NCBI GenBank assembly: GCA_017540175.1
Contig: JAFYBN010000119.1
Coordinates: 21,979-85,978 of the forward strand
Reading direction: 5' to 3'
Source of the DNA: Clostridia bacterium
GTDB lineage: Bacteria; Bacillota; Clostridia; Oscillospirales; CAG-272
Length of the DNA: 64,000 bases
The notes under the pieces are model-generated. The model did no database searches. It was not told the DNA's origin and saw only the letters and a program-made list of their open reading frames with translations. This document shows, one piece after another, positions 1 to 64,000 of the stretch. Position numbers and translations under genes: made by a program. The stretch's first letter is position 1. Each line of letters begins with the position of its first letter.

Positions 1-305
1 TCCATGAGATCGAATACCCAGTCCTCGCTCTCTCCCCCGACACAGACAAAGAGGTCGGCGACATCGATTTTCCCGGCGTCCGAAAGCGTCAGTTCATATT
101 CATGCGCTTCCGTTTCCGGCGGCAGGAGCATCGAGACTTCAGCCGTATCACCGGCGATCCCGCGCGCGATATCATACATGGCGAAATTCGTTGCAAGAAC
201 CTGCGGTTTTCCGTCGCTATTCGTCCGATCATCCGAGCAGGAGTTCATGAGGCAGACGCCGAAAATCATCACCGCAGTCAGCAGTATGGAAATGGTCTTA
301 CGCAT
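1..305 (-). CDS. znuA: Zinc ABC transporter substrate-binding lipoprotein, N-terminal part (cut by window edge)
   Basis: This reading frame starts with ATG at 305 and runs leftwards off the window, so only about 100 residues are visible. The N-terminus is a lipoprotein signal (hydrophobic ILLTAVMIFGVCL followed by the lipobox-like MNSC). The mature part reads VLATNFAMYDIARGIAGD and later LLPPETEAHEYELT. This is the cluster A-I (ZnuA/TroA) pattern, in which the conserved HEYE His is a metal ligand. Family members bind Zn or Mn outside the membrane and pass it to an ABC permease. The start overlaps the stop of the Zur-like regulator by 8 bases, so the two are probably co-transcribed and regulated by zinc. 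The permease and ATPase would lie to the left of the window. Zinc rather than manganese is inferred from the regulator. Confidence 0.85.
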   Translation of the reverse strand, partial: MRKTISILLTAVMIFGVCLMNSCSDDRTNSDGKPQVLATNFAMYDIARGIAGDTAEVSMLLPPETEAHEYELTLSDAGKIDVADLFVCVGGESEDWVFDLM

Positions 306-699
306 GCTTTTCCTCCGATTGACAGGTTTCGCACAGCCCGTAAATTACGGTTCTTCCGCAGTCGACCGCGAAGCCGTGCTCGCTCAGAAAATGATCGAGG
401 ATCTCGCTCATGAACGAGCAGTCCATGTGGATGAGACGTCCGCACTGCTCGCATTTCAGATGAATATGTTCCGAGCCAGCGCTCTTCGCGTTGTACCGAT
501 AGGTCGCGTATTCGCTGCGTCCGTTTCCCGCGGCGTATCGGGTGAGAAGTCCCGCTTCGGTCAGAGCGGTGATCGCGCGGAACACGGTCGCCTCGCCCGC
601 CTCTACTTTTTCATATACCTCGCGGGCGGAAAAGCACTCGTCTTCGTGATCCATAAAAAAGCGCAGAACCTCGTCCCGCTGCTTCGTCTTGTATCGCAT
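298..699 (-). CDS. zur: Fur-family metalloregulator, probably Zur
   Basis: A 133-residue Fur-family repressor. The N-terminal winged helix covers about residues 1-75 (EVYEKVEAGEATVFRAITAL is the recognition helix region). The C-terminal dimerisation domain has the HIHLKCEQCG and CETC motifs, giving the two CxxC pairs of the structural zinc site, plus the His cluster typical of the family. ATG at 699 has a good GGAGGG ribosome binding site. It is immediately followed by, and overlaps, a zinc-type binding-protein gene, so Zur is a better guess than Fur or PerR. A palindrome at 724-744, just downstream of its own promoter, suggests autoregulation. Metal specificity is inferred from context only. 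Confidence 0.85.
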   Translation of the reverse strand: MRYKTKQRDEVLRFFMDHEDECFSAREVYEKVEAGEATVFRAITALTEAGLLTRYAAGNGRSEYATYRYNAKSAGSEHIHLKCEQCGRLIHMDCSFMSEILDHFLSEHGFAVDCGRTVIYGLCETCQSEEKHA

Positions 700-723
700 T
701 CGGTTCCCTCCGGAAAACGGATT

Positions 724-744
724 TGAAATTGATTTTCATTTTCA
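724..744. promoter_or_regulatory. Candidate Zur/Fur operator
   Basis: A 21-base imperfect palindrome that begins TGAAATTGAT and ends TTTTCATTTTCA lies between the -10 box (753-758) and the start codon (699) of the zur-znuA operon. AT-rich Fur-superfamily boxes commonly sit at this position. Repression of the operon by its own product is inferred. Confidence 0.55.
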
Positions 745-752
745 TATTCGCC

Positions 753-781
753 ATTATATCATCGGAAAGCGTCTTTGTCAA
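753..781 (-). promoter_or_regulatory. Sigma-A promoter of zur-znuA
   Basis: Read leftwards there is TTGACA (776-781), a 17-base spacer and TATAAT (753-758). Both boxes are perfect matches to consensus. Transcription would start near 746, inside the palindromic operator. Confidence 0.85.
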
Positions 782-789
782 GAGGAAAA

Positions 790-826
790 CGAAAAAAGCC
801 GAACTGCGCGTGATGCGCAATTCGGT
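790..826 (-). terminator. Intrinsic terminator after the CYTH gene
   Basis: An 11-bp stem with one mismatch (799-809 against 815-825) is followed on the minus strand by a run of T (792-797). It lies just past the stop of the CYTH gene and upstream of the zur promoter. Confidence 0.8.
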
Positions 827-850
827 TGGATGGGGGCATATGGTCTCGTT

Positions 851-1360
851 TCATGCCTTTTCGACGCGCTTTGCGAGCGCCTTGTTCGAAAACTTGCGCG
901 TTCCCGTCAGCTCTTCGACGACTTCGATAAAAGGCGGAAGGGAGAAGTCCTCTCCCTCGCTTGCCAGCTCCACTTCGAGTACCGCATAACCCTCCAATTC
1001 CGGTCCCCCGATCTCGGAAGGATAGACGTCGATCTCGATCACGTGCTTTTCGTAGGGGAAGCTGAACCGCGTCTTTGTAAGAGAGGAATACGCCTCTCGA
1101 AGAGCGTCCAAGTATTCCGCTGCGTCGATTTCCCTCTCGTCTTCCCGTCTGGTCATTTTGGTGATATTCTCTTTTTTCGTGAAGACATAGATGACATGCC
1201 CGTCTTCCTCGATTTTTCGGACGCGGCGTTCGGTATCGCTCCCCTTGATGGGGCGGAGATAGGTTTGCGTGATCCGCCGGACCCGATAACCTTCCATGGC
1301 AGAGAGAATGGCGGGATCGGGAAGCCGGATCAGAAATTTGCGCTCGATTTCGATGGGCAT
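851..1360 (-). CDS. CYTH domain protein (triphosphate-processing enzyme)
   Basis: A 169-residue single-domain CYTH protein (CyaB / thiamine triphosphatase superfamily). The hallmark N-terminal EIERKF motif is at residues 4-9. It is followed by the alternating charged beta strands of the triphosphate tunnel (YRVRRITQTYL, RRVRKIEEDG, YVFTKKE, EREIDAAEY, RFSFPYEKHVIEIDVY). The family hydrolyses or cyclises triphosphates such as ThTP, tripolyphosphate or ATP; the substrate here cannot be read from sequence. It is the second gene after a small protein 15 bases upstream, and a terminator follows at 790-826. Confidence 0.9.
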   Translation of the reverse strand: MPIEIERKFLIRLPDPAILSAMEGYRVRRITQTYLRPIKGSDTERRVRKIEEDGHVIYVFTKKENITKMTRREDEREIDAAEYLDALREAYSSLTKTRFSFPYEKHVIEIDVYPSEIGGPELEGYAVLEVELASEGEDFSLPPFIEVVEELTGTRKFSNKALAKRVEKA

Positions 1361-1375
1361 GGGTTCCTCTTTCCG

Positions 1376-1597
1376 CTACCGCAGGTCTTCTCCGCGCGTC
1401 ATAAAGGAACGCACATAGGAACGAAGCTCGTATCCCGTGTGAAGGTTTTCGGCGCCTCCGATGAATTCCCGTTTTTCATCCTCGGTCAGACGCGAAAACT
1501 TTTCAAGGGACGCGTCCGTTTCCATGAGCGCGGCGCCAAGAGGCGGCGGGATCTGTTCGCCTTTGTGAAGACGGGGCAGCTTATTGTCTGGGTTCAA
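1376..1597 (-). CDS. Small conserved protein, function unknown
   Basis: A 73-residue protein starting with TTG at 1597. That start is supported by a strong GGAGG eight bases upstream and by the absence of an ATG nearby. The sequence has a Pro-rich opening (GEQIPPPLGAALMETDASLEKF) and a helical, charged second half ending in YVRSFMTRGEDLR. No Cys, membrane segment or catalytic motif is visible. It resembles the C-terminal helical region found in YdeI/OmpD-associated small proteins, but this is a weak resemblance. It is co-directional with the CYTH gene, 15 bases apart. Confidence 0.65.
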   Translation of the reverse strand: MNPDNKLPRLHKGEQIPPPLGAALMETDASLEKFSRLTEDEKREFIGGAENLHTGYELRSYVRSFMTRGEDLR

Positions 1598-1758
1598 AAT
1601 GGAATCCTCCTTCCGTCCGGCTTTTGCTTTCAGTATGACCGGAAGAAGAACGCTTTATGCACGCTGCGTCAATCGAAACGACTGCCGCCCGGAGGGCGGA
1701 ACATGTCGCGGCGCGGGCGCATATATTGGAACAGCGCTCACGAAAGGAGGGCTAAGGA

Positions 1759-1911
1759 ATGTTCTGCAACAACGGACTCAAATGGATCGCGCTGGTTCTC
1801 GTCGCCGCCTGCATTTTCTGCGGCAATGACAGCTTCTGCTCAAACGGCACGAACAACGGGGATACCGGCTGCGGCAACGGATGCGGCGGCTGCATCGGCC
1901 GACTCGTCTGA
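1759..1911 (+). CDS. Cys/Gly-rich 50-residue membrane peptide
   Basis: This short gene starts at ATG 1759 behind a near-perfect AAAGGAGG (1743-1750) and ends with TGA at 1909-1911. The peptide has a short head (MFCNNGLK), one hydrophobic segment (WIALVLVAACIF), then a Gly/Asn/Cys tail ending in CGNGCGGCIGRLV. Seven of its 50 residues are Cys. A terminator hairpin follows at 1928-1957, so the gene forms a complete transcription unit between two leftward operons. Similar tiny hydrophobic Cys/Gly-rich peptides occur in Clostridia without a known role. Metal binding or a membrane function is only a guess. Confidence 0.6.
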   Translation: MFCNNGLKWIALVLVAACIFCGNDSFCSNGTNNGDTGCGNGCGGCIGRLV

Positions 1912-1927
1912 GAATCAGAATCAGTCG

Positions 1928-1963
1928 GATCATCGGAAAGTCTGATTTCCGATGATCGATTTT
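1928..1963 (+). terminator. Terminator of the small Cys-rich gene
   Basis: A perfect 12-bp stem (1928-1939 with 1946-1957) with a 6-base loop is followed by a short T-rich stretch. A second stem (CCCGCG...CGCGGG, about 1967-1988) followed by TTCTTCTTTTT overlaps the end of coaD and may reinforce termination on the plus strand. Confidence 0.7.
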
Positions 1964-1972
1964 ACTCCCGCG

Positions 1973-2488
1973 TCAGGAATTGGCGCGGGATTCTTCTTTT
2001 TCGAGAATGGCGTCCCGCGCTTTTTCCATGTCACGGCGGCACTGCTCCGGCACGGCGTCGCCGAGCGGACATCCGTAGCGCAGAAGCTCCCGCACATAGG
2101 TGGAGCTAATCATCGCGTATTCGGGCCGAGCCGGAAGGATCACCGTCTCGAGCGCGGGATCAAAGCGCTTCATGATGAAGGCGAGCCCGTATTCGTAATC
2201 GAAATCCGTCGCCGACCGCGCGCCGCGGACGATATACCGCGCGTCAAGCTCGCGGGCGATGTCGGAGGTGAGTCCCCCGTACACGACGGCGTCTACGTTG
2301 TCCAAATCAGCAACCGTTTCTTCCACGAAACGGAGCCGCTCAGCGGCGGAGAAGAAGCCGGACGGCTTTTCGGCGTTCGCGAGAATGACGACGGTGACGC
2401 GGTCGAAGAGCGCGGACGCCCGTGCGAACAGATCGGCGTGTCCGGCTGTGACGGGATCAAAACTCCCCGTGACGATGGCGTGTCTCAT
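1973..2488 (-). CDS. coaD: Phosphopantetheine adenylyltransferase
   Basis: A 171-residue nucleotidyltransferase that joins ATP and 4'-phosphopantetheine to dephospho-CoA, the fourth step of CoA synthesis. The GSFDPVTAGH motif (residues 8-17) carries the T/HxGH nucleotide-binding signature. YIVRGARSATDFDYE binds phosphopantetheine, and ISSTYVREL near the C-terminus is the second ATP-binding signature. Length matches the family (about 160-170). Its ATG overlaps the rsmD stop by four bases, the usual rsmD-coaD coupling seen in Bacillota. Confidence 0.97.
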   Translation of the reverse strand: MRHAIVTGSFDPVTAGHADLFARASALFDRVTVVILANAEKPSGFFSAAERLRFVEETVADLDNVDAVVYGGLTSDIARELDARYIVRGARSATDFDYEYGLAFIMKRFDPALETVILPARPEYAMISSTYVRELLRYGCPLGDAVPEQCRRDMEKARDAILEKEESRANS

Positions 2489-3135
2489 TCGTTCGCCTCC
2501 GCGTCTTCCCCTTCGGGTTGGGGCTGCAGTAGGGTGATCCTCGTCCGTCCGTAAAGCGAGGACTTGAGAGTTCTGTACTTCTTTCTCAGTTCCTCGTCCT
2601 CACCGAACACGTCGCAGAAGATGTATTCGGCCGCCGCATCCTCGTCCTTGCGCAGTCTCGTAGCCTTCGGCGGGATATCGCAGTCCGTTTCGCAGACGAG
2701 GGTCGTCCAGGAGGAGCACAGCCCGGCGTCGGCGATGGATCGGAGCGCCTTGGGCAAAAGCTTGCTGTCGTAGGGGGGATCGAGGAAGATCAGATCGTAT
2801 TTTTCCCTTCCCGCTTCACCGCGCAGGAATGGGGAAAAACCCGTCGATATGATGCGGCATTTCGCGATCAGGTGCGTTTTTCTCGCGTTTGCCGTGATCG
2901 CGTCGACTGCCTCGCGGGAAATATCGACGAATGTCGCCTTCTCCGCACCGCGCGAAAGGGCTTCCAGCCCCATCTGCCCGCTGCCTGCAAAGAGATCGAG
3001 CACCGCGCTTCCCTCAATATCGAATTGAAGCATGGAGAAAACTGCTTCCTTCACGCGGTCGGAAGTCGGGCGTGTGGTCTCTCCCGCCGGGGATTCGAGC
3101 TTCGTGCCCCGCGCGCTTCCCGTGATGATTCTCAT
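2485..3135 (-). CDS. rsmD: 16S rRNA (guanine966-N2)-methyltransferase RsmD
   Basis: A 216-residue SAM-dependent methyltransferase. The N-terminus MRIITGSARGTKLESP and the RPTSDRVKEAVFSML segment are RsmD hallmarks. Motif I is VLDLFAGSGQMGLEAL and motif IV is the catalytic LDPPYDS (the N6/N2 methyltransferase DPPY). It modifies G966 of 16S rRNA in the small ribosomal subunit. It is coupled by 4-base overlaps both to uvrC upstream and to coaD downstream. Confidence 0.95.
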   Translation of the reverse strand: MRIITGSARGTKLESPAGETTRPTSDRVKEAVFSMLQFDIEGSAVLDLFAGSGQMGLEALSRGAEKATFVDISREAVDAITANARKTHLIAKCRIISTGFSPFLRGEAGREKYDLIFLDPPYDSKLLPKALRSIADAGLCSSWTTLVCETDCDIPPKATRLRKDEDAAAEYIFCDVFGEDEELRKKYRTLKSSLYGRTRITLLQPQPEGEDAEANE

Positions 3136-5051
3136 AGTATATCCTCCGGATGATTGTTCTTTTGAAGCTGGGATTCATTCGCCGCATGGAAATACCGGTA
3201 CACCTCTTCGGCGTCCGTCTGAGAGACGCCCGGTACGGCGGCCAGCTCTTCGACGGTTGCTTCCTTCACGGCTTTGATCGTTTTCAGTCCCTGAAGAAGC
3301 GCTTTCGCCTTTGCCGGACCGATGCCGCGGATCTTTTCGAGGGACGAGGTTTTGAGTGTCTTCCGCTTAGCGTTCGACATGCGGGAGACGGAAAAGCGGT
3401 GCACTTCCTCCTGTATGCTGTAGATCAGCTTGAACACGTCGGCTTGGCGGGCGAAACGGATCTCCCCGCTGTCATCGACGAGGGTCCTTGTTTTATGATG
3501 CTCGTCCTTTACCATGCCGAAAACCGGTATGTCATAGCCGCTTTGCGCCATCCTTTCACGAATGACGGAAACATGCTGACGTCCGCCGTCCAGCAGGATC
3601 AAATCGGGCATGGCGCTCATGTTGTCGTCCGGCATGCCGATATGGGAGAGGCGTCTTTCCAGCGCCTCGGTCATCGCGGCGTAGTCGTCCTGCGTGATTT
3701 TCGAGCGGATTGAAAACGTCCGGTATTCGTTCTTTTTGAACTTTCCGTCAACGACGACAACCATGCCGCAGGTGATGTGCTCGTCGCCGAGGTTTGAGAT
3801 GTCATACGCTTCAATGCGTTCGGGCAGGACCTCGAGGGAGAGGGTCTTTGCGAGCTGAAGCAAGGTCTTTTCGTTGTCGCGCTCGCGCTTCGCGTAGTTC
3901 TCGGCGTGTTTCTCCGCGTCCGTGACCGCCATGTCGCAGAGGTATTTTGACGCTCCGCGCTTCGGTGTGCGGACCTCGACCTTATGACCGGACCGTTCTG
4001 TGAAATACGAAGAGAGGAGTTCCCTGTCGTGCTCCGGAAGATCGAACGAAAGCAGGATCTCGCCCGGAATGTACTCGCGCGACTGGTACAGCGACATGAG
4101 AAAGGCGGAAAAAGGAGAATCGGCCATGTCGTCGTCTTCACCCGCGGTGATTTCGTCCCCTCCGAAGAGAAAGTGTTCGCTGTCGGCGATATAGCCGCTG
4201 CGGATATAGAACACGGACGCGCTGTCGCGGAAGCGCACGCCTTCGACATCCGTGAGCCGAAGACCGATCACGTCGCATTCCACGTCGGGAGAGGAAACCG
4301 CCTTCTGGCGCTCGCCGAGCTTTCGGAGGCTCTCGATCTCATCCCTGTATCTCGCCGCCTGTTCGAACTCGAGGCTCTCGGACGCGGCGAGCATTTTTTC
4401 GCGCAGGGACGCGATCACGTCCCGCGTTCCGCCGCGCAGAATGCCTGCCGCCGCGTTGATGGAGGCGCGGTGCTGTTCCTTTGTGACCTCCCCCGTGCAC
4501 AGACCCGCGCAGCGGCCGATCTGATAATACACACAGGGACGTTCCCTGCCGATATCCTCCGGGAAGCGGCGCTTGCAGGAAGGGAGCCCAAGCGTGCGTT
4601 CCAGCTCGGAGATCACCGAAAAAACGGTTCCGGTGGAGGAATACGGCCCGAAATAAAGGGAGCCGTCCGGCACGCGCTTGCGGTCCATGCGGATGCGCGG
4701 ATACTCCGCGGTCACGTCGATCTTGATATAGGGGTAAGATTTCGCGTCCTTGAGCTTGACGTTGTATTTCGGCGTGTACTGCTTGATGAGACTGTTTTCA
4801 AGCGCGAGCGCTTCCATCTCCGTGTCGCAGGCGATAAAACGGAAATCGTAAACGGATGCCGCCATCCGCGCGGTTTTCGCGTCGTGCGCGCCGTGGAAAT
4901 ACTGGGACACACGGTCGCGCAGGGAGCGTGATTTGCCGACGTAGATGACCTTGCCGGTTTCGTTCTGCATGATGTACACGCCGGGCTGACGCGGCAGGGC
5001 TGCCGCCTTGTTCTGCAGCGCCGTGATGTTCGGGGATATATCCTGTGTCAT
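3132..5051 (-). CDS. uvrC: Excinuclease ABC subunit C
   Basis: A protein of about 639 residues that makes the dual incision of nucleotide excision repair together with UvrB. An N-terminal GIY-YIG nuclease domain (GVYIMQNETGKVIYVGKS) comes first, then a Cys-bearing region (CKRRFPEDIGRERPCVYYQIGRCAGLC). A UVR/UvrB-binding helix follows (SLREKMLAASESLEFEQAARYRDEI), then the RNase H-like domain (YDISNLGDEHITCGMVVVVDG, DLILLDGGRQH), and finally a tandem HhH domain (LEKIRGIGPAKAKALL). The ATG at 5051 is preferred. A TTG seven codons upstream falls at the foot of a hairpin and has no clear ribosome binding site. uvrC is the first gene of uvrC-rsmD-coaD. Confidence 0.96.
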   Translation of the reverse strand: MTQDISPNITALQNKAAALPRQPGVYIMQNETGKVIYVGKSRSLRDRVSQYFHGAHDAKTARMAASVYDFRFIACDTEMEALALENSLIKQYTPKYNVKLKDAKSYPYIKIDVTAEYPRIRMDRKRVPDGSLYFGPYSSTGTVFSVISELERTLGLPSCKRRFPEDIGRERPCVYYQIGRCAGLCTGEVTKEQHRASINAAAGILRGGTRDVIASLREKMLAASESLEFEQAARYRDEIESLRKLGERQKAVSSPDVECDVIGLRLTDVEGVRFRDSASVFYIRSGYIADSEHFLFGGDEITAGEDDDMADSPFSAFLMSLYQSREYIPGEILLSFDLPEHDRELLSSYFTERSGHKVEVRTPKRGASKYLCDMAVTDAEKHAENYAKRERDNEKTLLQLAKTLSLEVLPERIEAYDISNLGDEHITCGMVVVVDGKFKKNEYRTFSIRSKITQDDYAAMTEALERRLSHIGMPDDNMSAMPDLILLDGGRQHVSVIRERMAQSGYDIPVFGMVKDEHHKTRTLVDDSGEIRFARQADVFKLIYSIQEEVHRFSVSRMSNAKRKTLKTSSLEKIRGIGPAKAKALLQGLKTIKAVKEATVEELAAVPGVSQTDAEEVYRYFHAANESQLQKNNHPEDIL

Positions 5052-5066
5052 TTCATACCGTTCCGA

Positions 5067-5106
5067 TAACAAATCGAGCGATGATGCTTGCTCACCATCG
5101 CTCTTC
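5067..5106 (-). terminator. Hairpin between HPr and uvrC
   Basis: GAGCGATG (complement of 5096-5103) pairs with CATCGCTC (complement of 5076-5083), and on the minus strand GATTTGTT follows. The weak U-run suggests partial termination or attenuation between the HPr gene and uvrC rather than a complete stop. Confidence 0.45.
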
Positions 5107-5128
5107 TTTCCGAATTATTCAGCGCAGC

Positions 5129-5392
5129 TTATTCGACGAAGCCGCTGTCGATGAGGGTGCACAGACCTTCGAGAGCTTCCTCTTCGTCCGTGCCGTCCGC
5201 GATCAGCGTGATCGTCATGCCCTTGACAATGCCGAGGGAGAGAACGCCGAGCAGACTTTTCGCATTGACTCTGCGGTCGTCTTTTTCAACCCAAATCGAG
5301 CTCTTGTAGGAATTGGCCTTCTGAATGAAGAACGTCGCCGGTCTTGCGTGCAAACCAACGTTGTTCTTAATGGTTACGTCACACGAAATCAT
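5129..5392 (-). CDS. ptsH: Phosphocarrier protein HPr (PTS)
   Basis: An 87-residue HPr. The active-site His15 lies in GLHARPA, and Ser46 lies in VNAKSLLGVLSLG. Both residues of Gram-positive HPr are therefore present: His15 for phosphotransfer from enzyme I, and Ser46 for HPr kinase and CcpA-mediated catabolite control. The protein is cytoplasmic. No ptsI follows; the gene stands alone ahead of uvrC, a common clostridial arrangement. A Crh-type protein is excluded because His15 is retained. Confidence 0.95.
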   Translation of the reverse strand: MISCDVTIKNNVGLHARPATFFIQKANSYKSSIWVEKDDRRVNAKSLLGVLSLGIVKGMTITLIADGTDEEEALEGLCTLIDSGFVE

Positions 5393-5520
5393 CTCTTACG
5401 CTCCTGATTAAGTAATGGTTTAAGGTTTATAATGTATAACAAAAACCGAGGCTGAATTCCTTCGCTTCCTTCCCTGTCGCTTTGAGGGAACAGGAAAAGA
5501 AACACCTCCGCTCTAAGCAT

Positions 5521-5549
5521 ATTATAGCAAAACGAACGGATGAAATCAA
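5521..5549 (-). promoter_or_regulatory. Promoter of the HPr gene
   Basis: On the minus strand TTGATT (5544-5549), a 17-base spacer and TATAAT (5521-5526) give a good sigma-A promoter. The untranslated leader to the start codon at 5392 is about 120 bases and holds no structure that I can identify. Confidence 0.7.
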
Positions 5550-5589
5550 TAGCTTTACGCCATTTTTTTATCGGCAGGTTTAACAAAAG

Positions 5590-5640
5590 AGAACCGCGGC
5601 TCGGCGTCTGTTTTGTATCACTCCGGGCCGCGGTTTTGAA
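5590..5640 (-). terminator. Terminator of ileS
   Basis: Read leftwards, CCGCGGCCCGG pairs with CCGAGCCGCGG around a loop of about 20 bases, then TTCTCTTTT follows. It starts three bases past the ileS stop. Confidence 0.75.
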
Positions 5641-5642
5641 AA

Positions 5643-8600
5643 TCAGATTTTTTCCACTGCGATCACAGCGGTTTCACCGTTGATATCCCACTCTTTGCGG
5701 TATCCCGCTGAAGGCTCGGCGAAGATCAGTTCGTCGCAGAGCGTCGCGGAGCGAAGATCGGCTTCGGCGGCAGAGAGGCGGTCTTTCAGCTTGACCCCGC
5801 ACGCGATCGTCACGCGGATGTGGTCGGTGACGACGAAATCCGCTTCCTTGCGCATGGTCTGGATCTTCGAGATCGTCTCCCGGACGAAGCCCTCCGCGAT
5901 CAGCTCGTCCGTGAGGCGGATGTCGAGCGCGACCGTCACGCCGTGATCGGCCTGCGTGCAGAAGCCTTCCTTCGACTTGATCTCGACGAGCATATCGTCT
6001 CCAGTAAGCTCCACGGAAGTTCCGTCGATATCGAGCGTCAGTTTTCCGTTCTTGTTGAATTCCGCCATGGCGGCGTTCCCGTCGAACGCTTCATCCTGAA
6101 GAAACGCGCGGATCTTGCCGAGCAGTTTGCCGTATTTCGGGCCGACGGTCTTGAGATTCGGCTTGATCAGGTAAGCGCTGAGCTCGCTTGCGTCTTCGAT
6201 ATACTTCACGTCCTTGACGTTGAGCTCATCCCGGATGATTTCCGTGAATTCCTCGTCCGGCTTGACCTCGGGCTTGACATAGAGCGCTGCAAGAGGCTGG
6301 CGATTCTTGAGGTTCGCGGCGTTCCGCGCTGCACGGCCGAGCACGACGATGTCGATCACGGCATCCATCTGCTGCGTGAGAGCGGCGTTGATCCTGCTTT
6401 CGTCCGCTTTGGGGAACGAGCAGAGATGGACGGAGACGGGGGCCGAGGGATCGACCGGGCACACCAGTCCGCGGTAGATCTCATCCGCCATGAACGGCAC
6501 CATCGGAGCGGAGGCTTTCGCGATCGTAACGAGCGCGGTGTAGAGGGTCATATACGCGGCGATCTTGTCGTCCGTCATGTCGGGACCCCAATACCGCTCG
6601 CGGCTGCGTCGGACATACCAGTTGGAAAGCTCATCCACGCATTTCTCGAGCGCGTTCGCCGCTTCGGGAATGCGGTAGGACGAGAGGCAGGAATCGACCG
6701 TCTTTACCGTGGCGTTCAGAACGGAAAGGATATATTGATCCATGACCGTCAGCTTGCAGGAGGACAGATCGTATTTCGTCGGGTCGAAACCGTCGATCTC
6801 GGCATAGAGGACGTAGAAGGCGTAGGTGTTCCACAGCGTGCCGAGGAACTTGCGCTGCCCCTCCTGGACCGCCTTCCCCGAGAAGCGGGACGGCAGCCAC
6901 GGGGCGGAATTCGTATAGAAATACCAGCGGATCGCGTCCGCGCCGTAGGTCTCGAGGGCGTCGAAAGGATCGACCGCGTTGCCCTTCGATTTCGACATCT
7001 TCTGTCCGTTTTCGTCCTGCACATGCCCGAGCACGAGGACGTTTTTGTACGGCGAGCAGTCGAACAGCAGCGTGGAGATCGCCATGAGGGAGTAGAACCA
7101 GCCGCGGGTCTGGTCGACGGCTTCGCTGATGAAATCCGCCGGGAACTGCGCCTTGAACTTATCCTCGTTTTCAAACGGATAGTGATGCTGAGCGAACGGC
7201 ATGGAACCGGAGTCGAACCAGCAGTCGATGACTTCGGGAACGCGCTTCATCTCGCCGCCGCATTCCGGGCAGACGAGCGTCACAGCGTCGATATAGGGAC
7301 GGTGCAGCTCGATATCGTCCGGACAGTTCTTCGACATGGATTTCAGCTCGGCGATCGAACCGACGGAGTGCCGGCACCCGCAGGAGCATTCCCAGATATT
7401 GAGCGGGGTGCCCCAGTAGCGGTTGCGGGAGATCGCCCAGTCCTGCACGTTCTCGAGCCAGTCTCCGAAGCGGCCCTTGCCGATGGATTCGGGGATCCAG
7501 TTCACGGTATTGTTGTTGCGGATCAGGTTCTCGCGCACCGCAGTCATGCGGATATACCAGGATTCGCGGGCGTAATAGATCAGGGGGGTGTCGCACCGCC
7601 AGCAGTGCGGATATTCATGCTCGAATTTCGGGGCGTCGAAGAGCTTCCCTTCCTTCGCAAGATCGGAAATGATAACGGAATCGGCTTTCTTGACGAACAG
7701 ACCCGCGTAGGGCGTTTCCGCCGTCATTTCGCCCTTCGAGTCGACGAACTGAACGAAGGGGAGATCGTATTTTCTGCCGACGCGGGAGTCGTCCTCGCCG
7801 AACGCGGGAGCGATGTGCACGATGCCGGTACCGTCCGACATGGTGACGTACCCGTCGCAGGTGATGAAATGCGCTTTTTTGCGCTGCTTCGCAGCCGCTT
7901 CTCCCGTGCATTCCCAGAGCGGAAGATACGAGCGGTATTCGAGCGCGGAGCCGGGCATTTCCTCAAGGATCTCATAGGCGGGCGCGTCTTCCTTCGAGAG
8001 CTTGCCGAGCACGGTATCGAGGAGCGCTTTTGCCATATAATAGACGTATCCGTCGGCAGCCTTCACCTTTGCGTAGGTCTCCTCGGGATTGACGCAGAGC
8101 GCGACGTTTGAGGGCAGCGTCCACGGGGTCGTCGTCCATGCGAGGAAGTACGCGTCTTCCCCATCGACCTTGAAGCGCACGACCGCCGAACGTTCCTTGA
8201 CGGTTTTATAACCCTGCGCGACTTCCTGCGCGGAAAGCGGGGTCCCGCAGCGGGGGCAGTAGGGGACGATCTTGAAGCCCTTGTAAAGCAGTCCCTTGTT
8301 CCAGATTTCTTTCAGCGCCCACCACTCGGATTCGATATAGCTGTTTTCATAGGTGACATAGGGGTTTTCCATGTCGCACCAGAAACCGACCGTGCCGGAA
8401 AAGTCCTCCCACATGTGCTTGTACTGCCATACGGATTCCTTGCACCGGTTGATAAAGGGCTCAAGCCCGTACTGTTCGATCTGTTCCTTGCCGTCGAGTC
8501 CGAGCTTTTTCTCCACTTCGATCTCAACGGGGAGTCCGTGCGTGTCCCAGCCCGCTTTGCGCGGAACGTCCCGGCCCTTCATCCACTGATACCGCGGGAT

Positions 8601-8801
8601 CATATCCTTGATAACGCGGGTCAGAACGTGGCCGATATGGGGCTTGCCGTTCGCGGTCGGCGGTCCGTCATAAAACGTGAAGCCGGGTCTCCCCTCGCTC
8701 GCGGAAAGCTGCTTTTTGAAAATGTCGTTTTCTTCCCAGAATTTCAGGGTTTCGCGTTCGCGCTCTACGAAATTCAGGTTGGGATTGACCTTGTTGTACA
8801 T
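5643..8801 (-). CDS. ileS: Isoleucyl-tRNA synthetase, type 2
   Basis: A 1052-residue class I synthetase that charges tRNA-Ile. The start MYNKVNPNLNF at 8801 has an AGGAGG six bases upstream; the frame stays open further left only because it runs through the T-box leader. PTANGKPHIGHVLTR is the HIGH signature and GQKMSKSKGN the KMSKS loop. The editing (CP1) domain, with WTTTPWTLPSN and DDSRVGRKY, lies between them. Several Cys pairs are visible (CPRCG, CWRCD, CPECGG). Text such as GLPVEIEVEKKLGLDGKEQIEQYG matches the eukaryote-like IleRS2 group, which includes many mupirocin-insensitive enzymes, rather than the B. subtilis-type IleRS1. Insensitivity is inferred. Expression is controlled by the T-box upstream. 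Confidence 0.96.
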   Translation of the reverse strand: MYNKVNPNLNFVERERETLKFWEENDIFKKQLSASEGRPGFTFYDGPPTANGKPHIGHVLTRVIKDMIPRYQWMKGRDVPRKAGWDTHGLPVEIEVEKKLGLDGKEQIEQYGLEPFINRCKESVWQYKHMWEDFSGTVGFWCDMENPYVTYENSYIESEWWALKEIWNKGLLYKGFKIVPYCPRCGTPLSAQEVAQGYKTVKERSAVVRFKVDGEDAYFLAWTTTPWTLPSNVALCVNPEETYAKVKAADGYVYYMAKALLDTVLGKLSKEDAPAYEILEEMPGSALEYRSYLPLWECTGEAAAKQRKKAHFITCDGYVTMSDGTGIVHIAPAFGEDDSRVGRKYDLPFVQFVDSKGEMTAETPYAGLFVKKADSVIISDLAKEGKLFDAPKFEHEYPHCWRCDTPLIYYARESWYIRMTAVRENLIRNNNTVNWIPESIGKGRFGDWLENVQDWAISRNRYWGTPLNIWECSCGCRHSVGSIAELKSMSKNCPDDIELHRPYIDAVTLVCPECGGEMKRVPEVIDCWFDSGSMPFAQHHYPFENEDKFKAQFPADFISEAVDQTRGWFYSLMAISTLLFDCSPYKNVLVLGHVQDENGQKMSKSKGNAVDPFDALETYGADAIRWYFYTNSAPWLPSRFSGKAVQEGQRKFLGTLWNTYAFYVLYAEIDGFDPTKYDLSSCKLTVMDQYILSVLNATVKTVDSCLSSYRIPEAANALEKCVDELSNWYVRRSRERYWGPDMTDDKIAAYMTLYTALVTIAKASAPMVPFMADEIYRGLVCPVDPSAPVSVHLCSFPKADESRINAALTQQMDAVIDIVVLGRAARNAANLKNRQPLAALYVKPEVKPDEEFTEIIRDELNVKDVKYIEDASELSAYLIKPNLKTVGPKYGKLLGKIRAFLQDEAFDGNAAMAEFNKNGKLTLDIDGTSVELTGDDMLVEIKSKEGFCTQADHGVTVALDIRLTDELIAEGFVRETISKIQTMRKEADFVVTDHIRVTIACGVKLKDRLSAAEADLRSATLCDELIFAEPSAGYRKEWDINGETAVIAVEKI

Positions 8802-8836
8802 ACTGCCTCCTATGATAGATTGACATAGCGAAAAAC

Positions 8837-9075
8837 AAAAAAACCGGACCATGTCCGGGAACAGACGGCGTCTGCAAAACCACTCGCACACAGGATACGA
8901 TTCCCCTGTAACGGAGGGATTCCGGCGGGAGCTCAAGCGGATAAACCGTTTCACTCTGCGGCTCGGGAGTGATTTTCGCGTGTCCCCGCGCGCCGGGTCG
9001 CACCGTACCCCGGCTCTCTGAAGCGCGTACCCACAGGGGCAGACACCTACTCGTTCCGTCATTGCCGTTGTTTTT
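8837..9075 (-). promoter_or_regulatory. T-box riboswitch (tRNA-Ile) of ileS
   Basis: The leader between promoter and ileS has T-box landmarks in order on the minus strand. These are the stem I GAGTA bulge (complement of about 9049-9053), AGAGAG before an apical stem (complement of 9014-9019), and a specifier codon AUC (complement of 8971-8973) followed by A. UGGU (complement of 8879-8882) can pair with the ACCA end of uncharged tRNA-Ile. A terminator CCGGAC-cat-GTCCGG (8844-8858) with a T7 run follows. Uncharged tRNA-Ile would stabilise the antiterminator and switch ileS on. The T-box core is degenerate around UGGU, so pairing details are inferred. Confidence 0.85.
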
Positions 9076-9088
9076 TGATATTGCAAAC

Positions 9089-9117
9089 ATTATACCCCAG
9101 AGGCTTCTTGTTGTCAA
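9089..9117 (-). promoter_or_regulatory. Promoter of ileS leader
   Basis: Minus-strand TTGACA (9112-9117), a 17-base spacer and TATAAT (9089-9094), both perfect, just ahead of the T-box leader. Confidence 0.88.
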
Positions 9118-9149
9118 TAGGAAGAAAGCATAAAATTCACGGAAATGTC

Positions 9150-9178
9150 TTGAAAAACCGCTTCACATATGCTAAGAT
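9150..9178 (+). promoter_or_regulatory. Promoter of the isomerase/ARH pair
   Basis: TTGAAA (9150-9155), a 17-base spacer and TAAGAT (9173-9178), divergent from the ileS promoter. The start codon is 58 bases further on. Confidence 0.6.
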
Positions 9179-9235
9179 GACACTAGTATATTTTTGTTTG
9201 GTTATAGATATAGACCGGAATGAAAGGAACACGCC

Positions 9236-10039
9236 ATGTCAGACCGCCGCACTTGGAAGCTCGCTTTATCCGTCGGTCCCGGCGCCATGAACGCCGAGAG
9301 CTTCGACGCGCTTGCCGCCGCCGGGATCCGCGAGATCGAACTGTCTTCCGGAGCCGTCGACCCCTATTACTCCGTTCTCGCTTTCCCGCGCCGCTCCGCA
9401 GAGATCGCTTCCCTCGCGAAGGAGCACGGCGTAAACATCTCCTCGATCCACTTGCCGTTCGGACCGTTCAGCAACGTCGATCCTTCCACGCCGGATCCGG
9501 AAAAGCGGGCGTATCTGATCCGCATCCAGCGCGAGCTGCTCGATGCAGCCGGAAAAGCCGGGGTCGGGATCGCCGTACTGCATCCCTCCGGCGAACCCTA
9601 TCCGGACGATGAACGTGACGAACGCATCGAAAGAGCCGTCGAAGTCGTCTCCGTCATCGCGGACGCCGCGGAAAAAGCCGGCGTGACGCTCGCACTTGAA
9701 AACCTGCCGCGCACATGCCTCGGACGTGACTCCGCCGAGATGCTGCGCTTCCTCGAAGCGATCCCCACGCTCCGCGCCGTGTTCGACACGAATCACAGCC
9801 TGCGGGAGGACAACCCGCACTTCATCCGCGCGCTCGGGAGCAAAATCGTCAGCTTACACGTCTCGGACTATGATTTCATCGATGAAAAGCACTGGCTCCC
9901 TGGAGAAGGAAAAAACGATTGGAAAGGCATCATCGCCGCGCTGGAAGACATCGGATACGAAGGACGGTTTCTTTACGAGCTGCACGCCGGTCCGACCTAT
10001 CAGGATGTCGCGGAAAACTATAAAAAGCTCATCGGCTGA
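9236..10039 (+). CDS. Sugar phosphate isomerase/epimerase-like TIM barrel
   Basis: A 267-residue member of the xylose isomerase-like / AP endonuclease 2 superfamily. Barrel metal-ligand motifs are visible: SIHLPFG (His), AVLHPSGEP, LALENLPR (Glu), AVFDTNHS (Asp and His), SLHVSDYD (His and Asp) and FLYELHAG (Glu). These enzymes isomerise or epimerise sugars or inositols with a divalent metal; the substrate is not readable. ATG 9236 follows a weak GAAAGGAAC. It is transcribed with the ADP-ribosylglycohydrolase-like gene 21 bases downstream, suggesting a joint role in ribosyl or sugar salvage, which is inference. Confidence 0.85.
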   Translation: MSDRRTWKLALSVGPGAMNAESFDALAAAGIREIELSSGAVDPYYSVLAFPRRSAEIASLAKEHGVNISSIHLPFGPFSNVDPSTPDPEKRAYLIRIQRELLDAAGKAGVGIAVLHPSGEPYPDDERDERIERAVEVVSVIADAAEKAGVTLALENLPRTCLGRDSAEMLRFLEAIPTLRAVFDTNHSLREDNPHFIRALGSKIVSLHVSDYDFIDEKHWLPGEGKNDWKGIIAALEDIGYEGRFLYELHAGPTYQDVAENYKKLIG

Positions 10040-10060
10040 TCAGCCGGGAAAGGACTGCTT

Positions 10061-11410
10061 ATGCTCAAACATCAACCTTGGCTCCGTCTGGGCAACGATA
10101 TCCGCGTTGAATACGAGCAATGCCTCAGAGAAGGCCGTGAGGTCGAGGGGTACGAGCCCATCGTCAACGCCATCCTTGCCGCGGACAACGAACTGATTTT
10201 CCGCAACGAAGCCGCCGTCGCGCTCTTCGCCGAGAAAATGGCATCCGAGCCGATCCGCGCGGATTATCCCTACGTCGAGCCCTCCGATCTTAAAGAAATC
10301 CTGAAGGAATCTCCTTCCGCCGTCTCCGCCCCCGTGCTTCCTGCCCAGCCGGACGACGAAGTCCTCTTAGACAAGCTCACCGGCGCGTGGATCGGCAGGA
10401 TCGCGGGCTGTCTGCTCGGCAAGCCGATCGAGGGATGGCGGCGCGATCTGCTGCTCCCCGTTCTGAGGGCGACGGACAATTATCCCATGCGCCGCTATAT
10501 CACAAAATCCTCCTTCTCAGAGGAGCTTGTGAAAAAATACCATCTCCACACCGGCGCCTGCTTCGCGGACAACGTGCATTACGCCTCGCCGGTTGACGAC
10601 GATACCAATTACACCACCTTCGCGCTGAAGCTCGTGAGCCGTTACGGGCGCGATTTCACGGCGGACGACGTGGCGGAAGCGTGGCTCTCCTGGATCCCCG
10701 CCTTCGCGACCTGTACCGCCGAGCGCGCGGCATACCGCAATATTGCCGCGGGGATGATGCCGCCAGCCACCGCAACGTTCAAGAATCCCTACCGCGAATG
10801 GATCGGCGCGCAGATCCGCGGGGATTTCTTCGGCTACATCAATCCCGGCGACCCGGAAACCGCCGCGAAAATGGCGTTCCGGGACGCGTCGATCTCCCAT
10901 GTCAAAAACGGTATCTACGGCGAGATGTTCATCGCCGCCATGATCGCCGCCGCGGCGGTCGAGAGCGACATGAAAGCCGTGATCGAAACCGGGCTCGCGT
11001 ATATTCCCTCGAAATCCCGCCTGACCGCGGACGTGCGCCGCGTTCTCGCGCTGTATGAGAGCGGAATGAGCGCAATGGATATCATTGAGGAGATCCACAA
11101 GACCTTCAACGAACATTCCGCAAATGACTGGTGCTACACCAATTCCAACGCGATGATCGTCACGATGGCGCTGCTCGGCGGAGAGGGCGATTTCGGACGT
11201 TCGATCTGTCTTGCCGTGCAGTCCGCGTTTGACACCGACTGCAACGGCGCGACCGTCGGCTCGATCCTTGGCATCATGCTCGGCGCGGGCGGCATCGATC
11301 CCTATTGGTATGCTCCGTTCGAAAAGCGTCTGTACACCTCCATAGAGGGCTACAACACCGTCGAGGTTGACGCTCTGGCAAAGGAAACCCTTGCGCTCGT
11401 ACGCAAATAA
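10061..11410 (+). CDS. ADP-ribosylglycohydrolase family protein
   Basis: A 449-residue protein with an extra N-terminal region of about 105 residues (helical, unassigned), then the all-helical ARH/DraG fold. LLDKLTGAWIGRIAGCLLGKPIEGW opens the domain. PVDDDTNYT carries the first acidic Mg cluster, and DTDCNGATVGSILGIMLGA near the C-terminus carries the second Asp pair. DraG-type enzymes remove ADP-ribose from proteins; related members act on ADP-ribose derivatives or nucleosides. The substrate is unknown here. It lies 21 bases after a sugar isomerase-like gene. Confidence 0.85.
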   Translation: MLKHQPWLRLGNDIRVEYEQCLREGREVEGYEPIVNAILAADNELIFRNEAAVALFAEKMASEPIRADYPYVEPSDLKEILKESPSAVSAPVLPAQPDDEVLLDKLTGAWIGRIAGCLLGKPIEGWRRDLLLPVLRATDNYPMRRYITKSSFSEELVKKYHLHTGACFADNVHYASPVDDDTNYTTFALKLVSRYGRDFTADDVAEAWLSWIPAFATCTAERAAYRNIAAGMMPPATATFKNPYREWIGAQIRGDFFGYINPGDPETAAKMAFRDASISHVKNGIYGEMFIAAMIAAAAVESDMKAVIETGLAYIPSKSRLTADVRRVLALYESGMSAMDIIEEIHKTFNEHSANDWCYTNSNAMIVTMALLGGEGDFGRSICLAVQSAFDTDCNGATVGSILGIMLGAGGIDPYWYAPFEKRLYTSIEGYNTVEVDALAKETLALVRK

Positions 11411-11455
11411 CGGGTTGGCAGGTTTTTGTCTTCTCCGGATAACAGTCGCAATATA

Positions 11456-11490
11456 AAAAACGCCGCATTCCTTTCAGGGAATGCGGCGGG
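11456..11490 (-). terminator. Terminator between convergent ARH and MarR genes
   Basis: CGCCGCATTC and GAATGCGGCG form a 10-bp stem (about 11461-11489). The minus strand continues with a T6 run and TATATTG, so it serves the MarR gene and may also stop rightward transcripts. Confidence 0.78.
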
Positions 11491-11501
11491 CATTCGGTTC
11501 G

Positions 11502-11921
11502 TCAGATTTTCGATTCGATATCGGTCAGCGCAACGCTGATCTGCTCAAGCTGTTCCTTGCTGTACTGTTCTTCGATCTGCCGGACGGTCTGCTTCAGGCT
11601 CTCCTCGTAAAGACCGATGTACTTGAAATACTTGTCCGTCAGCACAAGCCGGTATTCCCTTCTGTCCCCCTCGGACATTTCCTTCGTCACATAGCCCTTC
11701 TGGATCAGGGACGCGACCTTATAGGACGCGCCGGGGCGGGAGATCCCGATAAAATCGGCGAATTCGCTGATGGTCGGTTTGCCGAGCGCGTGAATGACCT
11801 CAACGGCGAAAACCTCCATGGCGGTCAGACTTGCTTCGCGTTCCTTGATGATGGAAAACAGCCGCTGATAAAAACGAAGATGAATTCGGTCCGATATGCG
11901 GAGTACATGTGTTTCAAGCAT
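11502..11921 (-). CDS. MarR-family transcriptional regulator
   Basis: A 139-residue winged-helix regulator. The recognition region is PTISEFADFIGISRPGASYKVASLIQKGYVTKEMSEGDRREYRLVLTDKY, with the typical DRR wing motif. The C-terminal helices (LYEESLKQTVRQIEEQYSKEQLEQI) form the dimer interface. It is divergent from the lipoprotein gene at 12090 and could control it. An inverted repeat GTGATA-N10-TATCAC lies between them. The ligand is unknown. Confidence 0.9.
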   Translation of the reverse strand: MLETHVLRISDRIHLRFYQRLFSIIKEREASLTAMEVFAVEVIHALGKPTISEFADFIGISRPGASYKVASLIQKGYVTKEMSEGDRREYRLVLTDKYFKYIGLYEESLKQTVRQIEEQYSKEQLEQISVALTDIESKI

Positions 11922-11945
11922 GGATCAGTCTCCATTCTGTTCCGG

Positions 11946-11967
11946 TGATACCCGTAATTTTATCACG
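11946..11967. promoter_or_regulatory. Candidate MarR operator
   Basis: GTGATA (11946-11951) and TATCAC (11962-11967) form an inverted repeat with a 10-base spacer. It sits 25 bases upstream of the marR start, in the divergent intergenic region. MarR proteins usually bind palindromes of this size. Confidence 0.35.
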
Positions 11968-12089
11968 CGCGTTTTATCGATTCTTATGTCATTGTGTTAA
12001 GAAATAGTGAACTTTTTTGTATATTTCTCAGCATTCCTCTTTCCGCGTTCCCTATCGTTTTCAAAACTATTCACATAAAGGAGCATACC

Positions 12090-13589
12090 ATGAAACACCA
12101 CAGCAGTAATCTGACAAGACTTCTCTGTCTCATCCTCACGGCATTCCTTCTCTTCAGTGCGGTATCCTGCGCCGATTCGGGGGAAACGACCCAGCCCAAG
12201 CCCGAGAATCCCACGACCTCCGGAGAAAACACCGAAGAAGAAGAGCAGAAGAAATACCTTGACAATCTGCCCGAGGAAATGGACTACGGCGGATACGAAA
12301 TGACCTTCCTCTCCTCCTATGAAGACAAATCCATCGCTCTGGACGAAGAGGTCGACGACCTCGGCGACGTGGTCAACGAAGCGTACTGGAAGCGCAATAC
12401 CGGTCTCGAATCGCGCATGAACGTCAAGATCGTTCTCGCGAAGAAAACTGGCTACGGCGACTTCAACCCCGCCGTCTCCCAGTCCGTAACCGCGGGCACC
12501 GATGATTACGACATTCTGGTCGGACATACCCGTTTCAACATCAACCTCGCGGCGAACGGCTACATGCTGAAGCTGAACGAAAACGGCTTCACGGACATCA
12601 TCGATCTGACCCAGCCCTACTGGAGCGACCTTTACATCAGCAACGTCAACTACAAGGACAATATTTACTGGGTCACCGGCGACATGTCCCACAACTTCAT
12701 CGGCTGGATCTACGCGACCTTCGTGAACGCAACCTTCTGGCAGAACATCCACCCCGGCGAGAATATTTATGACATCGTTCTCGAGGGAAAATGGACGCTT
12801 GACAAGATGAACGCGCTCTGCGGCGGCGCGTACCAGGACAAGAACGGCAATACCGAGGTCGATGACAACGACTCCTTCGGCGTCATCATGCAGCAGGGTC
12901 ACACTCTGAACGGCATGGTCTTCGCGTCCGGCATCACCTTCACCGGCCGGGACGACGCAGGTAATTATAAGATCGTGCTCAACAGCGAGCAGACGGTCGA
13001 CGCGTTCTCGAAGCTCCACAACCTCTTCTACAATACGGAATACGGCAGAATGCTCGAGAATGCCGCTTTCGACACGACCGCCGTCACGATGTTCACCGAA
13101 GACCGCGTCCTCTTCTGCCCCTACACCTTTGAGTTCTGCAGCAAGGACGAAGTCCGCGCCATGGAATCCGACTTCTACGTCATTCCGCTCCCGAAGTGCG
13201 ATGAAAAGCAGGAGAATTACCGCGTGAACCAGTATGACGGTGTTCCGATCTACGGCGTGGGCACGACGCTTCCGAAGGATAAGTACGAAATGGTCGCCAC
13301 CTTCCTCGAGGCGTTCTGCTCCATGACGAGCCAGACGGTCATCCCTGCGTATTACGACCTTGCGCTGAAGAACAAGTACAGCCGCGACGCGACGACCGCG
13401 CAGATGATCGATCTGATCCACGACAACGTCACCGCTGACTTCGCCTTCTACTGGGGCGATTCCTGCGGAGGGCTGATGAACTTCTTCTACGACAATATTT
13501 CGAAGGATGAGATCGCTTCCTCCATGAAGTCGAAGCAGAAGATCTGGGACAAGGCTCTCGCGAAGCTCTGTGAAAAGCTCGAGGGCTGA
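12090..13589 (+). CDS. Extracellular solute-binding lipoprotein (ABC family 1), copy 1
   Basis: A 499-residue lipoprotein. ATG 12090 follows AAAGGAG; the frame is open upstream but the signal peptide begins here (LTRLLCLILTAFLLFSAVSC, with lipobox AVSC). A Thr/Glu/Pro linker follows, then the binding-protein fold. YQDKNGNTEVDDND is an EF-hand-like Ca loop common in these proteins. The best match by eye is the protein at 42696-44207: YYDLALKNKYS against YYDTALKGKYS near the C-terminus, and NRNI/KRNTGLESRMNV regions near the N-terminus. No permease or ATPase gene is adjacent. It probably binds oligosaccharides, which is inferred from the glycan-rich context. Confidence 0.85.
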   Translation: MKHHSSNLTRLLCLILTAFLLFSAVSCADSGETTQPKPENPTTSGENTEEEEQKKYLDNLPEEMDYGGYEMTFLSSYEDKSIALDEEVDDLGDVVNEAYWKRNTGLESRMNVKIVLAKKTGYGDFNPAVSQSVTAGTDDYDILVGHTRFNINLAANGYMLKLNENGFTDIIDLTQPYWSDLYISNVNYKDNIYWVTGDMSHNFIGWIYATFVNATFWQNIHPGENIYDIVLEGKWTLDKMNALCGGAYQDKNGNTEVDDNDSFGVIMQQGHTLNGMVFASGITFTGRDDAGNYKIVLNSEQTVDAFSKLHNLFYNTEYGRMLENAAFDTTAVTMFTEDRVLFCPYTFEFCSKDEVRAMESDFYVIPLPKCDEKQENYRVNQYDGVPIYGVGTTLPKDKYEMVATFLEAFCSMTSQTVIPAYYDLALKNKYSRDATTAQMIDLIHDNVTADFAFYWGDSCGGLMNFFYDNISKDEIASSMKSKQKIWDKALAKLCEKLEG

Positions 13590-13608
13590 GAAGTCCAAAA
13601 TGAGTTCA

Positions 13609-13635
13609 GGGAGGATTCCGCATCCTCCCTTTTTT
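13609..13635 (+). terminator. Terminator of lipoprotein copy 1
   Basis: GGGAGGAT-tccgc-ATCCTCCC (13609-13629) followed by T6. Confidence 0.9.
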
Positions 13636-13651
13636 GTCAGGTCTATCGACT

Positions 13652-13744
13652 TCAGTCTTCCGTTCCCGTATATTTCAAACCGTATTTCTCGGCGATCTCA
13701 ACCGCATAGCTCGTACTGGCGGCCTCCATTCCGTGATCCGTTCG
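13652..13744 (-). other. In-frame 30-codon extension beyond the XRE stop
   Basis: After the TGA of the XRE gene (13745-13747), the same frame continues for 30 sense codons to a second TGA (13652-13654). The encoded text (GMEAASTSYAVEIAEKYGLK, then YTGTED) has the composition of a real protein tail. Either the XRE gene has acquired a premature stop, or this is the end of a decayed gene. See findings. Confidence 0.35.
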
Positions 13745-14518
13745 TCACAGCCCGCGTCTGTTCATCACATCGCTCACTCCGTCCGACAGTGTCCGGACCG
13801 CTTTTTTTGAATCTTCGCTCCAAAAGGAAAGATCCGCCGTTTCAAGGAGATCGGAAAACGTGCTGAGACAGATCACTGCAAGTTCCACGTTGTTGTCTTC
13901 TTTTGCCCTGCCCTCCAGCGCCCAGCGAAGAAGAAACTGCGACGAGCCCCTGATATCTCCGGCGCTCCTTGCGATCTCCTCAGCACGCGCCGGGTCATGG
14001 CAGAACTCCCCGTTCCTATATTCCGCGACAAGGGGCATCCGGGCAAAGGCAAGGACCTCTTCGTCGCGGCAGTTTGCGAGGATCCGCTCGCCGAGCGCGA
14101 CCGCATGCTTCATCAACTCCTCACGGTTCTCGTCCTCCGGCAGCCTGCCGCTGTGCAGGGCGGCAAACTCCGCGAATGCTTGGTTGGCGAGCACTGCATA
14201 ATCCGCGGGAAAACACGCGGCCGCTTTCCGCCAGAGGGAGAGCATTCCGGCAATATCCCCCCGGGTATAAAGCGCGGAGCTTTGGGTTTCCGCGTCTTCC
14301 AATGCCTCACGCACATTCTCGTTCTGAATGCCGCACAGCTCGTCCGCGGAAATACCGAAATAACGGCACAGCGGCGCGATCATTGTGATGTCCGGATTTC
14401 CGCTGTGGTTCTCCCATTTGCTGACCGCCTGCGGCGTGATATTCAGCACTCTTCCGAGTTCCTCCTGCGTCACGCCTTTTTTCATTCTCAAGGCGCGGAT
14501 CGTTTCACCGATGGTCAT
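13745..14518 (-). CDS. XRE-family helix-turn-helix regulator with helical C-terminal domain
   Basis: A 257-residue protein starting MTIGETIRALRMKKGVTQEEL at 14518, behind GGGGGTGATCAA. The HTH_3 domain covers residues 1-60 (QEELGRVLNITPQAVSKWENHSG), followed by PDITMIAPLCRYFGISADELCG. The remaining 190 residues are helical with TPR-like spacing (FPADYAVLANQAFAEFAAL), as in many clostridial XRE regulators that sense an unknown signal. The reading frame continues in frame past the stop (13652-13744), hinting at a shortened C-terminus. Confidence 0.88.
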   Translation of the reverse strand: MTIGETIRALRMKKGVTQEELGRVLNITPQAVSKWENHSGNPDITMIAPLCRYFGISADELCGIQNENVREALEDAETQSSALYTRGDIAGMLSLWRKAAACFPADYAVLANQAFAEFAALHSGRLPEDENREELMKHAVALGERILANCRDEEVLAFARMPLVAEYRNGEFCHDPARAEEIARSAGDIRGSSQFLLRWALEGRAKEDNNVELAVICLSTFSDLLETADLSFWSEDSKKAVRTLSDGVSDVMNRRGL

Positions 14519-14536
14519 TTGATCACCCCCGACTTC

Positions 14537-14565
14537 ATGATAGCACAAACGTGAAAGAAAAGCAA
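14537..14565 (-). promoter_or_regulatory. Promoter of the XRE gene
   Basis: Minus-strand TTGCTT (14560-14565), 17 bases, TATCAT (14537-14542). The -35 box is poor. Confidence 0.5.
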
Positions 14566-14586
14566 TGACCGGGATTTCTCCCGGTC
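14551..14586 (-). terminator. Probable terminator of the GH76 gene
   Basis: GACCGGGA-tttc-TCCCGGTC (14567-14586) forms an 8-bp stem. On the minus strand ATTGCTTTTCTTTC follows. It overlaps the XRE promoter. Confidence 0.5.
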
Positions 14587-14639
14587 TCAACCAAAGGTTG
14601 AGCTGCAAAATCCGACGGCAAGTCCGAAGCTGCGGCGGA

Positions 14640-15614
14640 TCAGCCGACCGCGTTGACGATGACCGACACCGCCGCCGACATGGTGAAGACGTCAAACTCC
14701 GTCCCCTCGCCGGTTTTATGCGCGAGCTGGGTCGTCATGAGCCCGTCCGAGTTTCTCCCTGCCCACGCGCTGTCCGCGTTCTTCGCGAGCCACAGGAGAT
14801 ACTCTTCCCTCCCCGTTTCCGCGGAGAGTCGGCGGATGTAGCGCGCGAGAATGCCCTTGAAGCCCGGGAGATCGTTTCCGGATTCCTCGTTGTCCATGAT
14901 CCCTTCCGCGTACATTTCGTGCACGGTATAGTCCGCCGCTTTCAGGGCGTAGTCCCGGTATGTTTCATCCCCGGTATGCTTCCACATGCCGAGGCACGCG
15001 CCGATGAACGTACCCTGATTGTATGTGGAGGACCAGCGGTTGACGCGCCCTTTGATATTGACGCAATCGTAGATCTTCCCGGTATCCGGCTCGAACATGG
15101 TTTTGATCAGCCAGGACGCGCAGTATTCCGCTTTGTCCCAATAGGTTTCGTCGCCGGTCGCCTTTGCAAGATACGCTGCCGCGACGGAGCCCGGTCCGTT
15201 GACGCAGGAGTTTTTCGTCTCGTTTTCGATCCGCCAGAACAGACCGCCGCCGAGATCGTCTGACGCCGCGCGGGCGAAGGTCTTGTCGAAATTGAGCTTT
15301 GCGAGATCGAGACACCGCTTTTCCCCGGTGAAGAGATACGCGCGGGTCAGCGCGATGACGAGCCACATGATATCGTCGTTGTACGGGTTCTTCTCCCAAT
15401 CCTCGCCCCATTTTTTGAGAATGAAATCCGTCATTTCGGCAAACTGCTCAAAGAGAGCTTTGTCGCCGGACACCTCGTACAAATCATCCGCGATCTCGAA
15501 AATCTCCGCGTAGTCCCAGAAGTCCGCGCCGCGGTAGTCGCCGTCGGCGTAATAAGCTTTTTTGTGCGAAAGAAACGCTTCCCGCGCCCGCGCAAGTTTT
15601 TCTTCTCTTGTCAT
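14640..15614 (-). CDS. Glycoside hydrolase family 76 (alpha-1,6-mannanase type), cytoplasmic
   Basis: A 324-residue (alpha/alpha)6-barrel protein. NPYNDDIMWLVIALTRAYLFTG carries the paired Asp of the GH76 active site. GGLFWRIENETKNSCVNGPGSVAAAYLAKATGDETY and STYNQGTFIGACLGMWKHTGDETY are family blocks. No signal peptide is seen, so it would act inside the cell on imported alpha-1,6-mannooligosaccharides from fungal or yeast mannan. It is divergent from the GH38 gene across a 190-base promoter region, which supports a mannan role. Confidence 0.85.
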   Translation of the reverse strand: MTREEKLARAREAFLSHKKAYYADGDYRGADFWDYAEIFEIADDLYEVSGDKALFEQFAEMTDFILKKWGEDWEKNPYNDDIMWLVIALTRAYLFTGEKRCLDLAKLNFDKTFARAASDDLGGGLFWRIENETKNSCVNGPGSVAAAYLAKATGDETYWDKAEYCASWLIKTMFEPDTGKIYDCVNIKGRVNRWSSTYNQGTFIGACLGMWKHTGDETYRDYALKAADYTVHEMYAEGIMDNEESGNDLPGFKGILARYIRRLSAETGREEYLLWLAKNADSAWAGRNSDGLMTTQLAHKTGEGTEFDVFTMSAAVSVIVNAVG

Positions 15615-15656
15615 GATATCCTCCTGTTCTCCGGGTTTATCACCGGCTGTGTTTTG

Positions 15657-15685
15657 ATTGTATCATACCGTATGTGACTTGTCAA
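15657..15685 (-). promoter_or_regulatory. Promoter of GH76
   Basis: Minus-strand TTGACA (15680-15685), 17 bases, TACAAT (15657-15662). Confidence 0.8.
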
Positions 15686-15740
15686 GCCTTCCGCATGAAA
15701 CCGCGAAGGCTCAAAAATCTTAGGAATCCCTCGAAAATCC

Positions 15741-15769
15741 TTGCATTGCCGCAGGAATTATGCTATACT
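15741..15769 (+). promoter_or_regulatory. Promoter of GH38-PHP
   Basis: TTGCAT (15741-15746), 17 bases, TATACT (15764-15769), divergent from the GH76 promoter. Confidence 0.7.
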
Positions 15770-15804
15770 GAAACCGATCACATATCCGAAAAAAGGAGTG
15801 CAGT

Positions 15805-18800
15805 ATGAACAATCCAAGCTATATCGACCGCACATACGAAAAGTTCGAAAGCGTGCTTGAAATCTACGCGGCGCGCTTTCTCAAAACCGTATCGCAGGCG
15901 TGTCCCGTGTACGCATGCGAGACCATGGAGCATCTGCGTCTGCCGCCCGAAAGAGGGGAAATGAAGCAGATCGCGCCCGGTCAGAGTTGGGGCACGGAAT
16001 ACGGCAATCTCTGGCTCGAAACGGACGTCACCGTTCCCGCCGAGGCGGACGGCAAGATCCTCTGCGCCATTCCCGACGCAGACGCGGTGGAGATCCTCTG
16101 CTTCAAGGACGGTAAGCCCGCCGGGATCATCAACTCGAAAAACCATTTCATCGGCGGCGAGCACCCCGCCTTCTTCATCACCTTCGGCGCAAAGGCCGGT
16201 GAGACCGTTTCCCTTGCGTTTGAGTGCTACGCCGGGCACACCTGCTTCGGCACCCAGCCCTACGACGCATACGGCAGGGACGAAAACAAGCCGGACAACT
16301 ACACCCACACCTACCGCGGCATCCGCCTCTGCGTGATGGACGAGGAAATGCGCGATTTCGTCTTCGATCTCGCAACCGTACTCCAGATCGCGAAACTCCC
16401 GCATTCGAATTTCACGGCGACGAAGGCGCACGAATGCCTGATGGACGCGTTCCCCTATCTCATCGGCGATCCTCTTTCCGCGGACGAGGAGGACATTCAG
16501 GCGTCCATCCGCTCGATCCGCGCCTGCATCGCGCCCGCGCTTGAAAAGACCGGCGGAGAGCTTTCCCGCGGCAAGGTCGGCGTGATCGGTCACTCCCACA
16601 TGGACACCGCGTGGCTCTGGCCCGTGTCCGAGACGATCCGCAAATGCGCCCGCACCTACGCCGAAGCACTCACCCTCATGGATTTCTACCCGGATTACAC
16701 CTTTATTCAGTCATCCGCCCTGCACCTTGACTGGATGCGCGAATACTATCCCGCCATTTTCGAGGGGATCAGGGCGCGCGTGAAGGAAGGACGCTATGAG
16801 CCCAACGGCGGCGTCTGGGTCGAATGCGACTGCAACATCACGGGCGGCGAAGCGATGGTCCGCCAGTTCCTCTACGGTCAGAGATTCACCGAGAAGGAGC
16901 TCGGCTACCGTTCCGACGCGTTCTGGCTCCCGGATACCTTCGGTTACAACGCGGCGATCCCGCAGATCATGCAGGGCTGCGGCGTCAAATACTTCTACAC
17001 GACCAAGATGAGCTGGAACGACTGCAACCGCTTCCCTGCCGACACCTTTATCTGGCGCGGCATCGACGGTTCCGAGGTCATCTCTCACCTCAATCAGATG
17101 CACCTCATTCCGGACGTGAAGACCCTGAGCGGCGCGGTCAGCGAGCTGAGAGACAAGAAGGCGGACAGCACGCGGCTCGCGGCTTACGGCTACGGCGACG
17201 GCGGCGGCGGACCGACCTTCGGCATGCTCGAATTCCTGAAGAGGACGAAGGATCTGCCCGGCATGCCCGTGATCGAGCCCACTACGGCGTCGAAATTCAT
17301 GCGCGATCTCGAAGAAAAGCGCGACCGTCTCCCGCTTTGGGACGGCGAGCTCTATCTTGAGCTGCACCGCGGCACGCTCACGCAGATGCACGCAGTGAAG
17401 AAGATGAACCGCAAAATGGAAATCGCGCTCTACGAAATGGAGCTGCTCGGCGTCCTTGCTGGCAAGCGGACGCACAGGGACCACGACACGCTTTACAAAA
17501 TCCTTCTCAAAAACCAGTTCCACGACATCCTCCCCGGCACGTGCATCCCGAAGGTTTACGAGGTTTATGAAGAGGAAATGGGCAGGGCGTACGATGAGGT
17601 GAAGACGATCGCCTACGAGTATCTCTCCGATCTTACGCCTGCCACCTGGGATGACAAGGAAGAAGCGGACGAGAAATTCCGCCTGCCGTTCACGACCGAA
17701 TCCAATCCCACCGTTCATATGCCCGGATGTGACAAGGGCCCAAAGACGATGTGCTCCATCTTCAACCCGCTGTCCTTCGACGCGGATACCGTCGTGAACG
17801 TAGCCGGGTGCGAAACGTTCGACAACAAGACTGCGCAAACCTATACCGCGCAGAACGGCGAGGTCGTGACCGCCGTGAAGACCGTGATCCCCGCCCTTTC
17901 CGCCGTGATTCTCGAACCGAAGGGCGGAAAGGATGAGGTGACATATGAGGACAGCGCGTTCGTCCGCGAAGGCGACACGCTCACCACGCCGTATTATATC
18001 GCGAAGCTCGACAAGTCCGGACTCATCGTTTCCCTCATCGACCGTCAGCTCGACCGTGAGATCGCCAATCCGAAGGGCGCGCCGCTCGGTACGCTCTGGT
18101 TCGGCGAGGACATGCCGACCTGCTGGGACAACTGGGAGATCGAAGACGACGCCATTCGGAAAATGAAGCCCGCGGCGGCGGATTCCGTCGAGCTCGTATC
18201 CGACGGCGCGGTCGAATACCGCATCCGCGCGAAATTCCAGCTCAGCAAAAAATCCTCCGCCGTGCTCGACACCGTCTTTTATGCGGGCTCCCGCAGGATC
18301 GACTATGAGCTCACCGTGGACTGGCACGAGCGTCACCGTCTTCTCAAGGCAGGGTTTGACGTGAACATCCGCTCCGCGTTCATCAAGAACGAGATCCAGT
18401 TCGGTCACGTCGACCGTCCGACCACGCGCAACACCACGCTGGAATCTGCGAAGTTTGAGGTCTGCAACCACCGCTGGAGCGATCTCTCCGAAACCAATTA
18501 CGGCGTCGCGATCCTGAACGACTGCAAGTACGGCATCTCCTGCGAGGAAAGCGATATCCGCCTGACTCTGCACAAGGGCGGCTGCCGTCCTGACCCGTTC
18601 ACGGACAACGGCGTCCACAGGATGAAATACGCGCTCCTGCCGCACGTCGGTCCTTTCTGCGCGAAATCCGTCGTCCAGCCCGCTTACGCCTTCAACACGA
18701 CTCCCATCCCCGTCTGGGGCGAAGTGAATGTGCCAGCGCTCTTCTCCGTCTCCGCCGACAACATCATCGCGGAAGCCGTCAAGAACGCCGAAGACATCGT

Positions 18801-18993
18801 AAACGCGTATGTGATCCGCCTCTACGAAGCGGAGCGCAGCACGACGAATTGCGTGCTGAAGCTCGAAGGCGCGAAGAAGGTATGGCTCACGAATATGCTC
18901 GAGGAGAAACAGGAGGAGCTGCCGCTGGAAGACGGATGCGTGAAGCTCTCGTTCCGTCCCTTCGAGATCAAGACGATTCTGGTGGAGAGATAA
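15805..18993 (+). CDS. Alpha-mannosidase, GH38
   Basis: A 1062-residue enzyme. An N-terminal domain of about 250 residues precedes the catalytic barrel. GHSHMDTAWLWP (residues 262-273) holds the zinc-binding His and Asp, and WLPDTFGYN contains the nucleophile Asp377. IPQIMQGCGVKYFYTTKMSWND and FHDILPGTCIPKVYE are further GH38 blocks. The C-terminal half is the large beta-sandwich region (LDTVFYAGSRRIDYELTVDWHERHRLLKAGFDV). No signal peptide, so it is cytoplasmic; it would trim alpha-mannosides. The next gene starts at the base after its stop codon. Confidence 0.96.
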   Translation: MNNPSYIDRTYEKFESVLEIYAARFLKTVSQACPVYACETMEHLRLPPERGEMKQIAPGQSWGTEYGNLWLETDVTVPAEADGKILCAIPDADAVEILCFKDGKPAGIINSKNHFIGGEHPAFFITFGAKAGETVSLAFECYAGHTCFGTQPYDAYGRDENKPDNYTHTYRGIRLCVMDEEMRDFVFDLATVLQIAKLPHSNFTATKAHECLMDAFPYLIGDPLSADEEDIQASIRSIRACIAPALEKTGGELSRGKVGVIGHSHMDTAWLWPVSETIRKCARTYAEALTLMDFYPDYTFIQSSALHLDWMREYYPAIFEGIRARVKEGRYEPNGGVWVECDCNITGGEAMVRQFLYGQRFTEKELGYRSDAFWLPDTFGYNAAIPQIMQGCGVKYFYTTKMSWNDCNRFPADTFIWRGIDGSEVISHLNQMHLIPDVKTLSGAVSELRDKKADSTRLAAYGYGDGGGGPTFGMLEFLKRTKDLPGMPVIEPTTASKFMRDLEEKRDRLPLWDGELYLELHRGTLTQMHAVKKMNRKMEIALYEMELLGVLAGKRTHRDHDTLYKILLKNQFHDILPGTCIPKVYEVYEEEMGRAYDEVKTIAYEYLSDLTPATWDDKEEADEKFRLPFTTESNPTVHMPGCDKGPKTMCSIFNPLSFDADTVVNVAGCETFDNKTAQTYTAQNGEVVTAVKTVIPALSAVILEPKGGKDEVTYEDSAFVREGDTLTTPYYIAKLDKSGLIVSLIDRQLDREIANPKGAPLGTLWFGEDMPTCWDNWEIEDDAIRKMKPAAADSVELVSDGAVEYRIRAKFQLSKKSSAVLDTVFYAGSRRIDYELTVDWHERHRLLKAGFDVNIRSAFIKNEIQFGHVDRPTTRNTTLESAKFEVCNHRWSDLSETNYGVAILNDCKYGISCEESDIRLTLHKGGCRPDPFTDNGVHRMKYALLPHVGPFCAKSVVQPAYAFNTTPIPVWGEVNVPALFSVSADNIIAEAVKNAEDIVNAYVIRLYEAERSTTNCVLKLEGAKKVWLTNMLEEKQEELPLEDGCVKLSFRPFEIKTILVER

Positions 18994-19683
18994 ATGGCTC
19001 AAACATACAAAACCGAACTGCACTGCCATTCCCGCGACGCCTCCGGCTGTTCCTCCGAGTCCGTGGAGGGCATCACCGAAAAATACCTGCGTTACGGTTA
19101 TACAACGATCTGCCTGACGAATCACTTCACCCCGACCGGAAACATCGACGATCCTGCCGAATGGGTGGCGAAAATCGACCGCAAATACGCGGCTTACGAA
19201 AAGCTCAGGGATTATGCGGGAGACCGGCTCCATATTCTGATGGGACTTGAATTCCGGTTCGTGCAGAACAACAACGATTATCTGGTATTCGGCTTCGACC
19301 GCGACTGGCTGATCGAACGCACCGGGGAAATTCTGAAGGGCGGAATCCGCCGTTTCACACAGATTGCGAGGGAGGACGGGATCTTTACGATCCACGCGCA
19401 TCCCTTCCGCCACGGCATGGTCGTCACGCCTGCGGATCACGTGGACGCGATCGAGATCTTCAACGGTCATCCGGGACACGATTCGCACAACGACATCGCC
19501 GAAGCGTGGGCAAAGAAATACGGCAAGATCATGACCTCCGGCACGGACCACCACAATCCCGACCACATGCCCGACGCCGGCATCCGTACCGCATATCCGA
19601 TCACAAGCGAAAAGCAGCTCATCGAAGTCCTGAAATCCGGGGATTACAGCCTGATCCTCGGGCAGGAGGACGCGAAAAGCTGA
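18994..19683 (+). CDS. PHP-domain phosphoesterase
   Basis: A 229-residue PHP protein. The metal ligands follow the usual order: ELHCHSRDASG (HxH and Asp), LTNHFTP (His), GLEFRFV (Glu), HAHPFRHG (HxH), FNGHPGHDSHN, then SGTDHHNPDH (Asp-His). PHP domains hydrolyse phosphate esters with a trinuclear metal centre. It starts directly after the GH38 stop and shares its terminator, so it may dephosphorylate a sugar phosphate in mannose use. That role is inference. Confidence 0.9.
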   Translation: MAQTYKTELHCHSRDASGCSSESVEGITEKYLRYGYTTICLTNHFTPTGNIDDPAEWVAKIDRKYAAYEKLRDYAGDRLHILMGLEFRFVQNNNDYLVFGFDRDWLIERTGEILKGGIRRFTQIAREDGIFTIHAHPFRHGMVVTPADHVDAIEIFNGHPGHDSHNDIAEAWAKKYGKIMTSGTDHHNPDHMPDAGIRTAYPITSEKQLIEVLKSGDYSLILGQEDAKS

Positions 19684-19703
19684 GAATCCGGGCGCACTGA
19701 AAA

Positions 19704-19742
19704 GAACCGCGGAACCCATCATACGGGAACCGCGGTTTTTTT
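19704..19742 (+). terminator. Terminator of GH38-PHP
   Basis: AACCGCGGAACCC and GGGAACCGCGG stem (19704-19735) followed by T7. Confidence 0.9.
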
Positions 19743-19755
19743 GATTCAAGTCCGA

Positions 19756-21687
19756 TTATGGTTCTGCTTTCCACTTGATCCGATCCGGGTTCATGCCTTG
19801 TGGAATGAGGAAATATCCGAACTCGTTTTCCCTGAGTCGGAAGATATCGTCTGAGGAGCCGCTGAGATATTCCCTGACGGGAGTCGGGAAAACAAGCGTC
19901 AGACTTCCCGTTTTGCATGCCGCAGCGAGAACGCTCTCTCCCCGCTCCGTTTCGCGGAGATAGATAAAGCAGAAGGCGGTGAGGCTGAGAATGCGGAAGC
20001 CGCCGTCGTAGAATGCGGGAAGGCTTTTTCTTGCCCTGCCGACCGAGCAATAGACCCGGAGCAGGTCGCTGTCCATCGCGTGCCAGGGGAACGGACGGCG
20101 GCAGAACGGGTCGCGGTATCCTTCCATGCCGACCTCATCCCCGTAGAAGACGCAGGGGACTCCGGGAAGCCCCGCGAGGATGCCGTATGCCAATCCCACG
20201 AGTTTTTTCGCGCGGGCTCGCTCTTCGTCCGTCAATCTGAGGGCGGCAAGCTCGGCGTTCGATTTGCTCCCGGCCTCTTCCCCGCCGAAAAGCGTGAGGA
20301 TCCGTTCGGTGTCGTGCGTGCCGAGAAAGTTCAGCAAATTATCCGATGTTTCTTTCGGATAACGGCGGTACAGCCCTTCCGTAGCGTGCCGCAGCTCTTC
20401 GGTTTCGCCGCGCAGGATGTAGGAAATCAGCCCGGAACGGAGAGGGTAATTCATCACGGAATCGAGCTGGGACCCCGTCAGATAGCGGCGGCGTCTGCCG
20501 TAGCTGATCTTGTCGCTCGCGTCCTCCCAGACCTCGCCGAGCAGGACCGCGTCCGGATCCTCTTCCTTGACAGCCTCGCGGAAATCGTCGAGAAAGCTGT
20601 CCGAGAGCTCATCGGCCACGTCGAGCCGCCAGCCCCCCACGCCGAGGACCATCCATTTTTTCACGACCTCACCGCAGATAAACTGCCGGTAATCCTCCAT
20701 CTCGCTGGAGACGCGCGGAAGGGTCTTCACGCCCCACCAGCAGGTGTACCGTTCGGGAAATTCCTGAAACTCGTACCAGTCCGCCCACTTCGATTCCTTT
20801 GACTGATACGCGCCGACTGAGTCATAATGCCCGAACTTGTTGAAATAGATGGAGTCCGCGCCGGTGTGATTGAAAACGCCGTCGAGCAGAATGTCGATAT
20901 CGCGTTTCTTCGCTTCCCGGCACAGCTCTTCGAGCGCGTCGTCCCCACCGAACATGACGTCCACGGAGAGATAATCGCCCGTGTCATACTTGTGATTCGA
21001 GGCGGCGTCGAAAATCGGAGAGAGATAGATCGTGCGCACACCGAGGGAAGCGATATAGTCGAGCTTTTGCGTGACGCCGTACAGATCGCCGCCGAAAAAG
21101 ACATTGTTTGCGACGTCGGCACCCTGGTATTCGGCGTATTGAGGCGTGCCGTTTTCCCAATCCGGATCGTAAACAGCGCCCTGCTTCACGGGACATTTTC
21201 CGCTCCGCGCGAACCGGTCCACGAAAATGTGGTAGACCGTACCCTCCTTGAAACGTCTGGACACGGTGAAATCCGGACGGTAGAGCAAAAGCTGGCGCTC
21301 TCCGACATAATGACTCAGGAAATCGAGCTCCACGGGCTTTTCTCCGCCGATGACAAAGCACGAACCGTCGGCGAGCTGCACCGCGTAGTGGTAATAATAC
21401 AGCCCCTCGCCGTTCTCCGGATCAATGTCCTTTTCGAAATCAAGCGTCAGGCTGTAAAGCGCGGTCGTGCCGTCTCCCGGCTGTTCCTCAAGAGCGAAGG
21501 CCTCGTAGGTTGTATTTCCCGTATTCCATGCGTCCCGGTGAATGACCATGGCAGCGGAATGAACGGCAATTCTCGCGTCATCCGAAAGCTCAAGCGCGAA
21601 CCGGATGACGGAGTTTGCCCGAAAAGCTCCGAGTTCGTTGACCCGGAGCTTTCTTTTCACGTCGAATTTGTATTCTCTCGCTCTCAT
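19756..21687 (-). CDS. Alpha-amylase family (GH13) maltodextrin hydrolase / neopullulanase-like
   Basis: A 643-residue enzyme starting MRAREYKFDVKRKLR at 21687, inside the reading gap after the glgP stop. An N-terminal beta domain of about 130 residues (CBM34-like) precedes the GH13 barrel. Conserved regions are DILLDGVFNHTG (I), GWRLDVADELSD (II, nucleophile Asp), VLLGEVWEDA (III, acid Glu) and FLGTHDTER (IV). No signal peptide, so it acts on internal glycogen or maltodextrins. It is the last gene of the glycogen operon, after the phosphorylase. Debranching or limit-dextrin hydrolysis is inferred. Confidence 0.9.
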   Translation of the reverse strand: MRAREYKFDVKRKLRVNELGAFRANSVIRFALELSDDARIAVHSAAMVIHRDAWNTGNTTYEAFALEEQPGDGTTALYSLTLDFEKDIDPENGEGLYYYHYAVQLADGSCFVIGGEKPVELDFLSHYVGERQLLLYRPDFTVSRRFKEGTVYHIFVDRFARSGKCPVKQGAVYDPDWENGTPQYAEYQGADVANNVFFGGDLYGVTQKLDYIASLGVRTIYLSPIFDAASNHKYDTGDYLSVDVMFGGDDALEELCREAKKRDIDILLDGVFNHTGADSIYFNKFGHYDSVGAYQSKESKWADWYEFQEFPERYTCWWGVKTLPRVSSEMEDYRQFICGEVVKKWMVLGVGGWRLDVADELSDSFLDDFREAVKEEDPDAVLLGEVWEDASDKISYGRRRRYLTGSQLDSVMNYPLRSGLISYILRGETEELRHATEGLYRRYPKETSDNLLNFLGTHDTERILTLFGGEEAGSKSNAELAALRLTDEERARAKKLVGLAYGILAGLPGVPCVFYGDEVGMEGYRDPFCRRPFPWHAMDSDLLRVYCSVGRARKSLPAFYDGGFRILSLTAFCFIYLRETERGESVLAAACKTGSLTLVFPTPVREYLSGSSDDIFRLRENEFGYFLIPQGMNPDRIKWKAEP

Positions 21688-21695
21688 AAAGTCCT

Positions 21696-24125
21696 TTATC
21701 TGACCGGAGAAATCCGCCAGATGTTTTCCGCATATTCCCGGATGGAACGGTCGGAGGAGAAGAAGCCCGCGCTGGCGATGTTGATGAGGGACTTCCTCAG
21801 CCACAGATCCGCGTTGTGATAGGCGTCGATCATTCTGCCGTACACTGCCAGATAGGAGTCAAAGTCGGCAAGGCACATATACGGGTCGGGAACGCCATGC
21901 GAATACAGGAAGTAGTTCACCATATCCGTGTAGTTCCAGCCGTTGAACGTGCCACGCATCCGGTCGATCGTGCGGCGGAGACGTTCGCTCTGGAGATAAA
22001 AGTTCTGGGAGGAGTATCCCTGCTTCCAGAGATCGTCCACTTCCGCGGAGTTGAGACCGAAGATATAGATGTTCGCGTCGCCCACCGCGTCGCGGATCTC
22101 GACGTTCGCGCCGTCAAGCGTTCCGAGGGTCAGCGCGCCGTTGACCATGAACTTCATACAGCCCGTGCCGCTCGCTTCCTTGCCTGCGAGGGAAATCTGC
22201 TCACTGATGTCGGACGCGGGCATGAGCAGTTCGGCGGAGCTGACGTTGTAGTCCTCAAGATAGACGACGCGGAGAAGGTCGCGCGCCTTCGGATCCTTTG
22301 CGATCTCCTGACCGAGATCCCAGATGAGTTTGATGATGTTCTTCGCCATATAATAACCCGGCGCGGCTTTTCCGCCGAAAATGAACGTCGTGGGCGTCCA
22401 GTCCCCGTTCGGGTTATCGCGGATATCGTTATAAAGGGAGATGATTTTGAGCACATTGAGCAGCTGGCGCTTGTACTCGTGCATGCGCTTGACCTGAACG
22501 TCGAAGACCGAGGAAACGTCGAGAGCCGTTCCCGTCCGGTCAAAATAATACTTCGAGAAGCGCACCTTGTTTTCCGACTTGATCTTCGCAAGACGCTCGA
22601 GAATGTCTTTGTCGTTCAGACGAGTCTTCAGCTCAGAGAGGCGGGAGAAGTCCTTGCGGTATTCCGGTCCGATGACCTCGTCAAGAAGGGCGGTCAGTCC
22701 GGGATTGGAGTAGCAGAGCCAGCGACGCATCGCGATGCCGTTCGTAACGTTGGTGAATTTATACGGCATGGCGTTGTAATAGTCGTGGAAGATCGTCTTC
22801 TTCAGGATGGCGGAATGAAGCGCCGATACGCCGTTGACCGTATGGGACGCGGCGACGGAGAGGTTCGCCATTCTCACCTGCGAATAACCGACGATCGCCA
22901 TGCGCGAAATGCGGTCCCAGTCGCCGGGATACATCGTCCAGAGGTCCGCGCAGAGGCGGCGGTTGATCTCCTCGACGATCATATAAATACGGGGCAGACG
23001 GAGCTGGAAGAGCTGAACGTTCCATTTTTCGAGCGCCTCGGGGAGAACGGTGTGGTTCGTGTAGGACACGACGCGGGTCACCACGCTCCAGGCCGCTTCC
23101 CAGGTGTAGGAATAGATATCCATGAGGATGCGCATCAGTTCGGGAACGACGAGGGCGGGATGGGTGTCGTTGATGTGGATCGCGACCTTGTCCGCGAAAT
23201 TGAACAGCGAACCGTAAGCGGCAAGATGGTCGGCGATGATGGACTGCAGGGATGCGGAAACGAGGAAATACTGCTGGGAAAGGCGGAGCAGCTTGCCTTC
23301 GTCGTGATCGTCGGAGGGATAAAGGACCTTAGAGAGCACTTCCGCGTTCGCGGTCTGCTGCATCGCTTCGAAATACTGTCCCTGAGAGAACAGATTCATG
23401 TTGAAATTGGTGGTCTCAACCGCTTTCCAGAGACGGAGAACGTTGACCGCCTCACAGTCCGCGCCCGAAACCATCATATCGTACGGAACGGCGCGAACTT
23501 CCTTGTAGTTGTCATAGGTCACGGAGCACTTTCCGTTCTCCCAGCTCTCGTGGACCGTGCCGCCGAGCTTGACATTGTACGCCTTGTCGCTGCGCGCCAC
23601 AAGCCAGGTGCTGCCTTCGTTCATCCACGCGTCCGGAAGCTCGACCTGGTTGCCATCGATGATGCGCTGCTTGAACAGCCCGTATTCATAGCAGATCGAA
23701 AAGCCCGTCGCGGGATAATCGAGCGTGGTGAGGGAATCCATGAAACAGGCGGCGAGCCGTCCGAGACCTCCGTTGCCGAGTCCGGGATCGGGTTCAAGTT
23801 CGTAAATGCGGTCAAGATCGTAGCCCATTTCCTTGAGCGCGGTGCGGTATTCATCGGCGAGTCCGAGATTCATGAGGTTGTTTTTGAGCTGCCGCCCCAT
23901 GAGGAATTCCATGCAGAGATAATAAACTCTTCTCGGATGGACCTTTTTGATCCGGTCGTGGAAAACCTGACGCTTCGCGATCAAAAGATCTTTCACCGAA
24001 AGCGCGGTCGCTTTGAACACCTGCTCTTCCGTCGCTTCCTCGGGGGAAACGCCGAAATGGCTCGTCAGCTTCGCCTCGATGCTCGCGCGGACTGCGGTCT
24101 TGTGCTCTTTCATTTGATTGTCCAT
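21696..24125 (-). CDS. glgP: Glycogen/maltodextrin phosphorylase
   Basis: An 809-residue GT35 enzyme releasing glucose-1-phosphate from alpha-1,4-glucan. ATG 24125 has GGAGAAACA upstream. Early blocks are YYLCMEFLMGRQL and LGNGGLGRLAACFMDSL. The pyridoxal phosphate site is EASGTGCMKFMVNGALTLGT with the Schiff-base Lys. The usual Asn/Thr before MKF is Cys here. It lies downstream of an intercistronic terminator (24147-24186) and so may be expressed below the biosynthetic genes. Confidence 0.96.
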   Translation of the reverse strand: MDNQMKEHKTAVRASIEAKLTSHFGVSPEEATEEQVFKATALSVKDLLIAKRQVFHDRIKKVHPRRVYYLCMEFLMGRQLKNNLMNLGLADEYRTALKEMGYDLDRIYELEPDPGLGNGGLGRLAACFMDSLTTLDYPATGFSICYEYGLFKQRIIDGNQVELPDAWMNEGSTWLVARSDKAYNVKLGGTVHESWENGKCSVTYDNYKEVRAVPYDMMVSGADCEAVNVLRLWKAVETTNFNMNLFSQGQYFEAMQQTANAEVLSKVLYPSDDHDEGKLLRLSQQYFLVSASLQSIIADHLAAYGSLFNFADKVAIHINDTHPALVVPELMRILMDIYSYTWEAAWSVVTRVVSYTNHTVLPEALEKWNVQLFQLRLPRIYMIVEEINRRLCADLWTMYPGDWDRISRMAIVGYSQVRMANLSVAASHTVNGVSALHSAILKKTIFHDYYNAMPYKFTNVTNGIAMRRWLCYSNPGLTALLDEVIGPEYRKDFSRLSELKTRLNDKDILERLAKIKSENKVRFSKYYFDRTGTALDVSSVFDVQVKRMHEYKRQLLNVLKIISLYNDIRDNPNGDWTPTTFIFGGKAAPGYYMAKNIIKLIWDLGQEIAKDPKARDLLRVVYLEDYNVSSAELLMPASDISEQISLAGKEASGTGCMKFMVNGALTLGTLDGANVEIRDAVGDANIYIFGLNSAEVDDLWKQGYSSQNFYLQSERLRRTIDRMRGTFNGWNYTDMVNYFLYSHGVPDPYMCLADFDSYLAVYGRMIDAYHNADLWLRKSLINIASAGFFSSDRSIREYAENIWRISPVR

Positions 24126-24146
24126 ATTGTTTCTCCGATTTTCTTC

Positions 24147-24186
24147 AAAAAAAGATTTCGGCGCATAGGCAATCCCATGCGCCGAA
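24147..24186 (-). terminator. Intercistronic terminator between glgA and glgP
   Basis: TTCGGCGCAT (24157-24166) pairs perfectly with ATGCGCCGAA (24177-24186); on the minus strand ATC and a T7 run (24147-24153) follow. It sits 22 bases upstream of the glgP start, so only part of the operon transcripts would reach glgP and the GH13 gene. Confidence 0.8.
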
Positions 24187-24216
24187 TGAAACGTCACTTC
24201 GTACCCGTATCTTATT

Positions 24217-25656
24217 TTACTTCAATTTGGAATAAATATCAATGTATCTTTTTGCCGAAACATTCCACGAAAAGTCGACAATCATGACATTTTTCACTAA
24301 ATCGTCCCATTTTGTCCGATCCTTCTTCAACCGAAGTGCATAACGGATGACGTTCATCATGTCGTGCGCGTTGTAATTCGTGAAGGTGAAGCCGTTGCCC
24401 GTCCCTTCGTATTCGTTGTAAGGACGGATGGTATCGGCAAGACCGCCGCATTCACGCACGATCGGAACCGTGCCGTACCGGGACGCGATCATCTGGGACA
24501 GTCCGCACGGCTCGCTCTTTGACGGCATGAGGAACATATCCGCGCCGGCATAGAATTTCTTCGAAAGAGCCTTGTTGTACTCGAGGCGGATGCACACACG
24601 CCCAGGCTGTCTCGCGCCGAGATCGCGGAAGAAGTCTTCGAACGCGGCGTCGCCCGTGCCGAGCAGAACAAAGCGGACATCCTCGGTCGTGATGATCTCC
24701 TCGATGACGTGCCGGACAAGATCGAAACCCTTGTGAGAGGCAAGGCGGGAAACCATGGCGATGATCGGAGTATCGGGAGCGTGTGAGAAGCCGCAGACGT
24801 CTTCCAGATCGGCTTTGTCGACGGATTTTCCGCTGAGGTCGGATGCCGTGAAGCGCGCTGCGATGTCCGGGTCGGTTGCGGGATTGTAATAATTGACGTC
24901 GATGCCGTTGACGATGCCTGTGAGTTTGCCTTCCGCGTCAGCCTGCCGGAGGATGTGATGCAGTCCGCTCGAGTAGTATTCGGTCAAAATCTCGCGCGCA
25001 TAGGTCTGGCTGACGGTATTTACCATATCCGCGCAGACGATCGCACCCTTCAAGAGATTAATCACGCCGTTGTACTCAACCACGGAGCGATCCCATTCCG
25101 GCAGCTCGAAAACGTCGCCGAGAATTCCGAAGTCAAACTGCCCCTGATAATCGATGTTGTGGATGGTAAACAGCGCGCGGACGGCGCGGTATTCGTCGAG
25201 ATGCGCGTACTTGCGCTTGAGGTAGATCACAGCCAGCGCGGTCTGCCAGTCGTTCGCGTGGAGCACGTCGGGATAGAAATGCACGATGCTCATCAGCTCG
25301 ACCACGCATTTCGAGAAGAAGGCGAAGCGCTCGCCGTCATCGTAGCACCCGTAAAGCTGGCCTCGGTCGAAATAATACAGATTGTCGATGAAATAGAAGA
25401 TCACGCCGTCCCGTTCGATCTTCCATACGCCGCAGTACTGGTTGCGCCAGGACAGGCGGATGTTCGTTTCAGCCACAAGCTCGAGCTGTTCGGAGTACTG
25501 GTCGCGGATCTTGGGATAGAGCGGGATCACGACACGGATATCGCTCTTCTCCCCGAGTTCTGCTTTGACCGCCTTCGGCAGGGATCCCATAACGTCGGCA
25601 AGTCCACCAGTCGACGCGAACGGAAGCGCCTCGGACGCTGCGTACAGTATATTCAT
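24217..25656 (-). CDS. glgA: Glycogen synthase
   Basis: A 479-residue GT5 enzyme that extends alpha-1,4-glucan from ADP-glucose. MNILYAASEALPFASTGGLADVMGSLPKA is the N-terminal nucleotide-sugar loop. Position 15, Lys in the E. coli KxGG motif, is Ser here, as in several clostridial GlgA proteins. HANDWQTAL, NTVSQTYAREI, MVSRLASHKGFDLV, and FLMPSKSEPCGLSQMIASRYGTVPIVRECGGLADT (the C-terminal GT-B donor site with conserved Glu) are all present. It lies 18 bases after glgD. Confidence 0.96.
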   Translation of the reverse strand: MNILYAASEALPFASTGGLADVMGSLPKAVKAELGEKSDIRVVIPLYPKIRDQYSEQLELVAETNIRLSWRNQYCGVWKIERDGVIFYFIDNLYYFDRGQLYGCYDDGERFAFFSKCVVELMSIVHFYPDVLHANDWQTALAVIYLKRKYAHLDEYRAVRALFTIHNIDYQGQFDFGILGDVFELPEWDRSVVEYNGVINLLKGAIVCADMVNTVSQTYAREILTEYYSSGLHHILRQADAEGKLTGIVNGIDVNYYNPATDPDIAARFTASDLSGKSVDKADLEDVCGFSHAPDTPIIAMVSRLASHKGFDLVRHVIEEIITTEDVRFVLLGTGDAAFEDFFRDLGARQPGRVCIRLEYNKALSKKFYAGADMFLMPSKSEPCGLSQMIASRYGTVPIVRECGGLADTIRPYNEYEGTGNGFTFTNYNAHDMMNVIRYALRLKKDRTKWDDLVKNVMIVDFSWNVSAKRYIDIYSKLK

Positions 25657-25674
25657 ATGATCCTCCGGATTCGA

Positions 25675-26811
25675 TTAAATCATTTTGCCCTTTGATACGT
25701 AGAACGGCTGAGTTTCCGCCCCCGAAAGCATTCTCTGATCGCGGATGACGGCATTCTTGTCGGCAATGACGCAGTTTAAGAAAGCGCCGTCCCCGACGAT
25801 AGTGTCCTGCATGATGATCGAATTGCGGACCGTGGCGTTTCTCCCGATTTTCACGCCGCGGAAGATGATGGAGTTCTCCACCGTGCCTTCGATGAAGCAG
25901 CCGTCGGCGATCATGGAATTCTTCGCGGCCGATCCCGCAGCGTAATAGGTGGGCGTCGAGTTGCGCACCTTGGTGTAGACCGGACGGCTCTTCACGTTGA
26001 AGAGGGATTCGCGTACCCAAGGCTTTTCGATGAGTTCCATGCTGTGCTTGTAGTAATCGGCGAAGGACGTGATCGCGGCGAAATAACCGTCGCAGCGATA
26101 AATGCGGTTGTTCTTGTAGCCGCTTGTGCGGGCGATGATATCGCGTGTGAGGCTGGTATATCCTCGCGTCTGTGCTTCAAGCACAAGATGGTTCAGATAC
26201 GACGTGCTCATCACGATCATATTGAGGCTGATATCCGCCTCGCCGGAGAAATCCGCCGGATAAGGGATGACCTCGGTGATGCGTCCGCTCTCGTCCGAGC
26301 GGAAAATCACGTTCGATTTCGCCTGTTCCGACGTCATTTCCACGTTCTTCACGGCAATGGTCATGTCCGCGCCGGTCTCCTGATGGTAGCGGATCATGTC
26401 GGTGAAGTCCACGTTGCAGATCACGTCGCAGTCGGAAAGCACCACATAATCGTCCTTGATGCGCGAAAGGGAGGCAGAAACGCTCTTCAGAGAATCGAGT
26501 CGGGAATTGGAGGCGTTCTGGATATAGGGATTCGCGAAGGCCGTGATGTTCGGAGGCAGGAGCTTGATGCCCCCGGAACGGCGGGCAAGATCCCAGTCCT
26601 TGCCGGAGCCGATGTGATCCATCAGGGACTGATAGTTATAGTTCGTGATGACGCTGATGTTGTAGATGTTCGAATTCACCATGTTCGAGAGGGTGAAGTC
26701 GATGAAGCGGTAGCGGCAGGCAAACGGCACGGAAGCAATCGTGCGGAGCCGTGTGAGTTCGGGAATATGACTGTCGTGGATATTCGAGAAGATAATGCCG
26801 TATGCAGACAT
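25675..26811 (-). CDS. glgD: GlgD, regulatory subunit-like ADP-glucose pyrophosphorylase homologue
   Basis: A 378-residue GlgC paralogue. The opening MSAYGIIFSNIHDSHIPELT lacks the GGxGxRL nucleotide loop seen in GlgC, which is the hallmark of GlgD. ASVPFACRYRFIDFTLSNMVNSNI and the left-handed beta-helix C-terminus (NSIIFRGVKIGRNATVRNSIIMQD) match the family. In Bacillota GlgC and GlgD form a heterotetramer with higher activity than GlgC alone. It is directly downstream of glgC. Confidence 0.95.
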   Translation of the reverse strand: MSAYGIIFSNIHDSHIPELTRLRTIASVPFACRYRFIDFTLSNMVNSNIYNISVITNYNYQSLMDHIGSGKDWDLARRSGGIKLLPPNITAFANPYIQNASNSRLDSLKSVSASLSRIKDDYVVLSDCDVICNVDFTDMIRYHQETGADMTIAVKNVEMTSEQAKSNVIFRSDESGRITEVIPYPADFSGEADISLNMIVMSTSYLNHLVLEAQTRGYTSLTRDIIARTSGYKNNRIYRCDGYFAAITSFADYYKHSMELIEKPWVRESLFNVKSRPVYTKVRNSTPTYYAAGSAAKNSMIADGCFIEGTVENSIIFRGVKIGRNATVRNSIIMQDTIVGDGAFLNCVIADKNAVIRDQRMLSGAETQPFYVSKGKMI

Positions 26812-26829
26812 GTTTTCGTCCCCCTTCTG

Positions 26830-28044
<1,215 letters not shown>

Positions 28045-28084
28045 ATTGACCCTCCGTCAAATTTTGTTCTTTTTCAAAATGCTC

Positions 28085-30073
28085 TCAGATAGCCGAGCGT
28101 TCGTTCTGCTGTTTTTCGTAAATCACACCGCCCAGCGCGGGAAGCGTGACCGTGATCGAATGGTGCCTGGTTCCGTCCTCTCGGATCTCGGTGATCGTCC
28201 GCACCGGCGCTTCGCTGAGGCGGTTCTTCCCGCCGAACTCGTACGGGTCGGTGGAGAATACTTCCTCGTACCGTCCCATTTTCGGAACTTCGAGCCGGTA
28301 ATTCTCGCGCAGGACGGGGGCGAAATTGAGGACCACGACGACTTCCCTGCCCTTTTTGTCGCGTCTGCGATAGGAGTATATGTTGAGATCCGCCTGATCC
28401 GGGTCGATCCATTCGAATCCGTCCCAGCCGTCGTCGATCTCGTAGAGCGCAGGTGTGTTCAGATAATAATGGTTGATCGCCTTGACGAACCGCTGCATTT
28501 CAACGTGACGCGGATAGTCGATCATGAACCATTCGAGCTGATTCGCGGCGTCCCATTCCCGGAACTGGGCGAATTCCGTGCCCATGAAGAGGAGCTTCTT
28601 GCCCGGCATGGTCATCATGCAGAGCAGAAGCGTGCGCATGCAGGCGAATTTGTCATCGTATTCGCCGAAGCATTTGTCCACAACGGATTTCTTCCCGTGC
28701 GTCACTTCGTCGTGCGAAATCGGCAGGATGAAATTCTCGCTGAACGCGTACATCAGCGGGAAGGTGAGCTTGTTGTGCACGTATTTGCGCGCGATGGGGT
28801 CGGTCGCGACGTAATCGAAGGCGTCCTTCGCCCAGCCCATATTCCATTTGAAGCTGAAGCCGAGGCCGCCGTCCTTGACGGGCGTGGTCAGCATTGCCCA
28901 CGAGGTGGATTCCTCCGCGATCATGAGCACGTCCGGGAATTCGGCCGAAACCGCCCCGTTGAGCTTTTTGAAGAACGCGACTGCTTCGAGATTGCGGGCG
29001 TTCCCCTCGCTGTTCGGGAGCCATTCGCCTGGCTCCTTGAAATAATCGAGGTAGAGCATGGAGGAAACCGCGTCGACCCGGAGACCGTCCGCGTGGAATT
29101 CTCTCAGCCAATAGAGAGCGTTCGAGACGAGGAAGGACTGCACTTCCGGCCTTCCGACGTCGAAGCACCGCGTGCCCCAGCCGCGGTTTTCCATCCGGTC
29201 CGCGCCCTGATACTCATAGAGCGGCTGTCCGTCAAATTCAAAGAGACCGTGTTCGTCCTTCGGGAAATCGGCGGGGACCCAGTCGAGGATCACGCCGATG
29301 CCCGCCTCGTGCATCTTTTCGACGAAATACCGGAAATCCTCCGGCGTTCCGTACCGGGAAGTCGGGGCGTAGTATCCCGTGATCTGATAGCCCCACGACT
29401 CGTCAAGCGGATGCTCCATCACGGGCAGCAACTCTACATGGGTATAGCCCATCTCTGCGGCGTACGCCGAAAGACGGTCGGCGATCTCACGATAGTTCAG
29501 ATACCGGTCCCCGTCGCCCGACGAGCGATCGTTCGTCCGCCAGGAGCCGAGGTGGACTTCGTAAATATTGAGCGGCGCGGAATAAAAATGATTGACCTTC
29601 GGACGGAATCCGCGCTGTTTGGGACAAACCGTCGCCGAACGCTTCGCCAGCCACTTTGCGTCCTTCCAGACGTGTCCGTGAAGCGGGCAGACGATGGACG
29701 CCGTCTTCCCCCTTGTTTCGGAGGCAAACGCGTACGGATCAGCTTTGAGGCGCGTGACGCCGTCCCGCCCGGTCACGGAGAATTTGTAAAAGCTGCCGGT
29801 CAGAGGCTTGTCCGAGCGGACGGATACTTCCCATATCCCTTCGTCCGTAACGCGGGTCATGGGCAGGCCGGTTTCCCAGTCCGTAAAATCGGAAACAAGG
29901 GCTGCCGCCTTGGCGTTCGGCGCCCACGTCCGGAAAAAAGTCCTGTATTCGTCACCCTCGCGCTCCGTATGACAGCCGAGGTATTCGTAAGCGTGAAAAT
30001 TGGTTCCCTGGTGAAAGAGATACGCCGCGAGGTTTTCTTCTCCGGCGGGAATCGGAACCAAGACATCGTTCAT
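28085..30073 (-). CDS. glgB: 1,4-alpha-glucan branching enzyme
   Basis: A 662-residue GH13_9 branching enzyme. The start MNDVLVPIPAGEEN at 30073 has GGAAGGGATT upstream. An N-terminal CBM48 (FHAYEYLGCHTEREG) precedes the barrel. VELLPVMEHPLDESWGYQITGYYAPTSRYG, DGLRVDAVSSMLYLD (nucleophile Asp), LMIAEESTSW (acid Glu) and PISHDEVTHGKKS are the catalytic regions. First gene of the glycogen operon, under the promoter at 30101-30129. Confidence 0.97.
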   Translation of the reverse strand: MNDVLVPIPAGEENLAAYLFHQGTNFHAYEYLGCHTEREGDEYRTFFRTWAPNAKAAALVSDFTDWETGLPMTRVTDEGIWEVSVRSDKPLTGSFYKFSVTGRDGVTRLKADPYAFASETRGKTASIVCPLHGHVWKDAKWLAKRSATVCPKQRGFRPKVNHFYSAPLNIYEVHLGSWRTNDRSSGDGDRYLNYREIADRLSAYAAEMGYTHVELLPVMEHPLDESWGYQITGYYAPTSRYGTPEDFRYFVEKMHEAGIGVILDWVPADFPKDEHGLFEFDGQPLYEYQGADRMENRGWGTRCFDVGRPEVQSFLVSNALYWLREFHADGLRVDAVSSMLYLDYFKEPGEWLPNSEGNARNLEAVAFFKKLNGAVSAEFPDVLMIAEESTSWAMLTTPVKDGGLGFSFKWNMGWAKDAFDYVATDPIARKYVHNKLTFPLMYAFSENFILPISHDEVTHGKKSVVDKCFGEYDDKFACMRTLLLCMMTMPGKKLLFMGTEFAQFREWDAANQLEWFMIDYPRHVEMQRFVKAINHYYLNTPALYEIDDGWDGFEWIDPDQADLNIYSYRRRDKKGREVVVVLNFAPVLRENYRLEVPKMGRYEEVFSTDPYEFGGKNRLSEAPVRTITEIREDGTRHHSITVTLPALGGVIYEKQQNERSAI

Positions 30074-30100
30074 GGTGAATCCCTTCCTTTCCCTTTTTTC

Positions 30101-30129
30101 ATTATACATGATTCGGGGAAAGTTTTCAA
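30101..30129 (-). promoter_or_regulatory. Promoter of the glycogen operon
   Basis: Minus-strand TTGAAA (30124-30129), 17 bases, TATAAT (30101-30106). No terminator is visible between the upstream glycosylase gene and this promoter, so some read-through is possible. Confidence 0.8.
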
Positions 30130-30203
30130 GGGTTTCTGCCATTTTTGTGAAATATTTTTTTGGAAAATGAGGACAGTTTCAGCAAGTTCACCAAAGAAAT
30201 GCG

Positions 30204-30887
30204 CTATTTTGACAGCGGTACAGCGGCAAACTCAGCTGTGCTCGGAGCAGGGTCGAAAGCAGGAAGCCCGTTTTCCTCTGCTGCGGTAAAGCGCCACGGA
30301 TAAAAACGCGCCTCGCCCGCGTAGTCAATGCCGATGCGTTCCCGCTCGAGAATTCTCTTCGGCTGAAATCCGTCGTCGCGCAGAAACAATGCGTCCCCCG
30401 TACAGTCGAGCGCATTATCCACTCTCGTGACGGAAAGCGCGAGACAGAGCTTTCCCGGTCCGTTCGCAAAACCGAACCAGTCAAGCTCACCGAGTGATTC
30501 GGGAGGCGGAAGCGGCTTTTTCCGTCTGTTCCCCGCGAGGACGTTTTGATAAATCAGCTCACGCCCTTCGATGGGATATGCCGCGCGGATCAGCACCGCT
30601 TCCGGATTTCCGTCCTCTGCCGCCGTGAGGTTGAGGCAGGCGTAAAGCCCGTAAATCAGATAGACATAGGAAAAACCGCCCGGCAGATACATGGTTTCCG
30701 TTCGCGCGGTTCTTCTCCCCCCATACGCGTGGGATGCACGGTCCGAGACGCCGAGATATGCCTCGGTTTCGGTGATGACCGCCGCCATGACGCCGCGATC
30801 CGTCCGCCGGACGAGGGTCTTTCCGATCATCCGGCGCGCGAGGGTCAGAGCGTCGGTGCGGTAAAATTCTGTGGCGAGCTTAGTCAA
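30204..30887 (-). CDS. mpg: 3-methyladenine DNA glycosylase (AAG/Mpg family)
   Basis: A 227-residue base-excision enzyme that removes alkylated purines. LARRMIGKTLVRR, ITETEAYLGVSDRASHAYGGRRTARTETMY (with the catalytic Glu in TETEAY), GFSYVYLIYGLYACLNL and AVLIRAAYPIEG are family blocks. Start overlaps the ABM gene by 8 bases. Because the transcript probably begins at the LexA-controlled promoter, the enzyme may be DNA-damage inducible in this organism; that is an inference from operon structure. Confidence 0.94.
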   Translation of the reverse strand: MTKLATEFYRTDALTLARRMIGKTLVRRTDRGVMAAVITETEAYLGVSDRASHAYGGRRTARTETMYLPGGFSYVYLIYGLYACLNLTAAEDGNPEAVLIRAAYPIEGRELIYQNVLAGNRRKKPLPPPESLGELDWFGFANGPGKLCLALSVTRVDNALDCTGDALFLRDDGFQPKRILERERIGIDYAGEARFYPWRFTAAEENGLPAFDPAPSTAEFAAVPLSK

Positions 30888-31173
30888 AGCAAAGCGGCGT
30901 CGTGGGAAGACCGGAGCGCGGAACCTCCATCATGGGCGCGACCGTTTCCTTCCACTTCAGGTAGTGCTCGGTTTTCTTGTGGCGTGCCGCGGCGTCCGTA
31001 TCCTCATAAACCTCATAGAGCACGAAGCAGTTCGGATCGTCATTCGCGCGAAGCACGTCGAAGCGGACGTTGCCCGGCTCTTTGCGGGAATTGATGTGAT
31101 TATACTCCGTGATCTCGGCGAACGCGTCTGCGCAGCCGGGAATCACATGAACGGTCACAAGCGTTGCGATCAT
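30880..31173 (-). CDS. ABM-domain monooxygenase-like protein
   Basis: A 97-residue dimeric alpha-beta barrel protein of the antibiotic biosynthesis monooxygenase (YgiN/LsrG) type. Start MIATLVTVHVIPG at 31173 with GGAGGGATTTACT upstream. NCFVLYEVYEDTDAAARHKKTEHYLKW is the characteristic second strand-helix block with the conserved HxxTxHY pattern. Members oxidise quinols or process AI-2 phosphate; function here is unknown. Third gene of the lexA operon. Confidence 0.85.
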   Translation of the reverse strand: MIATLVTVHVIPGCADAFAEITEYNHINSRKEPGNVRFDVLRANDDPNCFVLYEVYEDTDAAARHKKTEHYLKWKETVAPMMEVPRSGLPTTPLCFD

Positions 31174-31192
31174 AGTAAATCCCTCCGTCTTC

Positions 31193-31603
31193 TTATTCAG
31201 CTTTGAGGATTCTGAAAAACTCGACCTCTTCCCCATCCGGTCCGTAAACGAAGCCGCAGTTCAAGGTCAGCTTCACGGGAGCGGAGGCGAGCGGGACAAC
31301 CTTCGGCTCGCTCTTCGGCTTCGCGCCCGCTTCGAGCGCGGTGCGGTACGCGGCGTCCACATCGTCCACTTTGAGAGCGAAATGGATGTATTTCGCGTCC
31401 GCCGTCGGATTCGTGTTACCGCCGGCGAAGAGCTCGAGAATGCCGCCGTCGCCGAAATCGAGCATGGCGATCCTTCCGTCTCCCTCACCCCACGCGGTAT
31501 AAAACTTCATGCCGAGTTTTTCGTAAAACGCGATGGACGCATCGAGATCGGAACAGCGCAGGGCGACGTGGTGGAAACCCATACCGGGAATGATGGTATT
31601 CAT
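31193..31603 (-). CDS. VOC-family (glyoxalase-like) protein
   Basis: A 136-residue vicinal oxygen chelate protein. Two beta-alpha-beta-beta-beta modules are visible. GFHHVALRCSDLDASIAFYEKLGMKF contains the first metal His, ILELFAGG the first Glu, KYIHFALKVDDVDAAYRTALEAGAK the second His, and GEEVEFFRI the second Glu. All four ligands appear present, so it may be a true metalloenzyme such as a lactoylglutathione lyase-like isomerase. It lies between lexA (32 bases) and the ABM gene (19 bases). Confidence 0.88.
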   Translation of the reverse strand: MNTIIPGMGFHHVALRCSDLDASIAFYEKLGMKFYTAWGEGDGRIAMLDFGDGGILELFAGGNTNPTADAKYIHFALKVDDVDAAYRTALEAGAKPKSEPKVVPLASAPVKLTLNCGFVYGPDGEEVEFFRILKAE

Positions 31604-31635
31604 GGCTCGTCTCCTTTATTTATGAGTAAAGTGAA

Positions 31636-32265
31636 TCAGTTATAATACCGCAGGCTCGCGACGACTTTACCGAGCACGGTCAGGCGTGAAACGATCATCG
31701 GGAGCATGGTGCGGTTGCGGGGCTGCAGACGGTAATGACCGTTTTCACGGTAAAACACCTTGACGGTCGCTTCGTTGTCGATCATCGCAACGATGATTTC
31801 TCCGTTTTCGGCGGTCGACGCTCGTTCCACAATCACGACGTCCCCGTTCAGAATACCTGCTTCGATCATGCTTTCGCCTTTGACGCGAAGGGCGAAGAGT
31901 TCGCCTTGGGGCATCGGGCGCAGACCCTTGGGGTAATGGACGTAGCCCTCGCAGTTTTCCACCGCGAGGATCGGAACACCCGCCGCTACGCGCCCGATCA
32001 GGGGAACGCTGAGGATCTCCTCGCTCTGCTCCTTGTCTCTGAAATCGGGAGAATCGATGCGGATGGTGCGGCTCTTTCCGTTTTCTTTCTGGATGTAGCC
32101 CTTTTTCTCGAGGCGGTCGAGGCATGTATGTACCGTCGACGTGCTTCTGATATCGAGGGCAAGGCAGATATCCCGGATGGACGGGGAATAGCCGTTCTTC
32201 CGGATATTTTCACAGATATAATCGAATATCTGCTGTTCTTTCGGCTCAAGTCCGGCCTTCTTCAT
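31636..32265 (-). CDS. lexA: LexA repressor
   Basis: A 209-residue SOS repressor. The winged-helix domain covers residues 1-70 (YSPSIRDICLALDIRSTSTVHTCLDRLEKKGYI). The self-cleavage site is Ala95-Gly96 in GRVAAGVP. The catalytic dyad is Ser132 (KGESMIEAG) and Lys169 (EATVKVF). RecA filaments would trigger cleavage. It is autoregulated through a LexA box over its own promoter. It is followed by VOC, ABM and mpg genes without a terminator. Confidence 0.97.
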   Translation of the reverse strand: MKKAGLEPKEQQIFDYICENIRKNGYSPSIRDICLALDIRSTSTVHTCLDRLEKKGYIQKENGKSRTIRIDSPDFRDKEQSEEILSVPLIGRVAAGVPILAVENCEGYVHYPKGLRPMPQGELFALRVKGESMIEAGILNGDVVIVERASTAENGEIIVAMIDNEATVKVFYRENGHYRLQPRNRTMLPMIVSRLTVLGKVVASLRYYN

Positions 32266-32384
32266 TTTGTTTTCCTCTCAAAATCGATAAACGGAACGAT
32301 GGACGACCGATTCGCCGTCTGTTCGCTTTATGTTCGGCACAATTCCCGTTTGGGACGGGAATTCACGCACGGAAATACAGGATA

Positions 32385-32423
32385 ATTATATCATTTTTTC
32401 GCACGCGTGTAAACAGGTGTTCG
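32385..32423 (-). promoter_or_regulatory. lexA promoter overlapped by a LexA (SOS) box
   Basis: Minus-strand TTTACA (32408-32413), 17 bases, TATAAT (32385-32390). CGAACACCTGTTTA (complement of 32410-32423) fits the Gram-positive SOS box CGAACRNRYGTTYC with two mismatches and covers the -35 box. Confidence 0.75.
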
Positions 32424-32499
32424 CAAATTCTTTTGATTTTTTTCGCGCCTTTCCACGGCTCCCGTCTCCGAAACTTCATGTTCCGTTCACACTAATGTC

Positions 32500-32529
32500 T
32501 TGAAATGTTCCACTCCCATTGGTTATAAT
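32500..32529 (+). promoter_or_regulatory. Promoter of the PEP carboxykinase gene
   Basis: TTGAAA (32500-32505), 18 bases, TATAAT (32524-32529). The 32266-32605 gap holds only this and the divergent lexA promoter. Confidence 0.75.
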
Positions 32530-32605
32530 GTATCATAGAAAAATTTGGGGTTTCAAACCCCTGTTTTCCAAATGTATCAGAAGTATTCAGAAAAGAGGAG
32601 ACACC

Positions 32606-34390
32606 ATGACCAAGAATAAGCAGCTTCTCACCTGGCTTGACGAAATGACAGAACTCTGCAAGCCTGACAAAATCATCTGGATCGACGGCTCCGACGAACA
32701 GCGCGACGCGCTCCGCGCCGAAGCGTGCAGAACCGGCGAAATGATCAAGCTGAACGAAGAGAAACTCCCCGGATGCTATCTCCACCGCACGGCCGTGAAC
32801 GACGTCGCCCGCGTTGAAGGCCGGACCTTTATCTGCACCCGCAAGAAGGAAGACTGCGGCACGATCAACAACTGGCTCGATCCCGTTGAATGCTACGCAA
32901 CGCTCAAAAAGCTCTACTGCGGCGCCATGCAGGGCAGAACGATGTATGTGATTCCCTACTCCATGGGCATCGTGGGTTCCGAATTCGCGAAATACGGCAT
33001 CGAACTGACCGACTCCATCTACGTCGTTCTGAACATGCTCATCATGACCCGCGTCGGCAACGACGTGCTCGACGCGATCGGCGAAAACGGCGAGTTCATC
33101 AAGGGTCTGCATTCCAAGGCGACGCTTGACGAGAAAAACCGCTATATCTGCCACTTCCCGGAGGACAACGCGATCTGGTCCGTCAACTCGGGCTACGGCG
33201 GAAACGTTCTGCTCGGCAAGAAGTGTTTCGCGCTCCGCATTGCCTCCTGGCTCGGCCGCAAGGAAGGCTGGATGGCGGAACACATGCTCATCCTCGGTGT
33301 GGAATACCCCAACGGCGACATCAAGTATGTGACCGCCGCGTTCCCGTCCGCCTGCGGCAAGACCAACCTCGCCATGATGATCCCGCCGGAAATCTTCCGT
33401 AAGAAGGGCTACAAGGTCTGGACGGTCGGCGACGACATCGCCTGGCTCCGCATCGGCAAGGACGGCAGACTGTACGCCATGAACCCCGAAAACGGCTTCT
33501 TCGGCGTCGCCCCCGGCACGAACGACAAGTCCAATCCGAACGCGCTCGCAACCTGCCAGGAAGGCGCAATCTTCACGAACGTCTGCCACAACCTTGACGA
33601 CAACACCGTTTGGTGGGAAGGTCTCGACAACAACCCGCCGCACAACGCGAACAACTGGCGCGGCGAGAAGTGGGACTACACCAAGTACGACAAGGCTGAC
33701 AAGATCGGTACCTCCGGCGCGCATCCGAACTCCCGCTTCACCGCGAAGGCGACGAACTGCCCGTGCCTGTCCTCCGAGTTCAATAATCCCGAAGGCGTTC
33801 CGGTCACCGCGATGATCTTCGGCGGACGCCGCGCGAAGACCGCTCCGCTGGTCTATCAGTCCACCTCGTGGCAGAACGGTACCTTCGTCGGTTCGATCAT
33901 GGCTTCCGAAACCACAGCTGCCGCTGCCGGCGCAATCGGCGTGGTTCGCCGCGACCCGATGGCGATGCGTCCGTTCGTGGGTTACGACATGGGCGACTAC
34001 TGGCATCACTGGCTCGAAATGGGCACGAAGATCCCGCACGCTCCGAAGATCTTCCACGTCAACTGGTTCCGCACCGACGACGAAGGCAATTTCATCTGGC
34101 CGGGCTACGGCGAAAACTTCCGCGTCGTCCTTTGGATCCTTGCCCGCTGCGCGGGTGAAGTCGATGCCGACATCACGCCCATCGGCTATGTCCCGAAGGC
34201 GGAGGATATCGATATCGAAGGTCTTGACGGCGTCACTCTCGACACGATCCGCTCGCTCCTCACCGTCGACCGCGAAAGCTGGCTCACCGACGTGGAGAAC
34301 ATCAAGGACTTCTACAAGTCGATCGGCGACCGCGTTCCCGACGCCATGTGGGACGAACTCGCGGCGCTGGAAGCGAGACTCAGCAAATAA
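32606..34390 (+). CDS. pckG: Phosphoenolpyruvate carboxykinase, GTP type
   Basis: A 594-residue enzyme (EC 4.1.1.32) converting oxaloacetate and GTP to PEP, or the reverse in fermenters. ATG 32606 follows AGAGGAG. MYVIPYSMGIVGSEFAKYGIELTDS is the substrate-binding region, and FPSACGKTNLAMM is the P-loop with the reactive Cys typical of GTP-PEPCKs. VGDDIAWLR carries the metal Asp, and NPENGFFGVAPGTNDKSNP is the GTP-PEPCK signature. Many Bacillota use the unrelated-length ATP enzyme instead. Monocistronic with its own terminator. Confidence 0.97.
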   Translation: MTKNKQLLTWLDEMTELCKPDKIIWIDGSDEQRDALRAEACRTGEMIKLNEEKLPGCYLHRTAVNDVARVEGRTFICTRKKEDCGTINNWLDPVECYATLKKLYCGAMQGRTMYVIPYSMGIVGSEFAKYGIELTDSIYVVLNMLIMTRVGNDVLDAIGENGEFIKGLHSKATLDEKNRYICHFPEDNAIWSVNSGYGGNVLLGKKCFALRIASWLGRKEGWMAEHMLILGVEYPNGDIKYVTAAFPSACGKTNLAMMIPPEIFRKKGYKVWTVGDDIAWLRIGKDGRLYAMNPENGFFGVAPGTNDKSNPNALATCQEGAIFTNVCHNLDDNTVWWEGLDNNPPHNANNWRGEKWDYTKYDKADKIGTSGAHPNSRFTAKATNCPCLSSEFNNPEGVPVTAMIFGGRRAKTAPLVYQSTSWQNGTFVGSIMASETTAAAAGAIGVVRRDPMAMRPFVGYDMGDYWHHWLEMGTKIPHAPKIFHVNWFRTDDEGNFIWPGYGENFRVVLWILARCAGEVDADITPIGYVPKAEDIDIEGLDGVTLDTIRSLLTVDRESWLTDVENIKDFYKSIGDRVPDAMWDELAALEARLSK

Positions 34391-34413
34391 TCCATTCCCA
34401 AGCAAACAAAATG

Positions 34414-34439
34414 GCCGCGGCACGGACCGCGGCTTTTTT
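34414..34439 (+). terminator. Terminator of pckG
   Basis: GCCGCGG-cacgga-CCGCGGC (34414-34433) followed by T6. Confidence 0.92.
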
Positions 34440-34468
34440 GTCGTTCGGATACGAGGATTTACCGATGC

Positions 34469-36262
34469 TCATTCGATTTTGAAATAGGTATGGTACGGCA
34501 TGCCGTGAACCTCATAGATCGGGACGAAATCACGTCCCGAAAAGCTGAGACCGAAGCGATCGGTCAGGGGCTCGGCATGAGCGTCGGCTGCAAGCGTGAG
34601 ATACTCCTTAGAAGGATCGGATGTGACCATGACGAAGGGACCGTAACACAGTGCGGCAAGGCGGTGTCCGTCGTCCGTGAGATCGGGAGTAAATTCAAGG
34701 CGCGTGCGGTACGCGAAGCGGACGCCGATGATCTGTTCCGCGCCGGATTCATGCCTGAGGACCGCATACCGTCCCGCCGTCACAAGTCCCTCAGCAAAAA
34801 ACGGATCGGACAGGCACCACGGGGGAATGCGCAGTTTCAGCGTCACCGCGCGGCTGCCCTTCACCGTGATCCGTCCCTCTCCCGTCGGGAAGCTCACGTC
34901 GACACGAACCGAGAACCCGTCGTCTCCGTATTCCGCCGGGACGAACTGATTCAGGTAAACGGTTTCTCCCGCGTCGAAAAGAGCGGTGTCCGGGTATTTC
35001 ACGTGGTTTTCCATCCCCGTTCCGTGACAGCAGGTGAAGGAATGCCAGTCATCCGAGTACTCCTTCTCCGCGCCCGGTCCGATCGGGAGCATGTAGGTCA
35101 CCGCGTTCGTTTCGGGCTCTCGCGGATCCTGGGACGCGAGGATGTGGTTGAAAAGCGCGCGTTCGGCGTAATCCATCAGCTCCGCGTTTTCGGGATCAAA
35201 CGCATACAGCTCGCGCGCGAGCTTCAGAAGATTATACGTCGCGCAGGTTTCGCAGTTTGTGCCGCCTTTGATGCGCTTTGCCAAAACGTCCGGCTCGCCG
35301 AAGCGCTCTCCCTGCCCCACCCCGCCGATGGCATACATATGATGCCGCAGGGCGTGATCGAAAAAGCTGCGCGCGACGCGGCGGTACCTTGTCTCCCCGC
35401 TCGCTTCGTATTCGAGCATGGCGCCCATGATCTGGGGAATGTGCTGGTTCGCGTGGAGTCCGTGAAAGCTGTCCTCTCCTTCGGCGAGAGACGGAAAGAT
35501 GTTTTCGTTGTCGAACATCCGCGCGGCCTCGAGGTATTTCCCCTCCCCCGTCAATAGGGCAAGCCGCGCCATGGATTCGTTCATGCCGCCGTACTCTCCG
35601 GCGATGTAAAGGCTCCACATCCTTTTCCGGCGCTCGGGCGTGAGCGCGCCGAGGCGGGCGTACACCCAATCCCCGATCCCGCGTGCGCAGTCGAGCGCTT
35701 CCGTGTTCCCCGTCCTCTCCGCGGCTTCAAGAAGCCCGGCGACGATTTTGTGCAGCGTATAATACGGCGCCCAGATCTTTGCGTAGGGCGTGAATTGCTC
35801 GAGCAGCGCAAACTGATCGGGCGGATAGGCGGAGAGATAGCCTTCTCCCCACACCGACGGATCGCGGCTCCATTTTTCCTGATCCGTGTCTTCGGGAGTA
35901 CAGGACGTCACGAACGCGGCGGGGTCGCCCTTCGACATGAGCTGCATCACGCGGAGCTCGTGTACCGTGTACGCGAGCTTTTCGGCAAGCTCGGCGTCCC
36001 CCGTCGCGCTCACGGCGATCGCGAGGGCGGACAGAAAATGCCCCGTGGAGTGCCCGCGCAGGAGTCCGTCCGGCGATTCCCAGCCTCCGAGCGGTTCCGC
36101 GTCCGTCTGGATGCCGAAAGCCTTTCTGAAATTATAAAGCATCCGGTCCGCGTCGAGTCTTCTGAGATACATAAGATCCCGCGCCATGTTTCCGGCAAAC
36201 GCGCTGCCCTCGAGCAGACGGATTTTTTCGAGTCGGGCGTACCGCCCCTTCGGTGCGACCAT
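34469..36262 (-). CDS. Beta-L-arabinofuranosidase-like GH127
   Basis: A 597-residue GH127 (DUF1680) protein. An (alpha/alpha)6 barrel (LGGWESPDGLLRGHSTGHFLSALA, YYTLHKIVAGLLEA, GGMNESMARL) is followed by a beta-sandwich. The active-site zinc/Cys set is complete: CETCATYN gives the Glu-x-Cys pair and FTCCHGTGMENH the Cys-Cys pair and nucleophile. The known activity is release of beta-L-arabinofuranose from hydroxyproline-linked arabinan. No signal peptide. ATG 36262 is better spaced from AAAGGG than the ATG at 36268; both overlap the end of the peptidase gene upstream. Confidence 0.92.
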   Translation of the reverse strand: MVAPKGRYARLEKIRLLEGSAFAGNMARDLMYLRRLDADRMLYNFRKAFGIQTDAEPLGGWESPDGLLRGHSTGHFLSALAIAVSATGDAELAEKLAYTVHELRVMQLMSKGDPAAFVTSCTPEDTDQEKWSRDPSVWGEGYLSAYPPDQFALLEQFTPYAKIWAPYYTLHKIVAGLLEAAERTGNTEALDCARGIGDWVYARLGALTPERRKRMWSLYIAGEYGGMNESMARLALLTGEGKYLEAARMFDNENIFPSLAEGEDSFHGLHANQHIPQIMGAMLEYEASGETRYRRVARSFFDHALRHHMYAIGGVGQGERFGEPDVLAKRIKGGTNCETCATYNLLKLARELYAFDPENAELMDYAERALFNHILASQDPREPETNAVTYMLPIGPGAEKEYSDDWHSFTCCHGTGMENHVKYPDTALFDAGETVYLNQFVPAEYGDDGFSVRVDVSFPTGEGRITVKGSRAVTLKLRIPPWCLSDPFFAEGLVTAGRYAVLRHESGAEQIIGVRFAYRTRLEFTPDLTDDGHRLAALCYGPFVMVTSDPSKEYLTLAADAHAEPLTDRFGLSFSGRDFVPIYEVHGMPYHTYFKIE

Positions 36263-36264
36263 GC

Positions 36265-37506
36265 TCATCCCTTTTTCATCTCCGCTTCGATGTCCCCGAT
36301 CGTGCGCGGGACGTTCACGCCGAGATTTTCGCATCCGTCGGGCGTCACAAGGCAGTTGTCCTCCACGCGGAAGCCGATGCCCCATTCCTCGCAGTAGATC
36401 CCGATGTCAACGCAGAAGACCATGCCAGGCGCGACGAATTCCGGCCGAACGACGATGTCGTGCGTGTCGAAGCCGACGTGATGGGAGCCGCCGTGCCACA
36501 TGAGCTTTCCAATGTTCTCGAAGCGGTCGACGAGCCCGTAATCGTGAAGGTACTCATAGCAGAAGCGCTTTGCCTCCCGGTCGACTTCTTCCATCGGATA
36601 ACCGGGTTTGATCGTCGAGAAGAGATGCTGGCTCGTTTCGTATGCGGCTGTATAAAGGAGTCTCTGCTTTTCGCTGAATTTCCCGTTCAAAGGGAAGCCG
36701 CGGGAGATGTCGCATCCGACAAAATCATAGCAAGCGCCGACGTCACACAGCACCATGTCTCCGTCATGCGCCGTTCCTTCGTACGCGTAATAGTGAATGC
36801 AGAAGTTGTTCTTCCCCGCGGAGATGATCGATGGGAAACCGGGTTCGAGACAACCGTTTTTTACGAGCGCGTTGTCGTAAAGCATTTTGATCTCATATTC
36901 CTTCATACCGTCCCGCACGCCTCGCATCATGGCGCGGATGCCGTCCCCGGTGATCCGGACCGCCTCGCGCATGGCGGCGATTTCGCAGTCCGCCTTGATC
37001 GTGCGCAAAGCTGCGAGGATGGGGCGGCTGTTTTCGATTTCCGGCGCGGGGTTCTGCTGCGCGAGCCGCGCGGCAAAGCGGTGCGCCTCCGTGTAATCGC
37101 GCTCCGCTCTCGTGGTGTCGAGATCGAGGCAGACCGTCACGGCGGACCGGATCGCTGCGGCGAAATCCGGTTCGAAATCCGCGGTGTAACCGATTTCTTC
37201 GATGCCCGAGAGCCTCTGCGCCTCGTCCGCTTTCGTGCGTCTGCCCGTCCAGCGCTCCTTCAGGAGATCGGGAGGGAGAAGGTACAGCTTTTCCGCAGTC
37301 TTTCCGCCTTCCTTTTTGATCATGAGGATCAGTCCCGCGTCCCGGGCAATCCCGGTGAGATAAACGAAATTGCGGTCGGAGAAGAAGGGATAGTCCTCGT
37401 CCGCGCGTTTTCTCGGCGCAAAACCGGAGAAGAACAGCGCGACCGAGCCGTCCTTCATTTTCTCGGCAAGTCTTTTTCTGTTGTTCTGATAAAACGATGC
37501 CTGCAT
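36265..37506 (-). CDS. Xaa-Pro aminopeptidase (M24B)
   Basis: A 413-residue peptidase removing an N-terminal residue next to proline. The N-terminal creatinase-like domain (FSDRNFVYLTGIARDAGLIL) precedes the pita-bread domain. Metal ligands are all visible: VLCDVGACYDFVGCDISRGF (two Asp), GGSHHVGFDTHD (His), and CVDIGIYCEEWGIGFRVEDNCLVT (two Glu). It lies between SGNH and GH127 genes, with stop-start overlap to GH127, which points to joint breakdown of Pro-rich arabinosylated peptides (inference). Confidence 0.95.
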   Translation of the reverse strand: MQASFYQNNRKRLAEKMKDGSVALFFSGFAPRKRADEDYPFFSDRNFVYLTGIARDAGLILMIKKEGGKTAEKLYLLPPDLLKERWTGRRTKADEAQRLSGIEEIGYTADFEPDFAAAIRSAVTVCLDLDTTRAERDYTEAHRFAARLAQQNPAPEIENSRPILAALRTIKADCEIAAMREAVRITGDGIRAMMRGVRDGMKEYEIKMLYDNALVKNGCLEPGFPSIISAGKNNFCIHYYAYEGTAHDGDMVLCDVGACYDFVGCDISRGFPLNGKFSEKQRLLYTAAYETSQHLFSTIKPGYPMEEVDREAKRFCYEYLHDYGLVDRFENIGKLMWHGGSHHVGFDTHDIVVRPEFVAPGMVFCVDIGIYCEEWGIGFRVEDNCLVTPDGCENLGVNVPRTIGDIEAEMKKG

Positions 37507-37536
37507 AATATGCTCCTTGTACTTTTCAAGATTTGA

Positions 37537-38598
37537 TCAGAATCCGAGCGCTGTTTTCACCGCCGCGCCGATGCCGCGCGCCATGCGGTAAAATCCGAGG
37601 TCGTTCGGATGGCAGCCGTCCACGGTGCAGGAATCGGCGAAATCTCCGTCGAACAAGTGCGCGCCGTCAACGAAAAGAACGTTTTTGTCTCCCGCCCCGA
37701 GCGCGCGGCGGTATGTGCCGATCACGACCTCGCGCCGTCCGACATCGACTGGATCGTCGGGATGGAAGTCCGGTCTCGTGACGAACACGATCGGCACCTC
37801 CGGATGCGCGGCGCGGTAAGTCTCGTAAAGCGGGAAATGCCGCGCGGCAAGGGTCTGTGCGTCCTGTTCGTTGTGGTCGTAGTCGCAGACGAAAACCGAC
37901 GCGTCCAGAGACGCGAGATACGCCGCCATCGCGGACTCCCCGTGTGCGTTTCCCGAAAAGCCGAGATTGATGAAATCGCAGTCGAGCGCACGGGAGATCA
38001 TCGCCTGATAAGCGTTTCCGGGGCGGGAAGCGCATCCCCCCTGCGTGATCGAAGAGCCGTAATAGACAACGGGCTTTTCGATGGAATAAGGCTCCGCTTC
38101 TTCGAGAAGGGCGTCCGCATCGAGCCCGATATAAACCTCTTCTACAGGATCGTACAGCGGCATATTCACGGTATAGGTGTGAAGACCGCCGTCGGTCGGA
38201 CGCCAGGTCTCAAAGCCGTGGCTTCGCGCGCCGGGGATGAACGAGCCGACATAGCGGTATTCTCCCTTGTCGCTCGCGTACAGATCGAAGCCTGCCTGCC
38301 CCACCATGGTGATGTGCGCCATGATGCCGTGATCGGGCATGACGGCTTTTAAGGCAATGCGGGTCGAATTCGTGCGGAAGCGGATCCTGCCGCCCGCCGT
38401 ATTCGTCGCGAGATAACGCACCCCGGCGGAAACGGTCGCCGCGATTTCATCCGGCATCCGGGTAAAGGCCACGCCGGGTTTAGACGGCATGAGGCCGTGG
38501 ATGCGGAACGGGCTTTTTTTGACGTCGAGCCACACGAGGTTCGACAAACCGATGGAGGATTCAACCTTCAGATTCGGGTCAAGGTCTGCGATTTTCAT
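37537..38598 (-). CDS. Two-domain SGNH/GDSL hydrolase (carbohydrate esterase type)
   Basis: A 353-residue protein with an N-terminal beta-sandwich of about 165 residues and a C-terminal SGNH domain. VVYYGSSITQGGCASRPGNAY holds block I with the nucleophile Ser. INLGFSGNAHGE is block II (Gly and Asn nearby), and DGCHPNDLGFYRMA is block V with catalytic Asp and His. Proteins of this build deacetylate polysaccharides or sugars. No signal peptide. It is the first gene of the GH127 operon. Confidence 0.9.
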   Translation of the reverse strand: MKIADLDPNLKVESSIGLSNLVWLDVKKSPFRIHGLMPSKPGVAFTRMPDEIAATVSAGVRYLATNTAGGRIRFRTNSTRIALKAVMPDHGIMAHITMVGQAGFDLYASDKGEYRYVGSFIPGARSHGFETWRPTDGGLHTYTVNMPLYDPVEEVYIGLDADALLEEAEPYSIEKPVVYYGSSITQGGCASRPGNAYQAMISRALDCDFINLGFSGNAHGESAMAAYLASLDASVFVCDYDHNEQDAQTLAARHFPLYETYRAAHPEVPIVFVTRPDFHPDDPVDVGRREVVIGTYRRALGAGDKNVLFVDGAHLFDGDFADSCTVDGCHPNDLGFYRMARGIGAAVKTALGF

Positions 38599-38632
38599 GT
38601 CTGCCTCTCATATGGAAAGATTTTTCGTCCTT

Positions 38633-38661
38633 ATCATATCACAAAGCGCGGCGGATTGCAA
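38633..38661 (-). promoter_or_regulatory. Promoter of SGNH-M24-GH127
   Basis: Minus-strand TTGCAA (38656-38661), 17 bases, TATGAT (38633-38638). Confidence 0.65.
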
Positions 38662-38729
38662 GGCATTTTCTTGCCGTGCGTGGCATTTGACTCACGAAAA
38701 GACGATTTGTAAACAATCCGTAAAGCCGC

Positions 38730-38780
38730 TTGACAAGTTCACTCTAATGTGTTAGACTGAAATTACTCTAATGCATTAGA
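38730..38780 (+). promoter_or_regulatory. blaI-blaR promoter with two BlaI operators
   Basis: TTGACA (38730-38735), 17 bases, TAGACT (38753-38758). Two 14-bp palindromes overlap it: TCTAATGTGTTAGA (38743-38756, near perfect, between -35 and -10) and TCTAATGCATTAGA (38767-38780, perfect), 24 bp centre to centre. That spacing places two repressor dimers on almost the same DNA face. BlaI autoregulation is inferred from position. Confidence 0.85.
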
Positions 38781-38808
38781 CGATTTTGTTCTTTCTGTGA
38801 GGTGTACC

Positions 38809-39183
38809 GTGGAAACTCCGAAAATCTTCGAAAGCGAATACCGCTTCTGTCTGATCCTCTGGGAAAACGAGCCGGTTTCAAGCGGAGAGCTCGTGAAGCT
38901 CGCCGCGGCAGAGCTCGGATGGAAGCCCACCACCACATATACCGTGATCAAGCGTCTCTCCGAGCGGGGAGTTCTGAAAAACGAGCATTCCGTTGTGACC
39001 TCCCTCGTGTCTCGCGAGGAGGTAAGAGCAGCGGAGGCGGACGAGCTGATGGGGAAGAAATTTGACAATTCCCTGCCCGCCTTTCTCGCCGCGTTCGCAA
39101 GCCGCAGACACATTTCCGATTCCGAGCTCGACGAGATCCAGCGGATGATCGATGCCTACCGAAAGGAGCACCACAATGAGTGA
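38809..39183 (+). CDS. blaI: BlaI/MecI-family repressor
   Basis: A 124-residue winged-helix repressor. GTG 38809 is the best start, with GAGGTG upstream. FESEYRFCLILWENEPVSSGELVKLAAAELGWKPTTTYTVIKRLSERGVLKNE is the DNA-binding domain, and the C-terminal helices form the dimer and contain the usual protease-cleavage region. It overlaps the BlaR1-like gene by eight bases. No beta-lactamase gene is nearby, so targets other than its own operon are unknown. Confidence 0.93.
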   Translation: METPKIFESEYRFCLILWENEPVSSGELVKLAAAELGWKPTTTYTVIKRLSERGVLKNEHSVVTSLVSREEVRAAEADELMGKKFDNSLPAFLAAFASRRHISDSELDEIQRMIDAYRKEHHNE

Positions 39184-41236
39184 ATGGTTTCTGAAGCTGC
39201 TCAATATGAGCTTTTCCGCGGGTGTGCTTGTCTGCGTGATCGCTCTGATCCGGATCATTGCAGCAAGAAAAGCCCCGAAATGGCTCATGCCCGCGCTATG
39301 GGCGCTGGTAGGGGTTCGGCTGCTGCTCTTTTTCCCGCTTGAAAGCCCGCTCAGCCTGCTCCCCTCCGCCGAGCCGATTCCGTCCGATATCGCCATGATG
39401 CGGGAGCCCGCGCTCTCGACGAACATCGGGCTGATCGACGACGCCGTGAACCCCGTCGTGGCGGAAAGCTTCGCGCCCGCCGTGGGAGACAGCGTGAATC
39501 CGCTTCAGGTCTGGCTTGCCGTCGGAGCGGTCGTCTGGCTCGCCGGGATGATCGGGATGCTGCTGTACGCCGTGATTTCTTCCGTTCTCCTTGCCCGCAG
39601 GATGAGGAACGCAGAAAACGTATCCGGCAGGATTTATGCGGATGAGAGCTGCCCCGCTCCGTTCGTCTTCGGTGTCATCCGCCCGAGAATCTATCTTCCC
39701 GCAGGTCTGAACGAAGAGCAGACGGCTCACATCGTCGCGCACGAGGAGGCGCACATCCGTCGGCAGGATCACCTCATCAAGCCGCTCGGATTCCTTCTCC
39801 TCTCAGTGTACTGGTTCAATCCGCTGATCTGGCTCGCCTATATCCTTTTGTGCCGCGACATCGAATTCGCGTGCGACGAGCTTGTCGTGAAGAGCATGAC
39901 GCCCGAGAGCCGCGCGGATTACGCGGAGACCCTGCTCGCCGTCGGCGCGGACCGCACAACCCTCACCGCGTGTCCCGTCGCCTTCGCGGAAGCGGGGGTA
40001 AAGAGCCGGGTTCGCGCCGCGCTGAGTTACCGCAAGGGCGCGTTCTGGATCATCCTGCTCGGTGTCCTTGTCCTTGCCGCGCTCGCCGTGTTCTTCCTGA
40101 CCGATCCCATCCAAATCAAAAATCCCTGGACGCAGGAGTATGTCCCCGGCACGGGCAATATCCGCGGGAACGTCAACACGGAGTATTTCTCCTCCCTCGG
40201 CAGGGACTATGAAATCGGAGCGGACAAATACGGCGTAGCGGTTTTCAAAAACCCCGGGAAAGCTCTCTCCGCGCTCAAGTCCGAGCACGCGCAAGGCATA
40301 CGCCTGATCCGGGAAGCAAATGATCTGCCGCCGTTTTCGAGAGTACAACGCGTGCTTCGCTCCTACCGCAAGCTCGGCTTTCAGACAACGGGCGGCAGCG
40401 ACGCGGAAAACGAGGAAATACGAGCGGTCGCACGCGTGATCGACATCTATCTGAACAGCTTTGAGAATCACAAAAATCTGCCCGCCGCGGAACCGACAGA
40501 GGCTTCCGACGAAGCTGCCGTCGGCTTCTCCGTCCGTGTGGAAGAAGCCGGCAGGCTGATAGATGAGCTTCGGGAAAGCGCGGAGCAAATCGCTCCGTCC
40601 CAGAGAAGCGACAGGCTGAACGAAGAAGCAGACCGGCTCGAAGCCATGGTCGGCGCGCAGAAGGAGCTGCTTGACGCGTTTATGCTGGAGGTGGTTCGTT
40701 CCGATTTAAGAGCGGACATCGATTCGCTCTGGACGTTCCTCGATACAAACGATACGATCCTGAGCGCGAGAAATATCGCGGCAAAAGCGCTGCTGGACGG
40801 CTCCGATACGGTGGAAAGCTCCTCGGAGGATCATTTGTTTTCCCTTCCCGATGAGGTTGACTTTTCATCTCTTGACCTCGACGGCGTCACCTCGATCGAA
40901 ATCCACAGCGGCGTCACCGGGGCAAAAACCGTCATAACCGAACCGGCAGAAATTTCAGAAATCGTCTCCCTCGTGAAAGGGCTGAGCGCGAGTTCTCCCG
41001 AAAGCTCCCGGGGGTATTACGGCAGTTACGCCAGCGTCCGACTGTACAGGGCTGATCAGGATCTGCTGTCTTTTACACTGGGCCAACACGAAACGATCAA
41101 CTATCTTGATTACGAGGTGAATCACGGTTTTCTTTACCATGCGCGCTGGAAATCCGCCGATAAGACCGCGTTTGACGCGCTCGTCGCCGTGCTTTGGCTC
41201 TACATCGCGCCGGATGAACCCGCGCCCGTCAACTGA
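39176..41236 (+). CDS. BlaR1-like M56 membrane metallopeptidase with novel sensor tail
   Basis: A 686-residue protein; ATG 39176 follows GAAAGGAG. N-terminal membrane helices (FSAGVLVCVIALIRIIAA, WLMPALWALVGVRLLLFFPL, WLAVGAVVWLAGMIGMLLYAV) are followed by the zinc protease motif HIVAHEEAHIRRQDH with YWFNPLIWLAYILLCRDIEFACDE. A last membrane helix (FWIILLGVLVLAALAVFFLTD) leads to an outside domain of about 370 residues. That domain lacks the penicillin-binding SxxK/KTG motifs and instead has a helical region (RVEEAGRLIDELRESAEQI) and a beta domain. The sensed signal is therefore probably not a beta-lactam bound covalently. Confidence 0.9.
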   Translation: MSEWFLKLLNMSFSAGVLVCVIALIRIIAARKAPKWLMPALWALVGVRLLLFFPLESPLSLLPSAEPIPSDIAMMREPALSTNIGLIDDAVNPVVAESFAPAVGDSVNPLQVWLAVGAVVWLAGMIGMLLYAVISSVLLARRMRNAENVSGRIYADESCPAPFVFGVIRPRIYLPAGLNEEQTAHIVAHEEAHIRRQDHLIKPLGFLLLSVYWFNPLIWLAYILLCRDIEFACDELVVKSMTPESRADYAETLLAVGADRTTLTACPVAFAEAGVKSRVRAALSYRKGAFWIILLGVLVLAALAVFFLTDPIQIKNPWTQEYVPGTGNIRGNVNTEYFSSLGRDYEIGADKYGVAVFKNPGKALSALKSEHAQGIRLIREANDLPPFSRVQRVLRSYRKLGFQTTGGSDAENEEIRAVARVIDIYLNSFENHKNLPAAEPTEASDEAAVGFSVRVEEAGRLIDELRESAEQIAPSQRSDRLNEEADRLEAMVGAQKELLDAFMLEVVRSDLRADIDSLWTFLDTNDTILSARNIAAKALLDGSDTVESSSEDHLFSLPDEVDFSSLDLDGVTSIEIHSGVTGAKTVITEPAEISEIVSLVKGLSASSPESSRGYYGSYASVRLYRADQDLLSFTLGQHETINYLDYEVNHGFLYHARWKSADKTAFDALVAVLWLYIAPDEPAPVN

Positions 41237-41310
41237 TGATCGGCTAATCAGATCAGAGTTCAGGGCGGAATGAACATGCCCCCTATTTTGAAGAAATTTC
41301 AAAAACCCCC

Positions 41311-41339
41311 TTGACAAACGCCTCCCGCGGTGCTATAAT
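41311..41339 (+). promoter_or_regulatory. Promoter of tRNA-Pro
   Basis: TTGACA (41311-41316), 17 bases, TATAAT (41334-41339), both perfect. Confidence 0.88.
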
Positions 41340-41359
41340 GTGGAAGCTGTGAAGAGCAT

Positions 41360-41432
41360 CTGGGTGTGGCGCAGTTGGGAGCGCGCTACCTTGGGGTGGT
41401 AGAGGCCGCTGGTTCAAGTCCAGTCACTCAGA
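41360..41432 (+). tRNA. tRNA-Pro(GGG)
   Basis: A 73-base cloverleaf. The acceptor stem is CTGGGTG/CACTCAG with one G-U pair; the D arm is GCGCAGTTGGGAGCGC, the anticodon arm CTACC-TTGGGGT-GGTAG with anticodon GGG, and the T arm CTGG-TTCAAGT-CCAG. The discriminator is A, and the 3' CCA is not encoded. A consensus promoter is 20 bases upstream and a terminator follows. No repeat of its 3' end is seen nearby, so there is no sign of an integrated element. Confidence 0.95.
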
Positions 41433-41444
41433 GAAAGAAAAAAG

Positions 41445-41482
41445 CGTTGATCCGGTGGGATTCCATAAGATCAACGTTTTTT
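41445..41482 (+). terminator. Terminator of tRNA-Pro
   Basis: CGTTGATC (41445-41452) pairs with GATCAACG (41469-41476), then T6. Confidence 0.85.
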
Positions 41483-41532
41483 CTTCGGTTTTCTCTTTCC
41501 GTTCGATTTCAAAACCGCGGAGGTATGACGAG

Positions 41533-42333
41533 ATGAGCATGAAAACCGAATACCTGACGATTCCGGACGACGGAGAGCTGAAGAGCGTCCTCGGCGCAGA
41601 CGTCTTAGCGCGGGAAACGGTGCACGAATGGCAGCTTTCACGTGTCGAAAAAATCACCGCGGGGCGGGATGTTTTTATCCTGAAAACACAGCTTGCCGCC
41701 GCTTCCGTTGAACGGGCTTTTTTCGAAAATGTCGACCATCCCCTGCTCTGCCGACCGATCGCCGCATTTCCCTCTGGCGACTGCGACGCGCTCCTCTTCC
41801 CGTTACTCACGGGCGAGCCGGACGACTGGACCTCGATGACGGATGAGGAGATACGACGCCGCGCGAGGGAGCTTACCGCGCCCTTCTTCTCGCTCGACGC
41901 ACCGCATTATTTTGATTACTCCTCGCCCGCCGCGCTGAACATCGCTTTTGCTTCCGTACGAAATGTGCTGAAAGATGCGGGGATGGGAGAGGATGAGCTC
42001 GAAGCTCTCGGGAGCGCGCTCCGTGAAAACTGCGGCGCATTCTTCGAAGAGCAGGTCGGTCTTCTGCACGGCGACCTCACTGAGGGCAACGTGCTCGGCG
42101 GCATTCTCATCGACTGGCAGAGACCGATCCTCGGTCCGCGTCCGCTGGACGAGGAGCTCGCCCTGCTCCTCTCAAGAAGAGCTGTAACGGGCGTATTCGG
42201 AGGGCTCGCGCACTTCGCTCTGTGCCATTGGTTCGCACACGCGTACGCGCATTTTCTGAGGGTCCCCTTCGTGTGTGCCATGGCGGTCCGATTCGCGCGG
42301 GAATCTCTCAAAATCCTCCCGAAAGGAGTGTAA
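41533..42333 (+). CDS. Aminoglycoside phosphotransferase-like (APH) small-molecule kinase
   Basis: A 266-residue protein with a degenerate protein-kinase-like fold. LLHGDLTEGNVLGGILIDWQRPILGPRPLDEELALL contains the catalytic HGDxxxxN loop and the metal Asp of the DW motif. The N-lobe Lys is probably in RDVFILKTQ. Substrate is unknown: choline, hexosamine and fructosamine kinases share this fold, and antibiotic resistance is not implied. ATG 41533 follows GGAGG at about ten bases. The next small gene begins three bases after the stop. Confidence 0.8.
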   Translation: MSMKTEYLTIPDDGELKSVLGADVLARETVHEWQLSRVEKITAGRDVFILKTQLAAASVERAFFENVDHPLLCRPIAAFPSGDCDALLFPLLTGEPDDWTSMTDEEIRRRARELTAPFFSLDAPHYFDYSSPAALNIAFASVRNVLKDAGMGEDELEALGSALRENCGAFFEEQVGLLHGDLTEGNVLGGILIDWQRPILGPRPLDEELALLLSRRAVTGVFGGLAHFALCHWFAHAYAHFLRVPFVCAMAVRFARESLKILPKGV

Positions 42334-42336
42334 AAA

Positions 42337-42564
42337 ATGTTTTTCCTCAAATCCAAAGCGGAAAAAGAGCTCGACGGCATTCTTGCTGAGTTGAAAGCCA
42401 ATCTCGAAAACAATTACAAAAGCACGGCGCAGGCGGCAAGAGTGAAGCTCGGCGAACGGACGGAGGAGCTTTACAAAGCCGGAAAGCTCACGGAGAAAGC
42501 CTATAAAAAGTATAAGGACCTCTTTGAGGAATACAGCCTTTCGATGCGGAATTACCACCACTGA
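42337..42564 (+). CDS. Small helical protein, function unknown
   Basis: A 75-residue, Lys/Glu-rich protein with GAAAGGAG ahead of ATG 42337. It is almost entirely predicted helix: a first helix with heptad-like Leu/Ala spacing (KELDGILAELKANLENNY), a second (AQAARVKLGERTEELYKAG) and a short third (TEKAYKKYKDLFEEY). It resembles generic small coiled-coil proteins of Bacillota. It starts three bases after the APH-like kinase and is very likely co-expressed with it. Confidence 0.75.
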   Translation: MFFLKSKAEKELDGILAELKANLENNYKSTAQAARVKLGERTEELYKAGKLTEKAYKKYKDLFEEYSLSMRNYHH

Positions 42565-42627
42565 CCGGATCAATTGTTCATGGCATTTTCCACAAGGCCC
42601 CCTTGGCAGCTTTGTTGAAGTTCCATA

Positions 42628-42657
42628 TTGACGCATGCTCCGGATTCATGATATAAT
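42628..42657 (+). promoter_or_regulatory. Promoter of lipoprotein copy 2
   Basis: TTGACG (42628-42633), 18 bases, TATAAT (42652-42657). Confidence 0.75.
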
Positions 42658-42695
42658 TAAGTGACTTTATAATATTCTTCGAAAGGATTATTTTC

Positions 42696-44207
42696 ATGAA
42701 AAAAAGCATCGCTCTTCTTCTGTGCATCCTGATGCTGCTGCCGCTCGCAGTGTCTTGCAGCAACAATTCCCAGACCGGCGGCACGGAAACCGCTCCCACG
42801 CAGACCGGGACCGTGACCCCGACCGCCGCGGAAAACGTCGACGACGAGAACCTTACGGACTACGAACGCCGCCAGCTCATACCGGACGATCTTCCGGACG
42901 TGAAATTCGACGGCAAGATCTTCCGGGTGCTGACCACATCGGACGGATACGGCGGAAAAATCATCAAGCGCGACGAGATCGTCGTGGATGAGCTGAACGG
43001 CGACGCCTGCAACGACGCGGTCTACAACCGGAACATCAATATCGAAGAACGTTTCGGCATCAAAATCGAGTGTGAAACGGACGACAACCCTCAGACCTAC
43101 GTCAACACGCTCGTCACTTCCGGAACGAACGACTACCAGCTCGTCGGCTTTTACAACTATCTCGCGGCATCCGCCATCAGTGCGGGCTCCCTGCTGAACT
43201 GGCATGAAGTTCCGAACGTGAACCTTGACAAGCCCTGGCACAACTCCCTCGCAAACGACAACGCCACGATTTTCGGCAAGCTCTTCGCGATCTGCTCCGA
43301 CCTTTCGATCACGTCGATGACCTATACCTACGGCATCTTCGCGAACATCCCCATGCTCGACGACGTGGGCTTCAAAACCTCCGATATCTACGGTACAGTC
43401 ACCGAGGGCAAGTGGACGATCGATTACTTTACTTCCATCGTAGCTGACATGTATCAGGACAAGAACGGCGACGGCAAGCAGGACAAGGACGACATCTACG
43501 GCTTCGGCTATGAAGTCACCAACCCCGCGGACGTCTGGCTCGCCGCGTTCGACCAGCCCCTCACGCAGCCCGATCCCGAAAAGGGCATCACCGTCACCTT
43601 CATGACGGACAAAACCGTCGCCGCGATCGAGAAGATGATCGACTTCCACTACAACAACCCCGGCGAATTCACCTACCCGAGCCAGTATGACGAAGAAACC
43701 TACTTCCTGAACTCGAAACTCGTCTTCGCGCCGCTGCGCTTCTATACCGCTTACAACGTCCTGCGCGAGATGGAAGATCCCTACACCATCGTTCCGTGGC
43801 CGAAATGGGATGAGGCGCAGGAAACCTATTATACGAACGCGGACGACAAGTTCACCGCTTTCGGTCTGCCGCTCACCGTCTATTCGGATCTCGATTACGT
43901 CACCGTGATTTACGAAGCGCTCTGTGCGGAGAGCTACAAGAAGGTCTATCCGGAATACTACGACACCGCGCTGAAGGGCAAGTATTCCGCCGAACGCGAG
44001 ACGGCGGAGATGGTCGATCTCATCATGGAAGGCCGCGCGTTCGACGTCGCGTTCGAGTTCTCGGGTACGCTCAGCGATCTGCCCTACCTGTTCCGCAAGC
44101 AGATCCAGTCCGGCAGCCCGAACATCGCCTCGAAGTACAAATCTATCGAAAAGAGTCTTTCGAAGAACGCCCCGAAACAGATCAACAAAATGTACGGCGG
44201 AGACTGA
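42696..44207 (+). CDS. Extracellular solute-binding lipoprotein (ABC family 1), copy 2
   Basis: A 503-residue lipoprotein: signal MKKSIALLLCILMLLPLAVSC with the lipid-attached Cys21, a Thr-rich linker, then the binding fold. YQDKNGDGKQDKDDIYGF is a canonical Ca-binding EF-hand-like loop and is the counterpart of the degenerate loop in copy 1 (12090-13589). The tail YYDTALKGKYSAERETAEMVDLI aligns with copy 1. It is transcribed alone, with promoter and terminator, and has no adjacent permease. It may deliver glycans to a shared ABC importer elsewhere. Confidence 0.87.
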   Translation: MKKSIALLLCILMLLPLAVSCSNNSQTGGTETAPTQTGTVTPTAAENVDDENLTDYERRQLIPDDLPDVKFDGKIFRVLTTSDGYGGKIIKRDEIVVDELNGDACNDAVYNRNINIEERFGIKIECETDDNPQTYVNTLVTSGTNDYQLVGFYNYLAASAISAGSLLNWHEVPNVNLDKPWHNSLANDNATIFGKLFAICSDLSITSMTYTYGIFANIPMLDDVGFKTSDIYGTVTEGKWTIDYFTSIVADMYQDKNGDGKQDKDDIYGFGYEVTNPADVWLAAFDQPLTQPDPEKGITVTFMTDKTVAAIEKMIDFHYNNPGEFTYPSQYDEETYFLNSKLVFAPLRFYTAYNVLREMEDPYTIVPWPKWDEAQETYYTNADDKFTAFGLPLTVYSDLDYVTVIYEALCAESYKKVYPEYYDTALKGKYSAERETAEMVDLIMEGRAFDVAFEFSGTLSDLPYLFRKQIQSGSPNIASKYKSIEKSLSKNAPKQINKMYGGD

Positions 44208-44220
44208 TCCCTCCGACCGT

Positions 44221-44267
44221 CGCCGCGCAGCTCTCTCGTTGTGAGTGAGCCGCGCGGCGGCTTTTTT
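44221..44267 (+). terminator. Terminator of lipoprotein copy 2
   Basis: GCCGCGC-a-GCTC... pairs with ...GAGC-c-GCGCGGC (44222-44258), then CGG and T6. Confidence 0.85.
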
Positions 44268-44277
44268 CCTTCCGCGG

Positions 44278-44306
44278 TTGATTTTTCTCTCGGAATGTGA
44301 TAGAAT
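44278..44306 (+). promoter_or_regulatory. Promoter of ACT-DUF711-methyltransferase
   Basis: TTGATT (44278-44283), 17 bases, TAGAAT (44301-44306). Confidence 0.65.
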
Positions 44307-44343
44307 AGAGCAAATCACGAAATTCGTTTCCAAAGGAGTTCTT

Positions 44344-44613
44344 ATGAAAGCAGTCATCACCGTCGTCGGCCGGGACACCGTCGGCATCCTCGCGAAGGTC
44401 GCGTCCGTTTGCGCCGATCACAACGCCAATATCGTTGACGTATCGCAGGCGGTCCTCTCCGAGATGTTTACCATGGTCATGGTCGTTGATATCTCGGATC
44501 TGAACAGCGAATTCTCCGGGCTCCAGAACGCTCTCAGCGCGCTGGGCGACACGATCGGTATGAAAATCCACGTCATGCACGAGGACATTTTCAACTCGAT
44601 GCACCGCATCTGA
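44344..44613 (+). CDS. ACT-domain protein (UPF0237 family)
   Basis: An 89-residue single ACT domain. [38 protein letters not shown] is the ligand-binding beta-alpha-beta motif with the conserved Gly-Ile turn. Start at 44344 with AAAGGAG upstream. UPF0237 ACT proteins are small amino-acid-binding regulators and are usually paired with a DUF711/UPF0210 protein, exactly as here (11 bases to the next gene). The ligand is unknown. Confidence 0.93.
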
Positions 44614-44624
44614 GGAGGGTTCTG

Positions 44625-45983
44625 ATGCTCAACACGACCGATATTCTTGAAACCATCCGCATGATCGACCATGAAAACCTCGACATCCGGACGGTCACGA
44701 TGGGGATTTCCCTTCTGAGCTGCGCGGACGCGGACATCGCGCGCTCCTGTGCGAAGATTTATGAAAAAATCTGCCGCCTTGCCGAAAAGCTGGTGCCGAC
44801 CGCGGAATCCATCGAAAAGATGTACGGAATTCCGATCATCAACAAGCGGCTGTCCGTGACGCCCGTCTCCATGCTTACGGCGGTCTCCGGCGGCGATCCG
44901 GTATTATACGCAAAGACCCTCGAGCGCGCTGCGCAGACGGTCGGCGTGAACTTTGTCGGCGGATATTCCGCACTCGTACAGAAAGGATTCGCGGCGGGCG
45001 AGCGCGAGCTGATCCGCTCCATCCCCGAAGCGCTGTCCGTCACGGAGCGTGTGTGCTCCTCCGTCAACATCGGCTCGACGAAGGCGGGCATCAACATGGA
45101 CGCGGTCGGGCTCATGGGCGGGATCATCCTCGAGGCCGCGAAGAATACCGCCGACAAAAACTGCATGGGCGCGGCGAAGATCGTGGTCTTCTGCAACGCG
45201 CCGGAAGACAATCCCTTCATGGCGGGCGCGTTCCACGGCGTGGGAGAGCCGGACTGCGTCATCAATGTCGGCGTGTCCGGACCCGGCGCTGTCCGTTCCG
45301 CGCTCACGAAATGCCCGGACGGGGATCTTACCGAGGTAGCGGACGTGATCAAGCGAACTGCGTTCAAGATCACGCGCATGGGTCAGCTCGTCGGCAAATC
45401 GGTCAGCGAACGGCTCGGCGTACCCTTCGGAATCGTTGACCTTTCCCTCGCGCCGACTCCCGCGGTCGGGGATTCCGTGGCGCACATCATCGAAGAAATG
45501 GGCATCGAGGTCTGCGGCGCGCATGGGACCACGGCGGCGCTCGCCCTGCTCAACGACGCGGTCAAAAAGGGCGGCGTCATGGCGTCCTCCCACGTCGGCG
45601 GGCTGTCCGGCGCGTTCATTCCGGTATCCGAGGACGCGGGCATGATCGACGCGGCGCGCTCCGGCGATCTTTCGATCGAAAAGCTCGAAGCGATGACCTC
45701 CGTCTGCTCGGTCGGGCTTGACATGATCGTGATTCCCGGAGATACCTCTCCCTCGACGATCGCCGCCATCATCGCGGACGAAGCCGCCATCGGCATGGTG
45801 AACTCGAAAACCACCGCGGTCCGCGTGATTCCCGCCATCGGTCGGCAGGCGGGCGAGGAGCTTGAGTTCGGCGGACTCTTCGGATCCGGCCCGATCATGA
45901 AGCTGCACAACGATCGGAGCAGCGAAAAGTTCATTCTGCGCGGAGGGCGCATCCCCGCGCCGATGCAGTCGCTGAAAAACTGA
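44625..45983 (+). CDS. UPF0210/DUF711 (PFL-like) protein
   Basis: A 452-residue member of the UPF0210 family, distantly related to pyruvate formate-lyase-like barrels but with no glycyl radical motif. Family blocks include [69 protein letters not shown] and GSGPIMKLH. Function is not established. It always travels with the ACT protein encoded upstream, which may bind its ligand. Confidence 0.93.
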
Positions 45984-46036
45984 AACGGCCGAAAAGGCGG
46001 TTTTGCCTTAGGATTTTCTGAAAGGAGCCGAACGCG

Positions 46037-46702
46037 ATGGTGGATCAGATCCCAAAGCTCGAGCCCATGGCGGAGTTCTTCAACCGCCGTGTGGACGGAT
46101 ACGAGGAGCATCAAAAAAGCGCCGTGGACGGCGCGCCAGAGCTTTACTCCGTTACCGCTTCCCTGCTTCCTGTCTGGCCGGGATGCCGCGTGCTCGATCT
46201 GGGCTGCGGGACGGGGCTGGAGCTTGACGAATACTTCCCGCTCAATCCGACCGCCGAGGTCGTCGGGATCGATCTCGCCGCGGACATGCTCGCCGTGCTT
46301 GAAAAGAAGCACGGGGCCAAAAAACTGACCCTCGTCCGTGCTTCGTATTTCGAATACGACTTCGGGACCGGCGTATACGACGCCGCGGTTTCGGTCATGT
46401 CCCTGCATCATTTCACGAAAGAGCAAAAGCTCCCGCTGTATGAAAAACTCCGCGCCGCTCTGCGCGAGGACGCGCCCTTTGTTCTGACGGATTATTTCGC
46501 GCCGGACGACGCGTTCGAGGCACAGCGCTTCGCGGAACTGGAAGAACGCAAAATTCTCTCCGGCATCAAGGACGGGGGCTCGTACCACTTCGACACGCCG
46601 CTTACCGCCGCACATGAGACGGAAGCCCTGCTCGCCGCCGGGTTCACGGAGGTGAAGCCCGTCCGGCAATGGGGCAACACCGTCACGCTTCTCGCGCGGT
46701 AA
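46037..46702 (+). CDS. Class I SAM-dependent methyltransferase
   Basis: A 221-residue methyltransferase. CRVLDLGCGTGLELDEYF is motif I, VVGIDLAADMLAVLEKK motif II, and YDAAVSVMSLHHFTKEQKLPLYEKLRAAL the motif IV/V region. Start at 46037 follows AAAGGAG. Small soluble enzyme; substrate unknown. Its original downstream terminator appears to have been split by the element at 46738-47470. Confidence 0.88.
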   Translation: MVDQIPKLEPMAEFFNRRVDGYEEHQKSAVDGAPELYSVTASLLPVWPGCRVLDLGCGTGLELDEYFPLNPTAEVVGIDLAADMLAVLEKKHGAKKLTLVRASYFEYDFGTGVYDAAVSVMSLHHFTKEQKLPLYEKLRAALREDAPFVLTDYFAPDDAFEAQRFAELEERKILSGIKDGGSYHFDTPLTAAHETEALLAAGFTEVKPVRQWGNTVTLLAR

Positions 46703-46746
46703 GGCTTTCCGAACAAAACAAAGAATCCCGGAGACTTAGTACTGCG

Positions 46747-46762
46747 CTGATATAGAAGTTTT
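46747..46762 (+). repeat. Left inverted repeat of the cargo element
   Basis: CTGATATAGAAGTTTT, matched exactly in inverse orientation at 47452-47467. Confidence 0.85.
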
Positions 46763-46763
46763 T

Positions 46764-46804
46764 CGCCATAGTATTTCTGATATTCAGTCAGAAGTACTAT
46801 GGCG
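46764..46804. repeat. Left-end long hairpin
   Basis: A 17-bp stem (46764-46780 with 46788-46804) closes with one G-T pair and a 7-base loop. It directly abuts the left inverted repeat and ends seven bases before the gene's -35 box. It may be recognised as a structured end, or may insulate the cargo promoter from outside transcription. Confidence 0.85.
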
Positions 46805-46810
46805 TTTCTA

Positions 46811-46839
46811 TTGACAGTGCAGAGATTCTATGCTATAAT
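46811..46839 (+). promoter_or_regulatory. Promoter of the cargo gene
   Basis: TTGACA (46811-46816), 17 bases, TATAAT (46834-46839). Both boxes are perfect and lie inside the element. Confidence 0.88.
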
Positions 46840-46878
46840 TGTTACTAACATTAATCGGAATTTGCTGGAGGAATGAAG

Positions 46879-47382
46879 ATGTTGATACAGGAAGCATGCG
46901 AGCTGTTAAAAAAAGAGCTTTTGGATAACGGTTATGTATATGGATTCTACTTGAACGGGACCGTATACAAGCCTGATATGACGAAAGGTTTTGATAAAGA
47001 GTTCTTTGACTGCTTACTGACTCAATACCGCATTCAGGATCCAGAAGACACAATGAGGGAAAAAGTAGGCACGTGCCATGATGCTGTCATTTTGATGAAA
47101 ACCCTCTTGGCTAATCATGACGTTTCAAGCAAAATATGGTTGCTGCATGATAAACAAAAGGACAAGTTTCATACCATATTAACCTTTTATCTGGAAGGGA
47201 AAACAGTCTATTTGGAACTGACTCCTCAGTCCAATAAACCGTGGTATGGAAAAGAAATCATATTTGATAGTGAACAGAGTTTTGTGAATGAATACAAGAA
47301 AAATGATCGTGATGTAATTGATGTCACTGATGCCGTTATTATAGGAAAAACTCCTGATTTTTTGCTGTCAAGGATGGTTTGA
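46879..47382 (+). CDS. Transglutaminase-like cysteine protein (element cargo)
   Basis: A 167-residue cytoplasmic protein. ATG 46879 is preferred over ATG 46873 because GGAGG (46867-46871) is seven bases from it. EKVGTCHDAVILMKTLL fits the GxCxDxAxLLxxLL hallmark of the transglutaminase-like (papain-fold) superfamily with Cys66. KFHTILTFYLEGKTVYLELTP supplies His98 and a possible third residue, Glu113 in place of the usual Asp. Roles in the superfamily include protease, crosslinker, deamidase or toxin; none can be chosen here. Codons are AT-rich (many TTA, TTG, ATA), unlike the neighbours, which points to horizontal origin. Confidence 0.75.
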   Translation: MLIQEACELLKKELLDNGYVYGFYLNGTVYKPDMTKGFDKEFFDCLLTQYRIQDPEDTMREKVGTCHDAVILMKTLLANHDVSSKIWLLHDKQKDKFHTILTFYLEGKTVYLELTPQSNKPWYGKEIIFDSEQSFVNEYKKNDRDVIDVTDAVIIGKTPDFLLSRMV

Positions 47383-47422
47383 TAAATTCTGATTTATCTT
47401 ATAAACCGTATAAAATACAATG

Positions 47423-47450
47423 CCTCGAAGCCTTTTGAAATGCTTCGGGG
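47423..47450. repeat. Right-end hairpin of the cargo element
   Basis: CCTCGAAGC (47423-47431) pairs with GCTTCGGGG (47442-47450) with one mismatch, directly inside the right inverted repeat. No T run follows on the plus strand, so it is a poor terminator. Confidence 0.7.
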
Positions 47451-47451
47451 C

Positions 47452-47467
47452 AAAACTTCTATATCAG
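47452..47467 (-). repeat. Right inverted repeat of the cargo element
   Basis: AAAACTTCTATATCAG, the exact complement of 46747-46762. Confidence 0.85.
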
Positions 47468-47503
47468 TACCGACCTTTTAATCCCGGGATTTTTGTTATG
47501 CGT

Positions 47504-48595
47504 CTATTTCCCCTGCGCCATGCGCCTTGCCTGAGCAAGGAGGGCAAGCGCGGCAGGGATCAGGGACAACACGGCGATCCCCACACCGAGGATCGGTCGG
47601 TTTTTGCACACCCACAGCCAGTACGTGGGCAGGAACAGGCGAACGAAGCCCACCGCGGGGACGAGCAGACCCGCGTCCCACGCGATCGGGCAAAGGGCGG
47701 GCGTGAAAAGCAACACCGCGAAGGCAAGTCCCTGCCGCCACGCGCTTGTCTTCAAGAGATACGAAGCAGCGGCGGCGAAGGAAAAGGCAAGCGTGATCCA
47801 GCACACGGAGCAGAGCGCGAGCATGCCTCCCACGGGCGAGCCGAAAAGCCGCATTCCAAAGCAGGCGAGAAGCACCGCGCAGACGAGACAGAACCACGCG
47901 CCGAGAAGTTCGGGCAGGAGCAGAGAGGTCAGCGTGTTTCTCGCGCCGAGCCGACCCGCGAGTTCCGTTCGCGAGAAGCTGCGGTCCGTCTGGAACATCA
48001 CGGCGGAAAAGCCGAGCAGAGCGAGCGCTCCCATCGCGTACGCGAGTCCGCGCGGCTCCGGGGCTGTCCGCTCCGCGCCGTCTCTCACGACGATCTCGAA
48101 GGTGAACTGTGCGCCCTCCATGGTCATTTCACGATAAATCGCGTCATAATCCGCGGAATCGACTCCGACCTCGTCGAGTCCGTCCGAGGAGACGATGCGG
48201 GCGCGTTCATAAAAGATGGCGGCGGCCGCCTGGTTCCGGATCAGTGTGGGGACGTAGGAATCCGGCGTCTCGAGAAAGACCGCGTGAACGTCGCCGCTCA
48301 GAAGGCTCTCCCCGAATCCCTTCGGAAGAAGAACGCCGCAGTCGAGCCGGCCTTGCGCGATTTCCTCGCGCAGAACATCCTCGCTGCCCACAGCGGCAAA
48401 TCCCATGCTCTCGAGCCTTGCCATGATTTTTTCGGAAAGCTCGGAGTCGTCATCATTCGCTGCGCCGACGGGGGGAAGCCCCTCCTTTTCACCGATCAGG
48501 CACGCCGCAAGCAGAGCGAGAACGAGAACAACAAGCAGTACGGGAAACCAAACCGTTCGCATCAGACGCTTCATATGAAGCAGACAGGTATTCAT
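47504..48595 (-). CDS. ABC-2 type exporter permease, second subunit
   Basis: A 363-residue membrane protein starting MNTCLLHMKRLMRTV at 48595. One N-terminal helix (VWFPVLLVVLVLALLAACLIG) is followed by an extracellular domain of about 130 residues and then five or six helices (GLAYAMGALALLGFSAVMF, LLGAWFCLVCAVLLACFGM, MLALCSVCWITLAFSFAAAASYLL, GLAFAVLLFTPALCPIA, ILGVGIAVLSLIPAALALLAQ). This is the ABC-2 layout. It overlaps the preceding permease by four bases and is last in the operon. Confidence 0.85.
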   Translation of the reverse strand: MNTCLLHMKRLMRTVWFPVLLVVLVLALLAACLIGEKEGLPPVGAANDDDSELSEKIMARLESMGFAAVGSEDVLREEIAQGRLDCGVLLPKGFGESLLSGDVHAVFLETPDSYVPTLIRNQAAAAIFYERARIVSSDGLDEVGVDSADYDAIYREMTMEGAQFTFEIVVRDGAERTAPEPRGLAYAMGALALLGFSAVMFQTDRSFSRTELAGRLGARNTLTSLLLPELLGAWFCLVCAVLLACFGMRLFGSPVGGMLALCSVCWITLAFSFAAAASYLLKTSAWRQGLAFAVLLFTPALCPIAWDAGLLVPAVGFVRLFLPTYWLWVCKNRPILGVGIAVLSLIPAALALLAQARRMAQGK

Positions 48596-49773
48596 GCGTC
48601 CCCCTTTCCGCGCATCAGGCGCACAAGCCGAAGCCGGAGCAGGAGCAGGGACAGAAGCCCCCAGAACAGCGCGGTCAAAACGGCGATCATACCGGGTGAA
48701 TTCCCGCCGAAGGCAGGCATCAGCAGGGAGAAGACCGAACCGACCGGGGAAAGATTGCCGAAGAGACGGACCGCGCCCGGCAGAAGCTGACGCGCCGTCA
48801 CACCCCCGAGAGCAAACAGTCCGACTCCGGCGACAACGGCAAGCGCAGCCGTCCCGTTGCCGAAGCACATCGAAAGACAGGCGCTGACGAGCGTGGACAC
48901 GAGCACACCGAGCAGCAGCCATCCAGCCGCCCGCGGCTCCGCGCGGACAATGCCGAGGCTGTCCAGAACGATCATAGGGATCAGGGTGACAAGCAGTCTC
49001 GCGAGGAAGGTAAGCAGCAGTTTCCAGAAAAGCACCTTTTCCCATGTCACGCCGAGCGCGCGCATCCGCAGCAGGAGCGCGGGCTCCGCATCGGTCGTGA
49101 ACAGGGGGATCAACGTCACGCCGGACAGGATGAGGAAGGACGCCAGCCAGACGAGCGCGCCGCATGCGATCTCATCCATTCCCGTATCGGAATAGCCGAG
49201 CTTTTCGGTTTCAAAATACAATGCGCTCGAACGTACCGCTTCGTCAAGAAGGGTGGCGTTCGTATTGTTCAGCCACGCGTCGATCGTGTCCGAATCCGCG
49301 TCGCTTCGCATAAGGAGCCTTTCACCCGCGAAAACGCCCGCCTGACCGGAAAGGATCAGCAGTTCCCCGCCACGCGCGAACGCTTCAATCAGATCCTTCT
49401 GCGCGGAAAGCGCGGAAGTCAGGTAAATCTGTCCGCTGGCCGGCGTGCCTGACAGCACCGCATCCGTGAAATCGCTCGGGAGAACGACGGCGGCGGCGAT
49501 CTCTCCGTTTCCGAGAGCCTGTTTCGCTTTATCTTCGCGCATCGTCACCGTATCAAACAGCGTTGAGACCGCGTCCGTGCTGCGGACCGTGTGTACAAGC
49601 AAGCGGCTTACGGTCGAGTCTTCGCTGTCGGACACCGCGACCGTCAGCTTTTGATAGGAACCGCTCTCAGCCGCTGAAATTGCCGCGAGCGAAGCGATCA
49701 GAGCCGTTATGACAAGAAGAACCAGCGAGGCGGTGAGAGATCGGCAAAAGAGCTTAAAATCACGCCGCAGCAT
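48592..49773 (-). CDS. ABC-2 type exporter permease, first subunit
   Basis: A 393-residue membrane protein starting MLRRDFKLFCRSLTASLVLL at 49773. It has the same plan as its neighbour: one helix, an external domain (KLTVAVSDSEDSTVSRLL to about residue 200), then several helices (IACGALVWLASFLILSGVTLIPLF, LLLTFLARLLVTLIPMIVL, AAGWLLLGVLVSTLVSACLSM, MIAVLTALFWGLLSLLLL). The two permeases probably pair with the ATPase at 51399. It starts two bases before the stop of the anchored protein gene, so translation is coupled. Confidence 0.85.
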   Translation of the reverse strand: MLRRDFKLFCRSLTASLVLLVITALIASLAAISAAESGSYQKLTVAVSDSEDSTVSRLLVHTVRSTDAVSTLFDTVTMREDKAKQALGNGEIAAAVVLPSDFTDAVLSGTPASGQIYLTSALSAQKDLIEAFARGGELLILSGQAGVFAGERLLMRSDADSDTIDAWLNNTNATLLDEAVRSSALYFETEKLGYSDTGMDEIACGALVWLASFLILSGVTLIPLFTTDAEPALLLRMRALGVTWEKVLFWKLLLTFLARLLVTLIPMIVLDSLGIVRAEPRAAGWLLLGVLVSTLVSACLSMCFGNGTAALAVVAGVGLFALGGVTARQLLPGAVRLFGNLSPVGSVFSLLMPAFGGNSPGMIAVLTALFWGLLSLLLLRLRLVRLMRGKGDA

Positions 49774-49774
49774 A

Positions 49775-51397
49775 TCAGTCGCCGAACGCGCTGTAAGAAG
49801 AAAACGCGCCGATTCCGGAGAGCAGCTTCTCCGCGAGCCTTTCACTGAAATCTTCTGAAAAGCTCTCAACGCTTCCGAACAGCTTGTCCAGCTCATCCTC
49901 GGACAGAGTCAGAACATCCCGATAATCCTCGATCACCTCGGGCTTCGGAGCGTCGAACAGGATCCCAATGCTTAAATCCTTGATTCCGAGCGATTCACCG
50001 TCGATTGCAACGGAATCAAGCGTCATTGTCATGTCTTTCTTCGTTTTGAAAAGCGTCCCGGAAAGGGCAAGTTCGCTTTCGTCCGCATTGAAACGGATGG
50101 ACCAGTCTCCATTCTTCCGATCCCAATCGATCCCGCCGTCCAGCGTGGTTTCATCGTCTGCACAGACCCGGATTTTCGCGTGGAAGGCGTTGTCCGAGTT
50201 CTCGGATACGATATAGGAAAGCGTTAAGCGGCTCTCGTAGGGAACATCGGTCTCGATACCGTCATACAACGAATAACGGGTGTAAACACCGTTCACCTGA
50301 GCGTCAACCGAAATATCACGGATATCCTTCCAGTCGGGACCGAAAACCGAACGGAGCTTGACGCCGCTGCCGCCGTTTTCAATATCCGCGTCAAATCCGA
50401 TAAGCTGGGAGCCGGAGGAGGAGATGTGGAACACGACGGTCATTTTCAGTTCATCGAATCCGCCGTTTTCTTCTTCCTCTTCGATCTCAAGCAAAGCGTC
50501 TTTCAGCGCTTGACGGAGTTCGTCCGTCGTTTCAAGGTCGGCGTCCGCTGCGCTCAGGTAAGTGAGAATCGATTCCAGAAACTCTTCCGTGCCGCTGATT
50601 TTGTTGTCGATCAGGGCGCTCAGCGTTTCCTTGCAGATATTCGCGGCAGCCTTTCCGTCGACCCGGACGGTGATGCTCTCGACCTTGACGTCTCCGCCCT
50701 CAAACGCAAGCGTTCCCTTTTCTTCGGAAATCTCCGCGTTTTCCTGAATGATATCCGCAAGCTTTTCGGTGAATTTCTCAAAGAACTTTTTCTGCCGCTC
50801 GGACGTCTTTCCGTTGCTCACGTCTGCCAGGGTGTCCGCGAAAACGCGGATGTCTTCTTCGGTTATACCGAGATCGTAGGCTTTCCCCTCGGCAAACTGG
50901 GATTGCGGAAAGTTTTGGTTCAGGTTCTTGAGATTCACTCCGTACGCGTCGCTTCCGAAGAGAACGTCGGACCGGACGGCGAAGGAGTTCTTGTCATAAG
51001 ACATATTGAGGTCGGCGACATCGATCCCGAGGAACGACGCTTTGCCCTGCACCGCGGTTCTGCCGGCATCCTTGTCAAAATTGATTTGCCCGATCGCCTT
51101 GAGATCGAGCGGCAGACCGATGGTGTCGGCAATGAACGAGGACAGATTGACCGAGATCTCGACCTGCCCGTTGTCGAAGACATTTTCCGCGGTTGTGAAA
51201 ACTTCGGACTTCTCCGCGGCTTTCATCGAGTTATCGATGGCTTTGGCTACCATGAGCATCGGCTTCGATCTGAGAACCAACGCCCGGATCCCGAAGAAAA
51301 TGCCGACGCCGAGCAGAACGACTGCCAAAACGATCGCCAAAATCACGACGACATTTTTCTTTTTCCGAATCGGGTACTCTACTTGAGACGGATTCAT
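49775..51397 (-). CDS. Large membrane-anchored extracytoplasmic protein of the ABC operon
   Basis: A 540-residue protein. The N-terminus is cytoplasmic (MNPSQVEYPIRKKKN), followed by one helix (VVVILAIVLAVVLLGVGIFFGIRALVL) and a 500-residue external part. That part is rich in amphipathic beta strands (GQVEISVNLSSFIADTIGLPLDLKAIGQINF, RTAVQGKASFLGIDVADLNMSYDKNSFAVRSDVLF, TLDGGIDWDRKNGDWSIRFNADESELALSGTLFK), reminiscent of lipid-carrier folds such as LppX/LolA. That likeness is by eye only. It sits between the ATPase and permease genes, so it is likely a part or substrate-handling partner of the exporter. Confidence 0.7.
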   Translation of the reverse strand: MNPSQVEYPIRKKKNVVVILAIVLAVVLLGVGIFFGIRALVLRSKPMLMVAKAIDNSMKAAEKSEVFTTAENVFDNGQVEISVNLSSFIADTIGLPLDLKAIGQINFDKDAGRTAVQGKASFLGIDVADLNMSYDKNSFAVRSDVLFGSDAYGVNLKNLNQNFPQSQFAEGKAYDLGITEEDIRVFADTLADVSNGKTSERQKKFFEKFTEKLADIIQENAEISEEKGTLAFEGGDVKVESITVRVDGKAAANICKETLSALIDNKISGTEEFLESILTYLSAADADLETTDELRQALKDALLEIEEEEENGGFDELKMTVVFHISSSGSQLIGFDADIENGGSGVKLRSVFGPDWKDIRDISVDAQVNGVYTRYSLYDGIETDVPYESRLTLSYIVSENSDNAFHAKIRVCADDETTLDGGIDWDRKNGDWSIRFNADESELALSGTLFKTKKDMTMTLDSVAIDGESLGIKDLSIGILFDAPKPEVIEDYRDVLTLSEDELDKLFGSVESFSEDFSERLAEKLLSGIGAFSSYSAFGD

Positions 51398-51398
51398 C

Positions 51399-52061
51399 TT
51401 ATTCCTCCTTTGACTCTTTCAGTCTGGCGAGATAAAAGTCCCTGAATGCCTGTCCGGCGATCTCTTCGCGGCTGACAAGCAGGGGCGTGTTTGACAAAAA
51501 CAGGATCCGATCGTAAAACGGTTCGAATTCCGCCGGATTGTGTCCGACGTAGACGACGGTTTTCAACGCCTTCTTCCATTGCTGTACAAGGGCGATCATG
51601 TCCTCGCAGAAAGGCAGATCAAGAGCGGCGCAGGGTTCGTCGAGCAAAAGAACGGGCGGGTCGGAAACGAGGGCGCAGGCAATGCTGACTTGCTTTTTCA
51701 TGCCACCCGAGAGTTTCGAGACGCGCTTTTTGAGATTCTCCCGCACAGCGAACGGAAGTTTCTCCGGATCGGGGACGGGAACGCGCGCAAGGTCGGAGAA
51801 GAAGCGAAGATTCTCGGCGACGGTCGCGTCCTCGAGCAGAGCCGATCCCTGGGGCACATAACCGATTTTGCCGTCCGTTTTCACCGTTCCGGAAGCCGGC
51901 GGGACGATGCCGGCAAGGATCGAAAGAAGCGTCGTCTTTCCGGCCCCGTTCGCACCGGCAAGCACGAGGCATTCACCTGTCTCCACGCGGAAACTCAGGT
52001 TTTCGACGATCTTTTGTCTGCCCCACGAAAAATTCAGGTTTTGGCACAGAATCATAGGCAC
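51399..52061 (-). CDS. ABC transporter ATP-binding protein
   Basis: A 220-residue ATPase. Walker A GANGAGKTTLLSIL, Q-loop in IGYVPQGSALLE, signature KLSGGMKKQVSIACAL, Walker B VLLLDEPCAALD and the H-loop VVYVGHNP are present. It drives the two ABC-2 permeases encoded downstream. Its start overlaps the M20 peptidase gene by 10 bases and its stop is one base from the next gene, so all are coupled. Confidence 0.95.
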   Translation of the reverse strand: MPMILCQNLNFSWGRQKIVENLSFRVETGECLVLAGANGAGKTTLLSILAGIVPPASGTVKTDGKIGYVPQGSALLEDATVAENLRFFSDLARVPVPDPEKLPFAVRENLKKRVSKLSGGMKKQVSIACALVSDPPVLLLDEPCAALDLPFCEDMIALVQQWKKALKTVVYVGHNPAEFEPFYDRILFLSNTPLLVSREEIAGQAFRDFYLARLKESKEE

Positions 52062-53188
52062 GGAACCTCCGTCATGAGCCGGAGCGCGATTTCGGCGCTC
52101 TCCGCCATTTCCTTGACCGTAGTATATTCCCTCGTCGTATGCACGTCGTGCATGGCGGAGGCGAGGACGATACCGCGGACGCCGTGTTTTGCAAAGTGGT
52201 TGTTGTCGCTTCCGCCGAAGGTCGTCGTAAGCCGGGCGGAGGCGGGATGGACCGCTTCCGCTGCCCGCACGAACCGGCGGACAACTTCTTCGTCTTCCCC
52301 GATCTCATACGCGCGGACCTTCTCTTCGATCAGCACGTCCGTACGCGCGCCGAGCTTTTCCGCCTCTTTCGCGAACACCGAGCGGATGAGATCGGCATGC
52401 CGGAGCGCTTCTTCGTGCCGCATACTGCGGACCTCGCCGACGATCTCGATTTTCCCCGGAACGGCGTTCGGAACGGACCCGCCGCGGATCGTGCCGAAGT
52501 TTACCGTCGTATCTTCGGAAACACGCCCGGTGGGAATCATCGAAAGGGCGTTTGCCGCCGCGGTCAGCGCGTTGATCCCGTCCTCCGGGTTGAAGCCCGC
52601 GTGCGCGGACCTGCCTGTGACAACGATCCCGAGCGAAAGGATGGTCGGCGCCGCGAGGGCTGCCGTGCCGATCTCCTCGGTGAGATCAAAAGCATAGGCG
52701 ATTTTTGCCGTTAGCTTCGTATAATCGAAAACCTCGCTCCCTCTGCCGTAAATCTCTTCCGCCGCCGGGAACAGAAACTCGAGGCGGGGGTGGGGCATGT
52801 TGTGCTCGAGGAGAGTTCTGAGTGCTTCCAGGATCGTGGCAATACCGGCAGCGTCGTCCGCGCCGAGCACGGTCGCACCGTCTGAGACGACGACTCCGTC
52901 TGCTCGAACGAAGGCTCTTTTGCCGATGCCGGGCTTGACGGTATCCATATGCGCGGAAAACAGGATCGGTTCGCCCGGCGCGGTTTCTTCCAGAACGGCG
53001 AAAACGTTTCCCGCGGAGCGAGGCGATTTCATTCCGTTCTTCGCGTCCGCGTCGTCTTCCTCCGCCGTCAGACCGAGTTCACGCAGGGTTTTCAAAAGGT
53101 AATCCGCCGTATCGCGCTCGCAGAAAGGCTCGGAATCGAATGATATGAGCCGAAGAAACTCTTCGAGCATCCTGTCAGATTGAATCAA
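52052..53188 (-). CDS. M20-family metallopeptidase (peptidase T-like)
   Basis: A 378-residue zinc peptidase. FSAHMDTVKPG (first zinc His and catalytic Asp), LGADDAAGIATILEAL (bridging Asp), FPAAEEIYGRGSEVFDY (catalytic Glu pair) and GRSAHAGFNPEDGINA (dimerisation-domain His) are visible; SAMHDVHTTREYTTV supplies the last zinc His. The start is uncertain: TTG 53188 is spaced about 11 bases from GAGGAG, while ATG 53170 has the motif ACAGG too close. It overlaps the ABC ATPase gene. It may be housekeeping peptide turnover or linked to an exported peptide. Confidence 0.9.
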   Translation of the reverse strand: MIQSDRMLEEFLRLISFDSEPFCERDTADYLLKTLRELGLTAEEDDADAKNGMKSPRSAGNVFAVLEETAPGEPILFSAHMDTVKPGIGKRAFVRADGVVVSDGATVLGADDAAGIATILEALRTLLEHNMPHPRLEFLFPAAEEIYGRGSEVFDYTKLTAKIAYAFDLTEEIGTAALAAPTILSLGIVVTGRSAHAGFNPEDGINALTAAANALSMIPTGRVSEDTTVNFGTIRGGSVPNAVPGKIEIVGEVRSMRHEEALRHADLIRSVFAKEAEKLGARTDVLIEEKVRAYEIGEDEEVVRRFVRAAEAVHPASARLTTTFGGSDNNHFAKHGVRGIVLASAMHDVHTTREYTTVKEMAESAEIALRLMTEVPCL

Positions 53189-53225
53189 GGATCATTGCAC
53201 TCCTCGTTTCGCGCATTCTATCATG

Positions 53226-53254
53226 AGTATAGCATAATCCGTACAGTTTTTCAA
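53226..53254 (-). promoter_or_regulatory. Promoter of the M20-ABC operon
   Basis: Minus-strand TTGAAA (53249-53254), 17 bases, TATACT (53226-53231). Confidence 0.72.
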
Positions 53255-53286
53255 GTCTTTCTTTTGGATTTATACAGCCGTGACGC

Positions 53287-53315
53287 TTGACAGCTTGATG
53301 TGAGAGAGGTATAAT
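53287..53315 (+). promoter_or_regulatory. Promoter of tcdA
   Basis: TTGACA (53287-53292), 17 bases, TATAAT (53310-53315), both perfect. Confidence 0.88.
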
Positions 53316-53342
53316 ACCGGCAGAAAGATCACGGAGGAAGCC

Positions 53343-54062
53343 ATGGAAAATCAGTTCAGCCGAACAGAGCTTTTGATCGGTGCGGACGCTCTTGAAACGC
53401 TGCGCCGCTCCCGCGTCGCTGTGTTCGGCGTCGGAGGCGTAGGCGGGTACGCGGTCGAAGGACTCGTGCGCGCGGGCGTCGGCGCTCTCGATCTCATCGA
53501 CAGCGACGTCGTCGCCCTGTCCAATCTCAACCGTCAGATCATCGCCACGCACAAGACGCTCGGTCAGCCGAAGGTCGAAGCGGCGAAGGAACGCGCGCTC
53601 ACGATCAATCCGCGGGTCGTCATCCGCGCTTATCAGTCGTTCTTTTTGCCGGAAAACACGGGTGAATTCGATTTCGCCGAATACGACTATGTCGTCGACG
53701 CGATCGATACCGTGAGCGGGAAGATCGGGCTGGTACTCGCGGCACAGGCGGCAGGCACTCCGATCATCAGCTCGATGGGCGCGGGAAACAAGCTCGACCC
53801 GACGGCGTTTGAAGTGACGGATATTTACAAAACCTCCGTCTGTCCCCTGGCGCGCGTCATGCGCACGGAACTGAAAAAGCGCGGAGTCAAAAAGCTCAAG
53901 GTCGTGTATTCGAAAGAGCCCCCGCTGACTCCGACCGGTGCGCAAAGGGATGCGGACAGCGGCAAAATCCCACCCGGGAGCGTTTCGTTCGTCCCGTCCG
54001 TCGTCGGGCTCATTATCGCGGGCGAGGTTGTGAAAGATCTGATCCGAAAGAAAGCCGAATGA
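53343..54062 (+). CDS. tcdA: tRNA threonylcarbamoyladenosine dehydratase
   Basis: A 239-residue E1-like (ThiF/MoeB/HesA) enzyme. VAVFGVGGVGGYAVEGLVRAGVGALDLIDSD is the ATP-binding Rossmann motif, with SNLNRQ and the conserved Arg. VVDAIDTVSGK and SSMGAGNKLDPTAFEVTDIYKTSVCPLARVMRTELKKRGV are the TcdA-specific blocks. The protein converts t6A37 of tRNA to its cyclic form using ATP. Start at 53343 with GGAGGAAGCC. Monocistronic. Confidence 0.95.
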   Translation: MENQFSRTELLIGADALETLRRSRVAVFGVGGVGGYAVEGLVRAGVGALDLIDSDVVALSNLNRQIIATHKTLGQPKVEAAKERALTINPRVVIRAYQSFFLPENTGEFDFAEYDYVVDAIDTVSGKIGLVLAAQAAGTPIISSMGAGNKLDPTAFEVTDIYKTSVCPLARVMRTELKKRGVKKLKVVYSKEPPLTPTGAQRDADSGKIPPGSVSFVPSVVGLIIAGEVVKDLIRKKAE

Positions 54063-54072
54063 TCCGGCATGG

Positions 54073-54110
54073 AAAAGCCGCCTCCGTCGTTTGATCCGGA
54101 GGCGGCTTTT
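54073..54110 (+). terminator. Bidirectional terminator between tcdA and GH29
   Basis: GCCGCCTCC (54077-54085) pairs with GGAGGCGGC (54098-54106). T4 follows on the plus strand, and the complement of AAAA follows on the minus strand. Confidence 0.85.
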
Positions 54111-54146
54111 CGATCGGTTCTGATGTTTTGCGGTGTGATCCTCAGA

Positions 54147-55571
54147 TCATTCCAGCGTGATCTTCAGACAGTTCGTGTATTTGGTGGGGAGCTTTTCGGG
54201 CAGGCGCGCCGTCAGCACGCCGAAGCACTGTTCAAACGGGACTTCCCCGTATCCGAGCAGCTTGACCGCAGCGATCTTCTCCTCGGGCGTGAAGGATTTC
54301 ACGACTGCCCTGCCGTCGTCCGGCGCGTGCATCATAAAGGCGAACACATCCTTGCCCTTCGACGTGAAGCGGTAATCCGACGTACCCCAGGCGACTTCGG
54401 ATTCGCGGAAGCCGTCGATCACCACGCGGGCATCGCCTTCGCCGAACACTTTCCACGGTCTTGTACCGTACACGCCCTCGGACGCGACGTCAAACCATGA
54501 GCCGATCTCTTCCAGCGTCCAGCGCTCCCATTCGTCGATCGTGCCGTCCGGCCGCTGGAGGATGTTGAGCAGCATCGTGCCGTTCTTCGAGATGATGTCG
54601 ACCAGCATTTCGATGATGTGGTGCGGTTTCTTATACCGCTGACGCACGTCATAGAACCAGTTGCCGATGCAGGTGTCGGTTTCCCAAGGATCCTCCTGAA
54701 TGCCGGGGAGCTGGCTCTTTTCGATATCGAGCACGCCGACCTTAAAGATCTTCGCGTCGCGGTTCTTCTGCGTGTAGACCGCGTTGTTGTACCCGTACTT
54801 CTCGACGGACTTGTTGTAAAGATACGCGACCGCCTCGAGTCCGTGGGCGAAATTGTCCTGATCCTCGAACGGGAGTCCGCTGTCGGAATAGAGCAGATCG
54901 GGGGTAAAGCGGTCGATCATCTCCTTCACGGCGCGGAGCCAATAATCGTGGAAATCCTTGTTCGGCGTGAGCCACGGCCAGTTGTTTTCGTTGTGTTCGT
55001 AATTGTCGTGGTAGAAATCGCGGTATGCGGGATCGTTTCCGTCGTAGGGTATGCCGGCGTAGGGCCCCCATTTGTCCGCGCCTTTGTTGACATGCCACCA
55101 CGAGAACGAGGCGGCGAGATGCTCCGTCAGACCGAAGGGCAGATTATACTTCGCCGCGGCGTCGCGCCACAGCGCGCAGATGTCCCTGCCCGGCCCGACG
55201 TTGACGGAATTCATGCGGTTGACGGCGGAATCGTAATTGAAGAAGTGGTCGTGATGGGTCGCCTGCGCCACGAAGAAACGAGCTCCGGCGCGGACGTACA
55301 GGCTCATCAGCTCGTTCGGATCGAATTTCTCGGCCTTCCAGAGCGCGCAGATATCCTTGTAGCCGAATTTCGAGGGGTGCCCGTAATGACGGACGTGATA
55401 CCGGTACTGATCCGAACCTTCGATGTACATGTTGCGGGCATACCAGTCGCCGTACATCGGAACGGACTGCGGACCCCAGTGCGCCCATATGCCGAACTTC
55501 GTGTCGCGGAACCAATCGGGAATCTTTTTTTCATACAGGGATTCAAAGGTGGGGGCAAATCTCTCGGGCAT
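54147..55571 (-). CDS. Alpha-L-fucosidase, GH29
   Basis: A 474-residue enzyme starting MPERFAPTFESLYEKK at 55571 behind AAAGGAGAACG. KFGIWAHWGPQSVPMYGDWYARNMY, RAGARFFVAQATHHDHFFNYDS and FTPDLLYSDSGLP (nucleophile Asp region of GH29) are family blocks. ISKNGTMLLNILQRPDGTI and EEIGSWFDVASEGVYGTRPW complete the barrel, followed by a small beta domain. No signal peptide is seen, so it acts inside the cell on imported fucosides. Last gene of the operon with a reductase and a dehydrogenase that may process the released sugar. Confidence 0.93.
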   Translation of the reverse strand: MPERFAPTFESLYEKKIPDWFRDTKFGIWAHWGPQSVPMYGDWYARNMYIEGSDQYRYHVRHYGHPSKFGYKDICALWKAEKFDPNELMSLYVRAGARFFVAQATHHDHFFNYDSAVNRMNSVNVGPGRDICALWRDAAAKYNLPFGLTEHLAASFSWWHVNKGADKWGPYAGIPYDGNDPAYRDFYHDNYEHNENNWPWLTPNKDFHDYWLRAVKEMIDRFTPDLLYSDSGLPFEDQDNFAHGLEAVAYLYNKSVEKYGYNNAVYTQKNRDAKIFKVGVLDIEKSQLPGIQEDPWETDTCIGNWFYDVRQRYKKPHHIIEMLVDIISKNGTMLLNILQRPDGTIDEWERWTLEEIGSWFDVASEGVYGTRPWKVFGEGDARVVIDGFRESEVAWGTSDYRFTSKGKDVFAFMMHAPDDGRAVVKSFTPEEKIAAVKLLGYGEVPFEQCFGVLTARLPEKLPTKYTNCLKITLE

Positions 55572-55639
55572 GATCGTTCTCCTTTCAGAACGCCGGGAAA
55601 GCACGGACCCGTTCAGCCGCGGATCCGCGTTTCCTTCGT

Positions 55640-56614
55640 TTATTTCCAAAGCTCCTGCCAGTCCTCCGCTCCCTCCCAGAGAAAGACCTGTCCCTTGATG
55701 AGACGGCAGTCCGCGGAAGAGGAGTCGATTTCCTTCATTTCTTCTTCGGTCAGAGGGTCGCCCGTCAGATAGGCGAGATTGGCCCGATACTGCGGCTCCT
55801 TGACGGAGAACGGGATCGGGACCGCGCCGGACTGGGACGACCACTTGAGACATACGCCCGCGGGATGGATCCCGTGGCGCTCGGCGATCGCGCGGATGTG
55901 GGGCATCTCCATCGCGGCGATGTCCTCGCTCGTCTTGTCTCGCTCCGGACGGGACGGGGAGCCGAGGGGACAGAAGCCGACGGCCTGAATGCCGTGCTCC
56001 GCGCACCACGCGCGCAGCTGTGGCTGACGGAAGGCGGGGTGGAGCTCCATTTCGATCAGCGCGGGTTTGATCCTCAGCTGCGGGTAGACGGCTTCGAGCT
56101 TCGATACCGTCATGTTTGACACGCCGATCGCGCGGATCTTTCCTTCATAGCAGAGTTCTTCGCACTGACGGTAGGTGGAGACGAACTCGTCCGCGGAAAA
56201 GGGCTTCGAATCGGGATTGCGGGAGTCGCCGTCGCATCCCGGCGCGTGGTAGTTCGGGAAAGGCCAATGAGTATAGTAGGCGTCGAGATAATCGAGGCCG
56301 AGCGCGGCAAGGGTGTTTTCGCACGCTTCCTTCACGGCCTTGTGGTGATTGTTCCAGACCTTCGAGACGACGAAGAGCTCTTCCCTCTTCACGACGCCCT
56401 CGTCGAGGAGTCTTTTGATCGATTCGCCGATTTCGCGCTCGTTGCCGTAAACCTCCGCGCAGTCGATGAGACGGTACCCGTCCTTCACCGCGCCGTACAC
56501 CGCCGCCGCAATCGCGTCCGGGCTGTATTTGTCCGAACCGAAGGTGCCGAGCCCGATGCCCGGCATCCTCGCGCCGTTGTTCAGCAGAACGGCGGGAACC
56601 TTCTTCTCAGTCAT
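55640..56614 (-). CDS. Aldo/keto reductase
   Basis: A 324-residue NADPH-dependent oxidoreductase. MPGIGLGTFGSD and GYRLIDCAEVYGNEREIGESIKRLL carry the catalytic Asp and Tyr. LFVVSKVWNNHH supplies Lys and LDYLDAYYTHWPFPNY the His, so the AKR tetrad is complete. Later blocks are IRAIGVSNM and GVCLKWSSQSGAVPIPFSVKEP. It overlaps the dehydrogenase gene by 8 bases. Substrate may be L-fucose or a related aldose, inferred from the operon. Confidence 0.93.
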   Translation of the reverse strand: MTEKKVPAVLLNNGARMPGIGLGTFGSDKYSPDAIAAAVYGAVKDGYRLIDCAEVYGNEREIGESIKRLLDEGVVKREELFVVSKVWNNHHKAVKEACENTLAALGLDYLDAYYTHWPFPNYHAPGCDGDSRNPDSKPFSADEFVSTYRQCEELCYEGKIRAIGVSNMTVSKLEAVYPQLRIKPALIEMELHPAFRQPQLRAWCAEHGIQAVGFCPLGSPSRPERDKTSEDIAAMEMPHIRAIAERHGIHPAGVCLKWSSQSGAVPIPFSVKEPQYRANLAYLTGDPLTEEEMKEIDSSSADCRLIKGQVFLWEGAEDWQELWK

Positions 56615-57680
56615 TGAACGTCACCGCGACCTTTCCGCACTTGCCGGAAGCCATGAGCGCGTACGCCTCGCCAGCCTTTTCGAGCGGGAACTCATGCGTG
56701 ATGAGATCCTCGGGATGGATGCCCCAGCGAACGAGCAGTTCCACGAGCTCTTCCATCTTCCAGAGGCTGGTGACCCAGGAACCGTAGATGGTCTTCTGGC
56801 CGTGAATAATATCCGGGCTGGGCATGAAGGTGCAGGTGCCGCCCTCGCCGACGAAGGCGATCTTGCCCCATTCCCTCGTGCCGCGGATGGCGAGCTGGCG
56901 CGCGCTGTCCGCCGCGGAGGTGTCGATGGCACGTTCGCAGCCGTGGCCATTCGTGACCTTCATAATGTTCTCAAGCGCGTTTTCGTCGGATTTGAACACA
57001 TAATCCGCCAGTCCGAGCTTTTTGCACATTTCGATGCGGTATTCGCTCAGCTCCACGCCGATGAGGGTCTTCGCGCCCATCGCGCGGGCAAGCATCAGGG
57101 AGGCAAGGCCGACCGGGCCGAGACCGGTGACAAGCACCGTATCCGCGCCGCTGACGCCGATCTTGTCGATCGCTTCGTACACCGTGCCGAAGCCGCACGC
57201 CACCTGAGCGCCGTCCTTATAGGTCAGCTCGTCGGGCAGCGCGATGAGGTCCTTTTCGTCGCAGAGGATGAAGGGCGCCATGCCGCCGTTTCTCTGCCAG
57301 CCGTACGCCGCGCGGTAATGGCTCTTGCAGGAGATGAAGTAGCCGCGGCGGCAGTCATAGCAGACGCCGCATCCGGAGATGTGGTAAACGATGACCCGGT
57401 CGCCTTCCTTGAAGCGCTTGCAGCCTTCTCCGGCGGCGATGATCTGACCGCAGGGTTCGTGGCCTGCGACCATGCCGGGGATATAACCCTCCGCGCCCTT
57501 GCCGGTGTGCTCGCGGTAAATGCAGCGGATATCCGAGCCGCAGATGGTGGTAGCTTTGGTTTTGACGAGAACCTGACCGTAACCGGGTTTTTGAACGGGG
57601 AACTCGCGGATCTCCACGGTGGAATTGCCGGGCAGGATCGCACCCGGCATGGTTTCGGGAATCGGGACGTTGAGTGCCAT
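56607..57680 (-). CDS. Zinc-dependent medium-chain alcohol/polyol dehydrogenase
   Basis: A 357-residue MDR dehydrogenase. TTICGSDIRCIYREHTG gives the catalytic zinc Cys and neighbouring Ser/Asp. GMVAGHEPCGQIIAAGEG holds the His-Glu pair. GCGVCYDCRRGYFISC is the four-Cys structural zinc lobe, and VLVTGLGPVGLASLMLARAMGAKTLIGVE the NAD(P) Rossmann motif. First gene of the fucosidase operon; likely oxidises a sugar or sugar alcohol. Divergent from the AraC regulator. Confidence 0.93.
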   Translation of the reverse strand: MALNVPIPETMPGAILPGNSTVEIREFPVQKPGYGQVLVKTKATTICGSDIRCIYREHTGKGAEGYIPGMVAGHEPCGQIIAAGEGCKRFKEGDRVIVYHISGCGVCYDCRRGYFISCKSHYRAAYGWQRNGGMAPFILCDEKDLIALPDELTYKDGAQVACGFGTVYEAIDKIGVSGADTVLVTGLGPVGLASLMLARAMGAKTLIGVELSEYRIEMCKKLGLADYVFKSDENALENIMKVTNGHGCERAIDTSAADSARQLAIRGTREWGKIAFVGEGGTCTFMPSPDIIHGQKTIYGSWVTSLWKMEELVELLVRWGIHPEDLITHEFPLEKAGEAYALMASGKCGKVAVTFND

Positions 57681-57723
57681 TTTTCAGTCTCCTTTGATTT
57701 GTTGTTCGCTGTGATTTGTTTCC

Positions 57724-57752
57724 ATTATAGCATGACCAGCGGCGAAAAGAAA
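57724..57752 (-). promoter_or_regulatory. Probable promoter of the fucosidase operon
   Basis: Minus-strand TATAAT (57724-57729) with only a weak -35 (TTTCTT, 57747-57752) at 17 bases. A poor -35 box would fit an activator-dependent promoter, and an AraC-type regulator is encoded divergently next to it. Confidence 0.5.
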
Positions 57753-57804
57753 GACGCTCAAAAGACAAGTATCATATATTTATGTCCGAATTCCATCCCA
57801 CGGT

Positions 57805-57833
57805 TTGACAGATTCCGCATTTCGTGTTATAAT
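57805..57833 (+). promoter_or_regulatory. Promoter of the AraC-family gene
   Basis: TTGACA (57805-57810), 17 bases, TATAAT (57828-57833), both perfect. Confidence 0.85.
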
Positions 57834-57864
57834 GTCTTATAAAGGGATTTTTCGGGAGGACGAT

Positions 57865-58740
57865 ATGCGCAGCGAGTTCGATTTTTCCGGCATCGAGCTG
57901 CAGTTCGAGCTTGAAAACAGGAAAGTGCGCGTGCTGAACGCGAAGAAGGAAGTATTTTTCGAATCCTTTCCGAATCACATGCACGGCTTTTTCGAGCTTC
58001 ACTACATCTTCGGCGGGCATGGGGAGCTCATTTGTCTCGGGAACCGCTATCCACTCTTGGCAGGGTGCGTCTATCTGAACGGTCTGAACGTGAGTCACGA
58101 ACAGCGCACGGATACCGAAGACAATATGACCGAGTATTCTCTCGCGTTCGATCTGACCCCTTCGCGCGGCCGCATTCAGGCGGCGGACGGGCTAGCGCAG
58201 CGGCTTGACGGAATGAAGCTGTGGATCGGAGAGGACCGGCGCGGGATCGGCGAACTGTTCCGTCAGATCGAACGGGAGCTCACAGCGCGGGAAATCGGAT
58301 TCCGTGACGCGCTCGAAAGCCTCTGCCGCCTTCTCCTCATCGAAGTCATCCGGTCGTTTGCCGAGCCGACGGATCAAGTGTCCCGGCATGCCGGCATCAC
58401 ATCGGACCGCCGTAAATTCATCATGGACGAGGCGTTTATCTATCTCTACCGCGACATGACGCTTTCCTCCCTCGCCGCCCTGCTCAACCTGAGCGAGCGT
58501 CAGACGGCGCGTGATATCCGCTCGTATTACGGCATGAGCTTCACGGAGTTCCGTGGCCGTTCCCGCCTCAGCGCCGCCGCGCGCCTGCTTACGGAACGCC
58601 CTGACATGACCGTAGCGGAGGTGGGTGAGGTCGTCGGCTTCTCGAGCGCCGCCCATTTCCGAAAGCTGTTTGCCGCCTTCTCGGGAGAGACCCCGGCGGC
58701 TTACCGGAAAAGAGCGTGGGAAGACGGGGAGAAAAAATAA
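57865..58740 (+). CDS. AraC-family transcriptional regulator
   Basis: A 291-residue regulator; ATG 57865 follows GGGAGGA. The N-terminal cupin sensor (FPNHMHGFFELHYIFGGHGELICLGNRYPLLAGCVYLNGLNVSHEQ) is of the sugar-responsive type. The C-terminal double HTH comprises MTLSSLAALLNLSERQTARDIRSYYGMSFTEFRGRSRLSAAARLL and MTVAEVGEVVGFSSAAHFRKLFAAFSGETPAAYRK. It is divergent from the dehydrogenase-reductase-fucosidase operon and is its likely activator. Confidence 0.93.
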   Translation: MRSEFDFSGIELQFELENRKVRVLNAKKEVFFESFPNHMHGFFELHYIFGGHGELICLGNRYPLLAGCVYLNGLNVSHEQRTDTEDNMTEYSLAFDLTPSRGRIQAADGLAQRLDGMKLWIGEDRRGIGELFRQIERELTAREIGFRDALESLCRLLLIEVIRSFAEPTDQVSRHAGITSDRRKFIMDEAFIYLYRDMTLSSLAALLNLSERQTARDIRSYYGMSFTEFRGRSRLSAAARLLTERPDMTVAEVGEVVGFSSAAHFRKLFAAFSGETPAAYRKRAWEDGEKK

Positions 58741-58770
58741 AAAACGGGAGGACGATTTGACGTCTCCCGT
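58735..58770 (-). terminator. Terminator of hup (convergent with araC)
   Basis: ACGGGAGGACG and CGTCTCCCGT pair (about 58744-58770, one bulge). On the minus strand a T5-6 run and ATTTTTTC follow. Confidence 0.75.
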
Positions 58771-58790
58771 TCTTCATTGCGCTGATAAAC

Positions 58791-59066
58791 TCAGCCGTTG
58801 ACTTTGTCCTTGAAGCTCTTGCCGGCCTTGAAAACAGGCGTGGTGGAAGCTTCGACGTTGACGGCTTCGCCCGTGCGGGGATTACGGCTGACTCTGGCTT
58901 CACGCTTCTTGGATTCGAAGGTACCGAAGCCGATGAGGCTGACCTTCTTGCCATCCGCGACGGTATCTTCGATAGCGGCGACGGCAGCTTCGAGAGCTGC
59001 GGCAGCCTGCTTCTGCGTCAAACCGGCATCCGCGGCAATTTTCTTGATCAGTTCCTGTTTGTTCAT
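58791..59066 (-). CDS. hup: DNA-binding protein HU
   Basis: A 91-residue histone-like protein. MNKQELIKKIAADAGLTQKQAAAALEA forms the helical dimer core. KVSLIGFGTFESKKREARVSRNPRTGEAV is the HU signature with the DNA-intercalating arm and conserved NP. It binds and bends DNA nonspecifically in the nucleoid. Monocistronic; extended -10 promoter at 59114-59122. Confidence 0.97.
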   Translation of the reverse strand: MNKQELIKKIAADAGLTQKQAAAALEAAVAAIEDTVADGKKVSLIGFGTFESKKREARVSRNPRTGEAVNVEASTTPVFKAGKSFKDKVNG

Positions 59067-59113
59067 GGTTTACTCCTTGTTTATATAATTTCTTTTGGAA
59101 TGCTCCACTTCGT

Positions 59114-59122
59114 ATTATACCA
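59114..59122 (-). promoter_or_regulatory. Extended -10 promoter of hup
   Basis: Minus-strand TGGTATAAT, an extended -10 element with a perfect hexamer and no clear -35. Confidence 0.6.
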
Positions 59123-59261
59123 CATTCGGAGACCAAAATCCATACCTTTCCAAAAGAAAATGCCGCGAAAGTGTGAACTTTCCTTGATTTTTGTTCTTTT
59201 TCGGCCGTTTGAGAGCAGTTTTTTCGCTGACGGAGACGAAAAAGCGATCTGGCAAAGCGAT

Positions 59262-59284
59262 GAAGGGCATGAACCATGCCCTTC
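59262..59284. other. Perfect 10-bp hairpin in the hup-msrC intergenic region
   Basis: GAAGGGCATG (59262-59271), loop AAC, CATGCCCTTC (59275-59284). There is no T run on either strand, so it is not an ordinary terminator. The 59067-59407 gap otherwise holds only the hup promoter and the promoter at 59345-59373. Confidence 0.5.
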
Positions 59285-59344
59285 CCGGCTCTGTTTCGCA
59301 GCCGTATTCGGCCTCATTCCGAGCATGACCGCGACGGCGGATGC

Positions 59345-59373
59345 TTGACAAATCCGCCGTTTTGTGATAGGAT
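59345..59373 (+). promoter_or_regulatory. Promoter of the fRMsr gene
   Basis: TTGACA (59345-59350), 17 bases, TAGGAT (59368-59373). Confidence 0.75.
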
Positions 59374-59407
59374 GAACCAAACGGAAATCAAAAATTTCGG
59401 AGGCAGT

Positions 59408-59881
59408 ATGACCGATTACAAAAACCTCACTCTTTCCCTGGAAGCGCTGATCGCCGATGTTCCTCATCCGATCTCGAAGCTTTCCAACGCCGCCGCTCTT
59501 CTGTGGGAGAGCCTCGATCAGCTGAACTGGGCGGGATTTTATCTCATGAAGGGAGACACCCTCGTTCTCGGACCGTTTCAGGGAAAGCCCGCCTGCATCG
59601 AGATCCCCGTCGGGCGCGGCGTATGCGGCACGGCGGCAATGAGGAAGGCAAGCGTTCTCGTGCCGGACGTACATCTTTTTCCGGGACACATCGCGTGCGA
59701 CGGCGCGTCCGAATCCGAGCTGGTCGTTCCGCTGATGAAGGAGGACCGGGTGGTCGGCGTGCTCGATCTCGACAGCCCCGTGAAAAAACGCTTCTCCGAT
59801 GAGGATCGGGAAGGCCTTGAGCAGTTCGCGGGCGTGCTGGCGGCTTCTCTGCCGGATTGTTTTGACGGAAACCTGCTCTGA
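59408..59881 (+). CDS. msrC: Free methionine-(R)-sulfoxide reductase (GAF domain)
   Basis: A 157-residue GAF-fold enzyme. SNAAALLWESLDQLNWAGFYLMKGDTLVLGPFQGKPACIEIPVGRGVCGTAA carries two of the three redox Cys, and DVHLFPGHIACDGASESELVVPL the third, in the fRMsr pattern. FSDEDREGLEQFAGVL is the C-terminal helix. It reduces free Met-R-O in the cytoplasm with thioredoxin, an oxidative-stress role. ATG 59408 follows GGAGGCAGT. Confidence 0.95.
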   Translation: MTDYKNLTLSLEALIADVPHPISKLSNAAALLWESLDQLNWAGFYLMKGDTLVLGPFQGKPACIEIPVGRGVCGTAAMRKASVLVPDVHLFPGHIACDGASESELVVPLMKEDRVVGVLDLDSPVKKRFSDEDREGLEQFAGVLAASLPDCFDGNLL

Positions 59882-59898
59882 ATACTTACCATGGAAAA

Positions 59899-59931
59899 GG
59901 GGCTCCGCGAAAACGGAACCCCTGATTTTTT
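59899..59931 (+). terminator. Terminator of msrC
   Basis: GGGGCTCCG (59899-59907) and CGGAACCCC (59914-59922), with one mismatch, then TGA and T6. Confidence 0.82.
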
Positions 59932-59938
59932 GCCTTTG

Positions 59939-61015
59939 TTATCTTCCCGCAAGCTCCCGGACGATGGCATTCAGTTCATCCATCTTGTCCTCGATCTCCT
60001 TCACGAGCTTGAACTGTGTGCGGGCGCGGACGAGGTTGTGTTCGGGATATTTCGTCTTGAAATACACGTCGCCGTTGATGTAGTCGGCGAGGAAGCGCGC
60101 GCCGCATTCAAGGGTCATGAGCTTGATCGAGAACGGCAGAAGCGCGAGCTCCTTGTCGGTGATGGAAGGCAGCTCCTCAAGGAAGCCCTTCGTGAACGCG
60201 GTGAATTTCTCCACGTCAAACCAGATCTTCGAAAGATCCTTTTCATCCTCCGCACCGGACGAACCGCCGAATCTCAGCGCGTCGCCGTAATCGTACAGGA
60301 GGGAGCCGGGCATGACGGTATCGAGGTCGATCACGCAGACGCCCTCGCCCGTCGTCTCGTCCAGCATGACGTTGTTGAGCTTGGTATCGTTGTGCGTCAC
60401 GCGGAGCGGGATCGAGCCGTCCGCGAGCGCATCGACGATCACACCGGCGTCTTTTTCGCGTGCCAGCACAAAATCGATCTCATCCCGCGCCGTATCCGCT
60501 CTGCCGGAGAGGTTCTTTTCGAGCGCCTCGCGGAACTGCGCGTAGCGGGAACGGGTGTTGTGGAAGTCCTTGATGGTCTCGTGCAGCTTTTCGGCAGGAT
60601 AATCCGCGAGAAGATTCTGGAACTTTCCGAACGCCTTCGCCGCGTTGTAAAGCTGCATGGGATTCTCCACGATATCGTAGGAAATCGCGTGATCGATGAA
60701 TTTGTACATCCGGTAGTACTCGCCGTCCGTGTGATGGTAATAGGGTTTTCCGTCCACGGTCGTGATCAGGTTCAGCGTTTCGCGGTCGGGATCACCGCCG
60801 GCTTTCGCGATTTTATCTCTGAGAAACGCCGTCACGCCGAGAATGTTTTCCATAACGGCGGGCGGATCCGTAAAGACGCGCTTGTTGATCCTCTGCAGGA
60901 TGTAATTCGGCTGGGAATGCACAAGGTAGGTATCGTTGATATGACCGTTGCCGTAAACGGATGGGGTGATGCTGATATCGAAATGACGTAAAATCTCGTA
61001 AAACTCGTTCTCCAT
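59939..61015 (-). CDS. nahK: N-acetylhexosamine 1-kinase-like phosphotransferase
   Basis: A 358-residue APH-fold kinase very like bifidobacterial NahK (EC 2.7.1.162). GNGHINDTYLV and NYILQRINKRVF form the N-lobe. FGKFQNLLADYP, DGSIPLRVTHNDTKLNNVMLDE (catalytic loop) and VIDLDTVMPGSLLYDYGDALRFG (metal Asp) are near-identical blocks by eye, as is ADYINGDVYFKTKYPEHNLVRARTQFKLV. It would phosphorylate GlcNAc/GalNAc at C1 after release from human milk or mucin glycans. Start at 61015 has GAAAGGAACG. The other genes of that pathway are not in the window. Confidence 0.88.
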   Translation of the reverse strand: MENEFYEILRHFDISITPSVYGNGHINDTYLVHSQPNYILQRINKRVFTDPPAVMENILGVTAFLRDKIAKAGGDPDRETLNLITTVDGKPYYHHTDGEYYRMYKFIDHAISYDIVENPMQLYNAAKAFGKFQNLLADYPAEKLHETIKDFHNTRSRYAQFREALEKNLSGRADTARDEIDFVLAREKDAGVIVDALADGSIPLRVTHNDTKLNNVMLDETTGEGVCVIDLDTVMPGSLLYDYGDALRFGGSSGAEDEKDLSKIWFDVEKFTAFTKGFLEELPSITDKELALLPFSIKLMTLECGARFLADYINGDVYFKTKYPEHNLVRARTQFKLVKEIEDKMDELNAIVRELAGR

Positions 61016-61187
61016 GACGTTCCTTTCGGTTCTGTGTTTTTGCTTGCAGCGCTTACGATTATAGCACATTTTTCACGAAAACGCAAGCATTTGTGTAAAC
61101 ATTGAATTTTTAACTTTTTGCATCGACTCTTTTTCTCGTTCGTTTCCAGACACGAATTCTTTCGGTCATGCCGTTTGGTTCATTCGT

Positions 61188-61207
61188 TGACCGTTTCTGA
61201 CCGTTTC
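61188..61207 (+). repeat. Tandem decamer
   Basis: TGACCGTTTC occurs twice in tandem (61188-61197, 61198-61207), followed by TTTGGCTGTCTTTGGCCGTTTTG. It lies in the 349-base gap between nahK and the acyl-CoA ligase, upstream of the ligase promoter. It could be a regulator site, but two copies only. Confidence 0.5.
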
Positions 61208-61253
61208 TTTGGCTGTCTTTGGCCGTTTTGAGGCGCGAAAGGCGAAAAAGGTC

Positions 61254-61283
61254 TTGACAAGCCGTCTGCGCAGATGATATAAT
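61254..61283 (+). promoter_or_regulatory. Promoter of the acyl-CoA ligase gene
   Basis: TTGACA (61254-61259), 18 bases, TATAAT (61278-61283). The leader to 61365 is about 75 bases. Confidence 0.85.
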
Positions 61284-61364
61284 AATAAAATAGTAAACTC
61301 AATTTCAAAAGAATCACCCGCGGACACGAAGCCGTGCTTCCCCGGTTCACAGAAGGACAAAAAC

Positions 61365-62999
61365 ATGGTCATCACCGAACTCCTCGAAAGAAACGCGAAG
61401 CTCTACCCGGACGAGGTCGCTCTCGTAGAGCTCAATCCCGCGAACCAGCCCGACCCCAATCTCACCTGGCGTGAGTTTTCCCTGATCGAAGCCGCTCCGG
61501 GCGAACGCTACCGCCGGGAAATGACGTGGCGCGAATTCGATATCAAGGCAAACCGCTTCGCCAATCTTCTCCTGACCCGCGGCGTCAAAAAAGGCGACAA
61601 AGTCGCGATCCTGCTCATGAACTGCCTTGAATGGCTGCCCGTATATTTCGGCGTTCTGAAGACCGGCGCGCTCGCAGTTCCGATGAACTACCGCTATTCC
61701 GCGGATGAGATCCGTTACTGCGCCGAGCTCGCGGATGTTTCCGTGCTCGTTTTCGGGCCCGAGTTCACGACCCGTGTTCAGTCCGTCTTTCTCGATCTGC
61801 CCCTTCTCAAAAATCTCTTTTACGTCGGCTCCGACGTACCGGAGTTTGCCGACAGCTATGACCGCCTCGTGACCTATTGTTCGTCGACCGCTCCCGCCGT
61901 CGCCTGCGACGAGGACGACTATGCGGCGATCTATTTCTCCTCCGGCACGACGGGCTTCCCGAAGGCGATCCTGCACAAGCACCTCTCCCTGATCTCCTCC
62001 TGCCGCGTGGAGCAGAACCATCACGGACAGACGCGCGACGACGTGTTCCTCTGCATCCCTCCCCTCTATCATACCGGCGCGAAGATGCATTGGTTCGGCA
62101 GTCTGCTCTCCGGAAGCCGCGCCGTGATCCTTCGCGGTGTCTCTCCGGAAGGGATCATCCGCGCCGTCTCGCAGGAAAAGGCGACGATCGTCTGGCTGCT
62201 CGTGCCGTGGGCGCAGGACATTCTCGACGCCATTGACCGCGGGGACATCAAGCTCGAGGACTACCGCCTCGACCAGTGGAGGCTCATGCACATCGGCGCG
62301 CAGCCCGTTCCGCCTTCCTTGATCAAACGCTGGAAAAAAGTATTCCCGCATCATCAGTACGACACGAACTACGGTCTTTCCGAGTCCATCGGCCCCGGCT
62401 GCGTACACCTCGGCGTGGAGAACATCCACAAGGTCGGCGCGATCGGCATCCCCGGCTATCTTTGGGAGGCGAGGATCGTCCGCCCGGACGGCACGGAAGT
62501 CGAGGGCGACGAAGTCGGCGAACTGATCGTCAAAGGTCCCGGCGTCATGACATGCTATTATAAGAACCCCGAAGCGACCGCGGAAGTGCTGAAGGACGGC
62601 TGGCTCTATACCGGCGACATGGCAAAGCGCGACGAGGACGGCTTCATCTACCTCGTCGACCGCAAGAAGGACGTCATCATTACGGGCGGCGAAAACCTCT
62701 ACCCCGTGCAGATCGAAGACTTCCTCCGCAAAAACGACAAAATCAAGGACGTCGCGGTGATCGGTCTGCCGGACGACCGCCTCGGCGAGATCGCCGCCGC
62801 CATCGTCGAAATCAAAGAAGGCATGACGGCGACCGAGGATGAGATCAACGCGTTCTGCGCCGAAATGCCGCGCTACAAGAGACCGCGGAAGATCATCTTC
62901 GCGCACGTTCCGCGCAATCCCACCGGCAAGATCGAAAAACCGAAGCTCAGAGAAATCTACTGCGGCAAGCGTCTTGTCGAAGCGCAGACAACGAGATAA
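61365..62999 (+). CDS. AMP-forming acyl-CoA synthetase/ligase
   Basis: A 544-residue ANL-superfamily enzyme that activates a carboxylic acid with ATP and joins it to CoA. IYFSSGTTGFPKAILHKH is the A3 P-loop-like motif, YGLSESIG A5, GWLYTGDMAKRDEDGFIYLVDRKKDVIITGGENLYPVQIE A7-A8, and PRNPTGKIEKPKL A10 with the catalytic Lys. The substrate (medium/long-chain or other acid) cannot be read. Monocistronic with promoter and terminator. Confidence 0.93.
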   Translation: MVITELLERNAKLYPDEVALVELNPANQPDPNLTWREFSLIEAAPGERYRREMTWREFDIKANRFANLLLTRGVKKGDKVAILLMNCLEWLPVYFGVLKTGALAVPMNYRYSADEIRYCAELADVSVLVFGPEFTTRVQSVFLDLPLLKNLFYVGSDVPEFADSYDRLVTYCSSTAPAVACDEDDYAAIYFSSGTTGFPKAILHKHLSLISSCRVEQNHHGQTRDDVFLCIPPLYHTGAKMHWFGSLLSGSRAVILRGVSPEGIIRAVSQEKATIVWLLVPWAQDILDAIDRGDIKLEDYRLDQWRLMHIGAQPVPPSLIKRWKKVFPHHQYDTNYGLSESIGPGCVHLGVENIHKVGAIGIPGYLWEARIVRPDGTEVEGDEVGELIVKGPGVMTCYYKNPEATAEVLKDGWLYTGDMAKRDEDGFIYLVDRKKDVIITGGENLYPVQIEDFLRKNDKIKDVAVIGLPDDRLGEIAAAIVEIKEGMTATEDEINAFCAEMPRYKRPRKIIFAHVPRNPTGKIEKPKLREIYCGKRLVEAQTTR

Positions 63000-63006
63000 C
63001 CCCGCC

Positions 63007-63041
63007 GGGCTGTTCCCTTCCTCGGAACAGCCCCGCTTTTC
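63007..63041 (+). terminator. Terminator of the acyl-CoA ligase gene
   Basis: GGGCTGTTCC (63007-63016) and GGAACAGCCC (63024-63033), then CG, T4, CTT. Confidence 0.88.
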
Positions 63042-63084
63042 TTCGGCCGCCCGACAGGCATTCTGCCCGAAGCACATCCAGAGT

Positions 63085-63236
63085 GTGTTCACGTTGTCTG
63101 AATCGAGCTTGTTTCGAGGGATCTTTTCGTCAGACAAGGCGCGTCTTCGAAGGAATACTGTCGTATTTTGAGGGAACGCAACACCGGATGACGGAAAAAG
63201 ACCCGAAATCCAGCCGCTGAATGGTCGTGTGAACAC
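63085..63236. other. Unassigned intergenic segment with inverted ends
   Basis: Between the ligase terminator and the kinase start (63042-63257) there is no reading frame of note. GTGTTCACG (63085-63093) and GTGTGAACAC (63227-63236) are near-inverted to each other. The inside reads like a structured or dispersed element (GGATGACGGAAAAAGACC), but no copy is seen elsewhere in the window. See findings. Confidence 0.3.
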
Positions 63237-63257
63237 GCCCTGATAACGGAGGAATCC

Positions 63258-63830
63258 ATGGTTCTTACTTATCCCGGTCTCGCCCCCCTGTACGCTCTTC
63301 TTGATCAGGCGGACGCAAAAAAACCGATTGTGCTTGCGCTCGACGGCTTCTGTGCGTCCGGCAAATCAACGTGGGCGGTGTATCTCGCAGAGCGGTACGG
63401 CGCGCGGGTGATCCATACGGATGATTTTTATCTCCCCGCCCCTATGCGTTCGCAAAAACGGTACGCCGAGCCCGGCGGCACCATTCATTACGAGCGTCTG
63501 AGAGCGGAGGTGATCGACTGCCTGTCTGCGCCCGCGCTCACCTACGGAGTTTTCGACATGGGAACCTTCTCGGTCGGCTCGACGGTCACGCTTCCCTTCT
63601 CTCCCGTCACCGTCGTGGAAGGCGCGTATGCCTCCCACCCTGCGTTCGGAGATTACGCGACCGTGCGGTGCTTCATGGAAACCTCCCCCGAGGAGCAGAG
63701 ACGGCGCATTCTGGAGCGCAACGGTCCTGAACGGCTGCAGATGTTCGAAGCGCGGTGGATCCCCTACGAAAAGGCATACGAAAAGGCGTTCGGCATCCGC
63801 GAAAAAGCAGACTTCGTCATCCTGACATGA
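63258..63830 (+). CDS. P-loop kinase, uridine kinase-like
   Basis: A 190-residue P-loop NTPase. IVLALDGFCASGKSTWAVYLAERYG is Walker A (GFCASGKST), and VIHTDDFYLP carries the DDFY motif of the uridine/pantothenate kinase group. PVTVVEGAYASHPAF is the following strand-turn. The lid region is SPEEQRRRILERNGPERLQMFEARWIPYEKAY. These enzymes phosphorylate small molecules such as nucleosides. Substrate not defined. GGAGGAATCC precedes ATG 63258. Confidence 0.88.
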   Translation: MVLTYPGLAPLYALLDQADAKKPIVLALDGFCASGKSTWAVYLAERYGARVIHTDDFYLPAPMRSQKRYAEPGGTIHYERLRAEVIDCLSAPALTYGVFDMGTFSVGSTVTLPFSPVTVVEGAYASHPAFGDYATVRCFMETSPEEQRRRILERNGPERLQMFEARWIPYEKAYEKAFGIREKADFVILT

Positions 63831-63863
63831 ACAGAAAAAAACCGGGACCGCGCGAAAAAGTGA

Positions 63864-63920
63864 TATAATCCCCTTAGAGTAGACACACGAAAAAACAAAA
63901 ACGTGTCTACACTAAGGGGG
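63864..63920 (+). promoter_or_regulatory. -10 box and long hairpin covering the transposase RBS
   Basis: TATAAT (63864-63869) is followed by an 18-bp near-perfect stem: CCCCTTAGAGTAGACACACG (63870-63889) against CGTGTCTACACTAAGGGG (63902-63919), loop rich in A. The right arm includes the AAGGGGG ribosome binding site, so a transcript entering from outside could fold and hide it. Confidence 0.6.
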
Positions 63921-64000
63921 TTATTCATGTCAAGGAGGAAGAACAAAAGGTACAGCATGGAACTAAAGGTGACAGCGGTCGAAGCGTACCTGAAGGGAGA
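63870..64000 (+). mobile_element. Left end of an IS3-type insertion sequence (cut by window edge)
   Basis: TGTCTACACTAAGGGGG (63904-63920) is a TG-starting terminal repeat of the IS3 type, followed by an OrfA-like start at 63927. A near-complete inverse copy of the same end lies at 63870-63889, so the boundary may be at 63904 (with a solo end before it) or include the whole palindrome. The right end is beyond the window. Confidence 0.75.
63927..64000 (+). CDS. IS3-family transposase OrfA, N-terminus (partial)
   Basis: Only the first 24 codons are in the window: MSRRKNKRYSMELKVTAVEA, then YLKG. This is the start of the helix-turn-helix OrfA of IS3-family elements (K-x-KYS-x-ELK-x-x-AV pattern). 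ATG 63927 has AAGGGGG seven bases upstream. The reading frame is open at the window edge. Confidence 0.75.
   Translation, partial: MSRRKNKRYSMELKVTAVEAYLKG

Follow-up and report, generated by a model that had tools for sequence, protein, structure and literature searches.

A dispersed family of one-gene hairpin elements with a bias towards intrinsic terminators in gut and rumen Clostridia

We describe a dispersed family of elements in Clostridia, one copy of which lies within the 64,000-nucleotide stretch of genomic DNA analysed here (the window). That this family is mobile, mostly carries a single gene per unit and is biased in its insertion towards intrinsic transcription terminators is well supported. 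The fuller reading, to which we assign a probability of roughly 0.8, is that of a non-autonomous, transposon-like one-gene cassette that is moved in trans and prefers terminators. The cassette runs from a terminal repeat through a terminator-like hairpin, a constitutive promoter and an inner repeat to the gene, and then through a second inner repeat and a hairpin to the opposite terminal repeat. In the proposed scheme, an enzyme encoded elsewhere would move it, preferably into the stem-loop of an intrinsic terminator and with no visible target duplication. Because insertion would fall within the terminator stem-loop, the neighbouring genes would be left intact, and the hairpins of the element could replace the terminator that had been split and might thus insulate the neighbours.

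Seated inside a neighbour's stop signal, the family looks like a low-harm means of passing single genes between species, and it may benefit both host and element. It would provide gut and rumen Clostridia with a route of single-gene transfer that needs no element-encoded integrase or transposase, could account for isolated small accessory genes in these bacteria, and would mark intrinsic terminators as landing sites that tolerate insertion. The family also supplies well-defined ends for tracing the enzyme that moves it, and natural expression cassettes, complete with promoter and hairpins, for genetics in these hosts.

The window element and its cargo

The window element comprises about 744 bp of low-GC DNA (about 46737-47480) between an upstream methyltransferase-like gene (46037-46702) and a permease-like ORF that is convergent on the minus strand with its 3' end at 47504, both neighbours being named by eye. 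The marked drop in GC content reported in a preliminary description of this DNA is from about 0.60 to 0.37-0.39. Judging from other copies, the true ends of the element are probably near 46737 and 47480, which would place the left terminal inverted repeat (TAGTACTGCGCTGATATAGAAGTTTT, plus strand) at 46737-46762 and the right one (minus strand) at 47452-47480. Within them lie the perfect 16-bp inverted repeats first described (46747-46762 and 47452-47467). With up to three mismatches, this 16-bp sequence has three matches in the window, two of them exact, where 0.17 would be expected; across the whole genome the only exact matches are the window pair, and looser matches do not exceed a reversed-pattern control (8+16 vs 18+24). 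The window element is a single copy in its own genome. The AGTAC that had been pointed out at both outer edges is there, but as part of the terminal repeats (TTAGTAC... on the left and ...GTACCGACC on the right), and is not evidence of target duplication.

The left subterminal hairpin (46764-46804, plus strand) has the 17-bp stem previously attributed to it, with arms at 46764-46780 and 46788-46804 and one G.T pair; it is followed by a T-rich stretch and is terminator-like, and in the family its stem is kept by compensatory changes. A right subterminal hairpin is likewise present (47421-47452, plus strand; TGCCTCGAAGC...GCTTCGGGGCA), but its stem is 11 bp long with one G.T pair (47421-47431/47442-47452) and not the 9 bp originally claimed. 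The interior, all on the plus strand, agrees with the account of one gene and a consensus promoter lying fully inside. It holds a sigma-70 promoter, TTGACA-N17-TATAAT (46811-46839, with TTGACA at 46811-46816, a 17-bp spacer and TATAAT at 46834-46839), the left copy of an inner repeat, IR2 (AACATTAATCGGAATTTG, 46847-46864), the cargo ORF (46879-47382), which is preceded by GGAGG, and the right copy, IR2' (AAATTCTGATTTATCTTA, 47384-47401), which is inverted relative to IR2.

The cargo encodes a protein of 167 residues whose earlier designation as transglutaminase-like is supported by its residues. Cys66, His98 and Glu113 are invariant in all 11 full-length sequences aligned, and Glu113 may be the third residue of a Cys-His-Asp/Glu set; the Pfam DUF553 match, however, is weak, falling at 18.3 bits (E=0.0017) below the cut-off of 20.5. 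A papain-like or transglutaminase-type activity appears likeliest. The protein, for which a defence, toxin or immunity role had been suggested, had no match in PADLOC or NCBIfam and no credible match among PDB sequences. Among 98 relatives, the gene is found in the window genome and otherwise only as a single 23% match (G020), and no relatives of the cargo were found in viral contigs. The closest homologs share 81-89% identity (L025-L028, L034, L036), and the hairpin element was not seen at these loci. A search for the window terminal repeat with up to four mismatches near 12 cargo-homolog loci, two of which end at the gene, gave no match placed like an end.

Distribution, conserved ends and cargo of the family

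The same ends occur around different cargo in other genomes, a recurrence that the preliminary description had proposed looking for. BLAST of the element against 98 relatives located both ends in G049, where they flank a GNAT gene; G089 also showed several ends. R1, a structure profile for the left end, was built from five sequences and then applied in the family in which it matched best. In the window's family, 13 of 246 genomes have R1 matches at E<=0.01, and only the window's own genome, G049 and G566 reach 65 bits; in the order, 14 of 394 genomes match at E<=1e-4, although five of these rest on matches of less than 37 bits and may be chance. Matches at E<=1e-6 are present in 18 of the 197 genomes of family f26, which we infer to be the family of Ruminococcus albus. 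The richest genome of f26, G700, has 17 matches in 16 distinct places, because one hairpin was matched on both strands, and is followed by G762 (13) and G780 (11). Two plasmids of R. albus 7 carry the element, as a complete copy on pRUMAL02 and a left end on pRUMAL01. Weaker R1 matches in G491 and G556 were rejected since they looked unrelated when read, as was a right-end match in G008 that by eye was a chance likeness within a gene.

In total, 48 left ends were read, 37 of them with a right end also; at 10 of the 13 left-end loci of one reading set, the right-end search gave no match. Changes on both sides of a stem pair were found at 10 of the 17 pairs of the left hairpin (0 of 500 shuffles), in an alignment that had been fitted to the model. 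Of the 48 left ends, 31 have a perfect promoter, and its 17-bp spacing is kept in 35 of the 38 that have at most two mismatches. Six Rfam matches all fell far below their cut-offs. Neither the left hairpin core nor the array site described below was found in scans of viral contigs; one phage record has a left-end-like match (E 8e-4, 75% over 73 bases). A literature search, in which coverage of subscription journals was mostly missing, found no description of such elements.

Behind the promoter and in the same direction, 28 of the 37 both-ended copies (the window copy and 27 others) carry a plausible gene-length ORF, while three have dubious ORFs and six lack an ORF of 80 residues on the promoter's strand, the one that the search covered; in L199, L112 and L115 a minus-strand ORF is longer. 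Of the 31 ORFs predicted, 27 were scanned together against Pfam, the window protein was scanned separately, and the dubious ones (L080, L115 and L097) were left out of the scan. At E<=0.001, 20 of the 27 scanned proteins match a family and seven match nothing. The matched cargos are seven GNAT proteins, two PNPOx-like proteins, two alpha/beta hydrolases, and one each of S66 peptidase, Imm42, APH-like, dCTP deaminase, PRK-like kinase, cytidine deaminase-like, DUF2716, DUF3267 and DUF6756, the matches of L226, L228 and L262 lying below the curated cut-off. Imm42 is an immunity family, and many of the other cargos belong to enzyme families; no transposase or recombinase is among the 20 Pfam-matched cargos of the 27 scanned. 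Gene-free units of 200-280 bp also exist (L259, L261 and L099).

Several arrangements of the elements were observed in passing. At L234 and L225, two left ends stand in tandem about 700 bp apart and in one direction, so units can stack. What by eye is seemingly the same IS3-type insertion sequence occupies the right-hairpin loop of two different elements of G780 (L337 on contig C20 and L340 on contig C23). In L094 (contig C42 of G566, about 1500-2410), a large inverted-repeat unit, non-coding and interrupted by an N gap, fills the interior of an outer element and gives the appearance of one mobile element nested in another. In sister species, outer elements at the same locus (L111, L112 and L115; L099 and L110) have kept their ends and differ in their non-coding interiors.

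Probable insertion into intrinsic terminators

The flanks beyond the terminal repeats are often reverse complements of each other and rejoin into an intrinsic terminator. Among the both-ended copies minus the 2.2-kb composite L241, the ungapped flank complementarity score reaches 8 in 17 of 36, compared with 62 of the 1260 mismatched pairings, and none of 2000 permutations did as well. Folding and tail counts were made on 34 copies, with the orthologs L112 and L115 removed in addition to L241. The mean folding energy of the joined flanks is -15.7 kcal/mol, against -9.9 kcal/mol for mismatched pairings; 25 of 34 fold at -12 kcal/mol or better as opposed to 332 of the 1122 mismatched pairings, with none of 5000 permutations attaining the observed total, and 20 of 34 at -16 kcal/mol or better as opposed to 76 of 1122. 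The nine copies that miss -12 kcal/mol include the complete R. albus copy (-3.4 kcal/mol). In 13 of 17 strong helices, at least six of the ten bases after the right arm are T, and eight of the 17 have an A-rich lead. No target duplication was seen by eye in the flanks of the copies.

The flanks of the window element look like a split host terminator, a feature absent from the preliminary description. The putative left arm (AATCCCGG, 46724-46731, plus strand) is downstream of the methyltransferase gene, and the putative right arm (CCGGGATTTTTG, 47484-47495, plus strand) is itself palindromic. The pair folds at -18.2 kcal/mol, but 24 of the 1122 mismatched pairings do no worse, so the window case is suggestive only and it is the family that carries the argument. 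The window is also among the four of the 17 strong helices below the T-tail threshold, with five T in ten bases.

Mobile insertion cassettes (MICs) carry passenger genes. MITEs (PMC10969869) resemble the present family in having terminal inverted repeats, no transposase and dispersed copies. The family differs from MITEs and MICs in that no target duplication was seen, no partner IS is known and insertion is biased to terminators, and in its conserved promoter and hairpins around a varied, single-gene cargo. The nearest precedent for the target is provided by IS1272 and TnSha1, which are reported to delete part of the target hairpin and to produce no target duplication (PMC4923244, PMC5678879). 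The likeness extends to insertion in a terminator or stem-loop, the lack of a reported duplication and little sequence preference, and TnSha1 also spreads a passenger gene. Both, however, carry a DDE transposase, whereas the family described here carries none, has no matching enzyme that we could find, and holds varied cargo in a fixed promoter-hairpin frame. Insertion by REP-targeting insertion sequences such as IS1397 is likewise tied to palindromic DNA, but the target there is the repeated REP sequence (PMC1525189), while the terminators here differ from copy to copy.

Mobility and candidate moving enzymes

Evidence that the family is mobile comes from units common to different genera at unrelated loci. 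In G721 and G683, which belong to different genera, copies of one unit that by eye carries a DinB-like gene without a Pfam match share 91.3% identity across 771 bp, both ends among them. For the unit with the S66 peptidase, found in G652 and G700, again of different genera, identity is 93.1% across 1067 bp that span the left end and the gene; no right end could be recognised in G700. These matches break off at the unit or close to it, in surroundings that are otherwise different. Together with the recurrence of the ends around other cargo, they support the original proposal of a mobilised single-gene cassette that lacks a transposase. They also contradict the notion that the element is not mobile at all and is instead an old promoter-terminator module inherited in place, its genes being swapped by ordinary recombination. 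This idea draws on L111, L112 and L115, copies from three congeneric species that share a locus (L111 and L112 by BLAST, L115 by eye), but with copies on plasmids also counting against it, we consider it very improbable.

An empty site for the window copy had been suggested as a further check. No precise one was found, the relatives in the genus differing downstream. The DUF711-methyltransferase gene pair is kept in 8 of 24 other genomes of the genus; seven of these were read past the methyltransferase gene and have no element, a different gene following by eye. A strict empty-site search compared the joined flanks of nine elements with 297 genomes. The flank of one element, a conserved gene read by eye as yebC, proved widespread, but with unrelated DNA downstream, and several of these loci have by eye an intact terminator downstream, which supports, but does not prove, a terminator target.

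Two candidates for an enzyme acting in trans were considered. No transposase with matching ends was recognised when the terminal repeat was searched in five genomes and 14 loci were read for ORFs. An IS1272-like DDE transposase of the IS1182 family would suit the target, as IS1272 and TnSha1 are reported to enter hairpins, several of them confirmed terminators, without target duplication (PMC4923244, PMC5678879). We nonetheless regard this candidate as unlikely: only 5 of the 18 genomes with elements have a PF13751 match, which in four cases is short or weak, the terminal repeats of the element are absent from all five loci, and G700, despite its 16 element places, has no PF13751 match. An enzyme specific for hairpins, such as a single-strand (HUH) transposase, would accord with subterminal hairpins at both ends, the lack of visible target duplication and insertion into a loop, though IS200/IS605 elements do not typically have long terminal inverted repeats, and we regard this candidate, too, as unlikely.

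Inner repeats and gene arrays

IR2-like sequences border the closest homologs of the window gene wherever a contig end does not cut them off. L026-L028 carry GACAAATCGGGATTTG without a change, as L027 and L036 do TTGACAACTCCCGGTTTG, and variants occur elsewhere. Several of the homologs sit among small genes on one strand; the gene row of L027 follows a rumA-like gene (PF05958), and rumA-like gene-end fragments recur by eye between cassettes in L026, L027, L036 and L151. The presence of IR2, a repeat that the preliminary description did not mention, beside the same gene in other genomes, in some cases within arrays, suggests cassette exchange.

A tentative extension, compatible with the terminator-preferring cassette moved in trans, is that genes are captured at two levels in an integron-like manner, single genes entering and leaving two platforms at IR2. 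These platforms would be the terminator-seated hairpin element and the gene arrays, some of them beside rumA-like 3' ends. IR2-like borders do flank the transglutaminase-like gene outside hairpin elements, and the motif GAYAAATCGGGATTTG, with at most one mismatch, is present in 16 of 19 genomes chosen for it, the reversed control giving none. Homologs of 5 of 39 element cargos, including the window gene, occur in 82 kb of array-type loci, and two of the others are alike; since 7 of the 20 array-type loci (one region counted twice) were found via the window gene, the fairer comparison leaves it out, with 4 of 38 cargos as against 1 in 75 kb of flanking DNA (self-match excluded), a small excess. 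The differing interiors at orthologous outer elements, established partly by eye, also fit such exchange, but the interiors that have turned over are non-coding, no recombinase is linked to IR2, and its conservation could instead mark a site targeted by group II introns or a signal in an untranslated region.

Integron cassettes offer a comparison. They too are small single genes of an adaptive type, and the array loci recall them in having genes in one direction with palindromic sites between. The integron attC core is GTTRRRY, from which the array site GAYAAAT differs; an integron cassette gene is promoterless, whereas the hairpin elements carry their own promoter. It is conceivable, if short of probable, that gut Clostridia possess a gene-capture system distinct from integrons, in which IR2-bounded genes pass between arrays and terminator-inserting platforms. 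If true, the platforms would supply the promoter, the hairpin terminators and the transposition ends, and adaptive genes would spread with little damage to the host.

In form, the array loci L026, L027, L034, L036, L151, L153 and L161 are integron-like, consisting of small one-strand genes (GNAT, NUDIX, S51 peptidase and others) with palindromic GACAAATCGGGATTTG-type sites between them. At the starts of G700 contigs, the 5' ends of group II introns begin inside IR2, at either end (L330, L331 and L332, RF02005; L328 by eye), so IR2 may serve to border cassettes, to receive introns, or both. The window's own genome (G000) has two array-type sites with one mismatch each, on contigs C43 and C116 (L158 and L159); both are near contig ends, perhaps where the assembly breaks at repeated cassettes.
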